Shown in pieces: positions 1-64,000 of a DNA stretch of 64,000 bases; within the stretch, counting starts at the first letter, position 1, and each line of letters opens with the position of its first letter. The DNA is taken from NCBI GenBank assembly GCA_029552245.1, contig JAKPDW010000001.1:1-64000 (forward strand), written 5' to 3'. A program made the translations under genes and the position numbers. The notes beneath the pieces were generated by a model. The model searched no databases, was not told where the DNA came from, and worked only from the letters and a program-made list of their open reading frames with translations. This DNA is from Deltaproteobacteria bacterium (GTDB lineage Bacteria > Desulfobacterota > Desulfomonilia > UBA1062).

Positions 1-406
1 CCCCCCCCCATGTGCGGCCGGTCTCGACGGAAGGCCTGTCGTGCATGATGCCGCGTGGGCCTTCGGCGCGAGCGATGGCGAAAGGCGATCAGCCGCTTCA
101 TGGCGCACCCCCTAGATGGGCCTTCGGCGCGAGCGATGGCGGAAGGTTCCCGGCAGGAGCGGCCATGGGTTCTTTGGGCGTGTGTTGAGGAAAGGCGGCG
201 ACCTCCCGGTTTCGGCCCGGCCTGTCGGGGATGGAAAAGATCGCTCGTACAGGGGCGACGATCCCTGCCCTTCCCATCGCCTCCCTTTCCCTGCCGGGCA
301 GGGTGGTGCCCAATGTCCCTCTGCATTCGTGCAGGGGCGGGCGTTCACCAAAGAGCCCCATCGTTGGAACTTGCATCTCGCGCCCTAAAAGGATACACAG
401 CGTCGT
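1..406. other. 5' edge region without a recognisable gene
   Basis: No protein with family features was seen here. The window opens with a run of C. A 25-bp direct repeat (TGGGCCTTCGGCGCGAGCGA plus TGGCG) occurs at 56-80 and again at 117-141. The rest is GC-rich sequence in which open frames on both strands have no recognisable content. The surE promoter should lie here but no convincing -35/-10 pair was found. Confidence 0.5.
56..141. repeat. 25-bp direct repeat, two copies 61 bp apart
   Basis: Positions 56-80 and 117-141 are identical over 25 bases. The two units differ in what follows. This looks like a small local duplication. No function can be assigned. Confidence 0.6.
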
Positions 407-1183
407 ATGCGGTTTCTCCTGACGAACGACGACGGCATTTACGCGCAGGGACTCGCTGCGATCAAGCAGGAGCTCGAGAAGGTGGGCGAGGTCACGGTCA
501 TAGCCCCCCTGACCGAGCAGTCCGCGGTGGGGCACGCCATCACCATCTCCGACCCCTTGAAGGTCATCCCGGTGAACAGGGGGGGAGGGTTCTACGGCTA
601 CGGCATCACGGGTTCGCCCGCGGACTGCGTGAAGATAGGGGTGTCCTGCCTCATGAGCGATCCGCCCGACGTGGTGGTCTCGGGCATCAACAGGGGGGAA
701 AACGTGGGGATCAACGTGCTGTACTCGGGTACCGTCTCTGCGGCCACCGAGGCGCTCATCCTGGGCTTCACGGGCATCGCCCTGTCCGTGGACAGCTACC
801 TGAACCCCGATTACAGCGCCGCATCCGTCTTCGGCGCGAGGCTCGCCGTGATGCTCGCACGCATGGGCAGGCCGCTCGGTTGCGCGCTGAACGTGAACTG
901 CCCGTCCTGCCCGCCCGAGAGGATCAAGGGCGTCCGCGTCACCCGCCAGGGGGAGTCCAGGATCGTGGACGAGTTCTCCAGGCGCGAGAGCCCCCGCGGC
1001 ACGGTGTACTACTGGCAGGCGGGCCTGACGAAGGTGATGGACGAGGACGAGGACACGGACGCCGTGTGCCTCAAGAAGGGCATGATCTCGGTGACCCCCA
1101 TCACCTACAAGCTCGGGATCGAGATGCCGTCCGAGGCCGGGATCGACCAGGCCCGGCTGGAGGGCCTGCTCCATGGATATTGA
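407..1183 (+). CDS. surE: 5'/3'-nucleotidase SurE
   Basis: SurE is a divalent-metal nucleoside 5'-monophosphate phosphatase linked to stationary-phase survival. The 258-residue product has the usual family length. The N-terminus carries LTNDDG (the metal-binding aspartates), followed by TEQSAVGHAIT with the conserved serine, then SGINRGENVG with the metal-binding asparagine and SGTVSAATEA in the core. It is the first gene of the operon; rnc begins inside its last codons (11-bp overlap). An AAAGGA stretch lies about 13 bases before the ATG, so the ribosome site is weak. Assignment is secure. Confidence 0.96.
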   Translation: MRFLLTNDDGIYAQGLAAIKQELEKVGEVTVIAPLTEQSAVGHAITISDPLKVIPVNRGGGFYGYGITGSPADCVKIGVSCLMSDPPDVVVSGINRGENVGINVLYSGTVSAATEALILGFTGIALSVDSYLNPDYSAASVFGARLAVMLARMGRPLGCALNVNCPSCPPERIKGVRVTRQGESRIVDEFSRRESPRGTVYYWQAGLTKVMDEDEDTDAVCLKKGMISVTPITYKLGIEMPSEAGIDQARLEGLLHGY

Positions 1184-1862
1184 TCTCCTGGAGGCCAGGA
1201 TAGGTCACTCGTTTTCCGACAAGGGCCTCGTCGTGGAGGCCCTCACGCACACCACCTACGTGAACGAGCACAAGGAAGAGGGCCTGAGGGACAACCAGCG
1301 GCTCGAGTTCCTGGGGGACACGGTGATCAACGCCGTCATCACCGTGAGCCTCTTCAGGCGGTTCCCCCATGACAAGGAAGGTCGGCTCACCAAGAAACGC
1401 GCCGAGCTCATCAACGAGGCGGCCCTGTCCCGCATCGCGGCTCACCTGGGTCTCGGGGAGCACCTCCTCCTGGGAAAGGGCGAGGAGATGGACGGCGGCA
1501 GGAAGAAGGCTTCCCTCCTCGCGGACGCCTACGAGGCGATCGTGGGGGCCGTGTTTCTCGATGTCGGGTTCGACGGCGCCTCGTCCGTGATCGAGCGCCA
1601 CTACTCGGAGGTCTTCGGACCGGCCTGGGAGGTCTCCATCACGGATTACAAGAGCCTGCTGCTCGAGTACTGCCAGTCGCGCTACCGGGAGCTCCCGAGG
1701 ATCGAGGTGGCCCATGAGAAGGGGCCTGAGCACGAAAAGGAGTTCGAGGTGGTGGTGAGGCTCGACGGAGAGGTGGTGGGCAGGGGAGTGGGCAGGAACA
1801 AGAAGCAGGCCTCACAGGAGGCCTGCAGGGAGGCCTTGAGATCGCTCGGCTGCCCCGTATAG
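1173..1862 (+). CDS. rnc: ribonuclease III
   Basis: This is the double-strand-specific endoribonuclease that matures rRNA and regulates mRNA. The 229-residue protein has the RNase III domain signature RLEFLGDTVINAV near residue 50 and a C-terminal dsRNA-binding domain (KSLLLEYCQSRY... to ...KKQASQEACREAL). It starts within the end of surE, so the two are translationally coupled. The gene after it is an Elp3-like radical SAM gene, and era follows further along; rnc near era is a common bacterial arrangement. Here the two are separated by two sensor kinase genes. Confidence 0.97.
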   Translation: MDIDLLEARIGHSFSDKGLVVEALTHTTYVNEHKEEGLRDNQRLEFLGDTVINAVITVSLFRRFPHDKEGRLTKKRAELINEAALSRIAAHLGLGEHLLLGKGEEMDGGRKKASLLADAYEAIVGAVFLDVGFDGASSVIERHYSEVFGPAWEVSITDYKSLLLEYCQSRYRELPRIEVAHEKGPEHEKEFEVVVRLDGEVVGRGVGRNKKQASQEACREALRSLGCPV

Positions 1863-1894
1863 AACCCCATTCACGGCCAAGGCTCGTCATCCCG

Positions 1895-2890
1895 GTGTTC
1901 GTCCCGAACATGGGGTGCAAGGCGCGCTGCGTGTTCTGCGACCAGCGGGTGTTCTCGAGGCCCGCCATGCCCGAGGACATCCCGGCGTTGGTCGAGAACT
2001 TCCTCGCGCGGTGTTCGTCCCCCTCCTCGCGCAGGAGGGTGCTCGCGTTCTACGGCGGCACGTTCACGGGCATCGAGGCGGACCTGCTCCGGCGCTACCT
2101 GGACGTGACCAGGGACCTCGTCGAGAAGGGCGTGGTGCACGCGGCCAAGGCGTCGACGAGGCCGGACATGGTCGACGAGGAAAAGCTCGGGCTCCTGGTG
2201 GACAGCGGCTTCGAGGAGCTCGAGATCGGCTGCCAGTCCCTGGACGACCCTGTGCTCGAGGCGAGCGGCAGGGGGCATACGGTCAAGGACGTCGTCGAGG
2301 CCTGCAGGCTCGTGAGGGGGTTCGGGCTGAGGCTGGGCATCCAGCTCATGCCCGGGCTTCCCTCGGAGGACCTCGCGTCTTTCGTGACCACGGTGAAGCG
2401 CTCCGCGGCCCTGAAGCCGCATGCGGCGAGGATCTACCCCACCGTGGTCATGGCCGGGACAAGGCTCGAGGGTCTCTACCGCACGGGTGCGTACACGCCC
2501 CTCACCTTGGGGCAGGCCGTCAGGATGACCCTCTACGCGGTGGCCGTGCTCGAGCGGCAAGGCTGCACCATCCTGCGCATGGGGCTGCCCGACCCCGGAG
2601 CGCAGAACGTGGTGGCCGGGCCCTACCACCCCTCCCTCGGGTTCCTCGTGCGATCGGAGGCGTACAGGGTCATGGCCGGCCTCGCCCTGTCGCGCCACGG
2701 CGGCGGCGCCCGGCTCGTCGTGAACCCGAGGAGCCTCTGCGAGCTCTTGGGGCCGGGCCGCGCCAATGCGCGCGAGCTCACGTTCGCATACGGTTGTGAC
2801 GATACGTTACCCGTGGGGACGCTGAGGGTGGAGGCCGGTACAGATCGTGCTTGTATACAACTGCAGGACATTCTAGAATATATTTTATGA
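1895..2890 (+). CDS. Elp3-like radical SAM protein
   Basis: The radical SAM cluster motif CKARCVFCDQ (CxxxCxxC) is at the N-terminus, followed by FYGGTFTG and the SAM-barrel motifs STRPDMV, ELEIGCQSLDD and LGIQLMPGLP. This resembles the Elp3/COG1243-like family commonly found beside rnc; it lacks an acetyltransferase domain, so tRNA modification is only a guess. The in-frame residues before the annotated GTG (RLVIP) match what usually precedes this motif, so translation may begin earlier, at a non-standard codon or overlapping rnc; no ATG/GTG/TTG was found there. Its stop overlaps the next start as ATGA. Confidence 0.85.
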   Translation: MFVPNMGCKARCVFCDQRVFSRPAMPEDIPALVENFLARCSSPSSRRRVLAFYGGTFTGIEADLLRRYLDVTRDLVEKGVVHAAKASTRPDMVDEEKLGLLVDSGFEELEIGCQSLDDPVLEASGRGHTVKDVVEACRLVRGFGLRLGIQLMPGLPSEDLASFVTTVKRSAALKPHAARIYPTVVMAGTRLEGLYRTGAYTPLTLGQAVRMTLYAVAVLERQGCTILRMGLPDPGAQNVVAGPYHPSLGFLVRSEAYRVMAGLALSRHGGGARLVVNPRSLCELLGPGRANARELTFAYGCDDTLPVGTLRVEAGTDRACIQLQDILEYIL

Positions 2891-5325
2891 AATCGACATC
2901 TTTCGATGTGCATGCGCTCCCGGTGCTTCCGGAGATCGCGGATGCGGTGATCAGGATGGCCTTGGACGAGGAGGTCACGGTAGCCAAGATCGCCGATCTC
3001 ATCGAGAAGGACCAGGCCCTTACCGTACGCATCCTGGAGCTCGCGAACTCGAGCTTTTACAGGAGGTCGCGGCAGATCCACACGGTCAAGGAGGCGGTCG
3101 TCCTCATCGGGGCCGAGGCCGTGAGGACCTTGGTGCTGGGGATCAGCGTCATGGAGATCTTCCCCGACAGGCAGGGGTCCAGGCTCGATCATCGCGCGTT
3201 CTGGCGACACTGCCTCGGCTCGGCCCTCTACGCCGAGGAGATCATGGGCGCAAAGAACCATGCCCTCGGCGCCAAGGCGTTCTGCGCGGGTCTTCTCCAC
3301 GACGTGGGCAAGCTCGTGCTGGAGTCGGTGAGACCCGATGAATACGGCCGTGTGCTCGAGCAGGCACGGGAAGGCCTGAGGCCCCTGGACGCCATCGAGA
3401 GGGAGATCCTCGGCCTTTCCCACGCCGACGCCGGGCGGGATGTGCTGGCCCACTGGAAGCTCCCCGGCATCTACGAGGAGACCGTGTGGTGCCACCACGA
3501 GCCCGTGCTGATCCTGGACGACGACCAGTACCGGGTCTCGGGCGCGGTGCACGTGGCGAACGCGCTTGCCCACATGAGCGGCATGGGTTCGTCGGGCAAC
3601 TTCTTCCCGCAGGCGGTCGCCGAGGCCCTCCTCAAGAGCCTGGCGCTCGGCGATGAACGCCTCGACCATCTCGTGAAGGCCGTCCCCGCGAAACTGGACC
3701 GGATCTGCGAGGACATCGGGCTGGGCAAGGATTCCCCGGGGATCTTCTCGCTCGTCAACAAGGCGGGGGCGAGGCTCGCGCAGACCGCGATACGGCTCCA
3801 GCAGGACAGGGAGGCGTCGAGCTCCGCCAGGAGCCGGTCGGAAATCCTCGTCTCTCTCCTCAAGGAACTCAACGACACCTCGAGGGTGACCGACGCGCTC
3901 ACGCGCGCCACGGAAGCCCTCTTCAGGGCGGGGATCGTGAAGGGGTTCATAGGCGGGCTCGCCATCGACGGGGGAAAGCTCGTCTACGAGCGCCGCTTGG
4001 AGACCGGCGATCAGTTCATAAAACTCACCGACGCGGAGGCCAAGGCACTCGTGAGCGAACGCGGATACGCCGCAGGCGTGAGCCTCCCGTCGGGGATCTT
4101 CGTGTACCTCGACCTCGTCGATGCCGCATGTTTCGACGATCATGACTTCGTCGTGTCCATCGTCGCTTCCATAGCGGCGGCGCTGAGGAGGATCCAGGCC
4201 GAGACCGCGCTCGGGAGGGAAAAGAACCGCCTGAGGGAAGCGCTTGTGGCCTCGTCCCGCGAGCGGCGGAAGGTCGAGGAGCTCATGGAGCTCAACCGCG
4301 AACTCGTCGAGGCCTCCGTGGTCGGGCTGTGCCTGGTGGACGCGAACCTGCGCGTGAGGGTCGAGAACCCCGAGTCCGCACGGCTCAGGAAGCTCATCGG
4401 CCTCGGCGGCGTATCGCTCGGCGAGGAAGGGTTCGAAGGCGCCGACGAGGGTGCCGGCGCCCTGAAGGACGCGGTTGCCCGAGGAGAGGCGTTCAGCGTG
4501 GTGGTCGAGAGCAGGGGGAGGTCCGTCAGGTGCTCGGCCCAGCCCGTGGCGAGATCCAGGATGACGCTCTTGATCCTCGAGGACATCACCAGTGAGCTCG
4601 ATGAACAGAGGCGGACCCTGGCGTACGCGAAGATGTCCGTGGTGGGTTCCCTCGCGGCCTCCATGGCCCACAACATGAAGAGCCCGATAGGCGCGATCCA
4701 CGGGTTTGCGAACATGATCAGGGAAGACCTCAGGCTGGGCAGGATCACGGTGAGGCGTGGGGATGCCGAGGACAAGGACCTGCCGGACATGCTCGCGAAC
4801 ATCGTGACCGCCTCCGAGAACCTCCTCAAGATCGTGAACCAGCTCTTGAACTTCACGCGCAAGTGGGAGAGCCCCGTCGTGGAGGTGCGCCTCGACGAGT
4901 TCGTGACGAACGCCTTCATGCTGCTCGAGGCGCAGGCGAACAATGCGGGCGTCACCCTCGTGAACGAGGCGGAGCCGGTGACGGCGCGCCTGAAGGCGGA
5001 CGCGCTCGAGCAGGTGCTCATAAACATCCTCATGAACGCCGTGACGGCGTCTCCCAGAGGCGCCGGCGTGACGGTCAAGGCGGCGCTCAAGGGCGACGGG
5101 GTGGAGGTGGCCGTGTCCGACCGGGGGATAGGCATGACCGAGGAGCAGGCCTCGAGGGTCTTCGACCCGCTCTACTCGTCGTGGCCCATGAAGACCGGCA
5201 TGGGTCTGGGCTTGAGCCTTGCCAGGCAGATCGTGGAGTCCTTGGGCGGCACGATCGAGGTGAGCTCGAAGCTTGCACAGGGGACCACATTCACAGTATG
5301 GATACCCCAGGGCGTGGCCGAATGA
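2887..5325 (+). CDS. HDOD domain sensor histidine kinase
   Basis: The 812-residue protein begins with an HDOD domain (roughly residues 8-210, LPVLPEIADAV, GLLHDVGKLVLE), has a GAF-like stretch (about 320-440), a PAS-like stretch (about 480-580), a HisKA domain with the phosphoacceptor His near residue 595 (SMAHNMKSPIG), and a C-terminal HATPase with N box (INILMNAV), DRGIGM and GMGLGLSLA. No membrane segment is evident, so it is probably cytoplasmic. I start it at the ATG that overlaps the radical SAM stop (ATGA); an upstream in-frame start would overlap that gene further. It is coupled by another ATGA to the next kinase, suggesting the two work together. Signal unknown. Confidence 0.9.
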   Translation: MKSTSFDVHALPVLPEIADAVIRMALDEEVTVAKIADLIEKDQALTVRILELANSSFYRRSRQIHTVKEAVVLIGAEAVRTLVLGISVMEIFPDRQGSRLDHRAFWRHCLGSALYAEEIMGAKNHALGAKAFCAGLLHDVGKLVLESVRPDEYGRVLEQAREGLRPLDAIEREILGLSHADAGRDVLAHWKLPGIYEETVWCHHEPVLILDDDQYRVSGAVHVANALAHMSGMGSSGNFFPQAVAEALLKSLALGDERLDHLVKAVPAKLDRICEDIGLGKDSPGIFSLVNKAGARLAQTAIRLQQDREASSSARSRSEILVSLLKELNDTSRVTDALTRATEALFRAGIVKGFIGGLAIDGGKLVYERRLETGDQFIKLTDAEAKALVSERGYAAGVSLPSGIFVYLDLVDAACFDDHDFVVSIVASIAAALRRIQAETALGREKNRLREALVASSRERRKVEELMELNRELVEASVVGLCLVDANLRVRVENPESARLRKLIGLGGVSLGEEGFEGADEGAGALKDAVARGEAFSVVVESRGRSVRCSAQPVARSRMTLLILEDITSELDEQRRTLAYAKMSVVGSLAASMAHNMKSPIGAIHGFANMIREDLRLGRITVRRGDAEDKDLPDMLANIVTASENLLKIVNQLLNFTRKWESPVVEVRLDEFVTNAFMLLEAQANNAGVTLVNEAEPVTARLKADALEQVLINILMNAVTASPRGAGVTVKAALKGDGVEVAVSDRGIGMTEEQASRVFDPLYSSWPMKTGMGLGLSLARQIVESLGGTIEVSSKLAQGTTFTVWIPQGVAE

Positions 5326-7676
5326 TGGAACAGCGCATCCTCATCGTGGAAGACGATCTCGTTTTCAGGAACTACCTCTACCAGGTCCTGAAGTACGACT
5401 ACGACGTCAAGGCCGTTCCCGGGCCGCTGGAGGCGCTCCAGGCGCTCGGGCAGGCCCGGTACGCGCTCATGATCACCGACCTGCGCATGCCCGACATGGA
5501 CGGGAGGGCCCTCGTCGAGAAGGTCCACGCCGAGATCGATCCCGACATCATGATCATCGTGATCACCGCCTTCGAGGACGACTGGCCCATGGACCAGGCC
5601 ATGGCATCCCACGTGTTCAGGTATCTCCGCAAGGGTGGGTTCCTGCCCAGCGAGCTCAAGCAGGACGTGGACAAGGCCCTGGAGATTCGCGCCTCCATGA
5701 AGGGGCTCCAGGCGTCGGGTCAGCCCTCCAGGCGGCCCGAGGCGCAGCCTGGGGGTGACATCACGGCGGAGGAATGCCAGAAGAGGCTCTCCAAGCTCAC
5801 CGAGGAGGTCAAGGACCTCATCGTCTGGCTGGACGCCGACTGCAGGTGCACCTACGCCAACGCCCAGGCGAGGCGTCTCCTCGGGCCCTTCGTGGAGGGC
5901 CCGCTAGAGGGTTCGCCGATACCGTGGGAGAAGTTCGTTCACCCTGAGGACATAGGCGTCCTGGAGCGCGTGCGGGCCCTGGCCGGAGGGGGAGAGTCCC
6001 GCCATGAGGGCGAGGTGCGGATCGTGACCGGGCCGGGCGAGGTGAGATGGCTGTCCTACACGGTATTCCTGGAACACGGCCAGGAGGGCCGTCTCTCGGC
6101 CGTGGACATCGTGGCCGAGGACGTGACGGACAGGAAGACCGCGGAAGAGGAGCTGAAGAACGCCAACAAGAAGCTCCAGGAGTTCAACGAGCGCCTCTCG
6201 GGAGGGGTGAGCAGGAAGATCCGCGAGCTCATGGAGTCGGAGGAGCGGTACAAGCACATCGTCGAAGACTCGGGGGACATCATCTTCTCGCTCGACGCGC
6301 AGGCGCGGATCATCTCCATGAACCGCAGGGGCCTCCAGACCCTCGGCCTCGAGCTCGAGCAGGTCAAGGGGATGCACTGCTCCTCGTTCATATCCGACGA
6401 GGCGTCCATGCAGCGGCTCGCCGAGATCACGAGGGCCATGGACGCGAACGACCGGCACGGCCCGTTCGACCTGGCCATCGAGACGAGGCAAGGGCGGAGG
6501 ATCTACAGGGCCGACCTCGTCAGGATAGGCGAGAGGAGCAGGCCGGAGGTCGTCTGCGTGGCCAGGGACATCAGCGACGAGATCGCCAAGGAGAAGCGGC
6601 TCACGCTCCTGGCCGCGATCGAGCACTTCAGCCCGGACGCCATCGTGGGGCTCGACACCCAGGGCAGGATCCTCTCCTGGAACACGGGCGCACAGACGAT
6701 GTTCGAGTGGACCGAGGGCGAGGTCGCGGGCAGGGAGATCTCCATGCTCGTCAAGGACGATGCCAGGCACAGGATACAGGCGGTGCTGCACGAGGTCAGG
6801 GAAAAGGGGGTGTTGCGGGACATCGAGGGGGTGTGGCAGACCAGGTCCGGCCGCCTGCTCGACGTCAAGGTGACGGTCAACGCCCTCAAGGACGAGGCAC
6901 AAGAGGTCTTCGGGTACTCGGCCATCGTGGTGGACCAGACCGAGAAGAAGAAGATGGAAACGGCGCTCATCCAGGCCGAGCGCCTCGCGGCCATGGGGAG
7001 GCTCGCCGCGAGCATCGCGCACGAGATCAACAACCCCCTCTACGGCATCAGGAGCTGCCTGAACCACGTGCTGGCAGCGGGCAGGGGGGAGGTTGACCAC
7101 CAGTTCGTGAGGCTCGCCCTCAAGGAGACGGACAGGATCGCGGAGCTCATCAGGAACATGAAGACGTTCTACCAGCCTCACGACGGGGGCGTGAGCGAGA
7201 CGGACATCACGGAGCTCCTCAGGGAGGTCTTCATCCTGAACAGGAAGTACCTCGAGGAAAACCTGGTCAAGCTCGTGTTCACGCCGTCGGGGCCGATGGT
7301 CGTCGAATGCATCCCCGAACAGATCAAGCAGGTCTTCATCAACATCGTGACCAACGCCGTGGAGGCGATGCCAGACGGCGGGGAGCTCAGGGTCGACTGT
7401 GCGAGCGTCGACGACGGCGGGGCCGTCGAGGTCGTGTTCAGGGACACGGGCGTCGGCATCTCGAGGGAGGACCTCCCCCAGATCTTCGACATGTTCTACT
7501 CCAAGAAGCCGTCGGTCAAGGGCGTGGGTCTCGGGCTCTCGGTGAGCTACGGGATCGTGAAGCGTCACGGCGGGACCATAGAGGTCGTAAGCGAGCAAGG
7601 GAAGGGGACGTCGGTCTCCGTCAGGCTGCCGGTGCACTCGGTTCTCGCCCGCCAGATGAAGCTCGAGCTCGCATGA
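5322..7676 (+). CDS. response-regulator receiver / PAS / histidine kinase
   Basis: The 784-residue protein has an N-terminal receiver domain (VEDD at about 9-12, phosphoacceptor Asp53 in ITDLRMPDMDG), three PAS segments with intervening coiled coil (about 165-540), HisKA with His567 (SIAHEINNPLYG) and HATPase (NIVTNAVEAMPDGGE, DTGVGIS, GVGLGLSVSYG). A receiver at the N-terminus suggests it takes phosphate from a partner kinase; the upstream HDOD kinase, coupled by an ATGA overlap, is the obvious candidate (inference). Two in-frame ATGs are adjacent; I use the one overlapping the upstream stop. era starts two bases after the stop. Confidence 0.9.
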   Translation: MMEQRILIVEDDLVFRNYLYQVLKYDYDVKAVPGPLEALQALGQARYALMITDLRMPDMDGRALVEKVHAEIDPDIMIIVITAFEDDWPMDQAMASHVFRYLRKGGFLPSELKQDVDKALEIRASMKGLQASGQPSRRPEAQPGGDITAEECQKRLSKLTEEVKDLIVWLDADCRCTYANAQARRLLGPFVEGPLEGSPIPWEKFVHPEDIGVLERVRALAGGGESRHEGEVRIVTGPGEVRWLSYTVFLEHGQEGRLSAVDIVAEDVTDRKTAEEELKNANKKLQEFNERLSGGVSRKIRELMESEERYKHIVEDSGDIIFSLDAQARIISMNRRGLQTLGLELEQVKGMHCSSFISDEASMQRLAEITRAMDANDRHGPFDLAIETRQGRRIYRADLVRIGERSRPEVVCVARDISDEIAKEKRLTLLAAIEHFSPDAIVGLDTQGRILSWNTGAQTMFEWTEGEVAGREISMLVKDDARHRIQAVLHEVREKGVLRDIEGVWQTRSGRLLDVKVTVNALKDEAQEVFGYSAIVVDQTEKKKMETALIQAERLAAMGRLAASIAHEINNPLYGIRSCLNHVLAAGRGEVDHQFVRLALKETDRIAELIRNMKTFYQPHDGGVSETDITELLREVFILNRKYLEENLVKLVFTPSGPMVVECIPEQIKQVFINIVTNAVEAMPDGGELRVDCASVDDGGAVEVVFRDTGVGISREDLPQIFDMFYSKKPSVKGVGLGLSVSYGIVKRHGGTIEVVSEQGKGTSVSVRLPVHSVLARQMKLELA

Positions 7677-7677
7677 G

Positions 7678-8562
7678 ATGTCGACGGGAACGAAGTCAGG
7701 GTACGTCTCCATCCTCGGCAGGCCGAACGTCGGCAAGTCCACGTTCCTCAACCGCGTGCTCGAGGAGAAGATCTCCATAACGACGAGCAAACCACAGACC
7801 ACCAGGAACCGCATCCTCGGCATCTACAACGACCCTGACTCGCAGATCGTATTCCTCGACACCCCGGGCATCCACGAACCACACAAGGCGCTGAACCGCT
7901 ACATGGTGGAGACCGCGCTTGCGACCGTCTCGGACGCGGACGTGGCGCTCGTCATGGCGGATCACCTCGACACGCCGGACAAGCTCTCGGTCGTCGTCGA
8001 ACCGGTGGCCAGGGCCGCAAAGCCCGCGGTCCTCGCCCTCAACAAGGTGGACCTCATGGACCAAAGCGGCGCCCGGGCGAGGCTCGAGCAGCTCGCAGCC
8101 GTCCACCCCTTCGTCCACGCGTGCGCGGTGTCGTCCACGACGGGCACGGGCATCGACGGCCTTCTTTCCGTCGTCAAGTCGCTGCTTCCCGAGGGGCCCA
8201 GGTACTTCCCCGAGGACATGATCACGGACTGCCCGGTCAGGTTTCTCTGCGCGGAGCTCATACGGGAGAAGGTGTTCACCGTGACCCGTGAGGAGATACC
8301 CTATGCCACGGCGGTCGAGATCGAGCGCTTCGACGAGGGCGCTGACCCGGTGGTCATATCGGCTACGATCCACGTGGAGCGGCCTTCGCAGAAGGCGATC
8401 GTGATAGGGGCGAAGGGCTCCATGCTCAAGGAGATAGGCACGCAGGCGCGCAAGGAGATAGAGCGCCTGCTCGGCCGGAGAGTCTTCCTGGAACTCTTCG
8501 TGAAGGTCACCAAGGACTGGACGAAGGATCCCAAGAGGATGAGGGACCTGGGGTACCGCTGA
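7678..8562 (+). CDS. era: GTPase Era
   Basis: Era is an essential GTPase that binds 16S rRNA and assists 30S assembly. The 294-residue protein has G1 GRPNVGKST, G3 DTPG, G4 NKVD and a C-terminal KH domain with GAKGSMLKEIG. It follows the second sensor kinase directly and its stop overlaps the start of der (TGATG), so the ribosome-biogenesis genes are translationally chained. Confidence 0.97.
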   Translation: MSTGTKSGYVSILGRPNVGKSTFLNRVLEEKISITTSKPQTTRNRILGIYNDPDSQIVFLDTPGIHEPHKALNRYMVETALATVSDADVALVMADHLDTPDKLSVVVEPVARAAKPAVLALNKVDLMDQSGARARLEQLAAVHPFVHACAVSSTTGTGIDGLLSVVKSLLPEGPRYFPEDMITDCPVRFLCAELIREKVFTVTREEIPYATAVEIERFDEGADPVVISATIHVERPSQKAIVIGAKGSMLKEIGTQARKEIERLLGRRVFLELFVKVTKDWTKDPKRMRDLGYR

Positions 8563-9887
8563 TGCCGGTAGTGGTCATCGTGGGGAGGCCCAACGCGGGC
8601 AAGTCCACGCTCTTCAACGCGCTCATAGGCGAGTGGAAATCCATCGTCGGCCCGAAGCGCGGCATTACGAGGGACCGCATCTTCGGGAGGTGGACCCTGG
8701 CGGCAGGGCTCGACGTGGACCTCGTTGACACGGGCGGTTTCGACACGAGGGGCGATATCGACCTCTCCGAGGGCGTGCTGCGTCAGACCATGACGGCCAT
8801 CGAGGAGGCCCACCTCGTGGTCTGCCTCTTCGACGGGTCCGAACCTCCCACGCCGGACGACAGGGAGCTCGTCGATCTCCTCAGGAAGAAAGGCAAGCCC
8901 GCCGTCTACGCCGTGAACAAGGTCGACGACCCGTCGAACGATCTCGCACTCGCGGCCTTCTACGAGCTCGGCATAGACGACCCGGTAGCCGTGTCCGCGC
9001 GCAACCGCCTGGGACTGGCGGACCTCGCGGAGGCGGTGAGGCTCTCCCTCGGGGAGGCGACGCCCGCAAGGGCCCACGAGGGACAGGGGCTTCGCGTGGG
9101 TATCCTCGGGAGGCCGAACGTGGGCAAGTCGCTCATGCTCAACCGCATCACGGGGAGCGAGAGGGCCTTGGTCTCGCCGGTTGCGGGCACCACCCGCGAC
9201 AGCGTGGACACGAACGTCGTGCGGGACGGGAAGACCTACACCTTCGTGGACACGGCCGGCATCAGGAGGAGGTCCCGCAGGGAAGACTCCATCGAGTTCG
9301 TGAGCGTGACGAGGGCGCTCAGGACGATCGAGCGCTCCGACGTGTGCCTGCTCGTCCTGGATGCGGCGGAGGGCCTCACGGACCAGGACAAGCGCCTCTG
9401 CGGCGCGATCCTCGATCGGGGCAGGGCCCTGGGCGTGGTGGTGAACAAGGTGGACCTCGTGGACGAGGGCGGGGTGCGCCTGATCAGGGAATCGTTGCAA
9501 AGGGGGCTCTCCTTCATGCCCGGCCTGCCCGTGCTCTTCGTCTCGGCGCTCACAGGCGCGGGACTGGACAGGGTCTATCCCCTCGCGGACGAGCTCTTCG
9601 CCAAGGCGACGACGAGGGTGCCCACTGCCCGGCTCAACCGCTTCCTCAAGGACATCACGTCCACGCACTCCGGGCCGATGGTGGGCGGCAAGCAGCTCAA
9701 GATCCTCTACATAACCCAGGTCGACGTGGCGCCGCCCAGGTTCCAGGTCGTGGTGAACACGGACGAGGCCGTGCCCAGGACGTACGCGAGGTTTCTCGCA
9801 AACTCGCTGAGGAAGGCCTGCGGTCTCGAGGAGGTGCCCGTGGAGATCCGCTTCGTGCCGCGCAGGCACAAGAGACGAGCGGGATGA
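8562..9887 (+). CDS. der: GTPase Der (EngA), double G domain
   Basis: Der is the tandem-GTPase 50S assembly factor. The 441-residue protein has a first G domain (GRPNAGKST, DTGG, NKVD) and a second (GRPNVGKSL, DTAGI, NKVD), then the C-terminal KH-like domain. Length and order fit the family. It is the last gene of the operon; a 670-bp gap follows. Confidence 0.97.
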   Translation: MPVVVIVGRPNAGKSTLFNALIGEWKSIVGPKRGITRDRIFGRWTLAAGLDVDLVDTGGFDTRGDIDLSEGVLRQTMTAIEEAHLVVCLFDGSEPPTPDDRELVDLLRKKGKPAVYAVNKVDDPSNDLALAAFYELGIDDPVAVSARNRLGLADLAEAVRLSLGEATPARAHEGQGLRVGILGRPNVGKSLMLNRITGSERALVSPVAGTTRDSVDTNVVRDGKTYTFVDTAGIRRRSRREDSIEFVSVTRALRTIERSDVCLLVLDAAEGLTDQDKRLCGAILDRGRALGVVVNKVDLVDEGGVRLIRESLQRGLSFMPGLPVLFVSALTGAGLDRVYPLADELFAKATTRVPTARLNRFLKDITSTHSGPMVGGKQLKILYITQVDVAPPRFQVVVNTDEAVPRTYARFLANSLRKACGLEEVPVEIRFVPRRHKRRAG

Positions 9888-10302
9888 ACGCCCCCGACGA
9901 ATGCCGCGCGTTCCTCCCCCCGGGATCTGGGGTGGCCGTCGTACGGGACCCGTCGGCGGCCGCCATCGGCGGTTTGGCCGATGCGTGGGTTTCGAGGTGA
10001 AACCACGGTGCGGCAGAGTGAAGAACCCGCCGTGACCGTATCCGGTGTACGGGCCGGGCCCACGCGCGGTGGCCACCTCCCGTCCTACCCGCCGAGGGAC
10101 CATGCCGGAAGGGGTGTTTCGCCCGTTTGCCGACGTGAGACGGGATGCCTTCACCTTCAGCCGTGCCGGCATCGAGGCGTGCGCGCAAGACGGCCCTCGA
10201 TGAACGGGCCTGCGGCGTGCGGAGAGGAAACCCCGAAGCCCGGTCGAGAGGGCCTTGGGCGCAGATAGAGGGCAGAGAATGGACGTGCGGGGGAATGAGG
10301 GC

Positions 10303-10331
10303 TTGACAGGGAGGTATTTACGTGTTTCTAT
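10303..10331 (+). promoter_or_regulatory. candidate sigma-70-type promoter for trpB2
   Basis: TTGACA (10303-10308) is a perfect -35 box; TTCTAT at 10326-10331 follows after 17 bases. The local sequence is less GC-rich than its surroundings. Confidence 0.55.
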
Positions 10332-10359
10332 GCAAAGAAACGCGGACGTGGTGCGCCCC

Positions 10360-10420
10360 CGGCCGGCAGAGCACCGGCCGATCACATCTGTGCGGTGCGC
10401 CGGGCCCGAGATGCCGGGCC
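10360..10420 (+). other. two GC hairpins in the trpB2 leader
   Basis: CGGCCGG (10360-10366) pairs with CCGGCCG (10374-10380), a 7-bp stem with a 7-base loop. GGCCCG (10403-10408) pairs with CGGGCC (10415-10420), followed by TTTC. They could act as attenuation or mRNA-stability elements; that role is inferred. No Trp-rich leader peptide was found. Confidence 0.4.
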
Positions 10421-10560
10421 TTTCACCCCGCAAGACGTCCGCGAGGCGGTGCCGGCCTGGGTCGAGCGGGCGAGCCTGGTCCATACAGCGGGAAAGGGTC
10501 ATGAAAAGGGTTCTTCGCATGAGTGGCGATGCACAAAAACTACAGCATGGAGGATGATAC

Positions 10561-11943
10561 ATGAAGGTCTTTCTGAGCGAGGAAGAGATTCCCAGGCAAT
10601 GGTACAACCTGGCCGCCGACCTGCCGACGCCGCTGTTGCCCCCCCTGGGCCCGGACGGCAACCCGGTGAGACCCGAAGACCTCTCCCCTGTCTTCCCGAT
10701 GAACCTCATAGAGCAGGAGGTGAGCGACAAACGGTGGATAGACATCCCCGAAGAGGTCCTTCAGCTGCTCTACCAGTGGCGGCCGTCGCCGCTCCACAGG
10801 GCCGTGTACCTCGAGAAGGCCCTCAAGACCCCTGCCAGGATCTATTACAAGAACGAGGGCGTGTCACCGGCGGGCAGCCACAAGCCCAACACGGCCGTTC
10901 CGCAGGCCTGGTACAACAAGCAGTTCGGCATCGAGCGGCTGACCACGGAGACCGGGGCGGGCCAGTGGGGGAGCGCCCTCTCGTACGCATGCGCGCTCGT
11001 GGGGTTGAAGTGCAAGGTCTTCATGGTCAGGATCAGCTTCGAACAGAAGCCTTTCCGGAAACTCATGATGAACGTGTGGGGCGCCGAGTGCGTGCCGAGC
11101 CCGTCCACTGAGACGAAGACGGGCAGGGATATCCTCGAGCACGACCCGGACACACCGGGCAGCCTGGGGATCGCCATCAGCGAGGCGGTGGAGACGGCGG
11201 TCGCGGACACGACGGGAAAGACCAGGTACTCGCTGGGCAGCGTCCTGAACCACGTACTCCTCCACCAGACGATCATAGGGCTCGAGGCGAAGAAGCAGCT
11301 CGCCAAGATCGGCGAGAAGAAGGTCGACGTGGTCATCGGGTGCGCGGGCGGCGGGAGCAACTTCGCAGGCCTCTCGTTCCCCTTCGTGCTCGACAAGATC
11401 AACGGCGCCCAGATAGACATCATCCCGGTCGAGCCCACCTCGTGCCCGACCCTCACGAGGGCGCCGTTCGCCTACGACCACGGGGATGTGGCCAAGATGA
11501 CGCCGCTGTTGCCCATGCATTCCCTCGGCCACGAGTTCGTCTCCCCGCCCATCCACGCGGGCGGCCTCAGGTATCACGGCATGGCGCCGCTGGTGAGTGC
11601 GGCGGTGGTGGAGGGACTGCTCACGCCCAAGGCCATGAACCAGCTCAAGTGCTACGAGAGCGCCCTGTTCTGGGCACGCACCGAGGGCTTCATCCCCGCC
11701 CCGGAGACCTCGCACGCCATCGCGGCCGTCATCGACGAGGCGGTCAAGGCGAGGGAGGAAGGCAAGGAGAAGGTCATCCTCTTCAACTGGAGCGGGCACG
11801 GCCTCATGGACCTCAAGGGCTACGAGAGCTACATGGAGGGACGGCTCACGGACTACCCGCTGCCCGAGGAGGATCTCCAGAAGTCCCTGAAGTCCATCGA
11901 GAACCTGCCGAAGCCCAAGGTGGCGAAGACCGGGAGATGGTGA
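10561..11943 (+). CDS. TrpB-like pyridoxal-phosphate enzyme (TrpB2 type)
   Basis: This is the tryptophan synthase beta-chain-like protein of the long TrpB2 group (460 residues, versus about 400 for TrpB1). The PLP lysine is Lys108 in AGSHKPN; the glycine-rich phosphate loop is [11 protein letters not shown]. TrpB2 enzymes make tryptophan from serine and indole and often occur without TrpA, as here: no trpA or other trp gene is nearby. GGAGG lies 8-12 bases before the ATG. The next small gene starts within its last codons, so they are probably expressed together. Confidence 0.93.
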
Positions 11944-12203
11944 GGATCGCGTCCTCTCCGTACGAAGACTTGGAGACCGGGTGCCCGATGCTGGGGCACC
12001 CGGTGCCTCTCAGGTACTGCCTCGAGCCGGGGTCCGAGCTCCCGTGCCGGAGGATCGTCTTGTGCTGGCAGGAACGCTTCGACATCGCGGGCCTCCTGAG
12101 GGAGGTCCTCACGCCCGAGCAGCTCGAGGAGCTCGAGAAGGCGCCGAAGCAGAAGATCTCCCAGCTCCTCGAGCTGGTGGCAAAGGTGAAGAAGGGGTCT
12201 TGA
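11937..12203 (+). CDS. small conserved-looking cysteine-containing protein, unknown function
   Basis: This 88-residue protein starts at an ATG that overlaps the end of trpB2 by 7 bases, implying translational coupling. The N-terminal half has four cysteines ([27 protein letters not shown]), which could bind a metal or cluster; the C-terminal half is helical and charged ([12 protein letters not shown]). No family was recognised. Context suggests a partner or regulator of the TrpB2 enzyme; this is inference. Confidence 0.75.
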
Positions 12204-12490
12204 CGGTCTTCTCCGCGGGTCCCCTGTCCCCGGCGATGCCCTGTCGCCGTCCATACCCCCGGGCAGGGTTCACCGGACGATCTAGGCCGTGACGCCCACG
12301 TTCAGGAGCGGGCCCGGCTCTCGTCCCTTGTCTCGGGGGCTCCTCCTGCGCGCGGATGCGTGCATGCGGACCCCTTCGACGGCATGCAAGGCAGCTCCAT
12401 GGGGCCGGACCGCCTCGGTCGATTGCGGGGTGGTGTCGCCTCGATGACAAGGCGACACCGCTAGCCGCCGTCTCGTGATCGTCGACCCTC

Positions 12491-13807
12491 TCAGTAGAGC
12501 CTTCTCAAGGCGACGAGGGCGCCCTCCACGGCATCCCTGCCCAGGCCCAGGATGCGCATGCTCTCGTCGATCGGCCTGGGGTCGGGGTTCTCGATCACGA
12601 GGCCGGGGAGGAACCTCAGGCTCAGCGTGTCCGCGACGTGGACGAGATGGACCAGTTCTTCATGAGCCGTCGCGTGAGCTGGGTCGTGGTGGAAGAGGAT
12701 CGCCTCCCTGATGGACGCGGGCAGGCCCCAGGCCTCGGAGAGGTGGAGCCCTGCCAAGTTGTGGTCGATGCCGAAGATGGAACGTTCGAGAGCGCTCGAG
12801 TCTTCGCCGTGGGCCTTGAGGACGCGGTAGAACAGGGGTTGGATGCGGGCCATGTACTGGTCGAGCACCACCTTCCCGATGTCGTGGAGCAGCCCGGCGG
12901 TATAGGCCGTCCGGGTCGGGACGGGGGCGCCCGCCCTGGCGAGCCCGTCGCAGAGCCTTGCCACCGCGAGCGAGTGGAAGAAAAGCCCCCCGCGCATGAG
13001 CGAATACCCGTTCTCAGAACACCCCACGAGGCGTTCGATGTGGGCCGTCATGACGAGCTGCAGGAGGGTCGTGGTGCCCAGGATCGTGACCGCGTCGTCT
13101 ATGGAATCGACGCGCCTGTGGATGCCCAGGTATGGCGAGTTGCACAGCCTGAGGACGTCGGCGCTGAGCACCTGGTCCTTCTTGATCTCCGAGGCGACGG
13201 TCGAGATGTCGGTGTTGTCTTCCGAGAGCATCTCCGAGACCCTGATCGCGATCTGCGGGATGGGCCTGAGGTTCTCGATGGACCTCCCTATCTCCGCTAA
13301 CGTCGGCAAGGGGGTCTCCTTCCTGGGTCTCGAACGGATCTCGTCGATGATCGGCTCGATCGTGCACGTTGTCCTGTCCATGTCCAGGTTCATGCACAAC
13401 CCGGCCAGCCCGCCCGCCTCGAGGATCCTCGCATGGACGCCGTTGTCCGCGAGGGTCTCCATGGCCGCTTCCAGCGTCCTGCCCCCGATGTTCATGAACA
13501 GGTCTTCCCGGGTGGGACTCTCTCCGAGTGCGCCGCCGGCGACATAGGTCTCGAGCTCGTCCGGCGAGGCCCCGCGCTCTGACAAGGCCTTGAGGAACAA
13601 GGGGACCCCGGTCGTGGCGTAGGATGAGAGCTGGGTCTCGGGCACGTCGCAGAGGGGCTTGGGAAGGAGCACGTGGAGCAGGCCCCCCATGTGCCGCCTC
13701 CTGTCGATCGCCGCTACACCCACGCAGGAGCCGAGGTACGCCTTCATCAGGCCCGACGAGCCCAGTACCATGCTCCCGCTTGCCACGATCGTGGTACGGG
13801 ATCTCAT
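12491..13807 (-). CDS. CheD-HDOD fusion protein
   Basis: The first ~155 residues match CheD, the chemoreceptor glutamine deamidase: YLGSCVGVAAID carries the nucleophilic Cys and GGLLHVLLP the catalytic His. The position six residues before the Cys, where CheD normally has the catalytic Thr, reads as Lys. Residues ~165-438 are an HDOD domain (LRPIPQIAIRVSEML, LLHDIGKVVLDQY). No chemotaxis gene is nearby. I start at the ATG preceded by GAAGGAG at 8 bases; an upstream in-frame start would add 10 residues. Role probably in signalling by protein-protein contact. Confidence 0.88.
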   Translation of the reverse strand: MRSRTTIVASGSMVLGSSGLMKAYLGSCVGVAAIDRRRHMGGLLHVLLPKPLCDVPETQLSSYATTGVPLFLKALSERGASPDELETYVAGGALGESPTREDLFMNIGGRTLEAAMETLADNGVHARILEAGGLAGLCMNLDMDRTTCTIEPIIDEIRSRPRKETPLPTLAEIGRSIENLRPIPQIAIRVSEMLSEDNTDISTVASEIKKDQVLSADVLRLCNSPYLGIHRRVDSIDDAVTILGTTTLLQLVMTAHIERLVGCSENGYSLMRGGLFFHSLAVARLCDGLARAGAPVPTRTAYTAGLLHDIGKVVLDQYMARIQPLFYRVLKAHGEDSSALERSIFGIDHNLAGLHLSEAWGLPASIREAILFHHDPAHATAHEELVHLVHVADTLSLRFLPGLVIENPDPRPIDESMRILGLGRDAVEGALVALRRLY

Positions 13808-14476
13808 GAAACCTTCTCCTTCATGTCCGGGACACACCCCCCCGCCGGACTTCGTCCTGAATCACTAGATCGGACGCCCGACCCACGAAGATGAGGGGGC
13901 CGGGCAAACGGGTTTCAGACCTGGACGGGCGCTCCTCATGGACCGACAGGGTCGTCGAAGGTGAGGGGTGGGCGCTCGAGGGTATCGAACCGTCGCATCC
14001 CCCAGGGCATCCATGGGTCTTTGCGTGGCGACCCCGAAGGGAGCGTCGAGACGGTGGTCCGTCCATGCCGAGGGCCCGCCTCGTGCGAAAGGCGCGTGAT
14101 CCCTTTGGCAGGGCGTGCCCACCTGCCTTTCTGCTCGTGCCCGTGGGAGCGGTGGCCCTAGACGCTGCAGCCGACAGGGGGCCTCGGCCCAAAGAGGGCT
14201 GGCAAGGAGGCGCCCACGGCAAAGGTAGGGCGGTCGGGCGTCTTCCGGGACGGCGGCGCAGCCCCCGGCCCCTTGGAGGAGGCCGCTGCCCGGTGGCATC
14301 GGCTTCAAGACGCGAGGGGGAGGGCCCTCCTGCGCGGAAGTCGGCTCAAGGCGGGTAGGCGCTAGGGGAGTGTTGTCGGCATGCGGGAAGGCGCCCTGCG
14401 CGAAAAACGGCCCGAGACCGGCCATGAGGGGTCCTTCGATGCGTCACGGCGCCGGACACCCTGCGTGGTGGCGGGC
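13808..14476. other. intergenic region without a recognisable gene
   Basis: About 670 bases between two - strand genes. Open frames on both strands give low-complexity arginine/glycine/proline-rich translations with no family features. No hairpin with a T tract, repeat or RNA gene was recognised. Confidence 0.5.
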
Positions 14477-15361
14477 TCAAGGCCAGGAGTAAAACCCGCC
14501 CCTGTTCTCGGTCCGCCTCCGGTAGACCACCACCGTGGGGTTGCTCACGTTCGCGAGACGCTCGACGGCCTTGAGGGCGTCCTCGTAGTACCCGACCTCG
14601 TCGACGAGGTGGTGCTGCATGCCGACGGATGCCGTCATGACCCTCCCGTCCGCTATGACCTCCAGGTCGCTTTCGCTCACCGGCCTTCTGTGCCTGACCT
14701 TGTCGAGGAAGTCCTCGTGGAACTCGCGCACGATGCCCTCGAGGAGTTCCCTGTCCTCGTCGTTCATGTCCCTGAGGATTGTGCCCGCATCCTTGAGCTT
14801 GCCGGAGGTGAGGGTCTGGTTCTTGATGCCGAGCTTGTCCATGAGCCCCTCGAGGCTGATGGAGGGAAGGAGCACGCCCACGTTGCCGACTACCGAGGTC
14901 GGCAGGGCCACGATGGAGTCCGCGGCCAGGGCGGCCATGTACGCACCCGAGGTCCCCTGGCCGGTGATGCACGCGACCACGCTCGTGCGGCGCTTCTCCT
15001 TGTACTCGAGGATCTCCCTGTAGAGGAGGTTGGACGCCGTTATCCCCCCTCCCGGCGAGTCTATCTTGAGGATGACGCCCTTGATGCGCCTGTCTTTGCC
15101 GGCCAGCTCCAGGATCGAGTCCAGGCGCTCGAGCGTGCCCTGCCTGGGCATGAACCCGTCCCTGAACGCGGTGGTCGTGATGGGGCCCAGGATCTCGAGC
15201 ACGAGCACCTTGTCGGGCCCGCCCTCCCTGATCACCCGTTCCTCGAAGGGCTGCATCTCCACGAGCCTGCCCAGGTCCATGGATATGTAGGCGCAGCCGC
15301 CCACGGCCGTGACGAGCACGAAGGCGTACGCGGCCTGCCATGCAACGATACCCTTACGCAT
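14477..15361 (-). CDS. sppA: signal peptide peptidase SppA-type serine protease
   Basis: This membrane-associated Ser/Lys protease degrades leftover signal peptides. The 294-residue short form has an N-terminal hydrophobic segment ending in a lipobox-like VGGC, KIDSPGGGITASN, the nucleophilic Ser in GQGTSGAYMAAL and the catalytic Lys in TSGKLKDAG. I start at MRKGIV; six more residues are open upstream. Its ATG lies 8 bases inside the end of tldD, so it is the last gene of the EIID-to-sppA operon. Confidence 0.93.
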   Translation of the reverse strand: MRKGIVAWQAAYAFVLVTAVGGCAYISMDLGRLVEMQPFEERVIREGGPDKVLVLEILGPITTTAFRDGFMPRQGTLERLDSILELAGKDRRIKGVILKIDSPGGGITASNLLYREILEYKEKRRTSVVACITGQGTSGAYMAALAADSIVALPTSVVGNVGVLLPSISLEGLMDKLGIKNQTLTSGKLKDAGTILRDMNDEDRELLEGIVREFHEDFLDKVRHRRPVSESDLEVIADGRVMTASVGMQHHLVDEVGYYEDALKAVERLANVSNPTVVVYRRRTENRGGFYSWP

Positions 15362-16742
15362 CGCGTATCTCCCCCCCAACGGTGATCTCCGGGATGAGCA
15401 GGGTGGGCTGGGCGTCGGCCACGGGCACGCCCTGCCCGTCCTTGCCGCAGGTTCCTATGCCGAAACCGAGGTCGCAAGCGACCTTGTCGATCGACGAAAG
15501 GATCCTCGGGCCGTTGCCGATCAGGGTGGCCCCGCGCACGGGCTCGGCGATCTGTCCGTTCTCGATGAGGTACCCTTCCGCCACGTTGAACACGAAGTCG
15601 CCGGTGACCGTGTTCACCTGCCCGCCGCCCATCTTCTTCACGAACAGCCCACGGTGTACGAGCCTGACGATCTCTTGGGGGTCGAGGGTCCCGGGAGCGA
15701 TCATGGTGTTGGTCATGCGGGGGATCGGCCTGTGCCTGTACGACTCGCGCCTGGCGTTTCCCGTCAGGGGCAGGCCGTACTTGCGCGAGGTGACGAGGTC
15801 CGTCATATACCCTTTCAGCACCCCACCCTCGACGAGGACGGTCCGGCATGTCGGGTTCCCCTCGTCGTCGCATCCCATGCTGCCGCGCACCCCCTCGATG
15901 GTGCCGTCGTCGATGACGGTTATGGCCTTGGAGGCCACCTCCTGGCCCAGTTTCCCCGAGTAGACCGACAGCCCCTCGCCTGCGAGGTCGGCCTCGAGGC
16001 CGTGGCCGATGGCCTCGTGGATCATCGTGCCCCCGGCCTCGCTCGAGAGCACCACCGGCATGACGCCCGCCGGCGACCTCCTTGCCCTGAGCATGGTGAG
16101 GGCCCTGCCGACGGCCCTGCGCGCTATCTCCTCCGGGGGGGTCTCGTCCAGGAGCTCGAACCCCCGGCAGCCGCCCACCGGCTCGTAACCGGTCTCCATG
16201 ACGGAACCGTCGCTCGCTATGCCCTGCACCACGAAGATGATCGAGTCGCGCCGGTCCTGGGCCACGAAGCCCAGGGAGTTCGCGACGATGACCCGCTTCA
16301 TGCCGTCGGCGTACATGACGCGGACCTGGACCACGGCTGGGTCCATGCCTCGTGCCGCACTGTCGGCCTCGCGGACCCGGGAGAGCTTCAGGACGGGATC
16401 GACGCCCCTGGGGTCGACCTGCATGCGCACGACTGAACCGACGGTGCGCCTGAGGAGGGAGAAGTCCCTCGAGAACTCGCCGGAGCCGACCGCGCGGGCC
16501 ACGGTGTCGGCGAGCTCGTCGATCGCCGAGGCGTCGTTCGTGCATGCGAACGCGCACTGATCGCCCCTTACCACGCGGATCGAGACGCCGGATTCGTCGG
16601 TCGCCAGGTACTTCTCGACGGTGCCGGATTCGCAGACGATGGATGTGCCCAGCCTGTGCTCCACGTAGATCTCGGCGAAGTCTCCACCCTTGGCGAGCGA
16701 GCGCCTCAAGATGCGTTCGAAGTCCATATCGTCCATCGTCAT
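15354..16742 (-). CDS. tldD: metalloprotease TldD
   Basis: TldD is the zinc-metallopeptidase half of TldD/TldE, which degrades unfolded peptides and matures some modified peptides. The motif HEAIGHGLEAD (HExxxH) is present mid-protein and the C-terminal half has the usual GKDGQGVPVADAQPTLLIPE. I use the ATG that overlaps the smpB stop as ATGA; a TTG two codons upstream and an ATG two codons downstream (six bases after GGAG) are alternatives. No tldE/pmbA partner is in the window. Confidence 0.93.
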   Translation of the reverse strand: MTMDDMDFERILRRSLAKGGDFAEIYVEHRLGTSIVCESGTVEKYLATDESGVSIRVVRGDQCAFACTNDASAIDELADTVARAVGSGEFSRDFSLLRRTVGSVVRMQVDPRGVDPVLKLSRVREADSAARGMDPAVVQVRVMYADGMKRVIVANSLGFVAQDRRDSIIFVVQGIASDGSVMETGYEPVGGCRGFELLDETPPEEIARRAVGRALTMLRARRSPAGVMPVVLSSEAGGTMIHEAIGHGLEADLAGEGLSVYSGKLGQEVASKAITVIDDGTIEGVRGSMGCDDEGNPTCRTVLVEGGVLKGYMTDLVTSRKYGLPLTGNARRESYRHRPIPRMTNTMIAPGTLDPQEIVRLVHRGLFVKKMGGGQVNTVTGDFVFNVAEGYLIENGQIAEPVRGATLIGNGPRILSSIDKVACDLGFGIGTCGKDGQGVPVADAQPTLLIPEITVGGEIRDA

Positions 16743-17209
16743 CTCCAAGACTTCACCTCCCTGTCCATCTCGCGCCTGATGTCACGCTCCTTGATGGCCT
16801 CCTTCTTGCTGTGGCTCCTTTTGCCCTTGGCGAGGCCGAGCTCGACCTTGACACGGTTTCCCTTGAGGTAGAGGCTCAACGGCACGAGGGTGAGCCCCTT
16901 CTCCTTGACCTTGACGGAAAGCCTCGATATCTCGCGCCGGTGCAGCAGGAGCTTGCGCGGCCTCATGGGGTCCTGGTTGTGGATGGACGCCTGCACGTAA
17001 GGGCTGATGCGGAAGTTGACCAGGAACATCTCGCCGTCCTTCACCTGGGCGTAGCTGTCCTTTATGCTCCCGCCGCCGTTTCTTAACGACTTGACTTCCG
17101 GGCCCGCCAGCACGATGCCGGCCTCTAGGGTCTCCAGGATCTCGTAGTCGAACCTCGCAGTGCGGTTTGCGCACAAGACCTTGTGCCCCTGCTGTCCCTT
17201 GTCTCCCAT
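16739..17209 (-). CDS. smpB: SsrA-binding protein SmpB
   Basis: SmpB delivers tmRNA to stalled ribosomes. The 156-residue protein has the family landmarks VLCANRTARFDYEI, EAGIVLAGPEVKSLR, GNRVKVELGLAKGK and a basic tail. It lies between ptsI and tldD on the same strand. The ssrA RNA, often nearby, was not recognised in this window. Confidence 0.97.
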   Translation of the reverse strand: MGDKGQQGHKVLCANRTARFDYEILETLEAGIVLAGPEVKSLRNGGGSIKDSYAQVKDGEMFLVNFRISPYVQASIHNQDPMRPRKLLLHRREISRLSVKVKEKGLTLVPLSLYLKGNRVKVELGLAKGKRSHSKKEAIKERDIRREMDREVKSWR

Positions 17210-17232
17210 GGGCCGGCGTCCTCCCGTCGGAA

Positions 17233-19002
17233 TCAGGCGAGGTCGAACAGGTCGTGGGTGTTCTCCATGATCTCGCGGGTCATGAACTCGTAGATCTCCG
17301 AGGCCTTCCTCATCTCGAAGAGGTGTTCCACGATCTTCCGACACTTCTCGATGTTGATCTTCCTGGCCATCTCCTTCACGTGAGAGATGGCGTACGCGTT
17401 CGTGGAGAGCGAGTCTATGCCCATGCCCAGAAGGATCGGCGTGTAGATCTCTCGGCCGGCCATCTCCCCGCACATGGACACCTCGATCCCCGCGTTGTGC
17501 GCGGCGTCCACCGTGAACTTGATGAGACGGAGGACCGCCGGGTGGAGCGGCTCGTACAGGTAGTTGACGAACTCGTTGCCCCTGTCGATGGCCAGGGAGT
17601 ATTGGATGAGGTCGTTCGTGCCCAGGCTGAAGAAGTCCACCTCCTTTGCGAGGAGGTCGGCGATCACCGCCGCGGAGGGCACCTCGACCATGATGCCCAC
17701 GCGGATGTCCTCGTCGAACGGGATGCCCTGGATCTTGAGCTCCCTCTTCGTCTCCTCGAGGATCTCCTTCGCCTGGTGGAGTTCGTCTATGCCCGATATC
17801 ATGGGGAACATGATGGACGTGTCGCCGTAGTGGCTCGCCCTGAGAATCCCCTTGAGCTGGGTCTTGAATATGCCCGTCTCCTTGAGGCAGAGCCGTATGG
17901 CCCTGAGTCCCATGACCGGGTTGCGCTCGCTGAAGATGGTGTTGAGCGCCGAGTAGAACTTGTCCCCGCCGAGGTCGAGCGTCCGTATCACGGTGTTGTA
18001 GGGGTGGACCGCCTGCACCACCGACCGGTAGGCCTCGAAGTGGTCTTCTTCCGTGGGGATGTCCTTCCTGACGAGGTACAGAAACTCGGTCCGGTAGAGC
18101 CCGATACCCTCGGCGCCGTGGTCCAGGACGGTCTTGACCTCCTCCTTGAATTCGAGGTTCCCCTTGACCACGATCCGCTTCCCGTCTCTCGTGACGGCGG
18201 GTTCCTTTGCCTTCTCCTTGAGCTTGATCTCCATGCTCAGGTAGGACCTTGCCCTGTTCTGGTACTCGAGGATCTGCGACTCGGAAGGGTTCACGATGAG
18301 CACCCCGGAGATGCCGTCCAGGATGATGGTGTCGCCGGGGTTCACGACGCTCGAGGCGTTCTCGAGCCCGACCACGGCGGGTATCTCGAGGGAATGGGCG
18401 ATGATGGCCGTGTGAGAGGTCATACCCCCTACGTCGGTGGCGAAGCCGAGGACCATGCCCTTGTTGAGCATGGCCGTGTCCGCGGGGGAGAGGTCGTGGG
18501 CCACGATGATGCTGTTGTGTGCGTGGTGGAACGAGCCCGTCTTGCGTCCCGTGAGGTTCCTCATGAGGCGTTCGGCCACGAAGGCCGCATCCGCCACCCT
18601 GCTGCGCAGGTAGGCGTCGTCGACGGCATCCATGGCCTTCTCGATCTCCTCGATGGCCCTCTTGAGGGCCCACTCGGCATTGATGAACTCGGTTGCGATG
18701 AGCGTCCTCACGCGGTCCACGAGCGCCGGGTCCTTGAGCATGAGGAGGTGGGCCTCGAGGATGAGGACATGCTCCCTGATGACGTTGTGGGCCTCGAGGG
18801 CGCTGATCGCCTCGGCCACCTGCTTCTGCGACAGCGCCAGCGCCTCGTCGAAGCGCCTGAGCTCGTCCTCCACGCGGTCTTCGGGGATCTTGAGCTTCGG
18901 GTAGCGCTCTATCTTGCGCATGTCGATGACCACGGCCTGACCGATGGCGATGCCCGCGGAAGCGCCCACGCCGTGGAGGATGTGCACCTGACCGTCCGTC
19001 AT
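17233..19002 (-). CDS. ptsI: PTS enzyme I (phosphoenolpyruvate-protein phosphotransferase)
   Basis: Enzyme I takes phosphate from PEP and passes it to HPr. The 589-residue protein has the phosphohistidine motif GGMTSHTAIIAHSLEIP and the C-terminal PEP-site motif SMCGEMAGRE. The start overlaps the ptsH stop (TGATG). With HPr and EIID it forms an incomplete mannose-family PTS; no EIIA, EIIB or EIIC gene is present in the window. Confidence 0.97.
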   Translation of the reverse strand: MTDGQVHILHGVGASAGIAIGQAVVIDMRKIERYPKLKIPEDRVEDELRRFDEALALSQKQVAEAISALEAHNVIREHVLILEAHLLMLKDPALVDRVRTLIATEFINAEWALKRAIEEIEKAMDAVDDAYLRSRVADAAFVAERLMRNLTGRKTGSFHHAHNSIIVAHDLSPADTAMLNKGMVLGFATDVGGMTSHTAIIAHSLEIPAVVGLENASSVVNPGDTIILDGISGVLIVNPSESQILEYQNRARSYLSMEIKLKEKAKEPAVTRDGKRIVVKGNLEFKEEVKTVLDHGAEGIGLYRTEFLYLVRKDIPTEEDHFEAYRSVVQAVHPYNTVIRTLDLGGDKFYSALNTIFSERNPVMGLRAIRLCLKETGIFKTQLKGILRASHYGDTSIMFPMISGIDELHQAKEILEETKRELKIQGIPFDEDIRVGIMVEVPSAAVIADLLAKEVDFFSLGTNDLIQYSLAIDRGNEFVNYLYEPLHPAVLRLIKFTVDAAHNAGIEVSMCGEMAGREIYTPILLGMGIDSLSTNAYAISHVKEMARKINIEKCRKIVEHLFEMRKASEIYEFMTREIMENTHDLFDLA

Positions 19003-19268
19003 CAGCGTTCCCCGAAACCGTCCTTCACCAGGTTGACGAGGGTCTCGACAGCCAGCTCCTCGTCGCTCCCCTCGGCCCTGATGGTGATCTCCGTGCCCTG
19101 GATCCCCGCAATGGTGAGCAGTTCCATGATGCTCTTGCCGTTGACCCTCAGATGGTCCTTGATCACCTCCACCTTCGAGGAGAACTTGGAGGCCTGCTTG
19201 GTGAAGAGCGCGGCGGCCCGTGCATGCAGGCCGAGCTTGTTGGTGATCGTGACTCGTCTCTGTCTCAT
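19002..19268 (-). CDS. ptsH: PTS phosphocarrier HPr
   Basis: HPr relays phosphate from enzyme I. The 88-residue protein has the phospho-His in NKLGLHARAA and keeps the regulatory Ser region (NGKSIMELLTIA) that HPr kinase targets. It starts at MRQRRVTI, overlapping the EIID stop as ATGA; longer in-frame starts would intrude into EIID. Confidence 0.95.
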   Translation of the reverse strand: MRQRRVTITNKLGLHARAAALFTKQASKFSSKVEVIKDHLRVNGKSIMELLTIAGIQGTEITIRAEGSDEELAVETLVNLVKDGFGER

Positions 19269-20008
19269 TTCAGCATAGTCCATATCACGGATAGTGTGAA
19301 GACTCCATAGATGAACCACAGGATGTCAAGGCGCAGCCACCTGAAAGCCGCGTATGCCGCAAATAGCGCGATGGCGGTCGAGACCGCCGCGAGGAGACCG
19401 CCTGATGGGCCGAGAAACGCCTGTGGACCGATGCGGCCCAGCACCGTCATGCCCAGGGTGATCCCCGCGATGAAGGCCATGACGAGGCCCAGGTGGTGCG
19501 TCGAGTCCACCGAGATGGTACGGCCAACGACCAAGGCGCCCTCAATGCCGTGTCGGTAGCCTTTGAAAAAGCCCCACGTCATGATCCAGAGGTGAGCGGC
19601 GTTGTAGGCTAAAAGGGCCAGGACCATGCCCAGGTAGGCGCCGGACAAGGCGCATGTCACGAGGACCAGGGCGAGGATCGGCTTGAGCTTCGCCCAGAAG
19701 AAGGTGTCGCCCAGGGCGGCCAGGCTCCCCGAGAGGGAGGGGATGAACTTCCGGATCTTGTCTTCCTCGCCCTTCTCGTAGAGGTGAAGGCACACGCCTG
19801 CCAGCGTGGGTGCCATGTACGGCTGGGTGTTGAAGAAGGTGATGGAACGCCTGACGGCCTCGTCCGCCCTGTCCCCGAGGAGGTGCCTGAGGCCCGGGGC
19901 CAGCACGTACGTGAAGCCGATGTTTTGCATGCCCTTGAAGTTCCATGCGGACTGCACCAGCAGCGATCTTGCGAGGATGGAGAGTATCACGCGGCGGGGT
20001 AGACGCAC
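19265..20008 (-). CDS. PTS mannose-family EIID component
   Basis: EIID is one of the two membrane subunits of mannose/fructose/sorbose-type PTS permeases. The motif QSAWNFKGMQNIGFTYVLAP and the downstream FFNTQPYMAPTLAG and GDTFFWAKLKP are characteristic, and the C-terminal half is hydrophobic. Length (about 247) is slightly below the usual 270-280. The start is uncertain: GTG at 20008, or GTG at 19990, which fits better if the promoter at 20017-20044 is real. The partner EIIC, EIIA and EIIB genes are absent, so a transport role is doubtful. Confidence 0.88.
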   Translation of the reverse strand: MRLPRRVILSILARSLLVQSAWNFKGMQNIGFTYVLAPGLRHLLGDRADEAVRRSITFFNTQPYMAPTLAGVCLHLYEKGEEDKIRKFIPSLSGSLAALGDTFFWAKLKPILALVLVTCALSGAYLGMVLALLAYNAAHLWIMTWGFFKGYRHGIEGALVVGRTISVDSTHHLGLVMAFIAGITLGMTVLGRIGPQAFLGPSGGLLAAVSTAIALFAAYAAFRWLRLDILWFIYGVFTLSVIWTMLK

Positions 20009-20016
20009 GCATAGAC

Positions 20017-20044
20017 ATGTAACACAGGCCTCCCCGCACGTCAA
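20017..20044 (-). promoter_or_regulatory. candidate promoter for EIID-ptsH-ptsI-smpB-tldD-sppA
   Basis: On the - strand, TTGACG (20044-20039) is followed after 16 bases by TTACAT (20022-20017). If used, transcription would begin right at the possible EIID start codons, making a very short or leaderless message. Confidence 0.4.
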
Positions 20045-20455
20045 TTCGGCCCGAGACAGGATCAGGGGTCTCTTCCAGGCCGGGCCCCGGCGGGGGTGGG
20101 GACATAGAAGCGGTGGCTCCCCCTCGCGCGGAATGATCGCGGCGGGGCAGGGCCGGGTGACCTGGCTGCACGAGGGAGCCCACCTCGCGCGGGAAGAATG
20201 CACGAATGACGTGATCCCCGCCTCGGTGTCGAACCCCCTGGTGCCGGTTGCGGCCTGCACACGCCTTAGAGAGAGCCCGTCCTCCCCCAAGACCCGTGTC
20301 CTTCACGAGAAAGGGGCGGCCTGTGAGACTAAGGCGCGCCCTCGATCCGCATGTTCGTGCGGGGTCGAGGGAGAGGACCATGGAACGACGATGGCGGGGG
20401 TGCACACCCTGCCCGGGATTTCCTGCGACGTCGTCGAGACCGGTGGGTACGCTCC

Positions 20456-20491
20456 AAAGAAAGGGAGGGGGCCGTTCGACGGCCCCCTCCC
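20456..20491 (-). terminator. intrinsic terminator of the small-membrane-protein operon
   Basis: A perfect 13-bp inverted repeat (GGGAGGGGGCCGT at 20463-20475 with its complement at 20479-20491) has a 3-base loop. Read on the - strand it is followed by TTTCTTT. It lies about 30 bases after the 35-residue gene and closes that operon before the PTS operon. Confidence 0.85.
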
Positions 20492-20519
20492 CCTGCTGCA
20501 TACAGCTGGAGGCGTTGTG

Positions 20520-20627
20520 TCACTTCACGCGGGACGCAGCAGGCTCCCTGGAGGTGTTCTTGGTCAAGAAACGGTGGGTGATGGCCGCGAAGAAAACCAG
20601 CCCAATGGCGACGAAGACCAGTGTCAT
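20520..20627 (-). CDS. 35-residue membrane peptide
   Basis: The peptide MTLVFVAIGLVFFAAITHRF followed by a polar basic tail has one strongly hydrophobic N-terminal helix, so it should be a single-span inner-membrane peptide. AAGGAG stands 9 bases before the ATG, and the start overlaps the stop of the AtpI-like gene as ATGA, both strong signs of real translation. A strong terminator follows. No family recognised. Confidence 0.8.
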   Translation of the reverse strand: MTLVFVAIGLVFFAAITHRFLTKNTSREPAASRVK

Positions 20628-20863
20628 GATTCCTTTCTCCTTTCAACGAGCACTTCCTGGACGAACCCCCTGAACCCGAGCGCGATACCCAGCACGAGAC
20701 CGAGGAAGGTGAAGTTCGGCGCCATGTGGGTCAGCTTGTCGAGGTACATGCCCGCGTACAGACCGAGGAAGGTCATGACCACCAGGATGAAGCTCAGGGC
20801 GCTCAGCCTCGCGAGTCTCCTCAAGAGCTTTCCAGGAACCCCCTCGCGCCTTGCCTTGGTCAT
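20624..20863 (-). CDS. AtpZ/AtpI-like small membrane protein
   Basis: The 79-residue protein has a basic N-terminus then two predicted membrane helices (LSFILVVMTFLGLYAGMYLD and FLGLVLGIALGFRGFV), a layout like the AtpI/AtpZ (ATPase_gene1) family. Those proteins usually precede F-type ATP synthase genes and aid rotor-ring assembly or metal transport; no ATP synthase genes occur here. GGGAGG lies about 9 bases before the ATG. It is the middle gene of a three-gene operon of tiny membrane proteins. Family assignment is moderate. Confidence 0.8.
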   Translation of the reverse strand: MTKARREGVPGKLLRRLARLSALSFILVVMTFLGLYAGMYLDKLTHMAPNFTFLGLVLGIALGFRGFVQEVLVERRKES

Positions 20864-20903
20864 GTGCCGGGCCTCCCGTGCGTGCTTCTTGAACGACGGC
20901 GTC

Positions 20904-21080
20904 CTAGAAGAGCTGTGCGATGAGCTGACGCGCCGGGGCCGAGTTCACGCCGACGAGCGTGACGATGAGCACGAACACGGCGGTTGCCTCTGCCGGGGTC
21001 AGCCCGAGCACCCTGTACATGAACCTGATCCCGATGCCGGTGAGGAACAAGCAACCTATCACGATCCAGAGAGCGACCAT
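20904..21080 (-). CDS. 58-residue membrane protein, first gene of sigma-54 micro-operon
   Basis: The protein MVALWIVIGCLFLTGIGIRF has a hydrophobic first helix, a short linker (VLGLTPAEA) and a second hydrophobic helix, so two spans are likely. I choose the ATG with AAGGAG 8 bases upstream; a longer frame would extend through the sigma-54 promoter. No family was recognised. The AtpI-like gene follows after 40 bases. Confidence 0.8.
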   Translation of the reverse strand: MVALWIVIGCLFLTGIGIRFMYRVLGLTPAEATAVFVLIVTLVGVNSAPARQLIAQLF

Positions 21081-21117
21081 CTCGTTATCTCCTTCGTTGT
21101 CTTGATGACCCTGGTAA

Positions 21118-21133
21118 GGCAAGGCCCATGCCA
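21118..21133 (-). promoter_or_regulatory. sigma-54 (-24/-12) promoter
   Basis: Read on the - strand the site is TGGCATGGGCCTTGCC. The GG and GC dinucleotides are separated by exactly 10 bases, and TGGCA/TTGC match the RpoN consensus. The predicted start is about 25 bases before the 58-residue gene, leaving room only for its ribosome site. Confidence 0.7.
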
Positions 21134-21195
21134 ACTGAACCCATACATAACCTTTTGAAATAACTGGAGGATAAACCAGGACCTCATCCCGGGGT

Positions 21196-21290
21196 TGTCA
21201 TTTTGTCAGCAAGGGGCCCGTGGAGGGCAGCGAGAGTGACAAAGTGACAAAAAGCACCCTCGCAGCGCCTGACGCGTGACATTCTGTCAC
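21196..21290. repeat. TGACA/TGTCA repeat cluster, probable activator-binding sites
   Basis: Three paired motifs share 8-base spacing: TGTCATTTTGTCA (21196-21208), TGACAAAGTGACA (21237-21249) and the palindrome GTGACATTCTGTCAC (21276-21290). They stand about 65-170 bases upstream of the sigma-54 promoter, where enhancer-binding proteins normally bind. The link is inferred from position. Confidence 0.6.
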
Positions 21291-22095
21291 CTGTCCCGTA
21301 TGGAACGGTTGTCTGAAGGCCTTCGCGGGTGGACAACGAACGCCCGGCCCAAGACGCTCGATGAGTTCGGGCCCGCATGAGGCAGGGCGACTCGGGCGGA
21401 CCCCAGGGGGAAGACATCGTCGACCGCCTGGGTCTTTGTCTCCCCTGGCCTGGGCCGAGGCATGCGGGGTGGTCCATCGGGCGGCTGCAGCATGGAGGCC
21501 CGCGCACCGAATCGGCTGCACGTTGTCGTGTGCGGGGTTTAAGTAAGCCGTACTCTGCCCGTGTGCGGAGGCGGGCCGGGTCAAGGGCATCGCACCTTCG
21601 GGCACAGGCTGGATGCTTGGGCGTCGCCCTGTGGCCGGGATGCCGTCACCCTGGCTCCGGCTCGTTCACACGGGGTGAGGATGCTGCCGGCGCGGATCGC
21701 GTACGCGCCGGTCTCCTTCGGCTCGTTTCCACGGGGGGGGAGGATGGGTCAGCACTGATGCAGAGGGGAAAGGTGCGTGACTCGAGCTCGATCGTCAGCA
21801 GGGCCCCCTCTTCCTGCTTCGATGTCGTTTCCGGGCAAGGTGTGGGCGTGGGGCCAGGTGACGGGGCAGGGTGCGGGGCCCCGGCCGTTCCGGCGTCAGG
21901 GCTCTAGGTGTTGGTCATGAAAGGCGGGAATGCAATGGGGTCGTCGATGCAAACATGGACATTGACACGGGAGATCAACGTGCACCATGCTGGCCTCGAT
22001 CTCATGGAGGATGCAGCGAAAGATGGCTGTCTCACGAGGCGGATTGGACCGCAGGCATGGTGAACCGGAGCGGGTGAGGATCCGGGGGCTCGGGT

Positions 22096-23259
22096 ATGGG
22101 TGAGGAGCTCGTCTACCTCGACAACGCGGCGAGCTCCTGGCCCAAGCCGGAGCCGGTCGTGCGGGCCGTGGAGCGCATGGTGCGGGAGGTGGGCGCGAAC
22201 CCGGGGAGGTCGGGACACCGCCTGTCGGTCGAGGCCGCCCGGGCCATAACCGAGGCACGCTGCGCCATGGCCGGGCTGCTCGGCGCATCGAACCCGCTGA
22301 GGGTCGTGTTCACCAAGAACGCCACCGAGGCCTTGAACATGGCGATCAGGGGGCTCTTGAGGCCGGGAGACAGGGTGGTCGTCTCGAGCATGGAGCACAA
22401 CTCGGTGATGAGGCCCCTCATGGCCGAGAGGGGGAGGGGGGTCGAGGTGGAGGTGGTGCGGTGCTCGCCCGAGGGTCGCCTCGACCCGGACGACGTGAAG
22501 AGGGCGCTCAAGCGAAGGACGAGGCTCGTGATCCATGTGCACGCATCCAATGTCTCAGGGTGCGTGACGCCCGCGGCCGAGATCGGGCGTATCGCGAGGG
22601 AACACGGAGCGTTCTACTGCGTGGACGCCGCTCAGTCCGCCGGGTGCCTGCCCATCGACGTGGAGCGGATGAACGTCGACCTCCTCGCCTTTACCGGCCA
22701 CAAGTCGCTCTACGGGCCCCAGGGTACCGGAGGCCTGTACGTGGCCGAGGGCGTGGATGCCCACCTTCAACCGCTCATGGCGGGAGGGACGGGAAGCCTG
22801 TCGGAGAGGGAGGAACAGCCCGCCTTCATGCCGGACAGGTACGAGTCGGGGACGCCCAACACCCCTGGTATCGCGGGCCTCCTCGAAGGCGTCACCTTCG
22901 TGGCCTCCCTCGGGGTCGATACCATACGCAGACATGAGACCTCGCTTGCCGCCCTGCTCATGGACGCTCTCAGCGAGATACCGGGGGTGAGGGTGGTCGG
23001 GCCGACGGACAGGGAAAGCAGGGTGGCCATCGTCTCCATCGTGGTCGCCGGCATGGACCCGGGTGAGATAGCCTACAGGCTCGACGAGGACCACGGGGTG
23101 TTGTGCAGGCCCGGGCTGCACTGCGCTCCCTCGGCTCACGCGACGCTCGCTACCTTCCCCGCGGGAACGCTCAGGTTCAGCATCGGTTATTTCAACACCG
23201 AGGAACACATCCACAGGGCCGTCTCGGCCTTGAAATCCATCGTCGCCAAAGGAGGGTGA
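22096..23259 (+). CDS. cysteine desulfurase family protein (class V aminotransferase)
   Basis: The 387-residue PLP enzyme has DNAAS at the start, the PLP lysine in FTGHKSLYGPQGTGG, and the catalytic Cys loop RPGLHCAPSAH. It looks like the EGID-type (TIGR01977) desulfurase group, which releases sulfur or selenium from cysteine/selenocysteine. yedF follows after 2 bases and a DUF3343 gene after that, a grouping associated with selenium-using genomes, so a role in selenium handling is likely but inferred. Confidence 0.93.
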   Translation: MGEELVYLDNAASSWPKPEPVVRAVERMVREVGANPGRSGHRLSVEAARAITEARCAMAGLLGASNPLRVVFTKNATEALNMAIRGLLRPGDRVVVSSMEHNSVMRPLMAERGRGVEVEVVRCSPEGRLDPDDVKRALKRRTRLVIHVHASNVSGCVTPAAEIGRIAREHGAFYCVDAAQSAGCLPIDVERMNVDLLAFTGHKSLYGPQGTGGLYVAEGVDAHLQPLMAGGTGSLSEREEQPAFMPDRYESGTPNTPGIAGLLEGVTFVASLGVDTIRRHETSLAALLMDALSEIPGVRVVGPTDRESRVAIVSIVVAGMDPGEIAYRLDEDHGVLCRPGLHCAPSAHATLATFPAGTLRFSIGYFNTEEHIHRAVSALKSIVAKGG

Positions 23260-23261
23260 AC

Positions 23262-23846
23262 ATGGGATTCATCGTGGACGCCAAGAACCTCGCTTGTCCT
23301 CAGCCCGTGGTGTTGACGAAGAAGGCGCTCGAGGATCACGACGAGGTCGTGGTCCTCGTCAACGACCCCACGGCGAGATCGAACGTGAAGAAACTCGCCC
23401 AGTCGCTCGGGTGCACCGTGGCCGAGGAGGAGACGGGAGAGTGTACCCGGATAACCATCTCCCGTGCCGCCCGGTGCGACGCCCTGCCCGAGACGGCCCA
23501 GAACGACGGGGGACCGCTGGTGCTGGCCCTCTCCTCGGAGACCATGGGATCGGGCGACGAAGAGCTCGGGAGGCTGCTCATGAAGGGCTTCCTGCACACG
23601 ATCGTCGAGGCGGAGTCCAAGCCCGATGTCGTGGTCCTGTTCAACGCCGCCGTGAAGCTCGCGGTGGAAGGGTCCGAGGTGCTCGATGACCTGAAGGACC
23701 TTGCGGACGGCGGATCGAGGATCGTGGCGTGCGGGACCTGTCTCGGGTTCTTCGGCCTGAAGGACAGGCTCAGGGTGGGCGAGGTGTCCAACATGTACGA
23801 GATCGTGCAGATCCTCTTCGGCGCCCGGAGACTGGTGAGGGTATGA
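23262..23846 (+). CDS. yedF: selenium metabolism-associated protein YedF
   Basis: The 194-residue protein has an N-terminal TusA/SirA-like domain with the CPxP motif (LACPQPVVLTKKAL) and a C-terminal DsrE-like domain with CGTCLGFFGLKD. This two-domain form is the YedF (TIGR03527) type found in selenium-utilising bacteria. GGAGGG precedes the ATG by about 6 bases. Its stop overlaps the next start as ATGA. The exact reaction is not established. Confidence 0.92.
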   Translation: MGFIVDAKNLACPQPVVLTKKALEDHDEVVVLVNDPTARSNVKKLAQSLGCTVAEEETGECTRITISRAARCDALPETAQNDGGPLVLALSSETMGSGDEELGRLLMKGFLHTIVEAESKPDVVVLFNAAVKLAVEGSEVLDDLKDLADGGSRIVACGTCLGFFGLKDRLRVGEVSNMYEIVQILFGARRLVRV

Positions 23847-24082
23847 GCGCGACCCCCAGGAGCGTCATCCTCTTCGAGTCGGTCACCGCCGCGTTCATGG
23901 CCGAAAAGGTCCTCAAGGCGGAAGGGATCGCATACAAGATCATCCCCGTGCCCAGGTACCTGAGCTCGGAGTGCGGGGTCTGCGTCAGGATCGATGAGGC
24001 CGATGCGGCCCGGGCTCGGGCAGTCCTCGAGGGCAGGGTGGCCGTGGCCGACATCCTGCCCCTTCGGCACGAGGGTCCCTGA
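23843..24082 (+). CDS. DUF3343 protein
   Basis: The 79-residue protein (ILFESVTAAFMAEKVLKAEG, then SSECGVCVRID) matches DUF3343, a small putative Se/S-carrier-like family usually next to YedF or a desulfurase. The CGVC pair is the likely functional site. It is translationally coupled to yedF by ATGA. An 835-base gap follows. Confidence 0.88.
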   Translation: MSATPRSVILFESVTAAFMAEKVLKAEGIAYKIIPVPRYLSSECGVCVRIDEADAARARAVLEGRVAVADILPLRHEGP

Positions 24083-24917
24083 GGAGGCATGCGCCGTCAC
24101 CCCTCGTGAACGAGGGTCTCGGTCCAGGGAAGGGGCGCCGGGGACATCCGTGTTCTTGGGGAGGAGCTCAGGTGCAGGGCATCCGGCGGAAAGCAGGAGC
24201 GACCTGCACGGGGTCTCCCTGTCCTCCCGGCGTGAACGTGCCTGCAAAACGGCGACCCGGCCGCTCTCTGCCGTCTCGGCATGCCGTCTGGAGACGGAGA
24301 AGGGGCCCGAGGTCGGGGTCGGGAAGTCCTACGCACGGGAACACGGGTGTCTCGAGAAGGGCCGAGCCTTGCGTTCCGCGGCCCTGCACGCCGCCGGAGC
24401 GCGAAGCATGCCGAGGGCGAAACCGCCGGGTGTGTCGCGCCCGTCGCCGGTGCTGCAGGTCCGATCGCCCGCTTCGCTGAAATCCCCCGGGTCTTCGCCG
24501 GCGGTGGTCTCCAGCGCCTGGGCCTTCCGGGCCATGCAGGTGCGTGAGGGGTTTGGACGGGTGGTTCCTTCGGGAGGCCCCCGGCTCCAGTGTGCTGTCT
24601 TCTCGGGCTGCGCCGGTCCCGGCGCGACGGCCCCTTGCGGGCATCCCCGTGGCTGCGCCTTGCCGTGGGCCCATGGCCGGGAGGAGCGGTGTTTCCATGA
24701 AGGTGGAGAGGTGGTATGATACACATGCCCGGTCGAACGAGCGGGTTCGCACGCACGAGCCGGGGCCCAGGCGGTGGGGTGAGGCCGCGGTCGACGAGCC
24801 GTGCCGCCGGAGGGTTGGCTGGACATGACCGCCTCCGGCGCCCCGGACGCACCGTCTGGCGCCCGGGATCGACGTGAGCGTGCGGGCCCTGGATATCCGC
24901 TTGAGAAAGGAGCTGTC
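24083..24917. other. intergenic region
   Basis: No gene recognised in about 830 bases; frames on both strands give low-complexity translations. The last 230 bases contain the promoter for the enoyl-CoA hydratase at 24692-24720 and a long leader. Confidence 0.5.
24692..24720 (+). promoter_or_regulatory. candidate promoter of enoyl-CoA hydratase
   Basis: TTTCCA (24692-24697) and TATGAT (24715-24720) are separated by 17 bases. The resulting leader would be about 190 bases. Confidence 0.5.
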
Positions 24918-25712
24918 ATGAAGAAGGTCAACGAGGGCAGGACGTGTTCGTACACGGTGAACGAGCAGGGCGTTGCGCTCATGGAGGTGAACAACCCCCC
25001 CATGAACGCCTTGAGCAGGCCGGTCATCGCCGACATGAGGGATGCGATAACCGCTGCGCTCAAGGACGCGGACGTGAGGGTCATCGTGTTCACGGGCGTC
25101 GGAAAGGCCTTCATCGCGGGCGCCGACATAGGCGAGCTCAAGGACTTCACCACGGCCCAAGAAGGCGCGGACTTCCTCATCCCCGGCCAGGAGATCACGA
25201 ACCTGCTCATGTACGCGGACAAGCCGGTGATCGCGGCGATCAACGGCTTCTGCCTGGGCGGGGGGTTGGAGATGGCACTGGCCTGTCACATCAGGCTCGC
25301 GGACGAGAGCGCCATGCTCGGGCTGCCGGAGATCAAGCTGGGCATCATCCCGGGCTACGGGGGCACCCAGCGCACGCCGCGCCTCATAGGTACCGGGCGG
25401 GCCCTGGAGCTCATCCTGTCCGGGAACTTCATCGACGGCGCCAAGGCGGCTCAGTACGGGCTCGTGAACAGGGCGGTGGCCAAGGGGACCGTGGTGGAAG
25501 AGTCCATGAAGCTCGCAGCCGTCATCGCGGCCAAGAGCAGGATCGCCGTGCAGGCGGCGCTCAGGGCCGTTCACGAGGGCATGAGCATGGACCTCCACAT
25601 GGCCATGAAGCTCGAGCGGGAGCTCTTCGGCATCTGCTACGCGAGCGAGGACAAGCTGGAGGGCATCGCGGCCTTCATGGAGAAGAGGGACCCCAGATTC
25701 AAAGACAAGTGA
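24918..25712 (+). CDS. enoyl-CoA hydratase/isomerase family protein
   Basis: This 264-residue crotonase has the oxyanion-hole segments IAGADIGEL and AINGFCLGGGLEMALACH, and the catalytic glutamates of true hydratases (LEMA near 120 and LPEIKLGIIPGYGGTQ near 142), so a hydratase in acyl-CoA degradation is likely. Start chosen at the ATG with AAAGGAG 6 bases upstream. It stands alone on its strand with its own promoter. Confidence 0.93.
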   Translation: MKKVNEGRTCSYTVNEQGVALMEVNNPPMNALSRPVIADMRDAITAALKDADVRVIVFTGVGKAFIAGADIGELKDFTTAQEGADFLIPGQEITNLLMYADKPVIAAINGFCLGGGLEMALACHIRLADESAMLGLPEIKLGIIPGYGGTQRTPRLIGTGRALELILSGNFIDGAKAAQYGLVNRAVAKGTVVEESMKLAAVIAAKSRIAVQAALRAVHEGMSMDLHMAMKLERELFGICYASEDKLEGIAAFMEKRDPRFKDK

Positions 25713-25810
25713 AGCCGGGCTGCGGCACGATGCGGGTCCCCGCGCCCGGGCGCACCCTTCTCGAAGGGCGCCGCCCCGTCGGGCAGCCTGCGGTGCGGTC
25801 GTGCACCAAG

Positions 25811-25837
25811 GCGCACCCCTCTCGAGGGGGTGTGCGC
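25811..25837. terminator. hairpin between convergent genes
   Basis: GCGCACCCCTCTCGAGGGGG and the following bases fold into a stem of about 11 pairs around a TCGA loop. A similar but shorter hairpin lies about 60 bases upstream. No T tract follows, so termination activity is uncertain. Confidence 0.4.
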
Positions 25838-25915
25838 TCGTAAGGGCCCGGCCCCCTCGCGACGGGGTCTTTGTGCCAGCGCTCACCTTCCCGTGTGCGC
25901 ACGGAAGGCGTCGCG

Positions 25916-29118
<3,203 letters not shown>

Positions 29119-29122
<4 letters not shown>

Positions 29123-30320
29123 CTGTCGGATTCCTTTGCGATGCCCCCGTCGAAGGCCTTTTCGACGCCCTGCGTGACGATGCGTTCTCCTGGCGCCAGG
29201 CCTGAGAGCACCACGACGCCCGAATCCCGTAGGGGACCCTCCCTGATGAGGCGCAGTGTCACGAGGTTGGAATCGCCGACCACGTACACCGCAGAGAGGT
29301 GGCCCCTGCGGACGACGGCCTGCTTCGGGACGACGACCTCCTGCCTCTGGCCCGTCTGGATCTCGACCCGGCAGGACAGCCCCGATCTCAACGGGGTGTG
29401 AGGGACGTCGATCTTTATCCTGAAGGTGCGCGTGACCGGGTCCACATCGGGCAGGACGTCCCGTATGGAGCCCTTCAGCGTCCTTGCAGGGGCGTCCAGG
29501 CGGACGACCACGGGCATCCCCGGTCTGACGACGCCCCCGAGCCCCTGGTCCACGTCGGCCTCGATGTACGCACCCTCGATGCTTTCCATCTCCAAGAGCG
29601 GGGTTCCGGGCACGGCCATGTCGCCCGTCTCTACACGCTTGACGGTCACACCCCGGCAAAGGGGGCCGTTATGCGCGTGTAGTCGAGATAGGCCCGGGCC
29701 TCGCGCACGGAGGCGAGCGCCCTCTCGTACTCCGCCCTTGCCACCTTCATGGAGATCTCGGCCTCGTCGAGGGACTGGAGGGACACGGCCTGCCTCTCGT
29801 AGAGGGCCTTCATGCGTTTCCACGTCGAGGAGGCCAGGGACAGCCGCTGGGATGCGGCGTCGAGTGCCTCGAGGGCGGCCTTGTGCCTCTGGGCGATGTC
29901 CGTGTCATCTATGGTGAGGAGAAGCGAAGAGGTCTTCACCAGGTCCCCTTCCTTCACGGCGATGGAGCTCACCCTGCCCATGACCTTGCTCGAGATGGCC
30001 GCCCTCCTGTCCGAGCGGACCGTTCCCGTGACCTCGACGAAGCTCGTAGTCGTCGTGGGCCTGATCTCGGACACCTTCACCCCCCTGATCTCGGCCCTGG
30101 CCCCTTGAGGCGACTCCACGCCCGGTGAGCAGCCGTGAGCAAGGGCCGTCGCCATGGCCAGGACGCAGAGCGTGAGGACCGCGTGCGAGAACGATCCACC
30201 GCTTACGTGCGAGGTGGACAGGGGCGCAGGTGGAGTGGGGGGACATGCCGCGCAGCTCGCCTTGCAGGCCGACCTTCCACAGCCGCTGTAGGCGGCGGAT
30301 TCCGAGGACATGGACGGCAC
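29119..30320 (-). pseudogene. RND membrane-fusion lipoprotein, split by a one-base frameshift
   Basis: The periplasmic adaptor of the pump is encoded in two frames. The N-terminal part (to about 29646) has a lipobox-like ALAHGC, the barrel-sandwich start (SKVMGRVSSIAVKEGDLVKT) and coiled coil, ending YTRITAPFAGV then TGA; the other frame continues with TVKRVETGDMAVPGTPLLEM to the end. One base is missing near 29648. The start is GTG at 30320 with GGAGG 8 bases upstream, giving an unusually long cysteine-containing stretch before the lipobox. The intact permease suggests a sequence error or a recent mutation. Confidence 0.85.
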
Positions 30321-30387
30321 TGCCCTCACCTCCAAAGAGATATTTCACGCCGGCAGTGGACTCGATCCACCCGGCAGACTCGTTGAT

Positions 30388-30416
30388 AGTATAGCCGCGG
30401 TATACCGGTGAGACAA
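30388..30416 (-). promoter_or_regulatory. promoter of the RND efflux operon
   Basis: On the - strand, TTGTCT (30416-30411) and TATACT (30393-30388) are separated by exactly 17 bases, in a locally AT-richer patch. It directly adjoins the hairpin ending the selenoprotein gene. Confidence 0.65.
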
Positions 30417-30417
30417 G

Positions 30418-30448
30418 CCCTCCACCCGCCATGGCGGCGGGTGGAGGG
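30418..30448 (-). terminator. hairpin after the HesB selenoprotein gene
   Basis: CCCTCCACCCGCC pairs perfectly with GGCGGGTGGAGGG (13 bp, 5-base loop). Read on the - strand it lies 37 bases beyond the selenoprotein stop and is followed by GCTTGTCTC, a weak T tract. The -35 box of the RND promoter starts immediately after it. Confidence 0.5.
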
Positions 30449-30485
30449 CTCTTGGGTCAGGTGGTGGTGCGGCCGGGGTCGCGTC

Positions 30486-30794
30486 TCAGCAGCTCGTGCA
30501 CCCCCCGCAGTCCGCCTTGATGCCCGTCTTCACCACGAACCCCTCGCCGCGCGGGGTTGTGACGTAGTCCACGGTCACCGGCTTCACCTCCTCGAGGAGC
30601 TTCTTCTCGATGACGAAGGTGAATCCGCCCTTTTCGAAGATCTCGTCTCCGTCTTTTGACTCGTCCAGAGCCAGGCCCATCTGGGGCCCGCCTCAGCCCA
30701 CGCCCGCGATGAAGACCCTCAGGGGCTCGACGCCCTGGCGGCTCTTGAAGAACTCGCCTACCATCTCGATCGCCTTTTCCGTTACGGTGAACAT
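30486..30794 (-). CDS. HesB-like selenoprotein (in-frame UGA = Sec34)
   Basis: Translation from the ATG at 30794 (AAGGAGG six bases upstream) gives MFTVTEKAIEMVGEFFKSRQ and on to FIAGVG, then an in-frame TGA (30695-30693), then GGPQMGLALDESKDG to a Cys-rich end (DCGGCTSC). The nearby paralogue has Cys at exactly this place (GMGCSGVQLGMAL), so the TGA most likely encodes selenocysteine. Read through, it is 102 residues, the normal size of the HesB/IscA-like (TIGR01911) family, several members of which are known selenoproteins. Iron-sulfur assembly or sulfur/selenium handling is the expected role. A conventional gene finder would see only the last 64 residues. Confidence 0.88.
30660..30692 (-). 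promoter_or_regulatory. candidate bacterial SECIS hairpin
   Basis: Just after the UGA the mRNA can fold GGGCCC with GGGCCU around a CAGAU loop (30689-30673), or CCAGA with UCUGG around a loop with G among its first two bases (30684-30665). Both are plausible bacterial SECIS-like shapes; the loop is nearer to the UGA than usual in the first fold. Structure is hand-predicted. Confidence 0.5.
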
Positions 30795-31496
30795 CGTGTT
30801 CCTCCTTTTTTCGTGGAGTGAGCCCCAGGCCGAGGAGGTCCTTGGCGCACCCCGGGTTTATATCCTTTCAGCCGTTCTTGTTGTATCGTCCGGCCGTCTT
30901 CTCCAGTCAACCTCGTGCACCCGTGCTCGTGCCCGAGGACACCGGACGGGTTCCCCCCTCTTACCCGATCTTTCCTTCCCCATCAAGGCCGCTGGGACGG
31001 TGCTGTCGACCGGCACGCCCGGCGGGCCGGACCTGTTTGTACAACCGGTTTGTACAGATGGATCCCCGTGCTTAGCCATGGAAGCCTTGCTGTCCGGGTG
31101 CCTTCTCCCGGGCGGGCGGATGCTCCCACTGCCTTGGGATGAGCCGGCAGGGGATGTCCCCAAGGTCTTTCTGAGGGGGATGCCCCCCCTGCCTTGGGGG
31201 TGAACCGCCGTCCCGGCACGAGAACGAGGCCGACCGTGAAGGTCTTGCTCCATGATCCCCCACGCCCTGGCAGGCAAATCGCGAGACGCTATGGGACCGA
31301 ACCCGGCCTGGACGGCGGTACCGTCGTCCAGGGCACGATGAGGGGCGGCCTGCTCTTGCCTGGTATCACGGCCAGGACGCTCGCCTGCCGAGAGACGGAA
31401 GGCGCCGGTCCGCCGGCGCCTGCCCCCGGTGCCTCGAGGCCTCGGCAGACCATGCATGACCTCATGTGTCACATCGGTTTGCACGTTGTCGTGCGC
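30795..31496. other. intergenic region between the two HesB-like genes
   Basis: No gene recognised. A weak promoter for the selenoprotein gene lies at 30882-30910. At 31036-31056 TTTGTACA occurs twice at 13-base spacing around ACCGG, an operator-like site. The rest is GC-rich and featureless. Confidence 0.5.
30882..30910 (-). promoter_or_regulatory. weak promoter candidate for the selenoprotein gene
   Basis: On the - strand, TTGACT (30910-30905) is followed after 17 bases by GATACA. The -10 match is poor. Confidence 0.35.
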
Positions 31497-31814
31497 TCAG
31501 CACCCACAACACCCCCCCGAGCACCCGGAGCCCGGCTTGAGGGAAGAGGAGATGACGAAGCCCTCTCCCTGCGAGGTGGTCACGTAGTCTATCTTGATGG
31601 GCTTGGCCGTCTCGTAGAGCTGGTTTTCGATCAGGTAGGTATAGCCGTCGATCTCGAACGTGCGGTCGTTCTCGTTCGCTTCGTCAAGGGCCATGCCCAG
31701 CTGCACGCCGCTGCACCCCATGCCAGCCACGAATACCCGTACGGGCTCCACCTTTTCCCTTCCCTTGAAGAACTGCCCGATCATCTCCGTCGCCTTCCTG
31801 GTCACTTCCAACAT
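31497..31814 (-). CDS. HesB-like protein, cysteine form
   Basis: The 105-residue paralogue of the selenoprotein shares the same layout: MLEVTRKATEMIGQFF, VRVFVAGMGCSGVQLGMALD, IDYVTTSQGEGF, and a Cys-rich tail (GSGCSGGCCGC). Cys replaces Sec in the conserved position. AAGGAG stands 7 bases before the ATG. HesB/IscA-like proteins carry iron or Fe-S clusters through three conserved cysteines, matching these. Confidence 0.93.
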   Translation of the reverse strand: MLEVTRKATEMIGQFFKGREKVEPVRVFVAGMGCSGVQLGMALDEANENDRTFEIDGYTYLIENQLYETAKPIKIDYVTTSQGEGFVISSSLKPGSGCSGGCCGC

Positions 31815-32324
31815 CTTCTGTCTCCTTGTCGGGCGGTTGCATGGGCTTTCTGTCGTTTTGAGCCAGACAACCAGCAGTCACCCTTTCGTTGTATGCGCCT
31901 TCTCAAGGTTTCGCGCCCCGCGGCCGCGACCCGGCGCAATGGTCCGGCCGTGTGGTCCCCTCGTCGAGCGGGATCCTTTAGCGTCCGTGTTCATCGTCTG
32001 TCTTCAGGTCCCCATGCGTCCGTCGGTGCACCCTGCCACATGGGGATGCTTCGGTCAACCCGTATCGGGGGTGTCGATGGGGGGTGTCTCTCTCGTCCTT
32101 GGCCCTTGACGCCGCACAGGAGCCCGTTGGCTGGCGCGAGCGTGATCCTCAAGGTTCGCGGCGCTCTGCTCCGGCGATTCATCACTCCGAGGCGGCCCTC
32201 TCCCTCAAGCCAAGGCCTGATCTCGGCCGGGTCACCCACCATGCCCGAAGGGCCGTGTCTGTGCGGCCGGTGGTGCATGTGGCCGGGCGTGGCGCAGGGG
32301 TCGAAAGGTCGGGCCCGAGACCGG
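31815..32324. other. intergenic region
   Basis: About 510 bases without a recognisable gene, RNA or strong hairpin. The promoter of the cysteine HesB-like gene is expected at its left edge but was not identified with confidence. Confidence 0.45.
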
Positions 32325-32561
32325 CTAGGCCTTGATGACCTCCTTGAGGTCGAGGAGGTTGATGTCCGTCTTGGGCTGGTACTTCTTTATCAGCATCCCG
32401 ATCGCCTCGTTCACCAGGATGGAGAGCTCCTTGCCCGTGATGGCGGACAGGATCGAGAGGGCCTTTGCATGGCGTTCCTCGATGTAGTAGTTCCGCTTGA
32501 CGAGTTTCGTGTCCGTGCCCTCGTACTTGCTGCTCAATGGTTTTCTTCCGCGTCTTGCCAT
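32325..32561 (-). CDS. small ribbon-helix-helix-like protein
   Basis: The 78-residue protein begins MARRGRKPLSSKYEGTDTKL with a basic N-terminus, followed by VKRNYYIEERHAKALSILSA, which looks like the beta-strand plus helix of a ribbon-helix-helix DNA-binding fold, and a charged C-terminus. Start chosen at the ATG with AAGGA 7 bases upstream. It may be a regulator or an antitoxin; no toxin-like partner gene adjoins it. The gene and its promoter are clearly less GC-rich than their neighbours, suggesting transfer. Confidence 0.75.
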   Translation of the reverse strand: MARRGRKPLSSKYEGTDTKLVKRNYYIEERHAKALSILSAITGKELSILVNEAIGMLIKKYQPKTDINLLDLKEVIKA

Positions 32562-32598
32562 GTGTCTGTCCTTTCCCTCTCGTGCAACATGATAGTCT

Positions 32599-32627
32599 AT
32601 ATTATTTAGAACATCGAAGATCGACAA
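32599..32627 (-). promoter_or_regulatory. promoter of the ribbon-helix-helix gene
   Basis: On the - strand, TTGTCG (32627-32622) and TAATAT (32604-32599) are separated by 17 bases in an AT-rich patch unlike the rest of the window. Confidence 0.6.
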
Positions 32628-33161
32628 GGATTCTCGTATCACGAAATATGTACGCTCCCCGCCATGCGCCGACCCCCTGTGTCCGCGATTTCACTGGCTG
32701 GTTTTTCGAGAGACCAGGGTAACTCCCCTCTTCATGACGACGGCTCGCAGGATGAAGACCCGAGGGCCCGCCTTCCGGAAAGAACCGGGTGAGTGCACGA
32801 GGAGACCTCGTTTGCGTGGCGGGAAACGAGACGTCACTCCTTCCCGGCGCAGCGCCTGGTTGCATCCCGATGGGACACGAGCCCCCTCATCCTTGGGCGG
32901 TCGCACGGACAGCCATGAAAGGCGTGTGCTCAGTGTTTCGGAAGGCGCCTCTTCGCGCATGGGAGGCATACCCTTTTGCGCAGGGAAGAGACCCACGGGT
33001 ACCCGAGAACATGGAAGGGGCCCGCCGGCGGACCCTTTGCGCAGGGAGAGGGCGCGGGGGTCCTCCCTCACCGAACGACCGTTTCCAGCGTGGCCGGTGT
33101 GCCATGGCCAAGGTGAGGCGGGTCCTCCCGTGCATCTCGGGTCACAGGTCGCGGTAGGGTC

Positions 33162-33189
33162 TTGACAGGGCGGGGCATCGTGTTAGTAT
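33162..33189 (+). promoter_or_regulatory. promoter of the acyl-CoA ligase gene
   Basis: TTGACA (33162-33167) is followed after 16 bases by TAGTAT (33184-33189). An AT-rich patch with TTA...TAA symmetry extends to about 33202 and could be an operator. Confidence 0.55.
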
Positions 33190-33249
33190 TGTATGATAAT
33201 AAGTCAACTTGGATGCATGACCCGAATGCTTCGGATGGGGGAGGTTCGC

Positions 33250-34923
33250 ATGGGATTCGAGAGGATCTGGCACAAGAGTTATCCACAGGGGGTCCCCAGG
33301 GAGATCGTCTTCGACCGCACCACGATGCCTGAAGCGCTCGAGAGGAGCTCGAGGCGTTTTCCCGACACGCCGGCGCTCAACTACATGGGCAGGCTGATCA
33401 CGTACGAGGAGCTCAACCGCATGGTGAATGCCTTCGCCAGGGCCCTCATGGGGCTCGGGGTGAAGAAGGGCGACACGGTCGCCATGCTCCTGCCCAACAT
33501 CCCCCAGGTGGTCATCGCCAACTACGCGACGTGGCGGATAGGCGCGGTCGCCGCACAGAACAACCCGCTCTACACGGAGCGGGAGCTCACGCACCAGCTG
33601 GACGACTCCGACGCAACGATCCTCGTCACCCTCGACCTCCTTCTGCCGAGGGCTCTCGCCGTCAAGCCGAAGACAAAGATCAGGCACATCGTGATCTGCC
33701 ATATCAACGACTACCTGCCGTTCCCCAAGAAGCAGCTCTTCCCCCTGGTGAAGAGGAAGATGTACCGCAAGGTGAAGCCCGGTGACGGGGTCTCGCTCTT
33801 TGTGGACCTCGTCGAGGCGAACGACGACTCCCCGGTTCCCAACCATGCCGCGTGGGAGGAACTGGGCACGCTCATCTACACCGGCGGGACGACGGGCGTG
33901 AGCAAGGGCGTCATGCTGACGCACGCCAACATGTCGTGCAACGTCCAGCAGCTCAGGGCGTGGTTCTACGACATCGAGGACGGCAAGGAGAGCATCCTCG
34001 GGATCTTCCCCTTCTTCCACTCGGCCGGGTTCACGGGTATCCAGAATTTCACCGTGTGGGGCGGCGGCACCGACGTTCTCGTGCCCAGGCCCGAGCCCGG
34101 GGTGATCATCGAGCTCCTCAAGAAGTTCAGGCCCGGCTTCATGCCCGGCGTGCCCACGATCTTCATCGGCCTGCTCAACGACGAGCGTTTCAGGAAGATG
34201 GACCTGAGATTCATCAAGGGGTTCATCGCAGGAGCCGCTCCCCTGTCGGTCGAGACCATCAACGAGCTCAAGCGTATCACCGGGGGCGACCTCATCAATG
34301 TCTACGGCCTCACCGAAACCTCCCCCATGGGCACGGCTTCCCCGTGGAAGGGGGATATCAAGCCCGGCACGGTGGGTGTGCCGTTCCCGAGCACCGACCT
34401 CAAGATCGTCGACGTGGAGACAGGCACCGTGGAGATGAAGACCGGCGAGGCGGGCGAGATCTGCTTCAAGGGCCCTCAGGTCATGAAGGGTTACTACAAG
34501 AGGCCCGATGAGACCGAGAAGGTGCTCAGGGACGGCTGGCTGTATACCGGAGACATCGGGTTCCTCGACGAGGACGGGTATCTCACCATCGTGGACAGGA
34601 AGAAGGACATGATCGTGGCCTCGGGCTACAACATCTTCCCACAGGAAATCGACGAGATCCTCATGAGCCACCCGAAGGTCATGGAGGCCTGCACCATAGG
34701 TGTGCCGGACAGCTACCGGGGGGTGGCGCCCAAGGCGTTCGTCGTCCTCAAGCCGGGAGTGACGGCGGAGAGGGAGGAACTCATCGCCTTCCTCAAGGAG
34801 CGGCTGGCAGCCTACAAGGTGCCCAAGGAGATCGAGTTCATGGACGAGCTCCCCAAGAGCGCCGTGGGCAAGATCCTCCGGAAGGAGCTCAGGGAGCTCG
34901 AGAAGAAGAAAGGCGGTGCCTAG
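33250..34923 (+). CDS. AMP-forming long-chain acyl-CoA ligase (FadD-like)
   Basis: The 557-residue ANL-superfamily enzyme activates fatty or aromatic acids to CoA thioesters. Motifs: YTGGTTGVSKGVMLTH (phosphate loop), INVYGLTETSP, YTGDIG, GYNIFPQEID and the C-terminal catalytic Lys in KSAVGKILRKELR. I start at MGFERIWHKSYPQG, 5 bases after GGGGGAGG; an open frame extends 19 codons further up. Long-chain fatty acid is the best-fitting substrate but this is not provable here. Confidence 0.93.
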   Translation: MGFERIWHKSYPQGVPREIVFDRTTMPEALERSSRRFPDTPALNYMGRLITYEELNRMVNAFARALMGLGVKKGDTVAMLLPNIPQVVIANYATWRIGAVAAQNNPLYTERELTHQLDDSDATILVTLDLLLPRALAVKPKTKIRHIVICHINDYLPFPKKQLFPLVKRKMYRKVKPGDGVSLFVDLVEANDDSPVPNHAAWEELGTLIYTGGTTGVSKGVMLTHANMSCNVQQLRAWFYDIEDGKESILGIFPFFHSAGFTGIQNFTVWGGGTDVLVPRPEPGVIIELLKKFRPGFMPGVPTIFIGLLNDERFRKMDLRFIKGFIAGAAPLSVETINELKRITGGDLINVYGLTETSPMGTASPWKGDIKPGTVGVPFPSTDLKIVDVETGTVEMKTGEAGEICFKGPQVMKGYYKRPDETEKVLRDGWLYTGDIGFLDEDGYLTIVDRKKDMIVASGYNIFPQEIDEILMSHPKVMEACTIGVPDSYRGVAPKAFVVLKPGVTAEREELIAFLKERLAAYKVPKEIEFMDELPKSAVGKILRKELRELEKKKGGA

Positions 34924-35210
34924 CCCGCAAACGGGATCGAGCGCCCGGATCGATCAGGCTGCCGTGAGGCGTGAGGGAAAAGGCACACCGCCGAGAGGCG
35001 CCGTGTCGTCTCCCTGGCCGGGCCTGAACACGAGCGTTGTCCGCGAACCTTGAGGTCGTCTCCTCCACCGGGATGTCTGACGACGAAGGCGAAGCCCCGC
35101 GAGCCGTCTTGGGCCGCCCCCAAGGTCTCCTGAAGGTTGATTTCCGCTTGGAATCCACTACTCTTGTATATCAAGAAATCCTGCAGGCACGTCTGTCGAA
35201 AGGAGGGGGC

Positions 35211-37001
35211 GTGGAGAGACATCACAAGGTATCCATCTGGTACGTACTCATCGGCATTTGGCTCGTGCTCATCGCCCAGAACTACATAGCGCAGAAGATC
35301 GCGGTCCAGACGATCCCCTACAGCCAGTTCATGACCCTCCTCAAGGAAGGCAGGATCACGGAGATCGCGGTCGGCCAGAACCGGATACAGGGAAAGATGA
35401 AGGACAAAAACGGCGAGGTGAAGGAATTCAAGACAATCCGTGTCGATCCCGAGCTCTCGAGGATGCTGGATGAGTACAAGGTGACGTTCAAGGGGGAAAT
35501 CGAGCGGACATTCGCACGGGACCTTTTGTCCTGGGTCCTGCCGATCTTGGTCTTCGTGGGTATCTGGTACTTCATCATGAAGAGGATGGCCTCCCAGCAG
35601 CCCGGGTTCATGTCCCTCGGCAAGAACAAGGCCAAGATCTACGTGGAGAGCGAGCTCAAGGTTCGTTTCTCCGATGTCGCAGGCGTCGACGAGGCCAAGC
35701 AGGAACTCGTGGAGGTGATAGAGTTCCTCAAGAACCCCGACAAGTTCAGCGAACTCGGCGGCCGCATCCCCAAGGGGATCCTGCTGGTGGGCCCTCCCGG
35801 CACGGGAAAGACCATGCTCGCCAAGGCGGTCGCTGGGGAGAGCGGTGTTCCCTTCTTCAGCATGAGCGGGTCCGACTTCGTCGAGATGTTCGTGGGCCTG
35901 GGCGCGGCCAGGGTGAGGGATCTCTTCGAGCAGGCGAAGCAGAAGGCGCCGTGCATCATCTTCATTGACGAGCTCGATGCCTTGGGCAAGGCCAGGGGCA
36001 TAGGCCTGACCGCCGGTCATGACGAGCGCGAGCAGACCCTCAACCAGCTCCTCGTGGAGATGGACGGGTTCGATCCCAAGGTCGGGGTCATCCTCATGGC
36101 CGCCACGAACAGGCCCGAGATCCTCGACCCGGCGCTGCTCAGGCCCGGGAGGTTCGACAGGCACGTCCTCGTGGACAGGCCGGACAAGAAAGGCCGGGAG
36201 GAGATCCTCAGGGTTCACATGAAGAACGTCAAGACGGCTCCAGATGTGGATCCGGGCCGCATCGCATCCATGACCCCGGGTATGGTGGGTGCGGATCTCG
36301 CGAACATCGTGAACGAGGCCGCACTGCTCGCGGTACGCAAGGGCAAGAGGGAAGTGGGCATGGAGGAGTTCGAGGAGGCCGTCGAGAGGATCGTCGCAGG
36401 CCTTGAGAAGAAGAACAGGCTCATCAACGAGCGTGAGCGGAAGATCGTCGCCCACCACGAGATGGGCCACGCCATAGTCGCCATGAGCCTTCCCGGCGCG
36501 GACCGCGTCCAGAAGATATCCATCATCCCCCGCGGCATAGCGGCGCTCGGCTATACCATGCAGGTGCCGACCGACGACAGGTTTCTCATGAGCAGGGCCG
36601 AGCTCTTGGACAAGATCGCGACCCTGCTCGCCGGGAGGGCGGCCGAGGAACTCGTGTTCTCGGATGTCTCCACCGGGGCGCACAACGACCTTGCACGCGC
36701 AACGGACATCGCGAAGAGCATGGTCAAGGAATACGGCATGAGCGAAAAACTCGGCCAGGTTTACCTCTCGAGCGACCGGGGACCTCGGCTCCTCGATATC
36801 GGGAAGGTCGAGCGCACGGACTACAGCGAGGCGACCGCGCAGGCGATCGACGACGAGGTCAGGCGCATCATCCAGGACCAGTACCGTGTCGCACGGGACA
36901 TCCTCTCCTCGAGGATGGACGTGCTCGAAAAGGGCGCGCAGATGCTCCTGGAGAGGGAAAAGCTGGACGGCGAGGAGGTGGCCTCGCTCCTCGGCGCGTA
37001 A
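35211..37001 (+). CDS. ftsH: ATP-dependent zinc metalloprotease FtsH
   Basis: FtsH is the membrane-anchored AAA protease for quality control. The 596-residue protein starts at GTG (AGGAGG about 5 bases upstream), has a first membrane segment ([20 protein letters not shown]), a periplasmic domain, a second segment ([19 protein letters not shown]), Walker [14 protein letters not shown], Walker [11 protein letters not shown], the second-region RPGRFDRH and zinc motif HHEMGHA. It is a little shorter than the E. coli form at the C-terminus. Confidence 0.96.
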
Positions 37002-37862
37002 GCGGCGCCTTGAGCGTCGCTGCCGGTCTCGTGCCGCCTCCGGCGGGGAGCGGGCAGAATCCGTGGCAAGAGACAGGCTTCTCTCGAGGCTTCTCTCTCG
37101 GGACCCCATCCTCGAACTGTCCAGGACCCGCTGCCGTCCTGCGTCCTGCCAGGGGGAGGATGCGGACCGTATCGTCGAGGAGGCCCTGCGGCCCTCCGCG
37201 GAGGTGACCTTGCGGTTCTCCAGGCGTCAATGGCCCGTGCGACCGTTTCCCACCTTGAGCCCTTCACGGCTGCGTGCACCTGTGGGGTGTCGCATGCGGG
37301 CATGGCGGGACTTTGTCCGGACATGTCCCGCGAAAGGAACAGGGGCGCCCAAGCAGGCGATGGTTCCCGGTGTGCATGGGCAGGCGTCCAGGTCGAATGA
37401 AAGGGCCGTCTCCCCCTCGTGACGGTGGCGGTCCCCAGGGCCTGGATACCCAGAGGTCCGCAAGTCCTGGACAGGGCATGACCCTTGCCGCGGCCCTATC
37501 CTACGGGTAGGGCTTGGTCCCTCCCATGACTGGGGCACGGTGCTTACGTGGACATACGGGCAGGGGACATGTTGAACGAGGTTATCAAGGGGACATTCCG
37601 GACGAGTCTTGACACGTGAGCCGGCAAACCTTGACTCTCGGTGGCTATGCATTATGAATGAGCAGGCAGAGGAGCATGTCCAGGACCGAGCCCTCTGTTT
37701 CCCTGCGCCCGAGGGGTCCATGGCATCGGGTCTTCAGTCGGGGGCGCCGAACGTGACCTTCAGGCCTCGAGGCGGCGGCGACAGCGACTGCAGGGCGGGA
37801 ATGGACCGGTCCGCCGGGCGGCCGTGAAGCCTCCACGGTGAGGCCGGCTGGAGGGTATGTGC
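37002..37862. other. intergenic region carrying a dispersed repeat fragment
   Basis: No gene recognised. The second half (37492-37616) holds one copy of a dispersed element. A strong ribosome-binding GGAGGG and ATG near 37857 begin the following kinase. Confidence 0.5.
37492..37616 (+). repeat. dispersed element, copy A
   Basis: About 125 bases that align at roughly 80 percent, in inverted orientation, with 53987-54112. Landmarks shared: GGTCCCTCCCATGACTG, ACGGGCAGGGGACAT, and TCAAGGGGACATTCCGGACG ending in CTTGACACG. It is probably a decayed mobile-element end. Confidence 0.75.
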
Positions 37863-40124
37863 ATGAAGGACGACCTGTTCATCCAGTGTTTCAACACGAG
37901 CCCCATACCAGGCGTCATCACGACAGCGGCTGACGGGGTGATCGTCGAGGTCAACGACGCCTTCGTCCAGATGAGCGGGTACCGGAGGGAGGATCTCGTC
38001 GGGCGACGCACGCTCGAGACGGGCCTGTGGGTCGACCCGGCCGACAGGGCGCGGGTGCTCGCCGAGCTTGGTGCCAAAGGGAAGGTCCAGAATCTCGAGG
38101 TTAGGTTCAAGACCGCCTCGGGGTCCGAGCACGACTGCATCCTCAACGGGGTCTCCTTCACCTACTCTCAGGTGCCGTGTCACCTCTTCATGGCGGTGGA
38201 CATAACGAGACGCAGGAGGACTCAGGACGCCCTGGAGAAGGCTGAGGCGAGGTACCGCGCCCTGGTGGAGAACAGCCTGAGCGGCGTGGCGATCTTCAGG
38301 GCGGTCAAGGACGGGGGGGACTTCGAGTACGTGGAGTTCAACAGGGCGGCCGAGCGGATCGACTCGATAAAACGGGAAGACGTCGTCGGGAAGACGCTCC
38401 TGGAGGTCTTTCCCGGGTCCCGGGCCTCGGGGCTGTACCAGGCCCTCCTCAGGGTCTACAGGACGGGGGTCGGAGAGTACCTGCCCGTGTACTTCAACAA
38501 AGACCAGAGGATATCGGGCTGGCGCGAGAGCTTCGTGTACAGGCTGCCGTCGGGCGAGCTCGTGGAGGTCTACTCGGACCAGACGGCCCTCATCAGGGCC
38601 CAGCGGGACCTCTCCGAGCGCAACCGGGCGCTCACCTCGCTCATCGGCAACCTGCCGGGCATGGTGTACAGGTGCAGGCACGACCGTGACTGGACCATGG
38701 TGGCCGTGAGCGAGGGCTGCCTCGCTCTCACGGGGTATGCCGTCGAGGATCTCGTGAACAACGAGAAGATCGCCTGGGGCAGGGTGATCGTCCCGAAAGA
38801 CCGCGACAGGGTGTGGGATGAGGTGAACAGGGCTCTGGAGAAGAGGGAGAACTACGAGCTGACCTACCGTATCAGGACAGCCGGCGGTGACGTCAGGTGG
38901 GTCTGGGACCATGGCTGCGGGGTCTTCTCGCCCGAGGGCAGGCTCCTCTTCCTCGAGGGGTTCGCCTTCGACATCACGGAACACAGGCGGCTCCAGGACA
39001 AGCTGCGCATGACCGAGGAACGCTTCGCGAGGATCTTCCAGGCGAGCCCCGACTGGGTCTCCATCACGGCCATGGAGGACGGCGCGTACCGGGACGTGAA
39101 CGAGGGCTATCTCAAGGCGTCGGGTTACACGAGGGACGAAATCATAGGCCGCACCTCTCTCGAGATTGACATCTGGGAAAGGCCCTCCGACCGCAAGAGG
39201 ATCGTGAGGAAGATCAAGGAGCAGGGGTCTGTCCGCAACGAGGAGGTACGGTTCAGGACCAAGAGCGGCGAGCTCAAGCACGTCCTGTGGTCGGCGGTCC
39301 CCATAACCCTCGACGACGAGGAGTGCATCCTCGGGTGGGGCAGGGACATCACCGAGTACAAGCTCCTCGAGGAGGAGCTCATGCGGGCCTACAAGATGGA
39401 GGCAGTCGGCAGGCTCGCCGGGACCATCGCCCACGACTTCAACAATTACCTCACCGCCATCGATGGGTTCTGCGAGCTCATCCTGCTCAAGGCCGACGAC
39501 AAGGAATCTGTCGTCAGGAGCGTGGGGAAGATCAGGGAGGTCAAGAAATCGGCCTCCTCCCTCATCAAGCAGCTCCTGTCGTTCAGCAGGAAGCAGCCTG
39601 CCAGGCCGGTGCCTGTGGACCTGAACGAGGTCGTGACGAGCATGAAGGACCTCCTCACGCCGGTCATGGGCCAGAAGGTGGATCTGAGCATGGAGCTCTC
39701 CGGGGAGCCGTGCGTCGTGCTCGCCGACAGGAGCCAGCTGGAGCAGACGATCATGAACCTCTCGCTGAACGCGAGGGACGCGATGCCCCGGGGGGGCAGG
39801 TTCACGGTGAAGACCGCGCATGAGACCATCGACGAGACCTCTGCCGGCATGCACGTGGACCTCGAGCCGGGAAGGTACATAAGCCTCACCGTGTCCGACA
39901 CGGGCCTCGGCATGGACGAGGAGACCGCATCGCACATCTTCGACCCCTTCTTCACCACCAAGTCCATGGGCAAGGGCAGCGGACTCGGCCTGACCATCGT
40001 CTACAACATCGTGAGGCAGTGGGGCGGGTGCATAACCCTCCAGTCCGAGCCGGGGAAGGGGTCGACCTTCACGATATACCTGCCCGCGCACGCCGAGGCC
40101 CAGAGGCGGGAGGCGAGGCCGTGA
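37863..40124 (+). CDS. PAS-domain sensor histidine kinase
   Basis: A 753-residue soluble-looking kinase with four PAS segments (about 5-120, 135-260, 270-390, 395-505), HisKA with His524 (TIAHDFNNYLTAIDG) and HATPase (MNLSLNARDAMPRGG, DTGLGMDEETAS, SGLGLTIVY). The HDFNN H box is typical of kinases working on separate receivers. No receiver is fused or adjacent. Start taken at the second ATG, 9 bases after GGAGGG; an ATG two codons earlier is also possible. Confidence 0.93.
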   Translation: MKDDLFIQCFNTSPIPGVITTAADGVIVEVNDAFVQMSGYRREDLVGRRTLETGLWVDPADRARVLAELGAKGKVQNLEVRFKTASGSEHDCILNGVSFTYSQVPCHLFMAVDITRRRRTQDALEKAEARYRALVENSLSGVAIFRAVKDGGDFEYVEFNRAAERIDSIKREDVVGKTLLEVFPGSRASGLYQALLRVYRTGVGEYLPVYFNKDQRISGWRESFVYRLPSGELVEVYSDQTALIRAQRDLSERNRALTSLIGNLPGMVYRCRHDRDWTMVAVSEGCLALTGYAVEDLVNNEKIAWGRVIVPKDRDRVWDEVNRALEKRENYELTYRIRTAGGDVRWVWDHGCGVFSPEGRLLFLEGFAFDITEHRRLQDKLRMTEERFARIFQASPDWVSITAMEDGAYRDVNEGYLKASGYTRDEIIGRTSLEIDIWERPSDRKRIVRKIKEQGSVRNEEVRFRTKSGELKHVLWSAVPITLDDEECILGWGRDITEYKLLEEELMRAYKMEAVGRLAGTIAHDFNNYLTAIDGFCELILLKADDKESVVRSVGKIREVKKSASSLIKQLLSFSRKQPARPVPVDLNEVVTSMKDLLTPVMGQKVDLSMELSGEPCVVLADRSQLEQTIMNLSLNARDAMPRGGRFTVKTAHETIDETSAGMHVDLEPGRYISLTVSDTGLGMDEETASHIFDPFFTTKSMGKGSGLGLTIVYNIVRQWGGCITLQSEPGKGSTFTIYLPAHAEAQRREARP

Positions 40125-40321
40125 CGAGAAGGGCCTTTAGCTTCGGCGGCCTGCCCCGGCGGGAAAGGCGGCGGGTGGAGAGGGGGCCTGCCGCTCATGC
40201 GGGCCTTCCCGGCACGTGACCGGACGGCGGCCGTTGGTGGGCTGTGCCGGCCGGGTCCGCCGTGGGGTTCTCTTCGCCGGGGAAAAGAGCCGGGCGGCAC
40301 GGCTACGGGTGTTCAGGCCTG

Positions 40322-42262
40322 TCAGGACTCCTGCCTCTGGGGTCTGTCCATGTGGCCGAAGGTGATCGTGACGGAGAGGACGCCGTCGCTGATCGAGCTC
40401 TTCACGTCGTGTCCCATCTCGCGCATGCGCCTGAGCATGCGCATCACGGCCCTGTTGTCCGCGAAGACCTCGGCGGTGAAGCCGAGGAGGCCCTGCTTGC
40501 GTGCGAGGAAGGTCACGTAGTCGAGCAGCACGGTGCCGATGCCCTGGTTGTGAAAGTCGTCCTTGACCACCACGGCGAGAGCGGCCTTGTGTTCGTCGCC
40601 CTCGACGGCGTAACGCGCTATGCCGACGATCTCCTCCGTCTCGGGGCCTTCCAGGAGGGCCAGGATGGCCATGTGCCGCGTGTAGTCTATGACCACCAGT
40701 CTCTGCCTCTCCCTCCTGGGGAACTCAGTCTTCGGGGAGAGGAAGCGCATGGTCAGCGTCCTCTCGGAGAGCGAGTATACGAACTTCTTGTGCAGCTCCT
40801 CGTCCGATATCTTGATGGGCCTCAGGAACACGGTCAGGCCGGTTCTCGTGGTGCGGTGGGTCTCCACGTCGGTGGGGTACAAGCCGCTGGGGCCGGTGAA
40901 GAACGGCTGATCCTCCGGAACGAGGCCGAGCCGTTTCGCCTCCTCGACGAGAGAGGGCCTGAACCTGGGGTGCGCGACCGCGACGAGGGACATGGCCCGT
41001 TCCCTGATGTTCTTCCCCTGAAGGTGGCAGATGCCGTACTCCGTGACCACGTACTGTATGTCCGACCGGTTGTACGTCACGCCCGCACCCTCGCCCAGGC
41101 GCGCCACGATGCGCGAGACGGCGCCCCCTTTCGCCGTCGAGGGCATGGCGAGGATGGTCCTGCCGGAGGGGGATGCGGACACGGCCCTCATGAAGTCGAC
41201 GTCGCCCCCTATGCCGCTGTAGAAACCGGGCCCGAACGACTCGGACGAAGCCTGGCCCGTGAGGTCTATCTGGAGGGCGGAGTTGATCGCCACCATGCGC
41301 TCCTGCCTGGCGATGACCGAGGGGTCGTTGGTGTAGGAGGAGGGCATGAAGGCGATCGCGGGGTTATCGTGCATGAAGGCGAACATGTCGGACGTTCCCA
41401 GGCACAAAGACGCGACCGTCTTGAGCGCATCGGCGCTCTTCTTGGCATTGTCCACCACGCCCGCCCTCATGAGGTCGATGATGCCGCTCGAGAGCATCTC
41501 GGTGTGGACTCCCAGGTGCCTCTTCGTGCCCAGACCCTCGAGCACGGCGTTGACCACCCTGCCGTAACCCGCCTGGATGGTGCTCCCGTCCGGCACGAGC
41601 CTTGCCACGTACGATCCTATGGCGCGGGTGACGTCGTCGGGCGGGGGATAGTGAAACTCCACGAGGGGTTCGTCGTGGTGGATGAAGAAGTCCACCTGCT
41701 CCGGGTCGATGGTGCTGTCCCCGTGGGTGTAGGGCATGAACGCGTTCACCTGGGCGATGACGAGCCGCGAGTTCTCGATGACCTCCTTCATGACGTCCAC
41801 GCTCACCCCCAGGCTCAGCCTGCCCGACGAGCCGGGCGGGGACACCTGGATGAACGCGACATCCACGGGCATGAGCCCCCGCTTGATGAGCCTCGACACC
41901 TGGGACATGGCCGAGGGCGTGTAGTCAGCCAGCCCCCTCGTCACCGCGTCCCTGGTGCTGTGAGCCACGAAGAAGAAATGCTGGCGGAAGTTCGGCCTGA
42001 AGTCGTCCAGGGGTTCGCCGGTGAGTCCCAGGGCGACCAGGTGGGAGAGCTCCGCGTCGAAGAATGCCTTCGGGTTGGCCCGCGCATGGTCCAGGAAGGA
42101 CCTCGAGAGGTGCCTCGGCTCGGCGCACCCTGTCGCGACGAAGATCCTGTCCCCCCTCTTGATGTGCCCGAAGATGGCCCCCGGCTCGGGAAACCTGTCC
42201 GGGTAGAGCGTCTTGAGCTGGCTGATCCTCGCATCGGCGTCGGCGAAACCGCAGTGCATCAT
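40322..42262 (-). CDS. acetyl-CoA hydrolase/transferase fused to a GNAT domain
   Basis: The first ~440 residues resemble acetyl-CoA hydrolase/4-hydroxybutyrate CoA-transferase (VQVSPP-like AFIQVSPPGSSGRLSLGVS, VVTEYGICHLQGKNI and VAHPRFRPSLVEEA). The C-terminal ~150 residues are a GNAT acetyltransferase with the acyl-CoA site FHNQGIGTVLLDYV. Fusions of these two are known. The start is at the double ATG 42262/42259: it lies just downstream of the promoter at 42289-42316, ruling out a longer start. It is divergent from a crotonase gene, so an acyl-CoA route is plausible. Confidence 0.9.
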   Translation of the reverse strand: MMHCGFADADARISQLKTLYPDRFPEPGAIFGHIKRGDRIFVATGCAEPRHLSRSFLDHARANPKAFFDAELSHLVALGLTGEPLDDFRPNFRQHFFFVAHSTRDAVTRGLADYTPSAMSQVSRLIKRGLMPVDVAFIQVSPPGSSGRLSLGVSVDVMKEVIENSRLVIAQVNAFMPYTHGDSTIDPEQVDFFIHHDEPLVEFHYPPPDDVTRAIGSYVARLVPDGSTIQAGYGRVVNAVLEGLGTKRHLGVHTEMLSSGIIDLMRAGVVDNAKKSADALKTVASLCLGTSDMFAFMHDNPAIAFMPSSYTNDPSVIARQERMVAINSALQIDLTGQASSESFGPGFYSGIGGDVDFMRAVSASPSGRTILAMPSTAKGGAVSRIVARLGEGAGVTYNRSDIQYVVTEYGICHLQGKNIRERAMSLVAVAHPRFRPSLVEEAKRLGLVPEDQPFFTGPSGLYPTDVETHRTTRTGLTVFLRPIKISDEELHKKFVYSLSERTLTMRFLSPKTEFPRRERQRLVVIDYTRHMAILALLEGPETEEIVGIARYAVEGDEHKAALAVVVKDDFHNQGIGTVLLDYVTFLARKQGLLGFTAEVFADNRAVMRMLRRMREMGHDVKSSISDGVLSVTITFGHMDRPQRQES

Positions 42263-42288
42263 CGGCCCCCTTGCCTTGGGGTTATCGC

Positions 42289-42316
42289 AGAATACCATCG
42301 ACCCATCAAGGGTCAA
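42289..42316 (-). promoter_or_regulatory. promoter of the CoA-transferase/GNAT gene
   Basis: On the - strand, TTGACC (42316-42311) and TATTCT (42294-42289) are 16 bases apart, giving a start about 20 bases before the double ATG. Confidence 0.6.
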
Positions 42317-42394
42317 CCGCGCGGGGAACGAATGAATTTCCAATGTTGACCCAAGGTGTGCTACAGTGTCCCATATCATCGAGAGGAGGGCGCC

Positions 42395-43114
42395 ATGGCG
42401 GTAGTGGAGTGGAAGAAGGACGGGACGGTCGCCGTCCTTACCATGAACACCAGCGAGAACAGACACAACCCTTCGTACGCCTCCGGCATGCTTTCGTGCC
42501 TGGACGAGATCGAGGCCGACCAGGACATCAAGTCCATCGTGCTCGCGTCCGTGGACAGGAAGAACTGGTCCCTGGGGATCGACCTCAACTGGATGATGGA
42601 CGCGGTGAACAGGGGGGCGGGGGACGAGATCAGGGCGTTCATGTACAGCCTGAACACCCTGTTCAAGAAGATCCTCACCATCCCCATGCCCGTGATCGCG
42701 GCGATCAACGGGCACGCATTCGGTGACGGCGCGATCATCGCGTGCACCTGCGACTTCAGGTTCATGCGCTCGGACAGGGGCTTTTTCTGCTTCCCCGAGG
42801 TGGACATCAACATCCCGTTTTTGCCCGGCATGCTCGCCATGGTGAAGAAGGCGATCCCCTACTACAAGGTCGAGGAACTCGTCTTCACCGGCAAGAGGGC
42901 CACGGGCAAGGAGCTCGAGGAGTGCCACGCGGTCGTGAAGGCCTGCGAGGGGGAGGAGGAGCTCATGAAGGAGGCCATGGCCTTCGCGCGGACGTTCGCA
43001 AAGGGCAGGGTGATCTTCAGGGAGCACAAGTGGCGTCTCAACAGGCACATCGTGGAGATCATGGACCGGGAAGACCCTGCGTACATAGACCCGCTCAACC
43101 TCATGGTGTCCTGA
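42395..43114 (+). CDS. enoyl-CoA hydratase/isomerase-like protein
   Basis: This 239-residue crotonase-fold protein has INGHAFGDGAIIACTCDFRF for the oxyanion hole. The first catalytic Glu region of ordinary hydratases is changed (GAIIACT), and the second reads FPEVDIN, so it may be an isomerase or other CoA-binding activity rather than a hydratase. GGAGGG lies 6 bases before the ATG. It shares a divergent region with the CoA-transferase gene; the alpha/beta hydrolase follows after 25 bases. Confidence 0.9.
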   Translation: MAVVEWKKDGTVAVLTMNTSENRHNPSYASGMLSCLDEIEADQDIKSIVLASVDRKNWSLGIDLNWMMDAVNRGAGDEIRAFMYSLNTLFKKILTIPMPVIAAINGHAFGDGAIIACTCDFRFMRSDRGFFCFPEVDINIPFLPGMLAMVKKAIPYYKVEELVFTGKRATGKELEECHAVVKACEGEEELMKEAMAFARTFAKGRVIFREHKWRLNRHIVEIMDREDPAYIDPLNLMVS

Positions 43115-43139
43115 TCCCGCGTGGAGGGGGAGGGGCCGG

Positions 43140-44156
43140 GTGAGAGGTCCTGGCAGGGAATCGAACGGCCGGTTCATGCCGCCGTACTGGCTCAGGGGCG
43201 CCTACACCCAGACGGTCCTCGCCTCGTCGAGGGTCAGGGCCGTGGGTGCCGGCGACCTGGAGGGCTCGTCCAGGGAAATCACCCTCACCGTGACAGGCGG
43301 CGTCCGCCTGGTGGGCTCCCTCTCCCATTCTCCGGGAAGGAAGGGCCTCGTGATCCTCCTCCACGGATGGGAGGGGAGCGCCCGTTCGACCTACATCCTC
43401 CACGCGGGGAGGTTCTTCCACCGGAAGGGGTACTCCGTGTTCAGGCTCAACTTCAGGGACCACGGGGACACCCACCACCTCAACGAGGGCCTGTTCAGGG
43501 CCGTCATGCTCGACGAGGTGTTCCAGGCCGTATCCCTTGCAGCGGGGTTCTCGGGAGAGGCCCCCTGCTATCTCATGGGTTTTTCCCTGGGCGGCAACTT
43601 CGCGCTCAGGATCGCGAGGCACTGCGCGCAGGAGCCGATAACCCATCTCAGGCACGTGCTCGCCGTGAGCCCGGTCATCGACCCTTCGCACGCCACCGAC
43701 GCCATAGACCGAAGCCCGCTGCTCAGGTGGTACTTCGTCAAGAAGTGGAGGAGGTCCTTGCGGAGGAAGCAGGAACTCTTCCCCTCGCTCTACGACTTCT
43801 CGGCCGTCCTCGCGGAGAGGTCCGTCAGGGCCATGACGGAAGCACTCTTTTCCTCCCTGAAGGCGGAATACGACACCGAAGGCTACTTCAGGTCCTACGC
43901 GATACACCCCGAGACGCTCGAGGACGTGACGGTCCCCACCACGATCGTCACGGCGCAAGACGACCCGGCGATCCCGGTCGAGGATTTCTCCCGCCTCAGG
44001 CTCAGCCCGGCCGTCAGTCTCGTGATCCACGACTTCGGCGGACACAACGGGTTCCTCGAGGGTCTCTTCGGCCCCACCTGGTGCGAGAGGGAGGCCCTCC
44101 GGCTCTTCGATGCGGACTCCACGCTCAGGCCGCCTCCGCCTGCCGGGCCCGCCTGA
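43140..44156 (+). CDS. YheT-like alpha/beta hydrolase
   Basis: The 338-residue protein matches the YheT/Abhydrolase_1 group: LHGWEGSARSTY, nucleophile elbow GFSLGGNFALR, and a late His in FGGHNGF. The family hydrolyses esters of unknown nature. It starts at GTG after a purine-rich GGAGGGGGAGGGG and probably follows the crotonase in one transcript. Confidence 0.85.
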   Translation: MRGPGRESNGRFMPPYWLRGAYTQTVLASSRVRAVGAGDLEGSSREITLTVTGGVRLVGSLSHSPGRKGLVILLHGWEGSARSTYILHAGRFFHRKGYSVFRLNFRDHGDTHHLNEGLFRAVMLDEVFQAVSLAAGFSGEAPCYLMGFSLGGNFALRIARHCAQEPITHLRHVLAVSPVIDPSHATDAIDRSPLLRWYFVKKWRRSLRRKQELFPSLYDFSAVLAERSVRAMTEALFSSLKAEYDTEGYFRSYAIHPETLEDVTVPTTIVTAQDDPAIPVEDFSRLRLSPAVSLVIHDFGGHNGFLEGLFGPTWCEREALRLFDADSTLRPPPPAGPA

Positions 44157-44433
44157 GGTTCCACTGCCTGCAGTGGTTCGCGCCTTGCGAGGGTCGTGCA
44201 CTCCGGGTGCGGCTGCCAGGCGGAACCGGCGCGTCGTGACCTGGTCATGGTATGAGGCGCGCCTTTGAAGCGGGCATGTGCGGCATCCGAGCGCGGCCCG
44301 GCATGGTGTGAGGCTCTCCTGGGAACCTCGCGCAACGAGGCCTTCTTCTGCGTGCGACCCTGCGTGTGGGCCAAGCGGGGAATCCTTGAAAAGGCGTCCG
44401 GCCGCCATTATTAGGTGGGTACGGGAGCGAGCG

Positions 44434-45174
44434 GTGAGCGAGGCAAAACCCATCCATGACCTTCTCGAGTTCGTCTCGTGCAGCCTGGGCGAGGCGGCGG
44501 GCCCCGAGTACCGGCACGAGGCCGCCCTCCTGCAGATCGAGCTGTTCGAGAACATGGTGCAGAACTGCGCGGTGGCGATCTTCGCTATCGACGTGAGGCA
44601 CCGGGTGATCTACTGGAACAAGGCCTGCGAGGCGCTCACCGGTCACCCGGCCCACCGCATGCTGGGGACGACCGATCACTGGATGCCTTTCTACGCAGAG
44701 AGGAGGCCGACGTTGAGCGACCTCATCGTCGACGGCGAAACATCCCGGGTCGACGACCTCTACACCCTGCACGGTCCGTCCCTCCTCGTGCCCGAAGGCC
44801 TCCACGCGGAGGGTTGGTTCCAGGACGTGGGGGGCCGAAGGCGCTATCTCATCTTCGACGCCTCGCCGGTCCGCCTGGGGAGCGGGGAACTCTTGGGCGC
44901 GGTGGAGACGCTCCAGGACATCACCGAGCTCAAGCAGATGGAGGAGGACAAGGAGAGGCTCAACAAAGAACTCGTCGATGCCATGAACCAGATCAAGACG
45001 TTGAGGGGCCTCATCCCCATCTGCGCCGCCTGCAAGAAGATCAGGGACGACAAGGGGTACTGGACCCATCTCGAGCACTACCTCGAGGAACACTCCGACG
45101 CCGTGTTCAGCCACGGGCTGTGCCCCGACTGCTTCAGGGAATACTTCCCGGAGGCGTCCAAGAAGAAGGATTGA
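44434..45174 (+). CDS. PAS protein with cysteine-rich CxxCKKIRDD tail
   Basis: The 246-residue protein has a PAS domain (about 35-160, FAIDVRHRVIYWNKACEALTG), a short coiled coil (MEEDKERLNKELVDAMNQIK) and a terminal module PICAACKKIRDDKGYWTHLE followed by FSHGLCPDCFREYFP. That tail, with CxxC and CxxC plus KKIRDD, recurs in deltaproteobacterial signalling proteins and probably binds a metal. No kinase or DNA-binding output domain is present. Start chosen at GTG 44434 with GGGAG 7 bases upstream; an open frame extends to 44278. Confidence 0.82.
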   Translation: MSEAKPIHDLLEFVSCSLGEAAGPEYRHEAALLQIELFENMVQNCAVAIFAIDVRHRVIYWNKACEALTGHPAHRMLGTTDHWMPFYAERRPTLSDLIVDGETSRVDDLYTLHGPSLLVPEGLHAEGWFQDVGGRRRYLIFDASPVRLGSGELLGAVETLQDITELKQMEEDKERLNKELVDAMNQIKTLRGLIPICAACKKIRDDKGYWTHLEHYLEEHSDAVFSHGLCPDCFREYFPEASKKKD

Positions 45175-45361
45175 GCGGCATGCCCCGCCCGAGGCCTTCT
45201 CGGGCCGCGCCCGCCTGCGGGTCATTCCCCTGGCCGCCTGTTGCCCGGCCCGCACGCAGGAAGCCCTTCGCCGTAAGACGCCATGCCGCAAGGTGAGAGC
45301 GGGCTTGTGCGAAGGCGGTTTTGCTGTTAGATTCGCGTGTCAGTATTCAAGAGGGGTGATC

Positions 45362-46561
45362 ATGCTCACGAGCGGACAGATGGAGAGGTATGCCGGGGTG
45401 CTCATGTGGGGGCTGGCAACGGCCAGGGGTAGACGCTGCAAGAAGGGCGATATCGTGCTCATCAGGGCGGACGAAAGGGCCCTGCCGCTCGCCGAGCGGG
45501 TATACGAGCTCGTCGTGGAGATGGGGTGCCACCCGGTCATGAGGGTCACGCTGACCCCTGTCATGGAGCGCGCCTTCTACGGGAAGTCCTCGACCTCCCA
45601 GCTCGTGTTCTGCACACCGGGCGAGAGGGAGCTGTTCTCGTCGCTCAACGGGCTCGTCACCATCCGTGCGCCCGAATCCATCACCCACCTGGCGGACGTG
45701 AGGCCCGAGCGGATAGCCAAGGCCACCCTGGCGCGCAAGTACCTGAACGACATCCTGGACGAGAGGGAAGCCAAGGGACTGTTCGGGTGGACCCTCTGCC
45801 TCTATCCAACCCAGGAGCTCGCACGCCACGCGGGCATGAGTATCGAGGAATACACCGGCCAGATCGTGGATGCATGCCGCTTGGACGTCGACGACCCCGT
45901 CGCGTGGTGGAAGGAGACGTACGGCCAGGCCCAGGAGATCAAGCGCTGGCTCAACGGGATGAAGATCAAGAGGCTCTTCGTCCAGTCAGACACGACGGAC
46001 CTCGTCGTCACCCCCGGCGCGAGCAGGAAGTGGGTGGGGATATCGGGACACAACATACCGAGCTTCGAGATCTTCGTGTCGCCGGACTGGCGGGGCACCT
46101 CCGGCAGGTTCTACGCCGACCAGCCCTCGTACAGGAGCGGCAACTACGTCAAGGGGGTCGAACTCGAGTTCGACCGCGGCGTCGTGGTGAAGGCCCGCGC
46201 CCGGGATGGGGAGGAGTTCCTCCTGAAGCAGATCGCCATGGACAGGGGGGCCTCGAGGCTGGGGGAGTTCTCCCTCACCGACAGGAGGTTCTCGAGGATA
46301 AACGCTTTCATGGCGAACACCCTGTACGACGAGAACTACGGCGGCGAGCACGGGAACTGCCACATAGCCCTGGGAGACTCGTACGCCGACACGTACGACG
46401 GGGATGCCTCCCTCCTCAGCCCGCAGAAGAAGAGGTCGCTCGGTTTCAACGATTCAGCCCTCCACTGGGACCTCGTGAACACGGAACGGAAGCGGGTCAC
46501 GGCCGAGCTCGGGGACGGAAAGAGGGTGACGATCTACGAGGACGGCGTCTTTTCCTGCTGA
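45362..46561 (+). CDS. aminopeptidase, M29 family
   Basis: The 399-residue metallopeptidase has the M29 (AmpS/AmpT-like) catalytic segments in order: metal-binding Glu in RLGEFSLTD, YDENYGGEHGNCHIALG with the His, and ALHWDLV with the last His/Asp. It removes N-terminal residues from peptides in the cytoplasm. Start at the ATG after GAGGGGTGATC; an open frame continues 23 codons upstream without a ribosome site. Confidence 0.93.
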   Translation: MLTSGQMERYAGVLMWGLATARGRRCKKGDIVLIRADERALPLAERVYELVVEMGCHPVMRVTLTPVMERAFYGKSSTSQLVFCTPGERELFSSLNGLVTIRAPESITHLADVRPERIAKATLARKYLNDILDEREAKGLFGWTLCLYPTQELARHAGMSIEEYTGQIVDACRLDVDDPVAWWKETYGQAQEIKRWLNGMKIKRLFVQSDTTDLVVTPGASRKWVGISGHNIPSFEIFVSPDWRGTSGRFYADQPSYRSGNYVKGVELEFDRGVVVKARARDGEEFLLKQIAMDRGASRLGEFSLTDRRFSRINAFMANTLYDENYGGEHGNCHIALGDSYADTYDGDASLLSPQKKRSLGFNDSALHWDLVNTERKRVTAELGDGKRVTIYEDGVFSC

Positions 46562-46914
46562 GACCCTCCACCTCGCGCCGCCTGCGTCCCTGTGTCGGGG
46601 GCCTTCCCGTGAGCCTCCACTCCAGGGGGATCACGGCCTTTTCAGGGCGTCGGGGATCTCGGCCGGGGGGGTCCGGCGAGACCCGCGTACCGCCTCTCAA
46701 GGGATCGCGTCCCCCTCGGGACTCCGGTGATCTCGGCAGAACCGCCTCGTTGTCGAGCGCCCTCGACCGAGGTCTATCACCCGTGGGCGCCCGTGATTTC
46801 AACATCGTAATTGCCATGTGGATGTCGATGCGGTAACATGCCCGAGTGCCGGGGCTTACCGGTGCATGCACGTCTTTGTGATGAATGTGTAGTGATGCAA
46901 TGAGGGCAGGTCGG
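46562..46914. other. intergenic region with promoter of the PAS-LuxR regulator
   Basis: No gene. It contains the strong promoter at 46811-46839 and otherwise GC-rich sequence. Confidence 0.5.
46811..46839 (+). promoter_or_regulatory. promoter of the PAS-PAS-LuxR gene
   Basis: TTGCCA (46811-46816) and TAACAT (46834-46839) are separated by exactly 17 bases. The leader would be about 70 bases. Confidence 0.6.
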
Positions 46915-48264
46915 ATGAGCGGCAAAGATGTACGCGAAGAGCTGAGGAACAGGGTACACCGTCTCGAGGACAGGCTCAGGAGGCTCAAGCGCCTCGCCGA
47001 AGGCCTCGTGGACGCGGCCGGGCGCTACCGGATCCATTTCAGCCTTGCCAACGACGTCATCTATTCCATCGACAGGGACTTCATCGTCACGAGCGTGTCC
47101 CCGAGCGTCGAGCGCGTGCTCGGCTACAGGCCCGAAGAGCTCGTGGGCAGGCCCTTCTACGAGCACCGCGTCATCCCCGAAGAGTACGTCCAGAAGGCCT
47201 TCGACGAGATACGGCGCGTGCTCGGGGGGGAGAAGATCGTGTCGTCCGTCTACACCTTCATCACCAAGGACGGACGGGTCAAGTACGGGGAGGTGACCGG
47301 CGTCCCTTACCAGAAAGGCGGCAGGCCCGTGGAGGTCATCTCCGTGGCCCGCGACATCACCGAGCGCATCGAGATGGAGCGCAGCCTCCGGATGAACGAA
47401 CAGCTCTTCAGGGCGGTGTTCGAATCGGCCCGGGACTGTATCTTCCTCAAGGACACGTCACTGAGGTACACGTACGTGAACCCGTGCATGGAGCGGGCCC
47501 TCAAGGTAAGCTCCAGGGACATCGTCGGCAGGACGGACGGGGATGTCTTCGGCCCGAGGGCGGCAGCCCTCTCGGAGCCGATGGACAAGAGGGTCCTTGC
47601 CGGCGAGGAGCTCGAGCATGAGTGCGTATGGGCGCCTGCCGGCGAGGAGATCGTCATGCACGTCGTCAAGGTGCCGATACGGGATCTCTCGACCCAAACC
47701 ATAACGGGGCTCTGCGGTATCGCAAGGGACGTGACGGAACGCAGGCGGGCGGAGGAGAGGCTGAAGAGCAAGGAACACGAACTCGAGCTGCAGGCCTGCC
47801 GGCTCGAGGAGATGAACGTGGCCCTCAGGGTCCTTCTCGACGCCCGGGAGAGAGAGAAGAGGGAGGCCATCGAGCGCCTCGCCGAAGGGGTGCGCAAGCG
47901 GGTCGTCCCCTACCTGGAGAGGCTCAGGGGCGGCCTCAATGAAGGCTCGAGGACCTACCTGGACGCCGCGCAGGCAAACATCGAGGATCTCTTCGGCTCC
48001 AACATGGGCGGGCTCGAACGTCTCTCTTTCCGTCTCACGCCCATGGAACTGAGGGTGGCGGAGCTCGTGAGACTCGGCAAGAGCACCAAGGAGATAGCGA
48101 GCGCTCTCGGCGTCTCGACGCACGCTGTTTCCTTCCACCGTGGGAACATCAGGAAAAAGTGCGGGATAGCCCGCGAGGGGGGCAGCCTGTACCTGTACCT
48201 GCGGTCCCTCGACCGGGGGCCTGAATGCCAGGATGACCCTATCAATCGTCAGGCTAAACTTTAG
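46915..48264 (+). CDS. PAS-PAS-LuxR-type transcriptional regulator
   Basis: The 449-residue regulator has a basic N-terminal coiled coil, two PAS domains (about 40-155, 160-285), a long charged coiled coil and a C-terminal LuxR-family helix-turn-helix (LTPMELRVAELVRLGKSTKE, ALGVSTHAVSFHRGNIRKK). It has no receiver, so it senses ligand or redox directly through PAS. I start at the ATG preceded by GAGGGCAGG; two ATGs 15 and 30 bases upstream are possible. A strong terminator follows. Confidence 0.9.
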   Translation: MSGKDVREELRNRVHRLEDRLRRLKRLAEGLVDAAGRYRIHFSLANDVIYSIDRDFIVTSVSPSVERVLGYRPEELVGRPFYEHRVIPEEYVQKAFDEIRRVLGGEKIVSSVYTFITKDGRVKYGEVTGVPYQKGGRPVEVISVARDITERIEMERSLRMNEQLFRAVFESARDCIFLKDTSLRYTYVNPCMERALKVSSRDIVGRTDGDVFGPRAAALSEPMDKRVLAGEELEHECVWAPAGEEIVMHVVKVPIRDLSTQTITGLCGIARDVTERRRAEERLKSKEHELELQACRLEEMNVALRVLLDAREREKREAIERLAEGVRKRVVPYLERLRGGLNEGSRTYLDAAQANIEDLFGSNMGGLERLSFRLTPMELRVAELVRLGKSTKEIASALGVSTHAVSFHRGNIRKKCGIAREGGSLYLYLRSLDRGPECQDDPINRQAKL

Positions 48265-49248
48265 TATTTGATTTCACGAAAAAGTATGGCATGAAAAGGT
48301 ATCCGTAAAGGAGGGTATAGAGATTTGTTTTTGGCTTCATTGTCCGGCCCCCATGCAGGGACAATGAAGTCTTTTTTTTGTCTTCGCAGGGTTATGTGCT
48401 CGTGTCTCCCCGGGGCCGAACCATGATGCCCTCCGGGAAGCGAGGCAGGAGAGGCGCTGATCTCCCTTCAAGGCCGCACGACCAGGCATTCGGGCGTCTC
48501 TCCTCGAGCGTGCACCGTCTTGCAGGACTGTTCGGCTGGCCTGCAACCTCAGGCGGCCGTCTTCGCGCGTGCCACGCATCGCCGCAGGCAGGTAGAGGTG
48601 TGGTCCCACCGGGAAGGGCGGTGAAAGCCCGCCCGGGTCGCACGGGCGCCTGAGGCCCAGAGGGCCGTGGATGAAGAAGACCGGTTCAAAGGCTTACCTC
48701 TCTCATCACGTCGCACGAGCGCCCAGGACAGTCGTGGATGACGGGTCTCCGGTTGAAGGCGGTGGCGCCTTTGTCATGCATGCCCGGCGTGCACGGCGGC
48801 CGACCCATCTCGGCTCGTGCATGGACGGTGCGTGGACCACGGGTTGTCCAACCCGAAGAGCGCTCGCCCGAGATGGTTCCCAGCACGGAAAGAAGAGAAC
48901 CGTGCGGAGAATGCGCCCGATGAGGAGATGAGGGATGGACCACCGGTGCGTCTTGCCTGTCCTTTCTGCGGGCCGACCCCCTCACGCCTGGAACGGCGGG
49001 TGACAGAAAGAGGCAGACCCGGCGCAGGTGCGCTCGCCTTTCCGTCCGTCGTATCCAAAAGGAATGGGGGGAAGAGGTGCGAGGGATGAGAACCCCTGTC
49101 ATGTCAGCCTGTTTTCAAAATGTTGACAAACTCTTTGAGGTACTTTTGCACTCGTTTGCGCCTGGCATGTGCTATGGTCTCCTCCATTGAAGGGAATGCG
49201 ATCCTCAGGTCGTGAGGCATGGACTGGAGACAAAGGAGGGAAGGAAAG
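48265..49248. other. intergenic region after the LuxR-type regulator
   Basis: The first 115 bases are AT-rich and end in the terminator at 48335-48379. From 48380 to about 49100 no gene was recognised. A TTGACA at 49123-49128 precedes the radical SAM gene but no good -10 follows at normal spacing. Confidence 0.5.
48335..48379 (+). terminator. strong intrinsic terminator
   Basis: CTTCATTGTCC (48335-48345) pairs perfectly with GGACAATGAAG (48359-48369), 11 bp around a 13-base loop, followed by TC and eight T. It lies 70 bases after the regulator stop. Confidence 0.93.
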
Positions 49249-50826
49249 ATGAACGCGCTCTTCGTATACCCGCGGATCCCGCGCACGTACTGGAGTTTCA
49301 CCCATGCACTCGAATTTCTCTCGAAGAAGGCCGCGTTCCCCCCGCTCGGACTCCTGACGGTCGCGGCCATGGCGCCCAAGGGGTGGAGGAGGAGGCTCGT
49401 GGACCTGAACGTCCGCGAGTTGACCGACGAGGACCTCTCGTGGGCGGACTCGGTCTTCGTGAGCGCCATGAGCGTTCAGAAGGCGTCTCTCCTCGAGGTC
49501 GTCAGGAGAGCGCGGCGGCACGGGGTGAGGGTGGTGGCCGGAGGCCCCCTGTTCACCAGGGACATGACCGAGTACCCGGAGATCGACCACGTGATCCTCG
49601 GGGAGGCGGAAGTGAGCTTCAGGCGTTTCGTGGGGGACCTGGAGAACAACGCCGCGGCGAGGGTCTACGAGGAGGATGGGAAGCCGGACCTGTCGCTGAC
49701 CCCACCTCCGGCATGGGAGCTCATCGACTTCGGCGACTACGAGTCCATGCTGTTGCAGTTTTCCAGGGGCTGTCCCTTTGACTGCGAGTTCTGCGACATC
49801 GTGAGGCTCAACGGCAGGAAGCCCCGCACCAAGGACGCCGGCCGGTTCGTGGCCGAGGTGGAGGATCTCTACCGGAGGGGCTGGAGGGGATCGGTCTTCA
49901 TCGTGGACGACAACTTCATCGGCAACAGGCCCAGGGTCAAGGAGATGCTCAGGGCGCTCGCCTCGTGGATGCACCACCGCGGCGCGCCCTTCCACTTCTT
50001 CACGGAGGCTTCCATCGACCTCGCCCAGGATCCCGAGCTCATGGACCTCATGGTGATGGCCGGGTTCAACAAGGTGTTCGTCGGCATCGAGACCCCCGTC
50101 GACCAGAGCCTGAAAGAGGCTGGCAAGACCCAGAACCTGAAGACGGATCTCCTCGAAGCGGTTCACACCATCCAGTCCAGGGGGATCGAGGTCATGGGCG
50201 GGTTCATCGTGGGGTTCGACAGCGACCCCGAGGACGTGTTCGAACGCCAGGCCGAGTTCATCCAGAAGAGCGGCATCGTCATGGCCATGGTGGGGCTCCT
50301 CGAGGCGCTCAAGGGAACGAGGCTGTGGGCCAGGCTCGCCTCGGAGGGCAGGCTCCTGGACGAGGCGTCGGGGGACAACACCGACGGTTCCCTCAACTTC
50401 ATCCCGCGCATGGACAGAGAGAAGCTGGTGAGGGGGTACAGGAGGCTCGTCGAGCTCGTCTACTCGCCGGCCCACTACTACCGGAGGTGCTTGTCTTTCC
50501 TTCGGACATGCAGGTTCGGGCGGGTCTCGAAGATCCGCCTCAACGGCGTGGCCGCCTTCCTGAAGACCATCTGGCGCATAGGCGTGAAGAACGAGGGAGA
50601 CCTCAGGAGGTATTACTGGAGGCTCTTGGCCTGGACGCTCCTCAGGCGGCCGCGTTCCTTCGGCGAGGCGGTGAGGCTCATGATCGTGGGCGTGCACTTC
50701 AGGAAGTGGCTCGACGAGCTCCAGGCGCACGAGGCCGAAAGGGCTGGGCACCCACGGTTCACCCTGCACCATGGAGGCATCCCGGGCGCCCGGCAAGGCG
50801 ACGGGCGCCACTCTCCCCGCGCGTGA
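49249..50826 (+). CDS. B12-binding radical SAM protein (DUF4070 type)
   Basis: The 525-residue protein has an N-terminal cobalamin-binding-like domain (LFVYPRIPRTYWSFTHALEF, VVAGGPLF), the radical SAM motif FSRGCPFDCEFCDI (CxxxCxxC), IVGFDSDPEDVFERQ, and a C-terminal helical domain of DUF4070 type. It belongs to the family that includes the hopanoid methylase HpnP, but no hopanoid genes are nearby, so the substrate is open. Start at the ATG 5 bases after AAGGA; ten further codons are open upstream. Confidence 0.9.
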   Translation: MNALFVYPRIPRTYWSFTHALEFLSKKAAFPPLGLLTVAAMAPKGWRRRLVDLNVRELTDEDLSWADSVFVSAMSVQKASLLEVVRRARRHGVRVVAGGPLFTRDMTEYPEIDHVILGEAEVSFRRFVGDLENNAAARVYEEDGKPDLSLTPPPAWELIDFGDYESMLLQFSRGCPFDCEFCDIVRLNGRKPRTKDAGRFVAEVEDLYRRGWRGSVFIVDDNFIGNRPRVKEMLRALASWMHHRGAPFHFFTEASIDLAQDPELMDLMVMAGFNKVFVGIETPVDQSLKEAGKTQNLKTDLLEAVHTIQSRGIEVMGGFIVGFDSDPEDVFERQAEFIQKSGIVMAMVGLLEALKGTRLWARLASEGRLLDEASGDNTDGSLNFIPRMDREKLVRGYRRLVELVYSPAHYYRRCLSFLRTCRFGRVSKIRLNGVAAFLKTIWRIGVKNEGDLRRYYWRLLAWTLLRRPRSFGEAVRLMIVGVHFRKWLDELQAHEAERAGHPRFTLHHGGIPGARQGDGRHSPRA

Positions 50827-50851
50827 TCGAAACGGCACGGCCTGCCGTCTT

Positions 50852-52414
50852 TCAGGCGACGTCAACACAGAAGAGCGGGGGGATGACCTGGTAGGTGATG
50901 CTGGCATCCCTGCCCGCCGTCTCGAGTGCGCGGTCTATCGCGCGGTCGAGGTCGGGCTCCGGGATGAAGCCTATCTTTCTCGCCGTGAGCGGTTCCCTGG
51001 CGCCCGCCAGGATCACCGAACTCACGTGCTTGAGACCCATGCCGCTCCACATCCAGTTGATGAGCCCGTGGGCCCCGTGATAGGCGAGGTCTTCCCGGTA
51101 GCGGGCGAGGTACCTCTCGTTTGCCGCATAGGGTTCCGAGAGCTCCTCCCAGCACCTGACCGGGTCTTCGTACTCGGGAAGGTGGTTCTTCCAGAAATCG
51201 ATGTAGGCCGGATGGTGGCGCTCGTTGAACTGCTCGAAGCCGGGGTTGCAGGCGATCACCACCCCGCCTTTCTTCACGAGCGGCCTGCCCCTGAACAGCC
51301 CCACCAGGTAGCCCATGACGAGAGACCTGAGGAGGATGGGGTTGAAGTCGGACAGGGAGCTGTACGGGCTCAAGCTCGGCACCCCGTAGATCACCACGTC
51401 CGCCTGAGACTCGACGGCCACGTTCTGCTGCCGGAAGAGGACGTCTAAGGTCCGTGCGTGAACCGGCCCGGGCGCCCCCGCTTTTACCGCCACCGGCCTG
51501 TAGTCCGAGCGCACGAGGCGTTTCCTGACCCAGCCCTTGAACGCCTCAGGCGCGAGCGACGCCGCTTCGAAGAGCGTCCTTCTCAACGCCCCCGCCCGTT
51601 TCCGGCCATGCTCGGACCCGAGAGGCGCCAGCAGGAGGTCGAGGGGGAACGGCCAGACGTTGTTGTTCGTCACCGTCTCGATCTGGAAGACGTTGCAGCC
51701 CTTCTGCACGAGGGGGTACATCTCGGCGAGTATCGCGTGCATCGGGCAGGTGGCCGGGTCCATGATGGAGGCGTCCGTGTTCCACTGCGCAGGCCCGTGG
51801 TGGTGCCTTATGCTCCTCCACGAACCGAGCCCCACCAGCACGCTCTTTGCGCCACCGTTCATGCTCGTGAAGTTCAGGTTCACGTATATGAGCATGTCCG
51901 CCTCGACGCACGCCCTGTTGACCTCCACCTCGTGCCCCCTGGAAGTGGTGCCGAGGAAGGACAGTTCGTCGTCGAGGGTGGCGTCGTGGCACGAGATCCT
52001 CTCCGCCATGAGGGAGACCACCTTCCGGCCCAGGACGGTCTTCAGCTCGTCCAGGCTCCACTTGCGGTGAAGCCCGTTGGCGCAGACGATGCGGATCCTC
52101 TCCTTGGGGATGCCTATGGTGAAGAGCCGCTTGAGGACCTCCCCGACCACCTTCGCCCTGGGGTCGCGAAGCATCAGGGGGACGGGAAGGCAGGGGTCGT
52201 CGAAGGCTATGGTGACGCGGCTCTTCGGGCCCAGCTGTTTCTCCAGGGGTTCCGCGCCGAGTGGGCGGTCGAGCGCGGCTCGGAGTTCGGCGTCGAAGTC
52301 GGGCAGGGCCGCAAGCGCTTCGTTCGCGTACACAAACCTCGTATGAGCCGGGAACCTCCCTATGCGAACATCGTCGCCGAAAAAGACGATCTCCTCGATG
52401 GGCCCTCTCATCAC
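50852..52414 (-). CDS. LarA-like (DUF2088) protein
   Basis: The 520-residue protein resembles nickel-pincer-cofactor lactate racemase: ANGLHRKWSLDEL for the first conserved His, and NGGAKSVLVGLGSWRSIRHH for the lysine/histidine region. LarA-like proteins interconvert 2-hydroxy acids; substrate here is unknown. No larB, larC or larE cofactor genes occur in the window. It follows an SDR gene on the same strand after 51 bases, so a hydroxyacid or ketone pathway is plausible. Confidence 0.82.
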   Translation of the reverse strand: MMRGPIEEIVFFGDDVRIGRFPAHTRFVYANEALAALPDFDAELRAALDRPLGAEPLEKQLGPKSRVTIAFDDPCLPVPLMLRDPRAKVVGEVLKRLFTIGIPKERIRIVCANGLHRKWSLDELKTVLGRKVVSLMAERISCHDATLDDELSFLGTTSRGHEVEVNRACVEADMLIYVNLNFTSMNGGAKSVLVGLGSWRSIRHHHGPAQWNTDASIMDPATCPMHAILAEMYPLVQKGCNVFQIETVTNNNVWPFPLDLLLAPLGSEHGRKRAGALRRTLFEAASLAPEAFKGWVRKRLVRSDYRPVAVKAGAPGPVHARTLDVLFRQQNVAVESQADVVIYGVPSLSPYSSLSDFNPILLRSLVMGYLVGLFRGRPLVKKGGVVIACNPGFEQFNERHHPAYIDFWKNHLPEYEDPVRCWEELSEPYAANERYLARYREDLAYHGAHGLINWMWSGMGLKHVSSVILAGAREPLTARKIGFIPEPDLDRAIDRALETAGRDASITYQVIPPLFCVDVA

Positions 52415-52465
52415 CCACGCCCCCTTCCGGCCTAATTCTTCAGGTTGCCGTCAATGGGAGTTTCT

Positions 52466-53335
52466 TCATCGGTTCGTGCCCTCGGTCCCCCGGCCTCTTC
52501 CCGCCCTTTTCTTTGCCGCCGCCCGGGACGCGCCCTGCAGGAAGAACCGAGACACCGCGTCCACCACCCCTCTCGGCGAGACCCGTACGAGCAGGTCGTG
52601 GATGATCCTGTTCGCAAGCCCCGGGATGAACATCATCCTGCCCTCCTCGAAGGCGCGTATGGCCCTCTCGGCGAGCCACTCAGGGCTCTTCTTGCCGCTG
52701 ATCTTGAAGAACCTGAGGTCCTCGGGGTAGCCGGGCGTCCTGAGGAGGCGCGTGTCGATGTAGGGCGGGTTCAGGGTGCACACGGTGACCCCACTCCCCG
52801 CGAGCTCCGCGCGGACCGCCTGGGAGAGGCTCTGCAGTCCTGCCTTGCTCGCTCCGTAGACGGCCTGGAACGGGGTCGGCTGGAGCGCAGAGACGCTCGA
52901 CACGTTGAACACGACCCCTTCGCCTGAGCGCACCATGTCCCCGAGGAAGAGGTGCATGAGGCGCATGGGCACGAGGAGGTTGAGCCTCAGCGTCGCCTCC
53001 TGCCGCCCCCAGTCCGTCTCGTGGAACTCGCCGTATGCGACAGTGCCCGCGTTGTTCACCAGGGCGTACACCTTCCCGAAGCGCAGGCTCACCTCGTGGT
53101 GGAGCCTTTCCGGGCCCCCCTCCTCCAGCAGGTCGACCGGGAAGGTGTGCACCTCTGTGCCGTGGGTTCTGCGCAGCTCCCGTGCCCAGGACTCGAGCTC
53201 GCCGGCCTCGCTGGGAAGAGAACCCAGGGCGAGGATCGCCCCCCGCCTCGCGAACTGCGCCGAGAGCGCCCTGCCTATGCCGGCCGAGGCGCCGGTGATG
53301 AGGACCCTCTTTCCGGAAAAGTCGAACCGCTTCAT
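52466..53335 (-). CDS. short-chain dehydrogenase/reductase
   Basis: The 289-residue SDR has the NAD(P)-binding TGASAGIGRAL, NNAGTVAYG, catalytic Ser in FNVSSVSAL and the YGASK tyrosine/lysine pair. A C-terminal extension is basic. Start at the ATG after GGAGGAGGACG; a long open frame upstream has no start with a ribosome site. Likely in an operon with the LarA-like gene. Confidence 0.92.
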   Translation of the reverse strand: MKRFDFSGKRVLITGASAGIGRALSAQFARRGAILALGSLPSEAGELESWARELRRTHGTEVHTFPVDLLEEGGPERLHHEVSLRFGKVYALVNNAGTVAYGEFHETDWGRQEATLRLNLLVPMRLMHLFLGDMVRSGEGVVFNVSSVSALQPTPFQAVYGASKAGLQSLSQAVRAELAGSGVTVCTLNPPYIDTRLLRTPGYPEDLRFFKISGKKSPEWLAERAIRAFEEGRMMFIPGLANRIIHDLLVRVSPRGVVDAVSRFFLQGASRAAAKKRAGRGRGTEGTNR

Positions 53336-53460
53336 CGTCCTCCTCCCTCCGTCCAGGCAGCCCTTGTTGCATCCCCGATCCATCCGCACGTACTCGCGCC
53401 CATGAAGCGGCAGTTGCACCAGGCCTGCCTGCTGGTTCGGGTTCGCCGGTGCACTCGATC

Positions 53461-53898
53461 TCAGCGTTTGATCACGAGGACGGGGTGTCTCGCCTTCCGC
53501 ACCACCTTCTCGGAGACCGAGCCCATGAGCATCTCCTCGAGATTGCTCTTCCCATGCGACCCCACGACGATGAGGGAGGGGTTCTCCTCTTCCGCGAGCC
53601 TCAGGATGAGCCTCACGGGCGAACCCTGCATCACGCGCTCGTTCACGGTGAAGCCGCACTGTCTCAGCTCGTTGGCCACGAATCCCACCTCGTCGGATGC
53701 CCGCTTGAGGATCTCCCTCTCGAGGTTCACGAGGTCCCCGACCGCGCTGTAGGTGCCCAGGAGATCGAGGTTGGCCTGATCCACGACGTGGAGCACCGTG
53801 ACCTCGCGGGTGCCCGCCTGCCTGAGCTCCTTGACGTATTGGAGGGCCTTGGTCGCGACATCGGAGAAATCGGTGGGGAACAGGACCTTCTCGAACAT
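53461..53898 (-). CDS. universal stress protein UspA family
   Basis: The 145-residue protein has the Usp fold: MFEKVLFPTDFSD, LHVVDQANL, and the ATP-binding VVGSHGKSNLEEMLMGSVSE. AGGAGG precedes the ATG by 7 bases. It has its own promoter at 53940-53967, which abuts the end of the dispersed element copy B. Confidence 0.92.
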   Translation of the reverse strand: MFEKVLFPTDFSDVATKALQYVKELRQAGTREVTVLHVVDQANLDLLGTYSAVGDLVNLEREILKRASDEVGFVANELRQCGFTVNERVMQGSPVRLILRLAEEENPSLIVVGSHGKSNLEEMLMGSVSEKVVRKARHPVLVIKR

Positions 53899-53939
53899 GG
53901 CAGGCCTCCTTATGTACGTAATTGAGTGTGCCAAGAAAC

Positions 53940-53967
53940 ATAGTAATGTCTTGTCGCACCGTGTCAA
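53940..53967 (-). promoter_or_regulatory. promoter of the universal stress protein gene
   Basis: On the - strand, TTGACA (53967-53962) and TACTAT (53945-53940) are separated by 16 bases. Confidence 0.6.
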
Positions 53968-53986
53968 CGCTCGGGACCGGCCGTGC

Positions 53987-54278
53987 CGTGTCAAGACTCG
54001 TTCGGAACGTCCCCTTGCTCACCTCGTTCACAATGTCCCCTGCCCGTACGTGTACGTGAGCACCGTGTTTCAGTCATGGGAGGGACCACGACCAATCCGT
54101 AGGGGAGGGGCCGCCGCCTTCACGCTCGACCCGCTCGGCTCCTTCCACCCAAAAATCCCCGACCGCTCCCGCTTCTTCCCGCTCATCAAGATCGCCCCCA
54201 TGGCCCCTCCAGGGGACCGTCCCGCCAAAACCCTCTCAAGGGGACATTCCTCTCGAGCCGAAAGGGGACATTCGTGAA
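53987..54278. repeat. dispersed element, copy B (about 290 bp, inverted ends)
   Basis: The left end, read inwards on the - strand, has CAAGGGGACGTTCCGAACGAG then TCTTGACACG; the right end on the + strand has CAAGGGGACATTCCTCTCGAG. These match at most positions, so the element has subterminal inverted repeats. The left 125 bases align with copy A at 37492-37616; both ends align with the short copy C at 58207-58252. It looks like a MITE or insertion-sequence remnant without a transposase. Confidence 0.7.
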
Positions 54279-54333
54279 GGGTCGGGACATACACCGTGAG
54301 GTAACATGTCTGCAAATGCTGTAAGAGAACTGT

Positions 54334-54933
54334 TCAGGGCATGCCCAGGAGCCGACTCTTCAGGTCCCTGTCCGCCGGGTTGGGCCCGAGCCAGATCTTC
54401 AGGAAGGCATTGGCCACATCCAGGCCCTCCACCGTCACGAGGCTGCGGCCGTTGAGCCGGAGCGTGGAACCCCGCCCCGGGAGGTAGGTGAAGGAATAGC
54501 GGTCGTGGGGCTTCACGGGGAGGTACGCCGCCAGGATCCTGTCGAGGCGGGGCTTCAGGACGCCGAGCTCGTCTCTGGCCACGTTCATCTCGATGCCCTG
54601 CCTCGTGGCGTCCCGGAAGTCCTGTGCGGGGATGGCGTGGAAGTACTCGATCTCCAGGCGCTTGGGCACGTCGCCGAACACGGCGTCCGGGGCATGCCCC
54701 GTGCCCAGGTAGAGGGCCGCCGCATACCCCTTGAACACCACCCGGTAGCGCAGGAGCCCCGCCCCTGCCAGGCGCAGGGTCGATCCATCCGCCTTCAGGG
54801 TCCTCTCGAACAGCGCGCCCGAGACGGACACCGGGCCGGGGCCCTCGACCACCTCCGCCGTCGCGCGGCCGGCAAGCGCGAACATGCCCAGGACGAGGGC
54901 GAGGAAAACCGTTGCGGGGAAACGGGACGCCAC
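54334..54933 (-). CDS. chalcone isomerase-like periplasmic protein
   Basis: The 199-residue protein starts at GTG (AAGGAGG 8 bases upstream) with a signal peptide (VFLALVLGMFALAGRATA) and a body like the Chalcone_3 group: AAALYLGTGHAPDAVF and RLEIEYFHAIPAQDFRDAT. That group has the chalcone isomerase fold but is not known to isomerise chalcones. It follows the FAD oxidoreductase after 4 bases and should be in its operon. Confidence 0.85.
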   Translation of the reverse strand: MASRFPATVFLALVLGMFALAGRATAEVVEGPGPVSVSGALFERTLKADGSTLRLAGAGLLRYRVVFKGYAAALYLGTGHAPDAVFGDVPKRLEIEYFHAIPAQDFRDATRQGIEMNVARDELGVLKPRLDRILAAYLPVKPHDRYSFTYLPGRGSTLRLNGRSLVTVEGLDVANAFLKIWLGPNPADRDLKSRLLGMP

Positions 54934-54937
54934 GGCG

Positions 54938-56374
54938 TCACCCTCCTTCCAGGAAGGCCCTGGCGGCATGGTAGCCGCACAGCCCGTGCACGCCGCCGCC
55001 CGGCGGGGTGGAGGCCGAGCAGAGGTACAACCCGGGTGCGGGCATGGCATAGGGATTGGCGCTGAACACGGGCCTGCCCAAGACCTGCGTGAACGTGTTG
55101 GCCCCGCCCGCGATGTCTCCGCCCGTGCAGTTCATGTCGAAGAGCTCCAGGTCCGCGGGTCCCATGGTGCACCGGGCCAGGACCAGGTCCTTGAAGCCCG
55201 GGGCGAAGCGCTCCACCTGGGCCTCGACGGGTCCGGTCATGTCCGCGGCAGACCCGTTGGGAACGTGGCAGTAGGCCCACGCGGTGTGCCTGCCCGCCGG
55301 CGCCCGGGAGGCGTCGAACAGGCTCGGCTGCACCAGGAACACGAAGGGCTTCTCCGGTGGGACGCCCCGCCACACCGCCGCCTCGGCGCGCTCGATCTCC
55401 TCCAGGGTGCCGCCCAGGTGCACCGTTGCCGCCTCCCTGCAGGCGGGGGCCTTCCACGGGATGGGGCCTGAAAGCGCCCAGTCCACCTTGAAGGCGCCGG
55501 GGCCGTGCCGGAAGGCCTGGAGCCTGCGCCCGTAGGACGGCGGAAGCGTTGCTCCCGCAATCCGCAGCGCGCGTGCGGGCGCCGTGTCGAAGAACACTGC
55601 CCGCGACGGTTCCACGTCCCTCAGGTCTCTGACCTCGCGGCCCGTTTCGATCTCCCCGCCCAGGGAAAGGAGGTAGGACACCAGCGCTGCGGAGAGCCTC
55701 CCCGCCCCGCCCCGCACGACGGGCCAGCCCGGAAGGTGGCCGCTGGCCGCCATGATGACGGCGAAGGCCGCGCTCATGGGGTGCCACAGCGGCAGGATGG
55801 AGTGTGCCGCGAGCCCTGCCAGCAGGGCCCGGGCGCGCCCGGTCCGGAACACCGCCCGGGCGAGGACGGCTGCGGGGACGCACGCCCGCAGGCCGAAGGA
55901 AACGAGCGCTGCCGGGTGGCGGGGGAGGTGGAGCGGCGCGAAAAGGTCGTCCACCAGTTCGTCCCATCGCCCCAGCACCGGCCGCATGAGGGCCCAGTAC
56001 CGGTTGGAGTCGGGCCCGAGGCCGGCGGCGGTCCTCTCCGGGTCGCGCCACAGGACCGCCGCTGTGCCGTCGTCCAGGGGATGGGCCACGGAGGCCTCCG
56101 GGAAGATGAACTCCAGGCCGAACTCCCTCATGGGCACGCCCCGGAAGAACGGGGTGTCCACGGCCATGGGGAAGACCGCTGCGCCCAGGTCGTGCACATA
56201 CCCCTGAAGAATGGACTGGCCGGACCTCACCGCCCCGCCCGGGGTGTCCGCCGCCTCGTACACCTTCACCGAGCGGCCCGCCCCGGCCAGGGTGACTGCC
56301 GCGGCCAGGCCGTTGGGTCCTGACCCCACCACGACCGCGTCCAGGCGCGTGCTGGCGCTTGCAGGGGCGGGCAT
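54938..56374 (-). CDS. phytoene desaturase-like FAD oxidoreductase
   Basis: The 478-residue flavoprotein has an N-terminal dinucleotide-binding motif (VVVGSGPNGLAAAVTLAGAG) and a C-terminal GGVHGLCGYHAARAFLEG that matches the CrtI/carotenoid-isomerase-type group. No carotenoid genes are in the window; such enzymes act on many polyenes or quinone-like substrates. It lies between the STAS/DUF1990-like gene and the chalcone-isomerase-like gene with only 3-4 base gaps. Confidence 0.88.
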   Translation of the reverse strand: MPAPASASTRLDAVVVGSGPNGLAAAVTLAGAGRSVKVYEAADTPGGAVRSGQSILQGYVHDLGAAVFPMAVDTPFFRGVPMREFGLEFIFPEASVAHPLDDGTAAVLWRDPERTAAGLGPDSNRYWALMRPVLGRWDELVDDLFAPLHLPRHPAALVSFGLRACVPAAVLARAVFRTGRARALLAGLAAHSILPLWHPMSAAFAVIMAASGHLPGWPVVRGGAGRLSAALVSYLLSLGGEIETGREVRDLRDVEPSRAVFFDTAPARALRIAGATLPPSYGRRLQAFRHGPGAFKVDWALSGPIPWKAPACREAATVHLGGTLEEIERAEAAVWRGVPPEKPFVFLVQPSLFDASRAPAGRHTAWAYCHVPNGSAADMTGPVEAQVERFAPGFKDLVLARCTMGPADLELFDMNCTGGDIAGGANTFTQVLGRPVFSANPYAMPAPGLYLCSASTPPGGGVHGLCGYHAARAFLEGG

Positions 56375-56377
56375 GGC

Positions 56378-57388
56378 CTAGGAAAAGGCCCTCCTGAAGG
56401 ACGAGAGCATGGTCCGTATCTGGGCGTTGTACCAGACGTTCAGCGCCTGGTCCCACTGGAGGTCGGGCCCCACGCAGGTCTTGGTCATGCGCACCCACCC
56501 GGGCACGCCGAAGTGCCTGGCCAGGGACTCCAGGACATGGGTCCAGATGCGCTCCTGCTCCTTTGACCCCATGAGCCGGAATCCCAGCTCGTAGACCGGG
56601 TCGTTGGCCCGGGCGAAGCCCCTCACCTGTGCCACGGTGCAGCCGTCGGCCTCGTACGCGGTGAAGCTCACCCAGCCGGACTCGGGGTGCCCCTGGGGGG
56701 TCATGAAGGTGAAGGACCCGCTGTCCGCATACACCACCCACACGCCGGTGCTGATGAGCCCCACAGGGGTGTGGGCGTTGATGAGCACCACCTCTCCCGG
56801 GGCGATGCCCCTGCTTGAAGGGAAGAAGCGGTTCTGGGGCGGCTGCAGGCTGGGGAAGTTGTCCTTCAGGGCCTGCACGACCTCGGGAGGGGTGGCGGCG
56901 GACCCGGTGAGCCTCACCCGGTAGGTCTTCTCCCAGAGCTGGCCGAAACCCTGCACCGGGCCCACCACGCCGAGCCCGTCGACGTTGAGGTTCACCGCGG
57001 TCTCGGGTACTTCCGACAGGGATATCCTCTCGATGGGCCTGGCCCAGGCGGCAAGGCGTGCCTTGTCGTAGGCCACCTGAGACTTCGCGGCCCGGGGCGC
57101 AAAGGCCTCCACGGTCCTGGTGGCCCGGAAGACATCCATGAGCTCCGGCCCCACCCCGACGGCCGTTATCTTCCTCCCCTGGGCGCCTGCGCGGAGCCTG
57201 AGCTTGATGAGTTCGTTCATCCCGGAGACGTCGATGTGCTCGATGCCCGCGCAGTCCAGCTCGATGCCGGGGACCACGGCGGCCGCGGCATACGCGTCTC
57301 CCAGCGCTGTCGAGGCCGAGTCCGTAATGGTCCCGTTCAGGACGATGCGCCCCCTTTCCCCTCCGACATGGAACGATCCATCCGTCAT
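56378..57388 (-). CDS. STAS domain fused to a DUF1990-like domain
   Basis: The 336-residue protein begins with a STAS-like fold (IELDCAGIEHIDVSGMNELI, residues 15-120), as in anti-sigma-factor antagonists and sulfate-transporter tails. The C-terminal half (residues ~140-336) contains TFMTPQGHPESGWVSFTAYE and AQVRGFARANDPVYELGFRL, resembling DUF1990-type proteins. The Ser in DVSGMNE is the site usually phosphorylated by an anti-sigma kinase. Start at the ATG after AGGAGGAG. The combination was not recognised as a known architecture. Confidence 0.75.
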   Translation of the reverse strand: MTDGSFHVGGERGRIVLNGTITDSASTALGDAYAAAAVVPGIELDCAGIEHIDVSGMNELIKLRLRAGAQGRKITAVGVGPELMDVFRATRTVEAFAPRAAKSQVAYDKARLAAWARPIERISLSEVPETAVNLNVDGLGVVGPVQGFGQLWEKTYRVRLTGSAATPPEVVQALKDNFPSLQPPQNRFFPSSRGIAPGEVVLINAHTPVGLISTGVWVVYADSGSFTFMTPQGHPESGWVSFTAYEADGCTVAQVRGFARANDPVYELGFRLMGSKEQERIWTHVLESLARHFGVPGWVRMTKTCVGPDLQWDQALNVWYNAQIRTMLSSFRRAFS

Positions 57389-57617
57389 GGTACTCCTCCT
57401 GTTCATGGAGAGAACGTATATCGGGCCGTTCGTCCGGCCAGGCCCCACCACTATAGGGCTTCTGTGCCCCCGAGACAACCGCCCCGTTGTGCCTGCGCCC
57501 CCGATGCCGCCCCCTGCGATGCGCCTTCGCCGATGGTGACGATCCCCAGGTTGAAGGACTTGCCGCCCACCCGGCGGACACCCGCTTTAGCGACGGCCTG
57601 CAATGGGATGACGAGGT

Positions 57618-58097
57618 TCATTCCTTCAGCTTGAGCACCATGACGTGCTGGAACCGGCTCACCACGTAGTACCTGTCCACCTCCACGCGCATGAGGGCGC
57701 AGGCGGGAGACATGACGAAGTCCTCCAGGTGGGGGTGCTTTGCCAGGTGGACCTTGAGCAGCGCGTCCCTGGCAGGGCCCATGGCCTCGGCGGCGATCCC
57801 GGTGGCAGTCACCGCCATGGCCTCGTGGAAGTCGGACACCTTGTTGCTCCGGTTGTCGATGAGCATGGAGACCCGCGGTTCCGAGCCGATGTTCGAGAAT
57901 TTCCGCGTGGCCCGGGTGGTGGCGAAGACGAGGTATCTCAGGTCGTCCGAGGAAGAGAACGCCACCAGGTTGCAGTAGGGCTGGCCGTGATCGCTCGTGG
58001 ACAGGACGGCGAGCCCCTGGCTCGCGAACAGTGCCTTGAGTTGGAGCGTGAGCTGCCGGTGATCCACGACCTTGACCTCTCTGGCCCCGAAATCCAT
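57618..58097 (-). CDS. pyridoxamine 5'-phosphate oxidase-like flavin-binding protein
   Basis: The 159-residue protein has the split-barrel PNPOx fold: GLAVLSTSDHGQPYCNLVAF and RYLVFATTRATRKFSNI. Such proteins bind FMN, F420 or heme. It precedes the STAS gene on the same strand after 230 bases; a redox role with the adjacent oxidoreductase is plausible but unproved. GGAAGGAGG precedes the ATG. Confidence 0.88.
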   Translation of the reverse strand: MDFGAREVKVVDHRQLTLQLKALFASQGLAVLSTSDHGQPYCNLVAFSSSDDLRYLVFATTRATRKFSNIGSEPRVSMLIDNRSNKVSDFHEAMAVTATGIAAEAMGPARDALLKVHLAKHPHLEDFVMSPACALMRVEVDRYYVVSRFQHVMVLKLKE

Positions 58098-58206
58098 GGC
58101 CCCTCCTTCCTGATGGGAAACACGCCGACAGGACGCCGGGGCGCGTGTACGGCCTTGTATCCAAAAATAACGGCCGTTCAGGGACAGTCAATGCATCCCG
58201 GGGGAT

Positions 58207-58252
58207 GTGTCAAGACTCGTTCGGCTCGAGCTGAAAGGGGGCATTCGTGAAG
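58207..58252. repeat. dispersed element, deleted copy C
   Basis: The first 18 bases (GTGTCAAGACTCGTTCGG) equal the left end of copy B and the next 28 (CTCGAGCTGAAAGGGGGCAT and on) match its right end at 54251-54278 with two mismatches. The interior is missing, as in a deletion derivative. Confidence 0.7.
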
Positions 58253-58342
58253 AGCCCGGACACGCTCGGGACCGCCCCTGCCGAGGCTCGATCAAGACGA
58301 TGCGATGACAAGACCCTTCCAGATGATGGTGTCTTGCTCTGT

Positions 58343-58439
58343 GACACGCCCGGATAGACTTTTCTCTTTTGATGTACAGCAGCAAAGTGTCCACCAGCTT
58401 TTCCTTCTGCGGTCGGACACGCCTGGATGGACCTTTCTC
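58343..58439. repeat. imperfect 24-bp direct repeats
   Basis: GACACGCCCGGATAGACTTT plus TCTC (58343-58366) and GACACGCCTGGATGGACCTT plus TCTC (58416-58439) differ at three positions and are 73 bases apart. They lie near copy C of the dispersed element. Function unknown. Confidence 0.6.
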
Positions 58440-58574
58440 GGCCCCCGGCCGTCGGATCGCCGCGCGCGTATCGGGGGAGGGCGCGAGGAGCAGTCGAAGC
58501 ACGGTTCGCCCCTAGGTGCAGGCACCGCATCCCCCGCGCCTTGCGCAAGGTCGTCCCCACTCGCCCCGGGGGGC

Positions 58575-59258
58575 CTACCCTCTTGCCGGCTCCATGCACT
58601 CCGGCGAGTCGAAGGCGGGGTCGTTCATGCGCATCGAGACGGCGAAGGCCTCCATGAGGTCCTGGGGGTAGGGGGCGAGCACCCCTTTGAGCGCTGCAGG
58701 GTCTGACGCCCCCACGGCCAGCCAGAGGGGATAGGACTCCGGCCGAAGGATCGCGGGCATCCGGTCGTGAATGGTCGAGACGAGGCCGTTCGCCTCGGTG
58801 GTCACGATGGTGCACGAACGCACGGACTCGTTCGTGGTCCTGTCCGTCCATTCGTCCCAGAGACCCGCCATGGCGAAGGGCTGCCGGTCCCTCATGCGCA
58901 CGAGGTAGGGCGTCTTCGGCTTGCTCTTTTTGTCCCACTCGTAGAAGCCGTCCGCGAAGATCATGCACCTGCGCCTCCTGAACGGCTCCCTGAAGGAGGG
59001 CCTCGTCTCGAGGGTCTCGGCCCTGGCGTTTATGAGCGCCTTGGATTGCGACCCGTCTTTCGTCCAGAACGGGATCAGCCCCCACCTGAGGAGGGCGATC
59101 CTGGGAGGTCTCGTGTTCAGGACCGCCAGCACCTCCCGCGTGGGCGCCACGTTGTAGCTCGGCCTGAAAGACTCGCTGACGCCCGGCTCCACCTCAGCCT
59201 CGCCGATGTATGCCCTCACCCTCTGGGGGTTCGCGATCTGGATGAACCTGCCGCACAT
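58575..59258 (-). CDS. SOS response-associated peptidase (SRAP/YedK-like)
   Basis: The 227-residue protein starts MCGRF with the invariant Cys2 that cross-links to abasic DNA after methionine removal, and has NVAPT, INARAET, GFYEWDK and the late HDRMPAIL. It protects abasic sites in single-stranded DNA. The conserved MCGRF start fixes the beginning; the upstream open frame is not used. Confidence 0.94.
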   Translation of the reverse strand: MCGRFIQIANPQRVRAYIGEAEVEPGVSESFRPSYNVAPTREVLAVLNTRPPRIALLRWGLIPFWTKDGSQSKALINARAETLETRPSFREPFRRRRCMIFADGFYEWDKKSKPKTPYLVRMRDRQPFAMAGLWDEWTDRTTNESVRSCTIVTTEANGLVSTIHDRMPAILRPESYPLWLAVGASDPAALKGVLAPYPQDLMEAFAVSMRMNDPAFDSPECMEPARG

Positions 59259-59301
59259 GGGTGCATTGTATCCCCTACGCGTCCGGAAATCCACGATGCT
59301 C

Positions 59302-59331
59302 TTTACCAGGGGGCTCGGCTCCTGATAGAAT
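59302..59331 (+). promoter_or_regulatory. promoter of the START-domain gene
   Basis: TTTACC (59302-59307) and TAGAAT (59326-59331) are 18 bases apart, with TG at 59323-59324 making an extended -10. Confidence 0.5.
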
Positions 59332-59374
59332 GAACAGCGCTCAGAAAACAATGACAGCTTTCGGAGGGGGGAGC

Positions 59375-60028
59375 GTGAAAGCCAGGTTGGTGTCTTTTCT
59401 GTTTGTGGTCGCGGTGGTGTTGCCGGCGGCACTCCATGCCGAGGAACCGTGGAAACTCGCCAAGGACGAGGCCGGGATCAAGGTCTACACGCGCTCCGTG
59501 CCGGGATCCTCGGCCAACGAGTTCAAGGGCGTGGCCGACGTCGACGCCCCGCTGGATGTGGTCATCGAGGTGTTCAAGGACATCCCGTCCTACCCCAAGT
59601 GGTACGGCTTCTGCAAGGAGATCAGGCAGCTCAAGCAGGAAGGCGAGTTCCACAGGGTCATCTACTTCGTGCTCGAGACCATGGGACCTGTCAAGGACAG
59701 GGACATGGTGGTGGACGTGATGGAGGCGAGGGACATGAAGGCGCGGAAGTCCACCATCACGATGAGGGCCTTCAAGGAGGACTACGTGCCCCGCAACCCC
59801 GTCTACGTCCGCATGACCGAGATGGAAGGCTCGTGCGTGCTCACCCAGGTGGGGGACCAGACGACCAACGTGGTCTACACCGTCAAGGCCGACCCAGCAG
59901 GCTACATACCCGCCTTCATATCGAACATGATCCAGAAGGAACAGCCTTTCCTGACCCTCAAGGGGCTGAAAGAGATGGTCAAGAAGGACCTCTACCGCGA
60001 ACGGGCCGCTGCCGCCCCGAAGGGTTGA
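59375..60028 (+). CDS. START-domain lipid-binding protein, exported
   Basis: The 217-residue protein starts at GTG (GGAGGGGGG 4 bases upstream) with a signal peptide (LVSFLFVVAVVLPAALHA) and a mature region with the START/polyketide-cyclase layout (EVFKDIPSYPKWYGFCKEIR, YFVLETMGPVKDRDMVVDV). It probably binds a lipid or hydrophobic ligand in the periplasm. A Nudix gene follows after 40 bases. Confidence 0.88.
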   Translation: MKARLVSFLFVVAVVLPAALHAEEPWKLAKDEAGIKVYTRSVPGSSANEFKGVADVDAPLDVVIEVFKDIPSYPKWYGFCKEIRQLKQEGEFHRVIYFVLETMGPVKDRDMVVDVMEARDMKARKSTITMRAFKEDYVPRNPVYVRMTEMEGSCVLTQVGDQTTNVVYTVKADPAGYIPAFISNMIQKEQPFLTLKGLKEMVKKDLYRERAAAAPKG

Positions 60029-60067
60029 CCCTGGACGCACGTACACGAGAGAAGGCGTGAGGGTTGC

Positions 60068-60622
60068 ATGTCAAGGCCGGCCACAGGACCCCCCTCGCCC
60101 CAGGCGGCCATCAGGCGCTGCCCGTCCTGCGGGTCGGGCGACGTCCAGTCCCTGGCTGACCGATCGGTGCGGTGCAGGAAGTGCTCCTTCGTGCTCTTCT
60201 TCAGCGTGGTCTCGGCCGTCGCCGCGCTCATCGAGGACGACATAGGCAGGGTGCTCCTCGTTGAGAGGGGCCGCGATCCCCAAAAGGGCGCTCTGGACCT
60301 GCCTGGCGGGTTCGTGGACTACGGGGAGTCCGCCGAGGACGCGATCGTGAGGGAGGTGTCCGAGGAGCTGAACCTCGAGATCGTGCGGGGTTCCCTGCGC
60401 TACCTGGGGTCGTTCCCCAACACCTACGAATACCTCGGGGTCGCCTACCGGACGCTCGACCTCGCGTTCACCTGCACGGTGGAGACCTTCTCGTCCCAAA
60501 GGTTCTCCGACGAGATCGCCTCGGCTACGTTCTTCTTTCCTCGCGAGATCCCCTTCGCACGTGTCGGGTTCTCCTCGATCCAAAACATCCTCCATGCGTA
60601 CGTTGGTGGAAGGGGCAGGTGA
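60068..60622 (+). CDS. Nudix hydrolase with N-terminal zinc ribbon
   Basis: The 184-residue protein has a CPSCGSGD and CRKC zinc ribbon followed by the Nudix box GGFVDYGESAEDAIVREVSE plus EL. The layout resembles NADH pyrophosphatase-like proteins. Substrate unknown, nucleotide-diphosphate expected. Start at the ATG; no strong ribosome site was seen. Confidence 0.92.
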   Translation: MSRPATGPPSPQAAIRRCPSCGSGDVQSLADRSVRCRKCSFVLFFSVVSAVAALIEDDIGRVLLVERGRDPQKGALDLPGGFVDYGESAEDAIVREVSEELNLEIVRGSLRYLGSFPNTYEYLGVAYRTLDLAFTCTVETFSSQRFSDEIASATFFFPREIPFARVGFSSIQNILHAYVGGRGR

Positions 60623-60861
60623 GGCTCAGCGCTTTTTCGTAAGACGCCCGGCGGCGGGAATGGGTGTGTATGGGGCCTGCCACGTACGCGCCGCTCCCTG
60701 AGCCCGGGGGTCACGGCCGTCACACCCCATGGCCTGTGCGCCATGGGTACCGTGGCCCGGGGCCGCGCTCCGTGGTGATATGCTGGAATCGCTCCTCTTG
60801 CAGTGATACCATGGGAGGAGCGTTGATCTTCCCTTGCATGGACAGGGAAAGGGGGGTTGCC

Positions 60862-61146
60862 ATGGCAAAGGATCCCGGCATCGGGTACCGGGTGATTGCG
60901 GAGGTCGTCTCGGTCAAGGGTTTCTGCTCCGCCGGGCACGAGCAGGGTCAAAGGTTCGAGGTGAGCTGCCATGACCCGGGTGGGCTGTGCGGCTTCTTCT
61001 ACCACGACATCTTCCCGTCGCTGCAGTGCTTTCAGTTCGGCGGCTCCATGCCGTGGTGGGCGGGAGACGCGATAGAGCTCTCCTGCCCTGACGCGGACAA
61101 TCTTGTCACCATACGCCTCGTCCGCTCGCCCAGGCAGAACCCGTGA
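60862..61146 (+). CDS. TIGR04076-type small protein
   Basis: The 94-residue protein matches the TIGR04076 pattern: YRVIAEVVSVKGFCSAGHEQ, a middle GGLCGFFYHDIFPSLQCFQF and MPWWAGDAIELSCPD, with four cysteines. The family is found in anaerobes and its function is unknown. The ATG is chosen after GGGGGGTTGCC; the open frame extends 66 codons further without a ribosome site. A weak extended -10 TGATACCAT lies at 60804-60812. Confidence 0.85.
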   Translation: MAKDPGIGYRVIAEVVSVKGFCSAGHEQGQRFEVSCHDPGGLCGFFYHDIFPSLQCFQFGGSMPWWAGDAIELSCPDADNLVTIRLVRSPRQNP

Positions 61147-61445
61147 CCGAAGGCCGGGTGGCCGGGGGATGTGCCCGATCGACCGTGACTGAGGCGATGA
61201 GCCGATACTCGGGGACAGGCCCCGGGCAGGGTATCGTGTCCGCCCGGGCGGGCGCGCCCGATGGATGGCGCACGGCCGGGCGCTTCACGGCCCAGGGGCT
61301 TGAGCCGTCGGCCCAAGGCATGCATGCCCGGCCCACCCCCAGGGATGCGGGGATTGCCCGGGGCTGCAGGCGCTCTTCACGCCCCGTACGCCCCAGGTGA
61401 TGCGGGTTTCCGAAGGGACCGCGCGCGGGGGCCCTGGAGGAGCCC

Positions 61446-63971
61446 TCAGGCCGCGGTGCCCTGGTCGGCTCTCTCCAGCACCTGCCTCACCTTGAGAGAG
61501 AGATCCGCGAGGGTGAAGGGCTTCTGGATGAACCCGTCGCACCCGTGATCCATGAGTTCCTGCGCGTGCGAATCCAGGCTGTAGCCGCTCGCGAGGAGGA
61601 CCTTCGCGGCAGGGTCCATGCGGCGCAGCATGGCGAAGGTCTCCTTGCCGCCCATCTCCGGCATGATCATGTCGAGGATCACCAGCGAGACCGAGCCCCG
61701 GTGCTGCTCGAAGAGCGTGAGCCCCTCCTTTCCCCCGGACGCGGTGATGACCCTGTATCCCAGGGACTCGAGCATGCGCTTGCCCACGTCGCGTATCATC
61801 GCCTCGTCGTCGATGAGGAGGATGGTCTCGTCGCCCTTCCTGAGCTCTGTTGCGGCCTGGATTTCGTCGGTGGGCGCCTTGTCGGATGCCGGCAGGTATA
61901 CCATGAAGGCCGAGCCCTTGCCCTTCTCGCTGGCGACCTCCAGGAAGCCGCCGTGGTTCCTCACGATGCCGTAGACGGAGGCGAGCCCCAGGCCCGTGCC
62001 CCTCGACCTCTCCTTTGTGGTGAAGAACGGGTCGAAGATGTGTGACAACGTGCTCTCGTCCATCCCTTCGCCGGTGTCCCTCACGGTCATCCTGACGTAC
62101 CTTCCCGGCCTTGGGCATGCCTGCGGGGCATTCTCCTCCCCTATCTCCACGTTCTCGAGCGAGAGGAAGATGTCCCCTCCCTCGGGCATCGCCTGCCATG
62201 CGTTCATGTAGAGGTTGAGGAGCACCTGCTCCATCTGTGCGCGGTCCACCTCCACGCTCCACAGGCCTTCCGCGCAGTCGAAGTGGATGGTCACCTCCTT
62301 CCTGGTCCTGCCGAAGAGCTCCGAGCTCTTCTTGAGCAGGGTTCCCAGGTGCGTGGGCCTCGTCTCGTACCTGCCCCCCCTCGCGAACCCGAGGAGCTGC
62401 CTGGTGAGGTCCGAGCCTCGCCGCACGTATTCCTCGACGTTTTTCAAACGCTCCGCCCTGGGGTCGTTTTCCGGCATGCCCATCCGCACCAGCGAGACGT
62501 TTCCGAGGATCCCCGCGAGGATGTTGTTGAAGTCGTGCGCCACCCCTCCCGCGAGCGTGCCCAGGGACTCGAGCCGCTGGGTCTGCGCGAGCGCGGCCTC
62601 GAGCCTGGCGCGTTCCTCCTGGCTGCGCCTGCGCTCGGTGATGTCCCTCGTGATGCCGAGGAATCCCGTCAGTTTCCCGTTCTTGTCCCTCAGCGGCGAA
62701 AAGGTCGTCTCCGTCCAGACGGTGGACCCGTCCTTGCGATACTCCTCGAGCTCGAGCGTGCGGGTCCTCCACTTCGGGGCGTTCCCGGATTCCTCGAGCG
62801 CGAGTTCCTCACCGTAGACCGCCATCGCCGTCTTCAGCGATTCCGGGGTGAGCGCGTCTTTCACCGACTGTGTCATGGCCTCGTGGACCTCGATGCCCCT
62901 GAGCCTCTTGACCGAGGGGCTTACGTAGGTGAAGCGGAGCTCGGTGTCCATGGTGAAGATGACGTCGCTCGCGTTGTCCGCGAGCAGGCGGTAGAGCTCC
63001 TCGCTCGCCCTGATGGCCTCCTCGACCCTGGCTCGCTCCCTGATCTCTTCTTGGAGCCGTTCGTTCGTCTCCGAGAGCTCCCTGGTCCTGAGCGTCACCT
63101 GGCGCCTGAGCGCGAGGCTGAAGCCGGTCACGGCGAAGAGCAGCAGCGCCAGCATGCCGAGGCCGGGCAAGACGTACCGGAGGTATCGAGGCACGGGGAC
63201 CCTGTAGCCCGACCACTTCTTCTCGATGGCTTGGCGCTCCTCGTCGGTGATCGAGGCGAACCCTCGTTCCACGATCGCGAGCAGCCGGGTGTTCCCCTTG
63301 GCAACGGCGCGGTGGAACTCGCCAGAGTAGAGCGGGTCGGTGTAATGGAACTGGTCGAGGATGTCGTACTTGTTCAGGAAGAAGAAGGCAGGCGGCTCGT
63401 CGATGCAGAAGACCCTGATCCTGCCCATGGCCGCGTCCTTCACGATCGCCTCGTAGCTGTCGTATTCCACGAGGCCCTTCTCGATGCCGTGAGACTTGAA
63501 CACGTCTATGCAGGCATCCCCCCGCTTGACGCCTATCCTGAACCCGAGGAGGGAGCCCACGCCGCTGATGCCCGAAAGGGTCCTGTGGAAGAAGACGGGG
63601 ACGTTGATGGTGGCGTACGGCTTCGAGTAGTCGTAGATGCGCGAGCGTGCCTCGGTGAAGAAGATCGTGTCGATGACGTCCGCCCCCCCGCTCTTCATGG
63701 TGTCCAGGGCGTGCGACCAGTCCATGGCGAGCAGCACGACGCGGATCCCCGTCTTCTGTTCCCAGAGCCTCCACAAATCGACGAGGATGCCCTGGATCTG
63801 GCCCTTGTCGTTCCTGAAGATGTAGGGCGGGTAGTTGTCGTCGATGGCCACCCTGATCAGCCTGGGTGCGCCCTCGTCCGGGTTCGCCGCGTGGAGCGGT
63901 GGCGGCTGTACCCAGCTCGCGAGCAGGGCTGCCGCTACGGCGAGGGCGACCATGAGGCTCTTGCATGCCAC
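61446..63971 (-). CDS. periplasmic-sensing hybrid histidine kinase (BvgS-like)
   Basis: The 841-residue kinase has a signal peptide (SLMVALAVAAALLASWVQPP), a periplasmic solute-binding (SBP_bac_3-type) domain to about residue 255, a membrane segment (VLPGLGMLALLLFAVTGFSL), coiled coil, PAS (about 330-450), HisKA with His479 (GGVAHDFNNILAG), HATPase (NLYMNAWQAMPEGG, DTGEGMDES) and a C-terminal receiver with Asp767 (ILDMIMPEMGG). It should sense a periplasmic small molecule, often an amino acid. No cognate regulator is adjacent within the window. Confidence 0.94.
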   Translation of the reverse strand: MACKSLMVALAVAAALLASWVQPPPLHAANPDEGAPRLIRVAIDDNYPPYIFRNDKGQIQGILVDLWRLWEQKTGIRVVLLAMDWSHALDTMKSGGADVIDTIFFTEARSRIYDYSKPYATINVPVFFHRTLSGISGVGSLLGFRIGVKRGDACIDVFKSHGIEKGLVEYDSYEAIVKDAAMGRIRVFCIDEPPAFFFLNKYDILDQFHYTDPLYSGEFHRAVAKGNTRLLAIVERGFASITDEERQAIEKKWSGYRVPVPRYLRYVLPGLGMLALLLFAVTGFSLALRRQVTLRTRELSETNERLQEEIRERARVEEAIRASEELYRLLADNASDVIFTMDTELRFTYVSPSVKRLRGIEVHEAMTQSVKDALTPESLKTAMAVYGEELALEESGNAPKWRTRTLELEEYRKDGSTVWTETTFSPLRDKNGKLTGFLGITRDITERRRSQEERARLEAALAQTQRLESLGTLAGGVAHDFNNILAGILGNVSLVRMGMPENDPRAERLKNVEEYVRRGSDLTRQLLGFARGGRYETRPTHLGTLLKKSSELFGRTRKEVTIHFDCAEGLWSVEVDRAQMEQVLLNLYMNAWQAMPEGGDIFLSLENVEIGEENAPQACPRPGRYVRMTVRDTGEGMDESTLSHIFDPFFTTKERSRGTGLGLASVYGIVRNHGGFLEVASEKGKGSAFMVYLPASDKAPTDEIQAATELRKGDETILLIDDEAMIRDVGKRMLESLGYRVITASGGKEGLTLFEQHRGSVSLVILDMIMPEMGGKETFAMLRRMDPAAKVLLASGYSLDSHAQELMDHGCDGFIQKPFTLADLSLKVRQVLERADQGTAA

Positions 63972-64000
63972 GCCTGCCCTCGGCGCAGACCACCGGCGAC

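Follow-up and report, generated by a model that had tools for sequence, protein, structure and literature searches.

A HesB/IscA-like gene interrupted by an in-frame UGA is almost certainly an intact selenoprotein gene with a tandem cysteine paralogue

The window analysed here, a stretch of 64,000 nucleotides, carries two neighbouring HesB/IscA-like genes on its minus strand (Table 1). In one of them, an open frame of 33 codons leads to an in-frame UGA and is followed by 68 further codons up to a terminal UGA; AAAAAAGGAGGAACACG stands directly upstream of its ATG. Read with UGA as selenocysteine (U), the frame translates as MFTVTEKAIEMVGEFFKSRQGVEPLRVFIAGVGUGGPQMGLALDESKDGDEIFEKGGFTFVIEKKLLEEVKPVTVDYVTTPRGEGFVVKTGIKADCGGCTSC, followed by the stop. 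The other gene lies upstream at a gap of 702 nt and has a cysteine at the position aligned with the UGA (GMGCSGVQLGMAL). The preliminary description had reported a ribosome site, an ATG, 33 codons, a TGA and an open frame beyond, as well as a cysteine paralogue about 700 bp away. Translation of the minus strand bears out this layout and also establishes the strand, which had not been given. Its statement that conventional annotation would be limited to the last 64 residues was likewise correct: a mechanical ORF finder calls only these, at 30486-30680, from an internal ATG.

Table 1. Features of the HesB/IscA-like locus in the window
Feature	Position	Strand	Description	Basis
HesB/IscA-like selenoprotein gene	30486..30794	-	102 codons and stop; ATG 30794-30792, terminal TGA 30488-30486	NF038090 match; UGA homologues of the same length
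In-frame UGA	30693..30695	-	Codon 34, predicted selenocysteine	Translation; PDB alignment to IscA/HI1723; UGA kept in 72 homologues
Shine-Dalgarno site	30801..30806	-	AGGAGG, 6 nt 5′ of the ATG	Sequence; AGGAG-type site at the same place in most homologues
SECIS-like hairpin	30657..30673	-	UGGCUC-UGGAC-GAGUCA, 6 bp	Pairing conservation; UGA/Cys contrast; minimum-energy fold without the first 15 nt
Tandem cysteine paralogue	31497..31814	-	105 aa, GMGCSGVQLGMAL	NF038090, 105.5 bits; hairpin state; 55% identity to the selenocysteine copy

A second selenocysteine at the terminal UGA was considered and rejected. This codon is read as an ordinary stop because in many homologues the same CTSC is followed directly by TAG or TAA.

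Adjoining the selenoprotein gene, an RND periplasmic adaptor gene (29119-30335, minus strand) is present as two frames, split near 29650. Compared with TIGR01730, the first piece covers positions 1-144 and the second positions 145-316. The adaptor of a genus mate (G014) seems to be unbroken. We attribute the split in the window to a frameshift or an assembly error.

The protein matches NF038090 (IscA_HesB_Se) over residues 1-101 with 103.3 bits, above the curated cut-off of 85. The membership of TIGR01911 (HesB_rel_seleno) proposed earlier does not hold, as the score of 42.1 bits (39.8 in another search) falls below the curated cut-off of 66.35. The window protein nevertheless shares with the TIGR01911 ‘HesB-like’ selenoproteins (motif UxGP) the domain family, the position of the UGA and the UGGP motif. 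Within NF038090 it is an ordinary member with a tandem cysteine copy: the full-length match, the UGGP motif, the Cys-rich C-terminus and a selenocysteine at the IscA ligand position are all shared, and nothing sets the window gene apart. The selenoprotein family to which it belongs is thus known already. HesB-like selenoproteins in Deltaproteobacteria have been on record since 2006, with Syntrophobacter, Syntrophus, Desulfovibrio and Geobacter among the examples (PMC1794560), and a 2026 review lists the HesB-like selenoprotein as TIGR01911 with the motif UxGP (PMC13188914). For an archaeal HesB-like protein, that of Methanococcus maripaludis, mutagenesis and 75Se labelling identified a selenoprotein (as cited in PMC11097638); according to PMC11097638, it is unclear what HesB-like selenoproteins do.

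Further HesB-like UGA genes, mostly shorter (95-103 aa, e.g. with UGGPQLRLA), were observed in taxonomic family mates (L044-L051); the shorter ones among them (L044, L046-L051) measure 95-99 aa. Their hairpin loops read AGGAU or UGGAU/C, and the genes co-occur in several of these family mates. Genes of this shorter type were not found in the genome of the window.

An AlphaFold2 model built from ten sequences reached a mean pLDDT of 77.5, with an unreliable C-terminal tail. Foldseek matched the predicted fold to IscA (1x0g, with a [2Fe-2S] cluster; 1r94; 1s98), SufA (2d2a) and HI1723. In the PDB alignment, Sec34 coincides with the cysteine of SGCSG in IscA/HI1723, i.e. IscA Cys35, the first conserved cysteine and an established metal ligand of this family. 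The C-terminal CGGC (C96, C99) occupies the place of Cys99 and Cys101 in IscA. Model and alignment together give an A-type fold with three ligand positions, Sec34, C96 and C99, the last two lying in the tail of low model confidence. The predicted fold and the ligand layout, one mid-protein position and two C-terminal cysteines, are those of the A-type Fe-S carriers IscA, SufA and ErpA. The window protein differs from them in having selenocysteine in place of Cys35 and a C-terminal CGGC in place of CGC, and its identity to IscA over the structural alignment is 24-27%.

The UGA is widely conserved. Within the order, the family was found in 19 of 24 genomes, nearly every match having exactly one internal TGA; in a sample of the phylum it was found in 141 of 297 genomes, mostly with one TGA. 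In the extracted homologous proteins the TGA always falls at one aligned codon, where other homologues have cysteine. One NF038090 match (G241:C66:233-529) has two in-frame TGA codons and is possibly a two-selenocysteine member or a damaged gene.

This distribution bears on the view that a nonsense mutation or a sequencing error broke an ordinary HesB gene, whose work is done by the cysteine paralogue. The paralogue is indeed intact and close by. However, dozens of independently assembled genomes share the UGA at this codon, with no other stop ever taking its place, which excludes both a sequencing error and a recent nonsense mutation. Moreover, the frame downstream is open and conserved up to the C-terminal cysteine motif, and the hairpin described below is conserved together with the UGA. 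Judged from these comparative data, the pseudogene reading is already refuted, and we leave it virtually no probability. Translation could instead start downstream and yield the 64-residue protein of the standard annotation, for which an in-frame ATG exists at 30680-30678. Such a start would leave unexplained the conservation of the first 33 codons among homologues and the strong Shine-Dalgarno site, and its product would miss the initial third of the IscA fold as well as the conserved ligand; we consider it wholly improbable. The gene looks broken by a stop codon, yet it is almost certainly intact, with UGA for selenocysteine like many of its relatives.

The genome of the window (95 contigs, 99.3% complete) contains the selenium machinery whose presence was to be checked according to the preliminary description. 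The genes selB (339.7 bits), selA (523.9) and selD (390.1) all score over their curated cut-offs, and selC is present as a tRNA-Sec (74.5 bits) with the anticodon UCA (ARAGORN). The selD gene carries an in-frame UGA of its own, in GAGUACK. These genes are relevant to a reading in which a suppressor or an altered code inserts another amino acid, tryptophan or cysteine, at the UGA. Some other bacteria recode UGA as tryptophan, so the idea has precedent, but here a dedicated tRNA-Sec, selA, selB and selD are present, all homologues lacking the UGA have cysteine at the site and never tryptophan, and many homologous genes end normally in UGA. We regard insertion of another amino acid as very unlikely.

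One relative (genome G224) has neither selA nor selB over the cut-off and no tRNA-Sec. Its single listed family member (L110) has cysteine and a hairpin UGGCUC-UAGAU-GAGCCU in which the stem survives and the loop G is lost, as would be expected of a fossil left by a change from Sec to Cys. A remnant of comparable kind has been published for a HesB-like gene of Desulfitobacterium hafniense, as the legend to Figure 4 of PMC1794560 indicates. Two genus mates (G012, G013) and a family mate (G007) with UGA-containing HesB genes gave no detectable selA in assemblies that are 98-99% complete, and selB was likewise not detected in G013. All three keep the tRNA-Sec, and the missing genes are probably assembly gaps. 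Nevertheless, with three cases without selA in a single family, an alternative Sec synthase is worth looking for.

Bacterial SECIS elements are described as stem-loops immediately 3′ of the UGA whose small apical loop contains a G (PMC1088965). The window gene has such a hairpin. It occupies nt 23-39 counted from the UGA, beginning 19 nt after it; the loop of five bases starts 25 nt after the UGA and has G at its second position. Among 26 UGA genes of the order, 100% of the hairpin cells are paired and two pairs show double-sided changes, while sliding the partner by one to three bases lowers the pairing to 19-51%. In one sequence the helix is replaced by UUUCUC/GAGAAA. All 72 UGA homologues have the five inner pairs and the apical G, against 0 of 36 cysteine homologues (n=108; Fisher 1.7e-29, a value that ignores kinship). 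Phylogenetically independent Sec/Cys contrasts on the protein tree agree with the hairpin in 12 of 12 cases (sign test p=0.0005). The window’s own cysteine paralogue has a destroyed hairpin, UGGCCC-UUGAC-GAAGCG. Furthermore, where homologues read ALDE at the hairpin, the alanine codon is GCU in 60/60 UGA genes, whereas the cysteine genes use GCC in 9/10 and GCU in 1/10. As a synonymous choice, this preference for GCU cannot be accounted for by the protein.

When the 48 nt starting at the UGA are folded alone, the lowest energy belongs to a different, stronger hairpin that uses nt 2-28. It was rejected as the SECIS candidate: homologues lack it, and the weaker hairpin is common to them. The conserved hairpin becomes the minimum-energy fold once the first 15 nt, which would lie beneath a ribosome positioned at the UGA, are omitted. 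Motif and spacing together have one match in the window and none in 100 shuffles, which serves as a uniqueness check only, since this family supplied the pattern. A search of this region against Rfam returned nothing at E up to 1, and the SECIS assignment therefore rests on comparative evidence rather than on a library.

Taken together, we are highly confident that the UGA at codon 34 is decoded as selenocysteine. The earlier proposal of a real selenocysteine site rather than a broken gene is supported by the machinery, by the conserved UGA and by a bacterial-type hairpin, evolutionarily tied to that codon, where a SECIS fold 3′ of the UGA had been suggested as a check. All of the suggested checks that can be made by computation came out positive. 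Computation establishes the frame, the family and the fold, the machinery, the conservation of UGA and hairpin, and the lack of both in the cysteine copies. Insertion and read-through are inferred from the conservation of this machinery and of the hairpin. The hairpin would recruit SelB with Sec-tRNA-Sec, and the ribosome would insert selenocysteine at codon 34 and continue to the terminal UGA past residue 102. In the protein, Sec34 would stand in for IscA Cys35 among the three residues that bind iron or a [2Fe-2S] cluster. With this selenolate ligand, the protein would probably serve in the transfer of Fe-S or iron or in redox chemistry linked to a cluster. Judging by fold and ligand position, we somewhat favour such a carrier role.

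The cysteine copy next door points to a recurrent arrangement. Among the genomes examined, 17 have same-strand tandem selenocysteine and cysteine copies, a number that is no frequency, as the sample was picked partly because pairs were seen. The gaps range from 25 to 702 nt, both gene orders occur, and at least four families are represented (f1, f16, f17, f41). In the protein tree, built on about 108 columns and with many forks open, cysteine copies tend to group with the selenocysteine copies of their own lineage, and well-supported branches force at least 12 Sec/Cys changes. Both features indicate that pairs arose several times; the cysteine copy of the window would have come from a duplication within the lineage. 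No prior account of tandem Sec/Cys HesB pairs was found in the literature searched, which was limited in coverage.

One genome (L098 in G251) has a Cys-Sec-Cys triplet of HesB genes on one strand, with gaps of 25 and 242 nt. Apart from the HesB pair, a comparison muddied by antisense frames revealed no gene neighbourhood common to the phylum; a single genus mate (G014) showed the order Cys-HesB, Sec-HesB, RND adaptor, RND pump.

The neighbouring cysteine copy is probably a partner or a selenium-independent counterpart. Our best guess for the pair is an A-type Fe-S or iron carrier with a selenolate ligand and a sulphur-only partner or backup. Many pairs lie 51-136 nt apart, which suggests joint transcription and argues mildly against a pure backup under selenium starvation. 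A bolder proposal is that the two copies form a functional pair, repeatedly made by local duplication and working together (e.g. in an A-type dimer of mixed Se/S composition or in a carrier relay), instead of one copy standing in for the other under selenium shortage. We put this forward tentatively and consider it rather doubtful.

For annotation, the standard call at this locus would drop more than one third of a conserved protein along with its presumed metal-binding residue, and is corrected here. The selenoprotein as such was to be expected more than the repeated Sec/Cys pairs, and it is the pairs that are mainly of interest. Recurring as neighbours in at least four bacterial families, they are matched by nature and lend themselves to studying the contribution of selenium to an Fe-S carrier.
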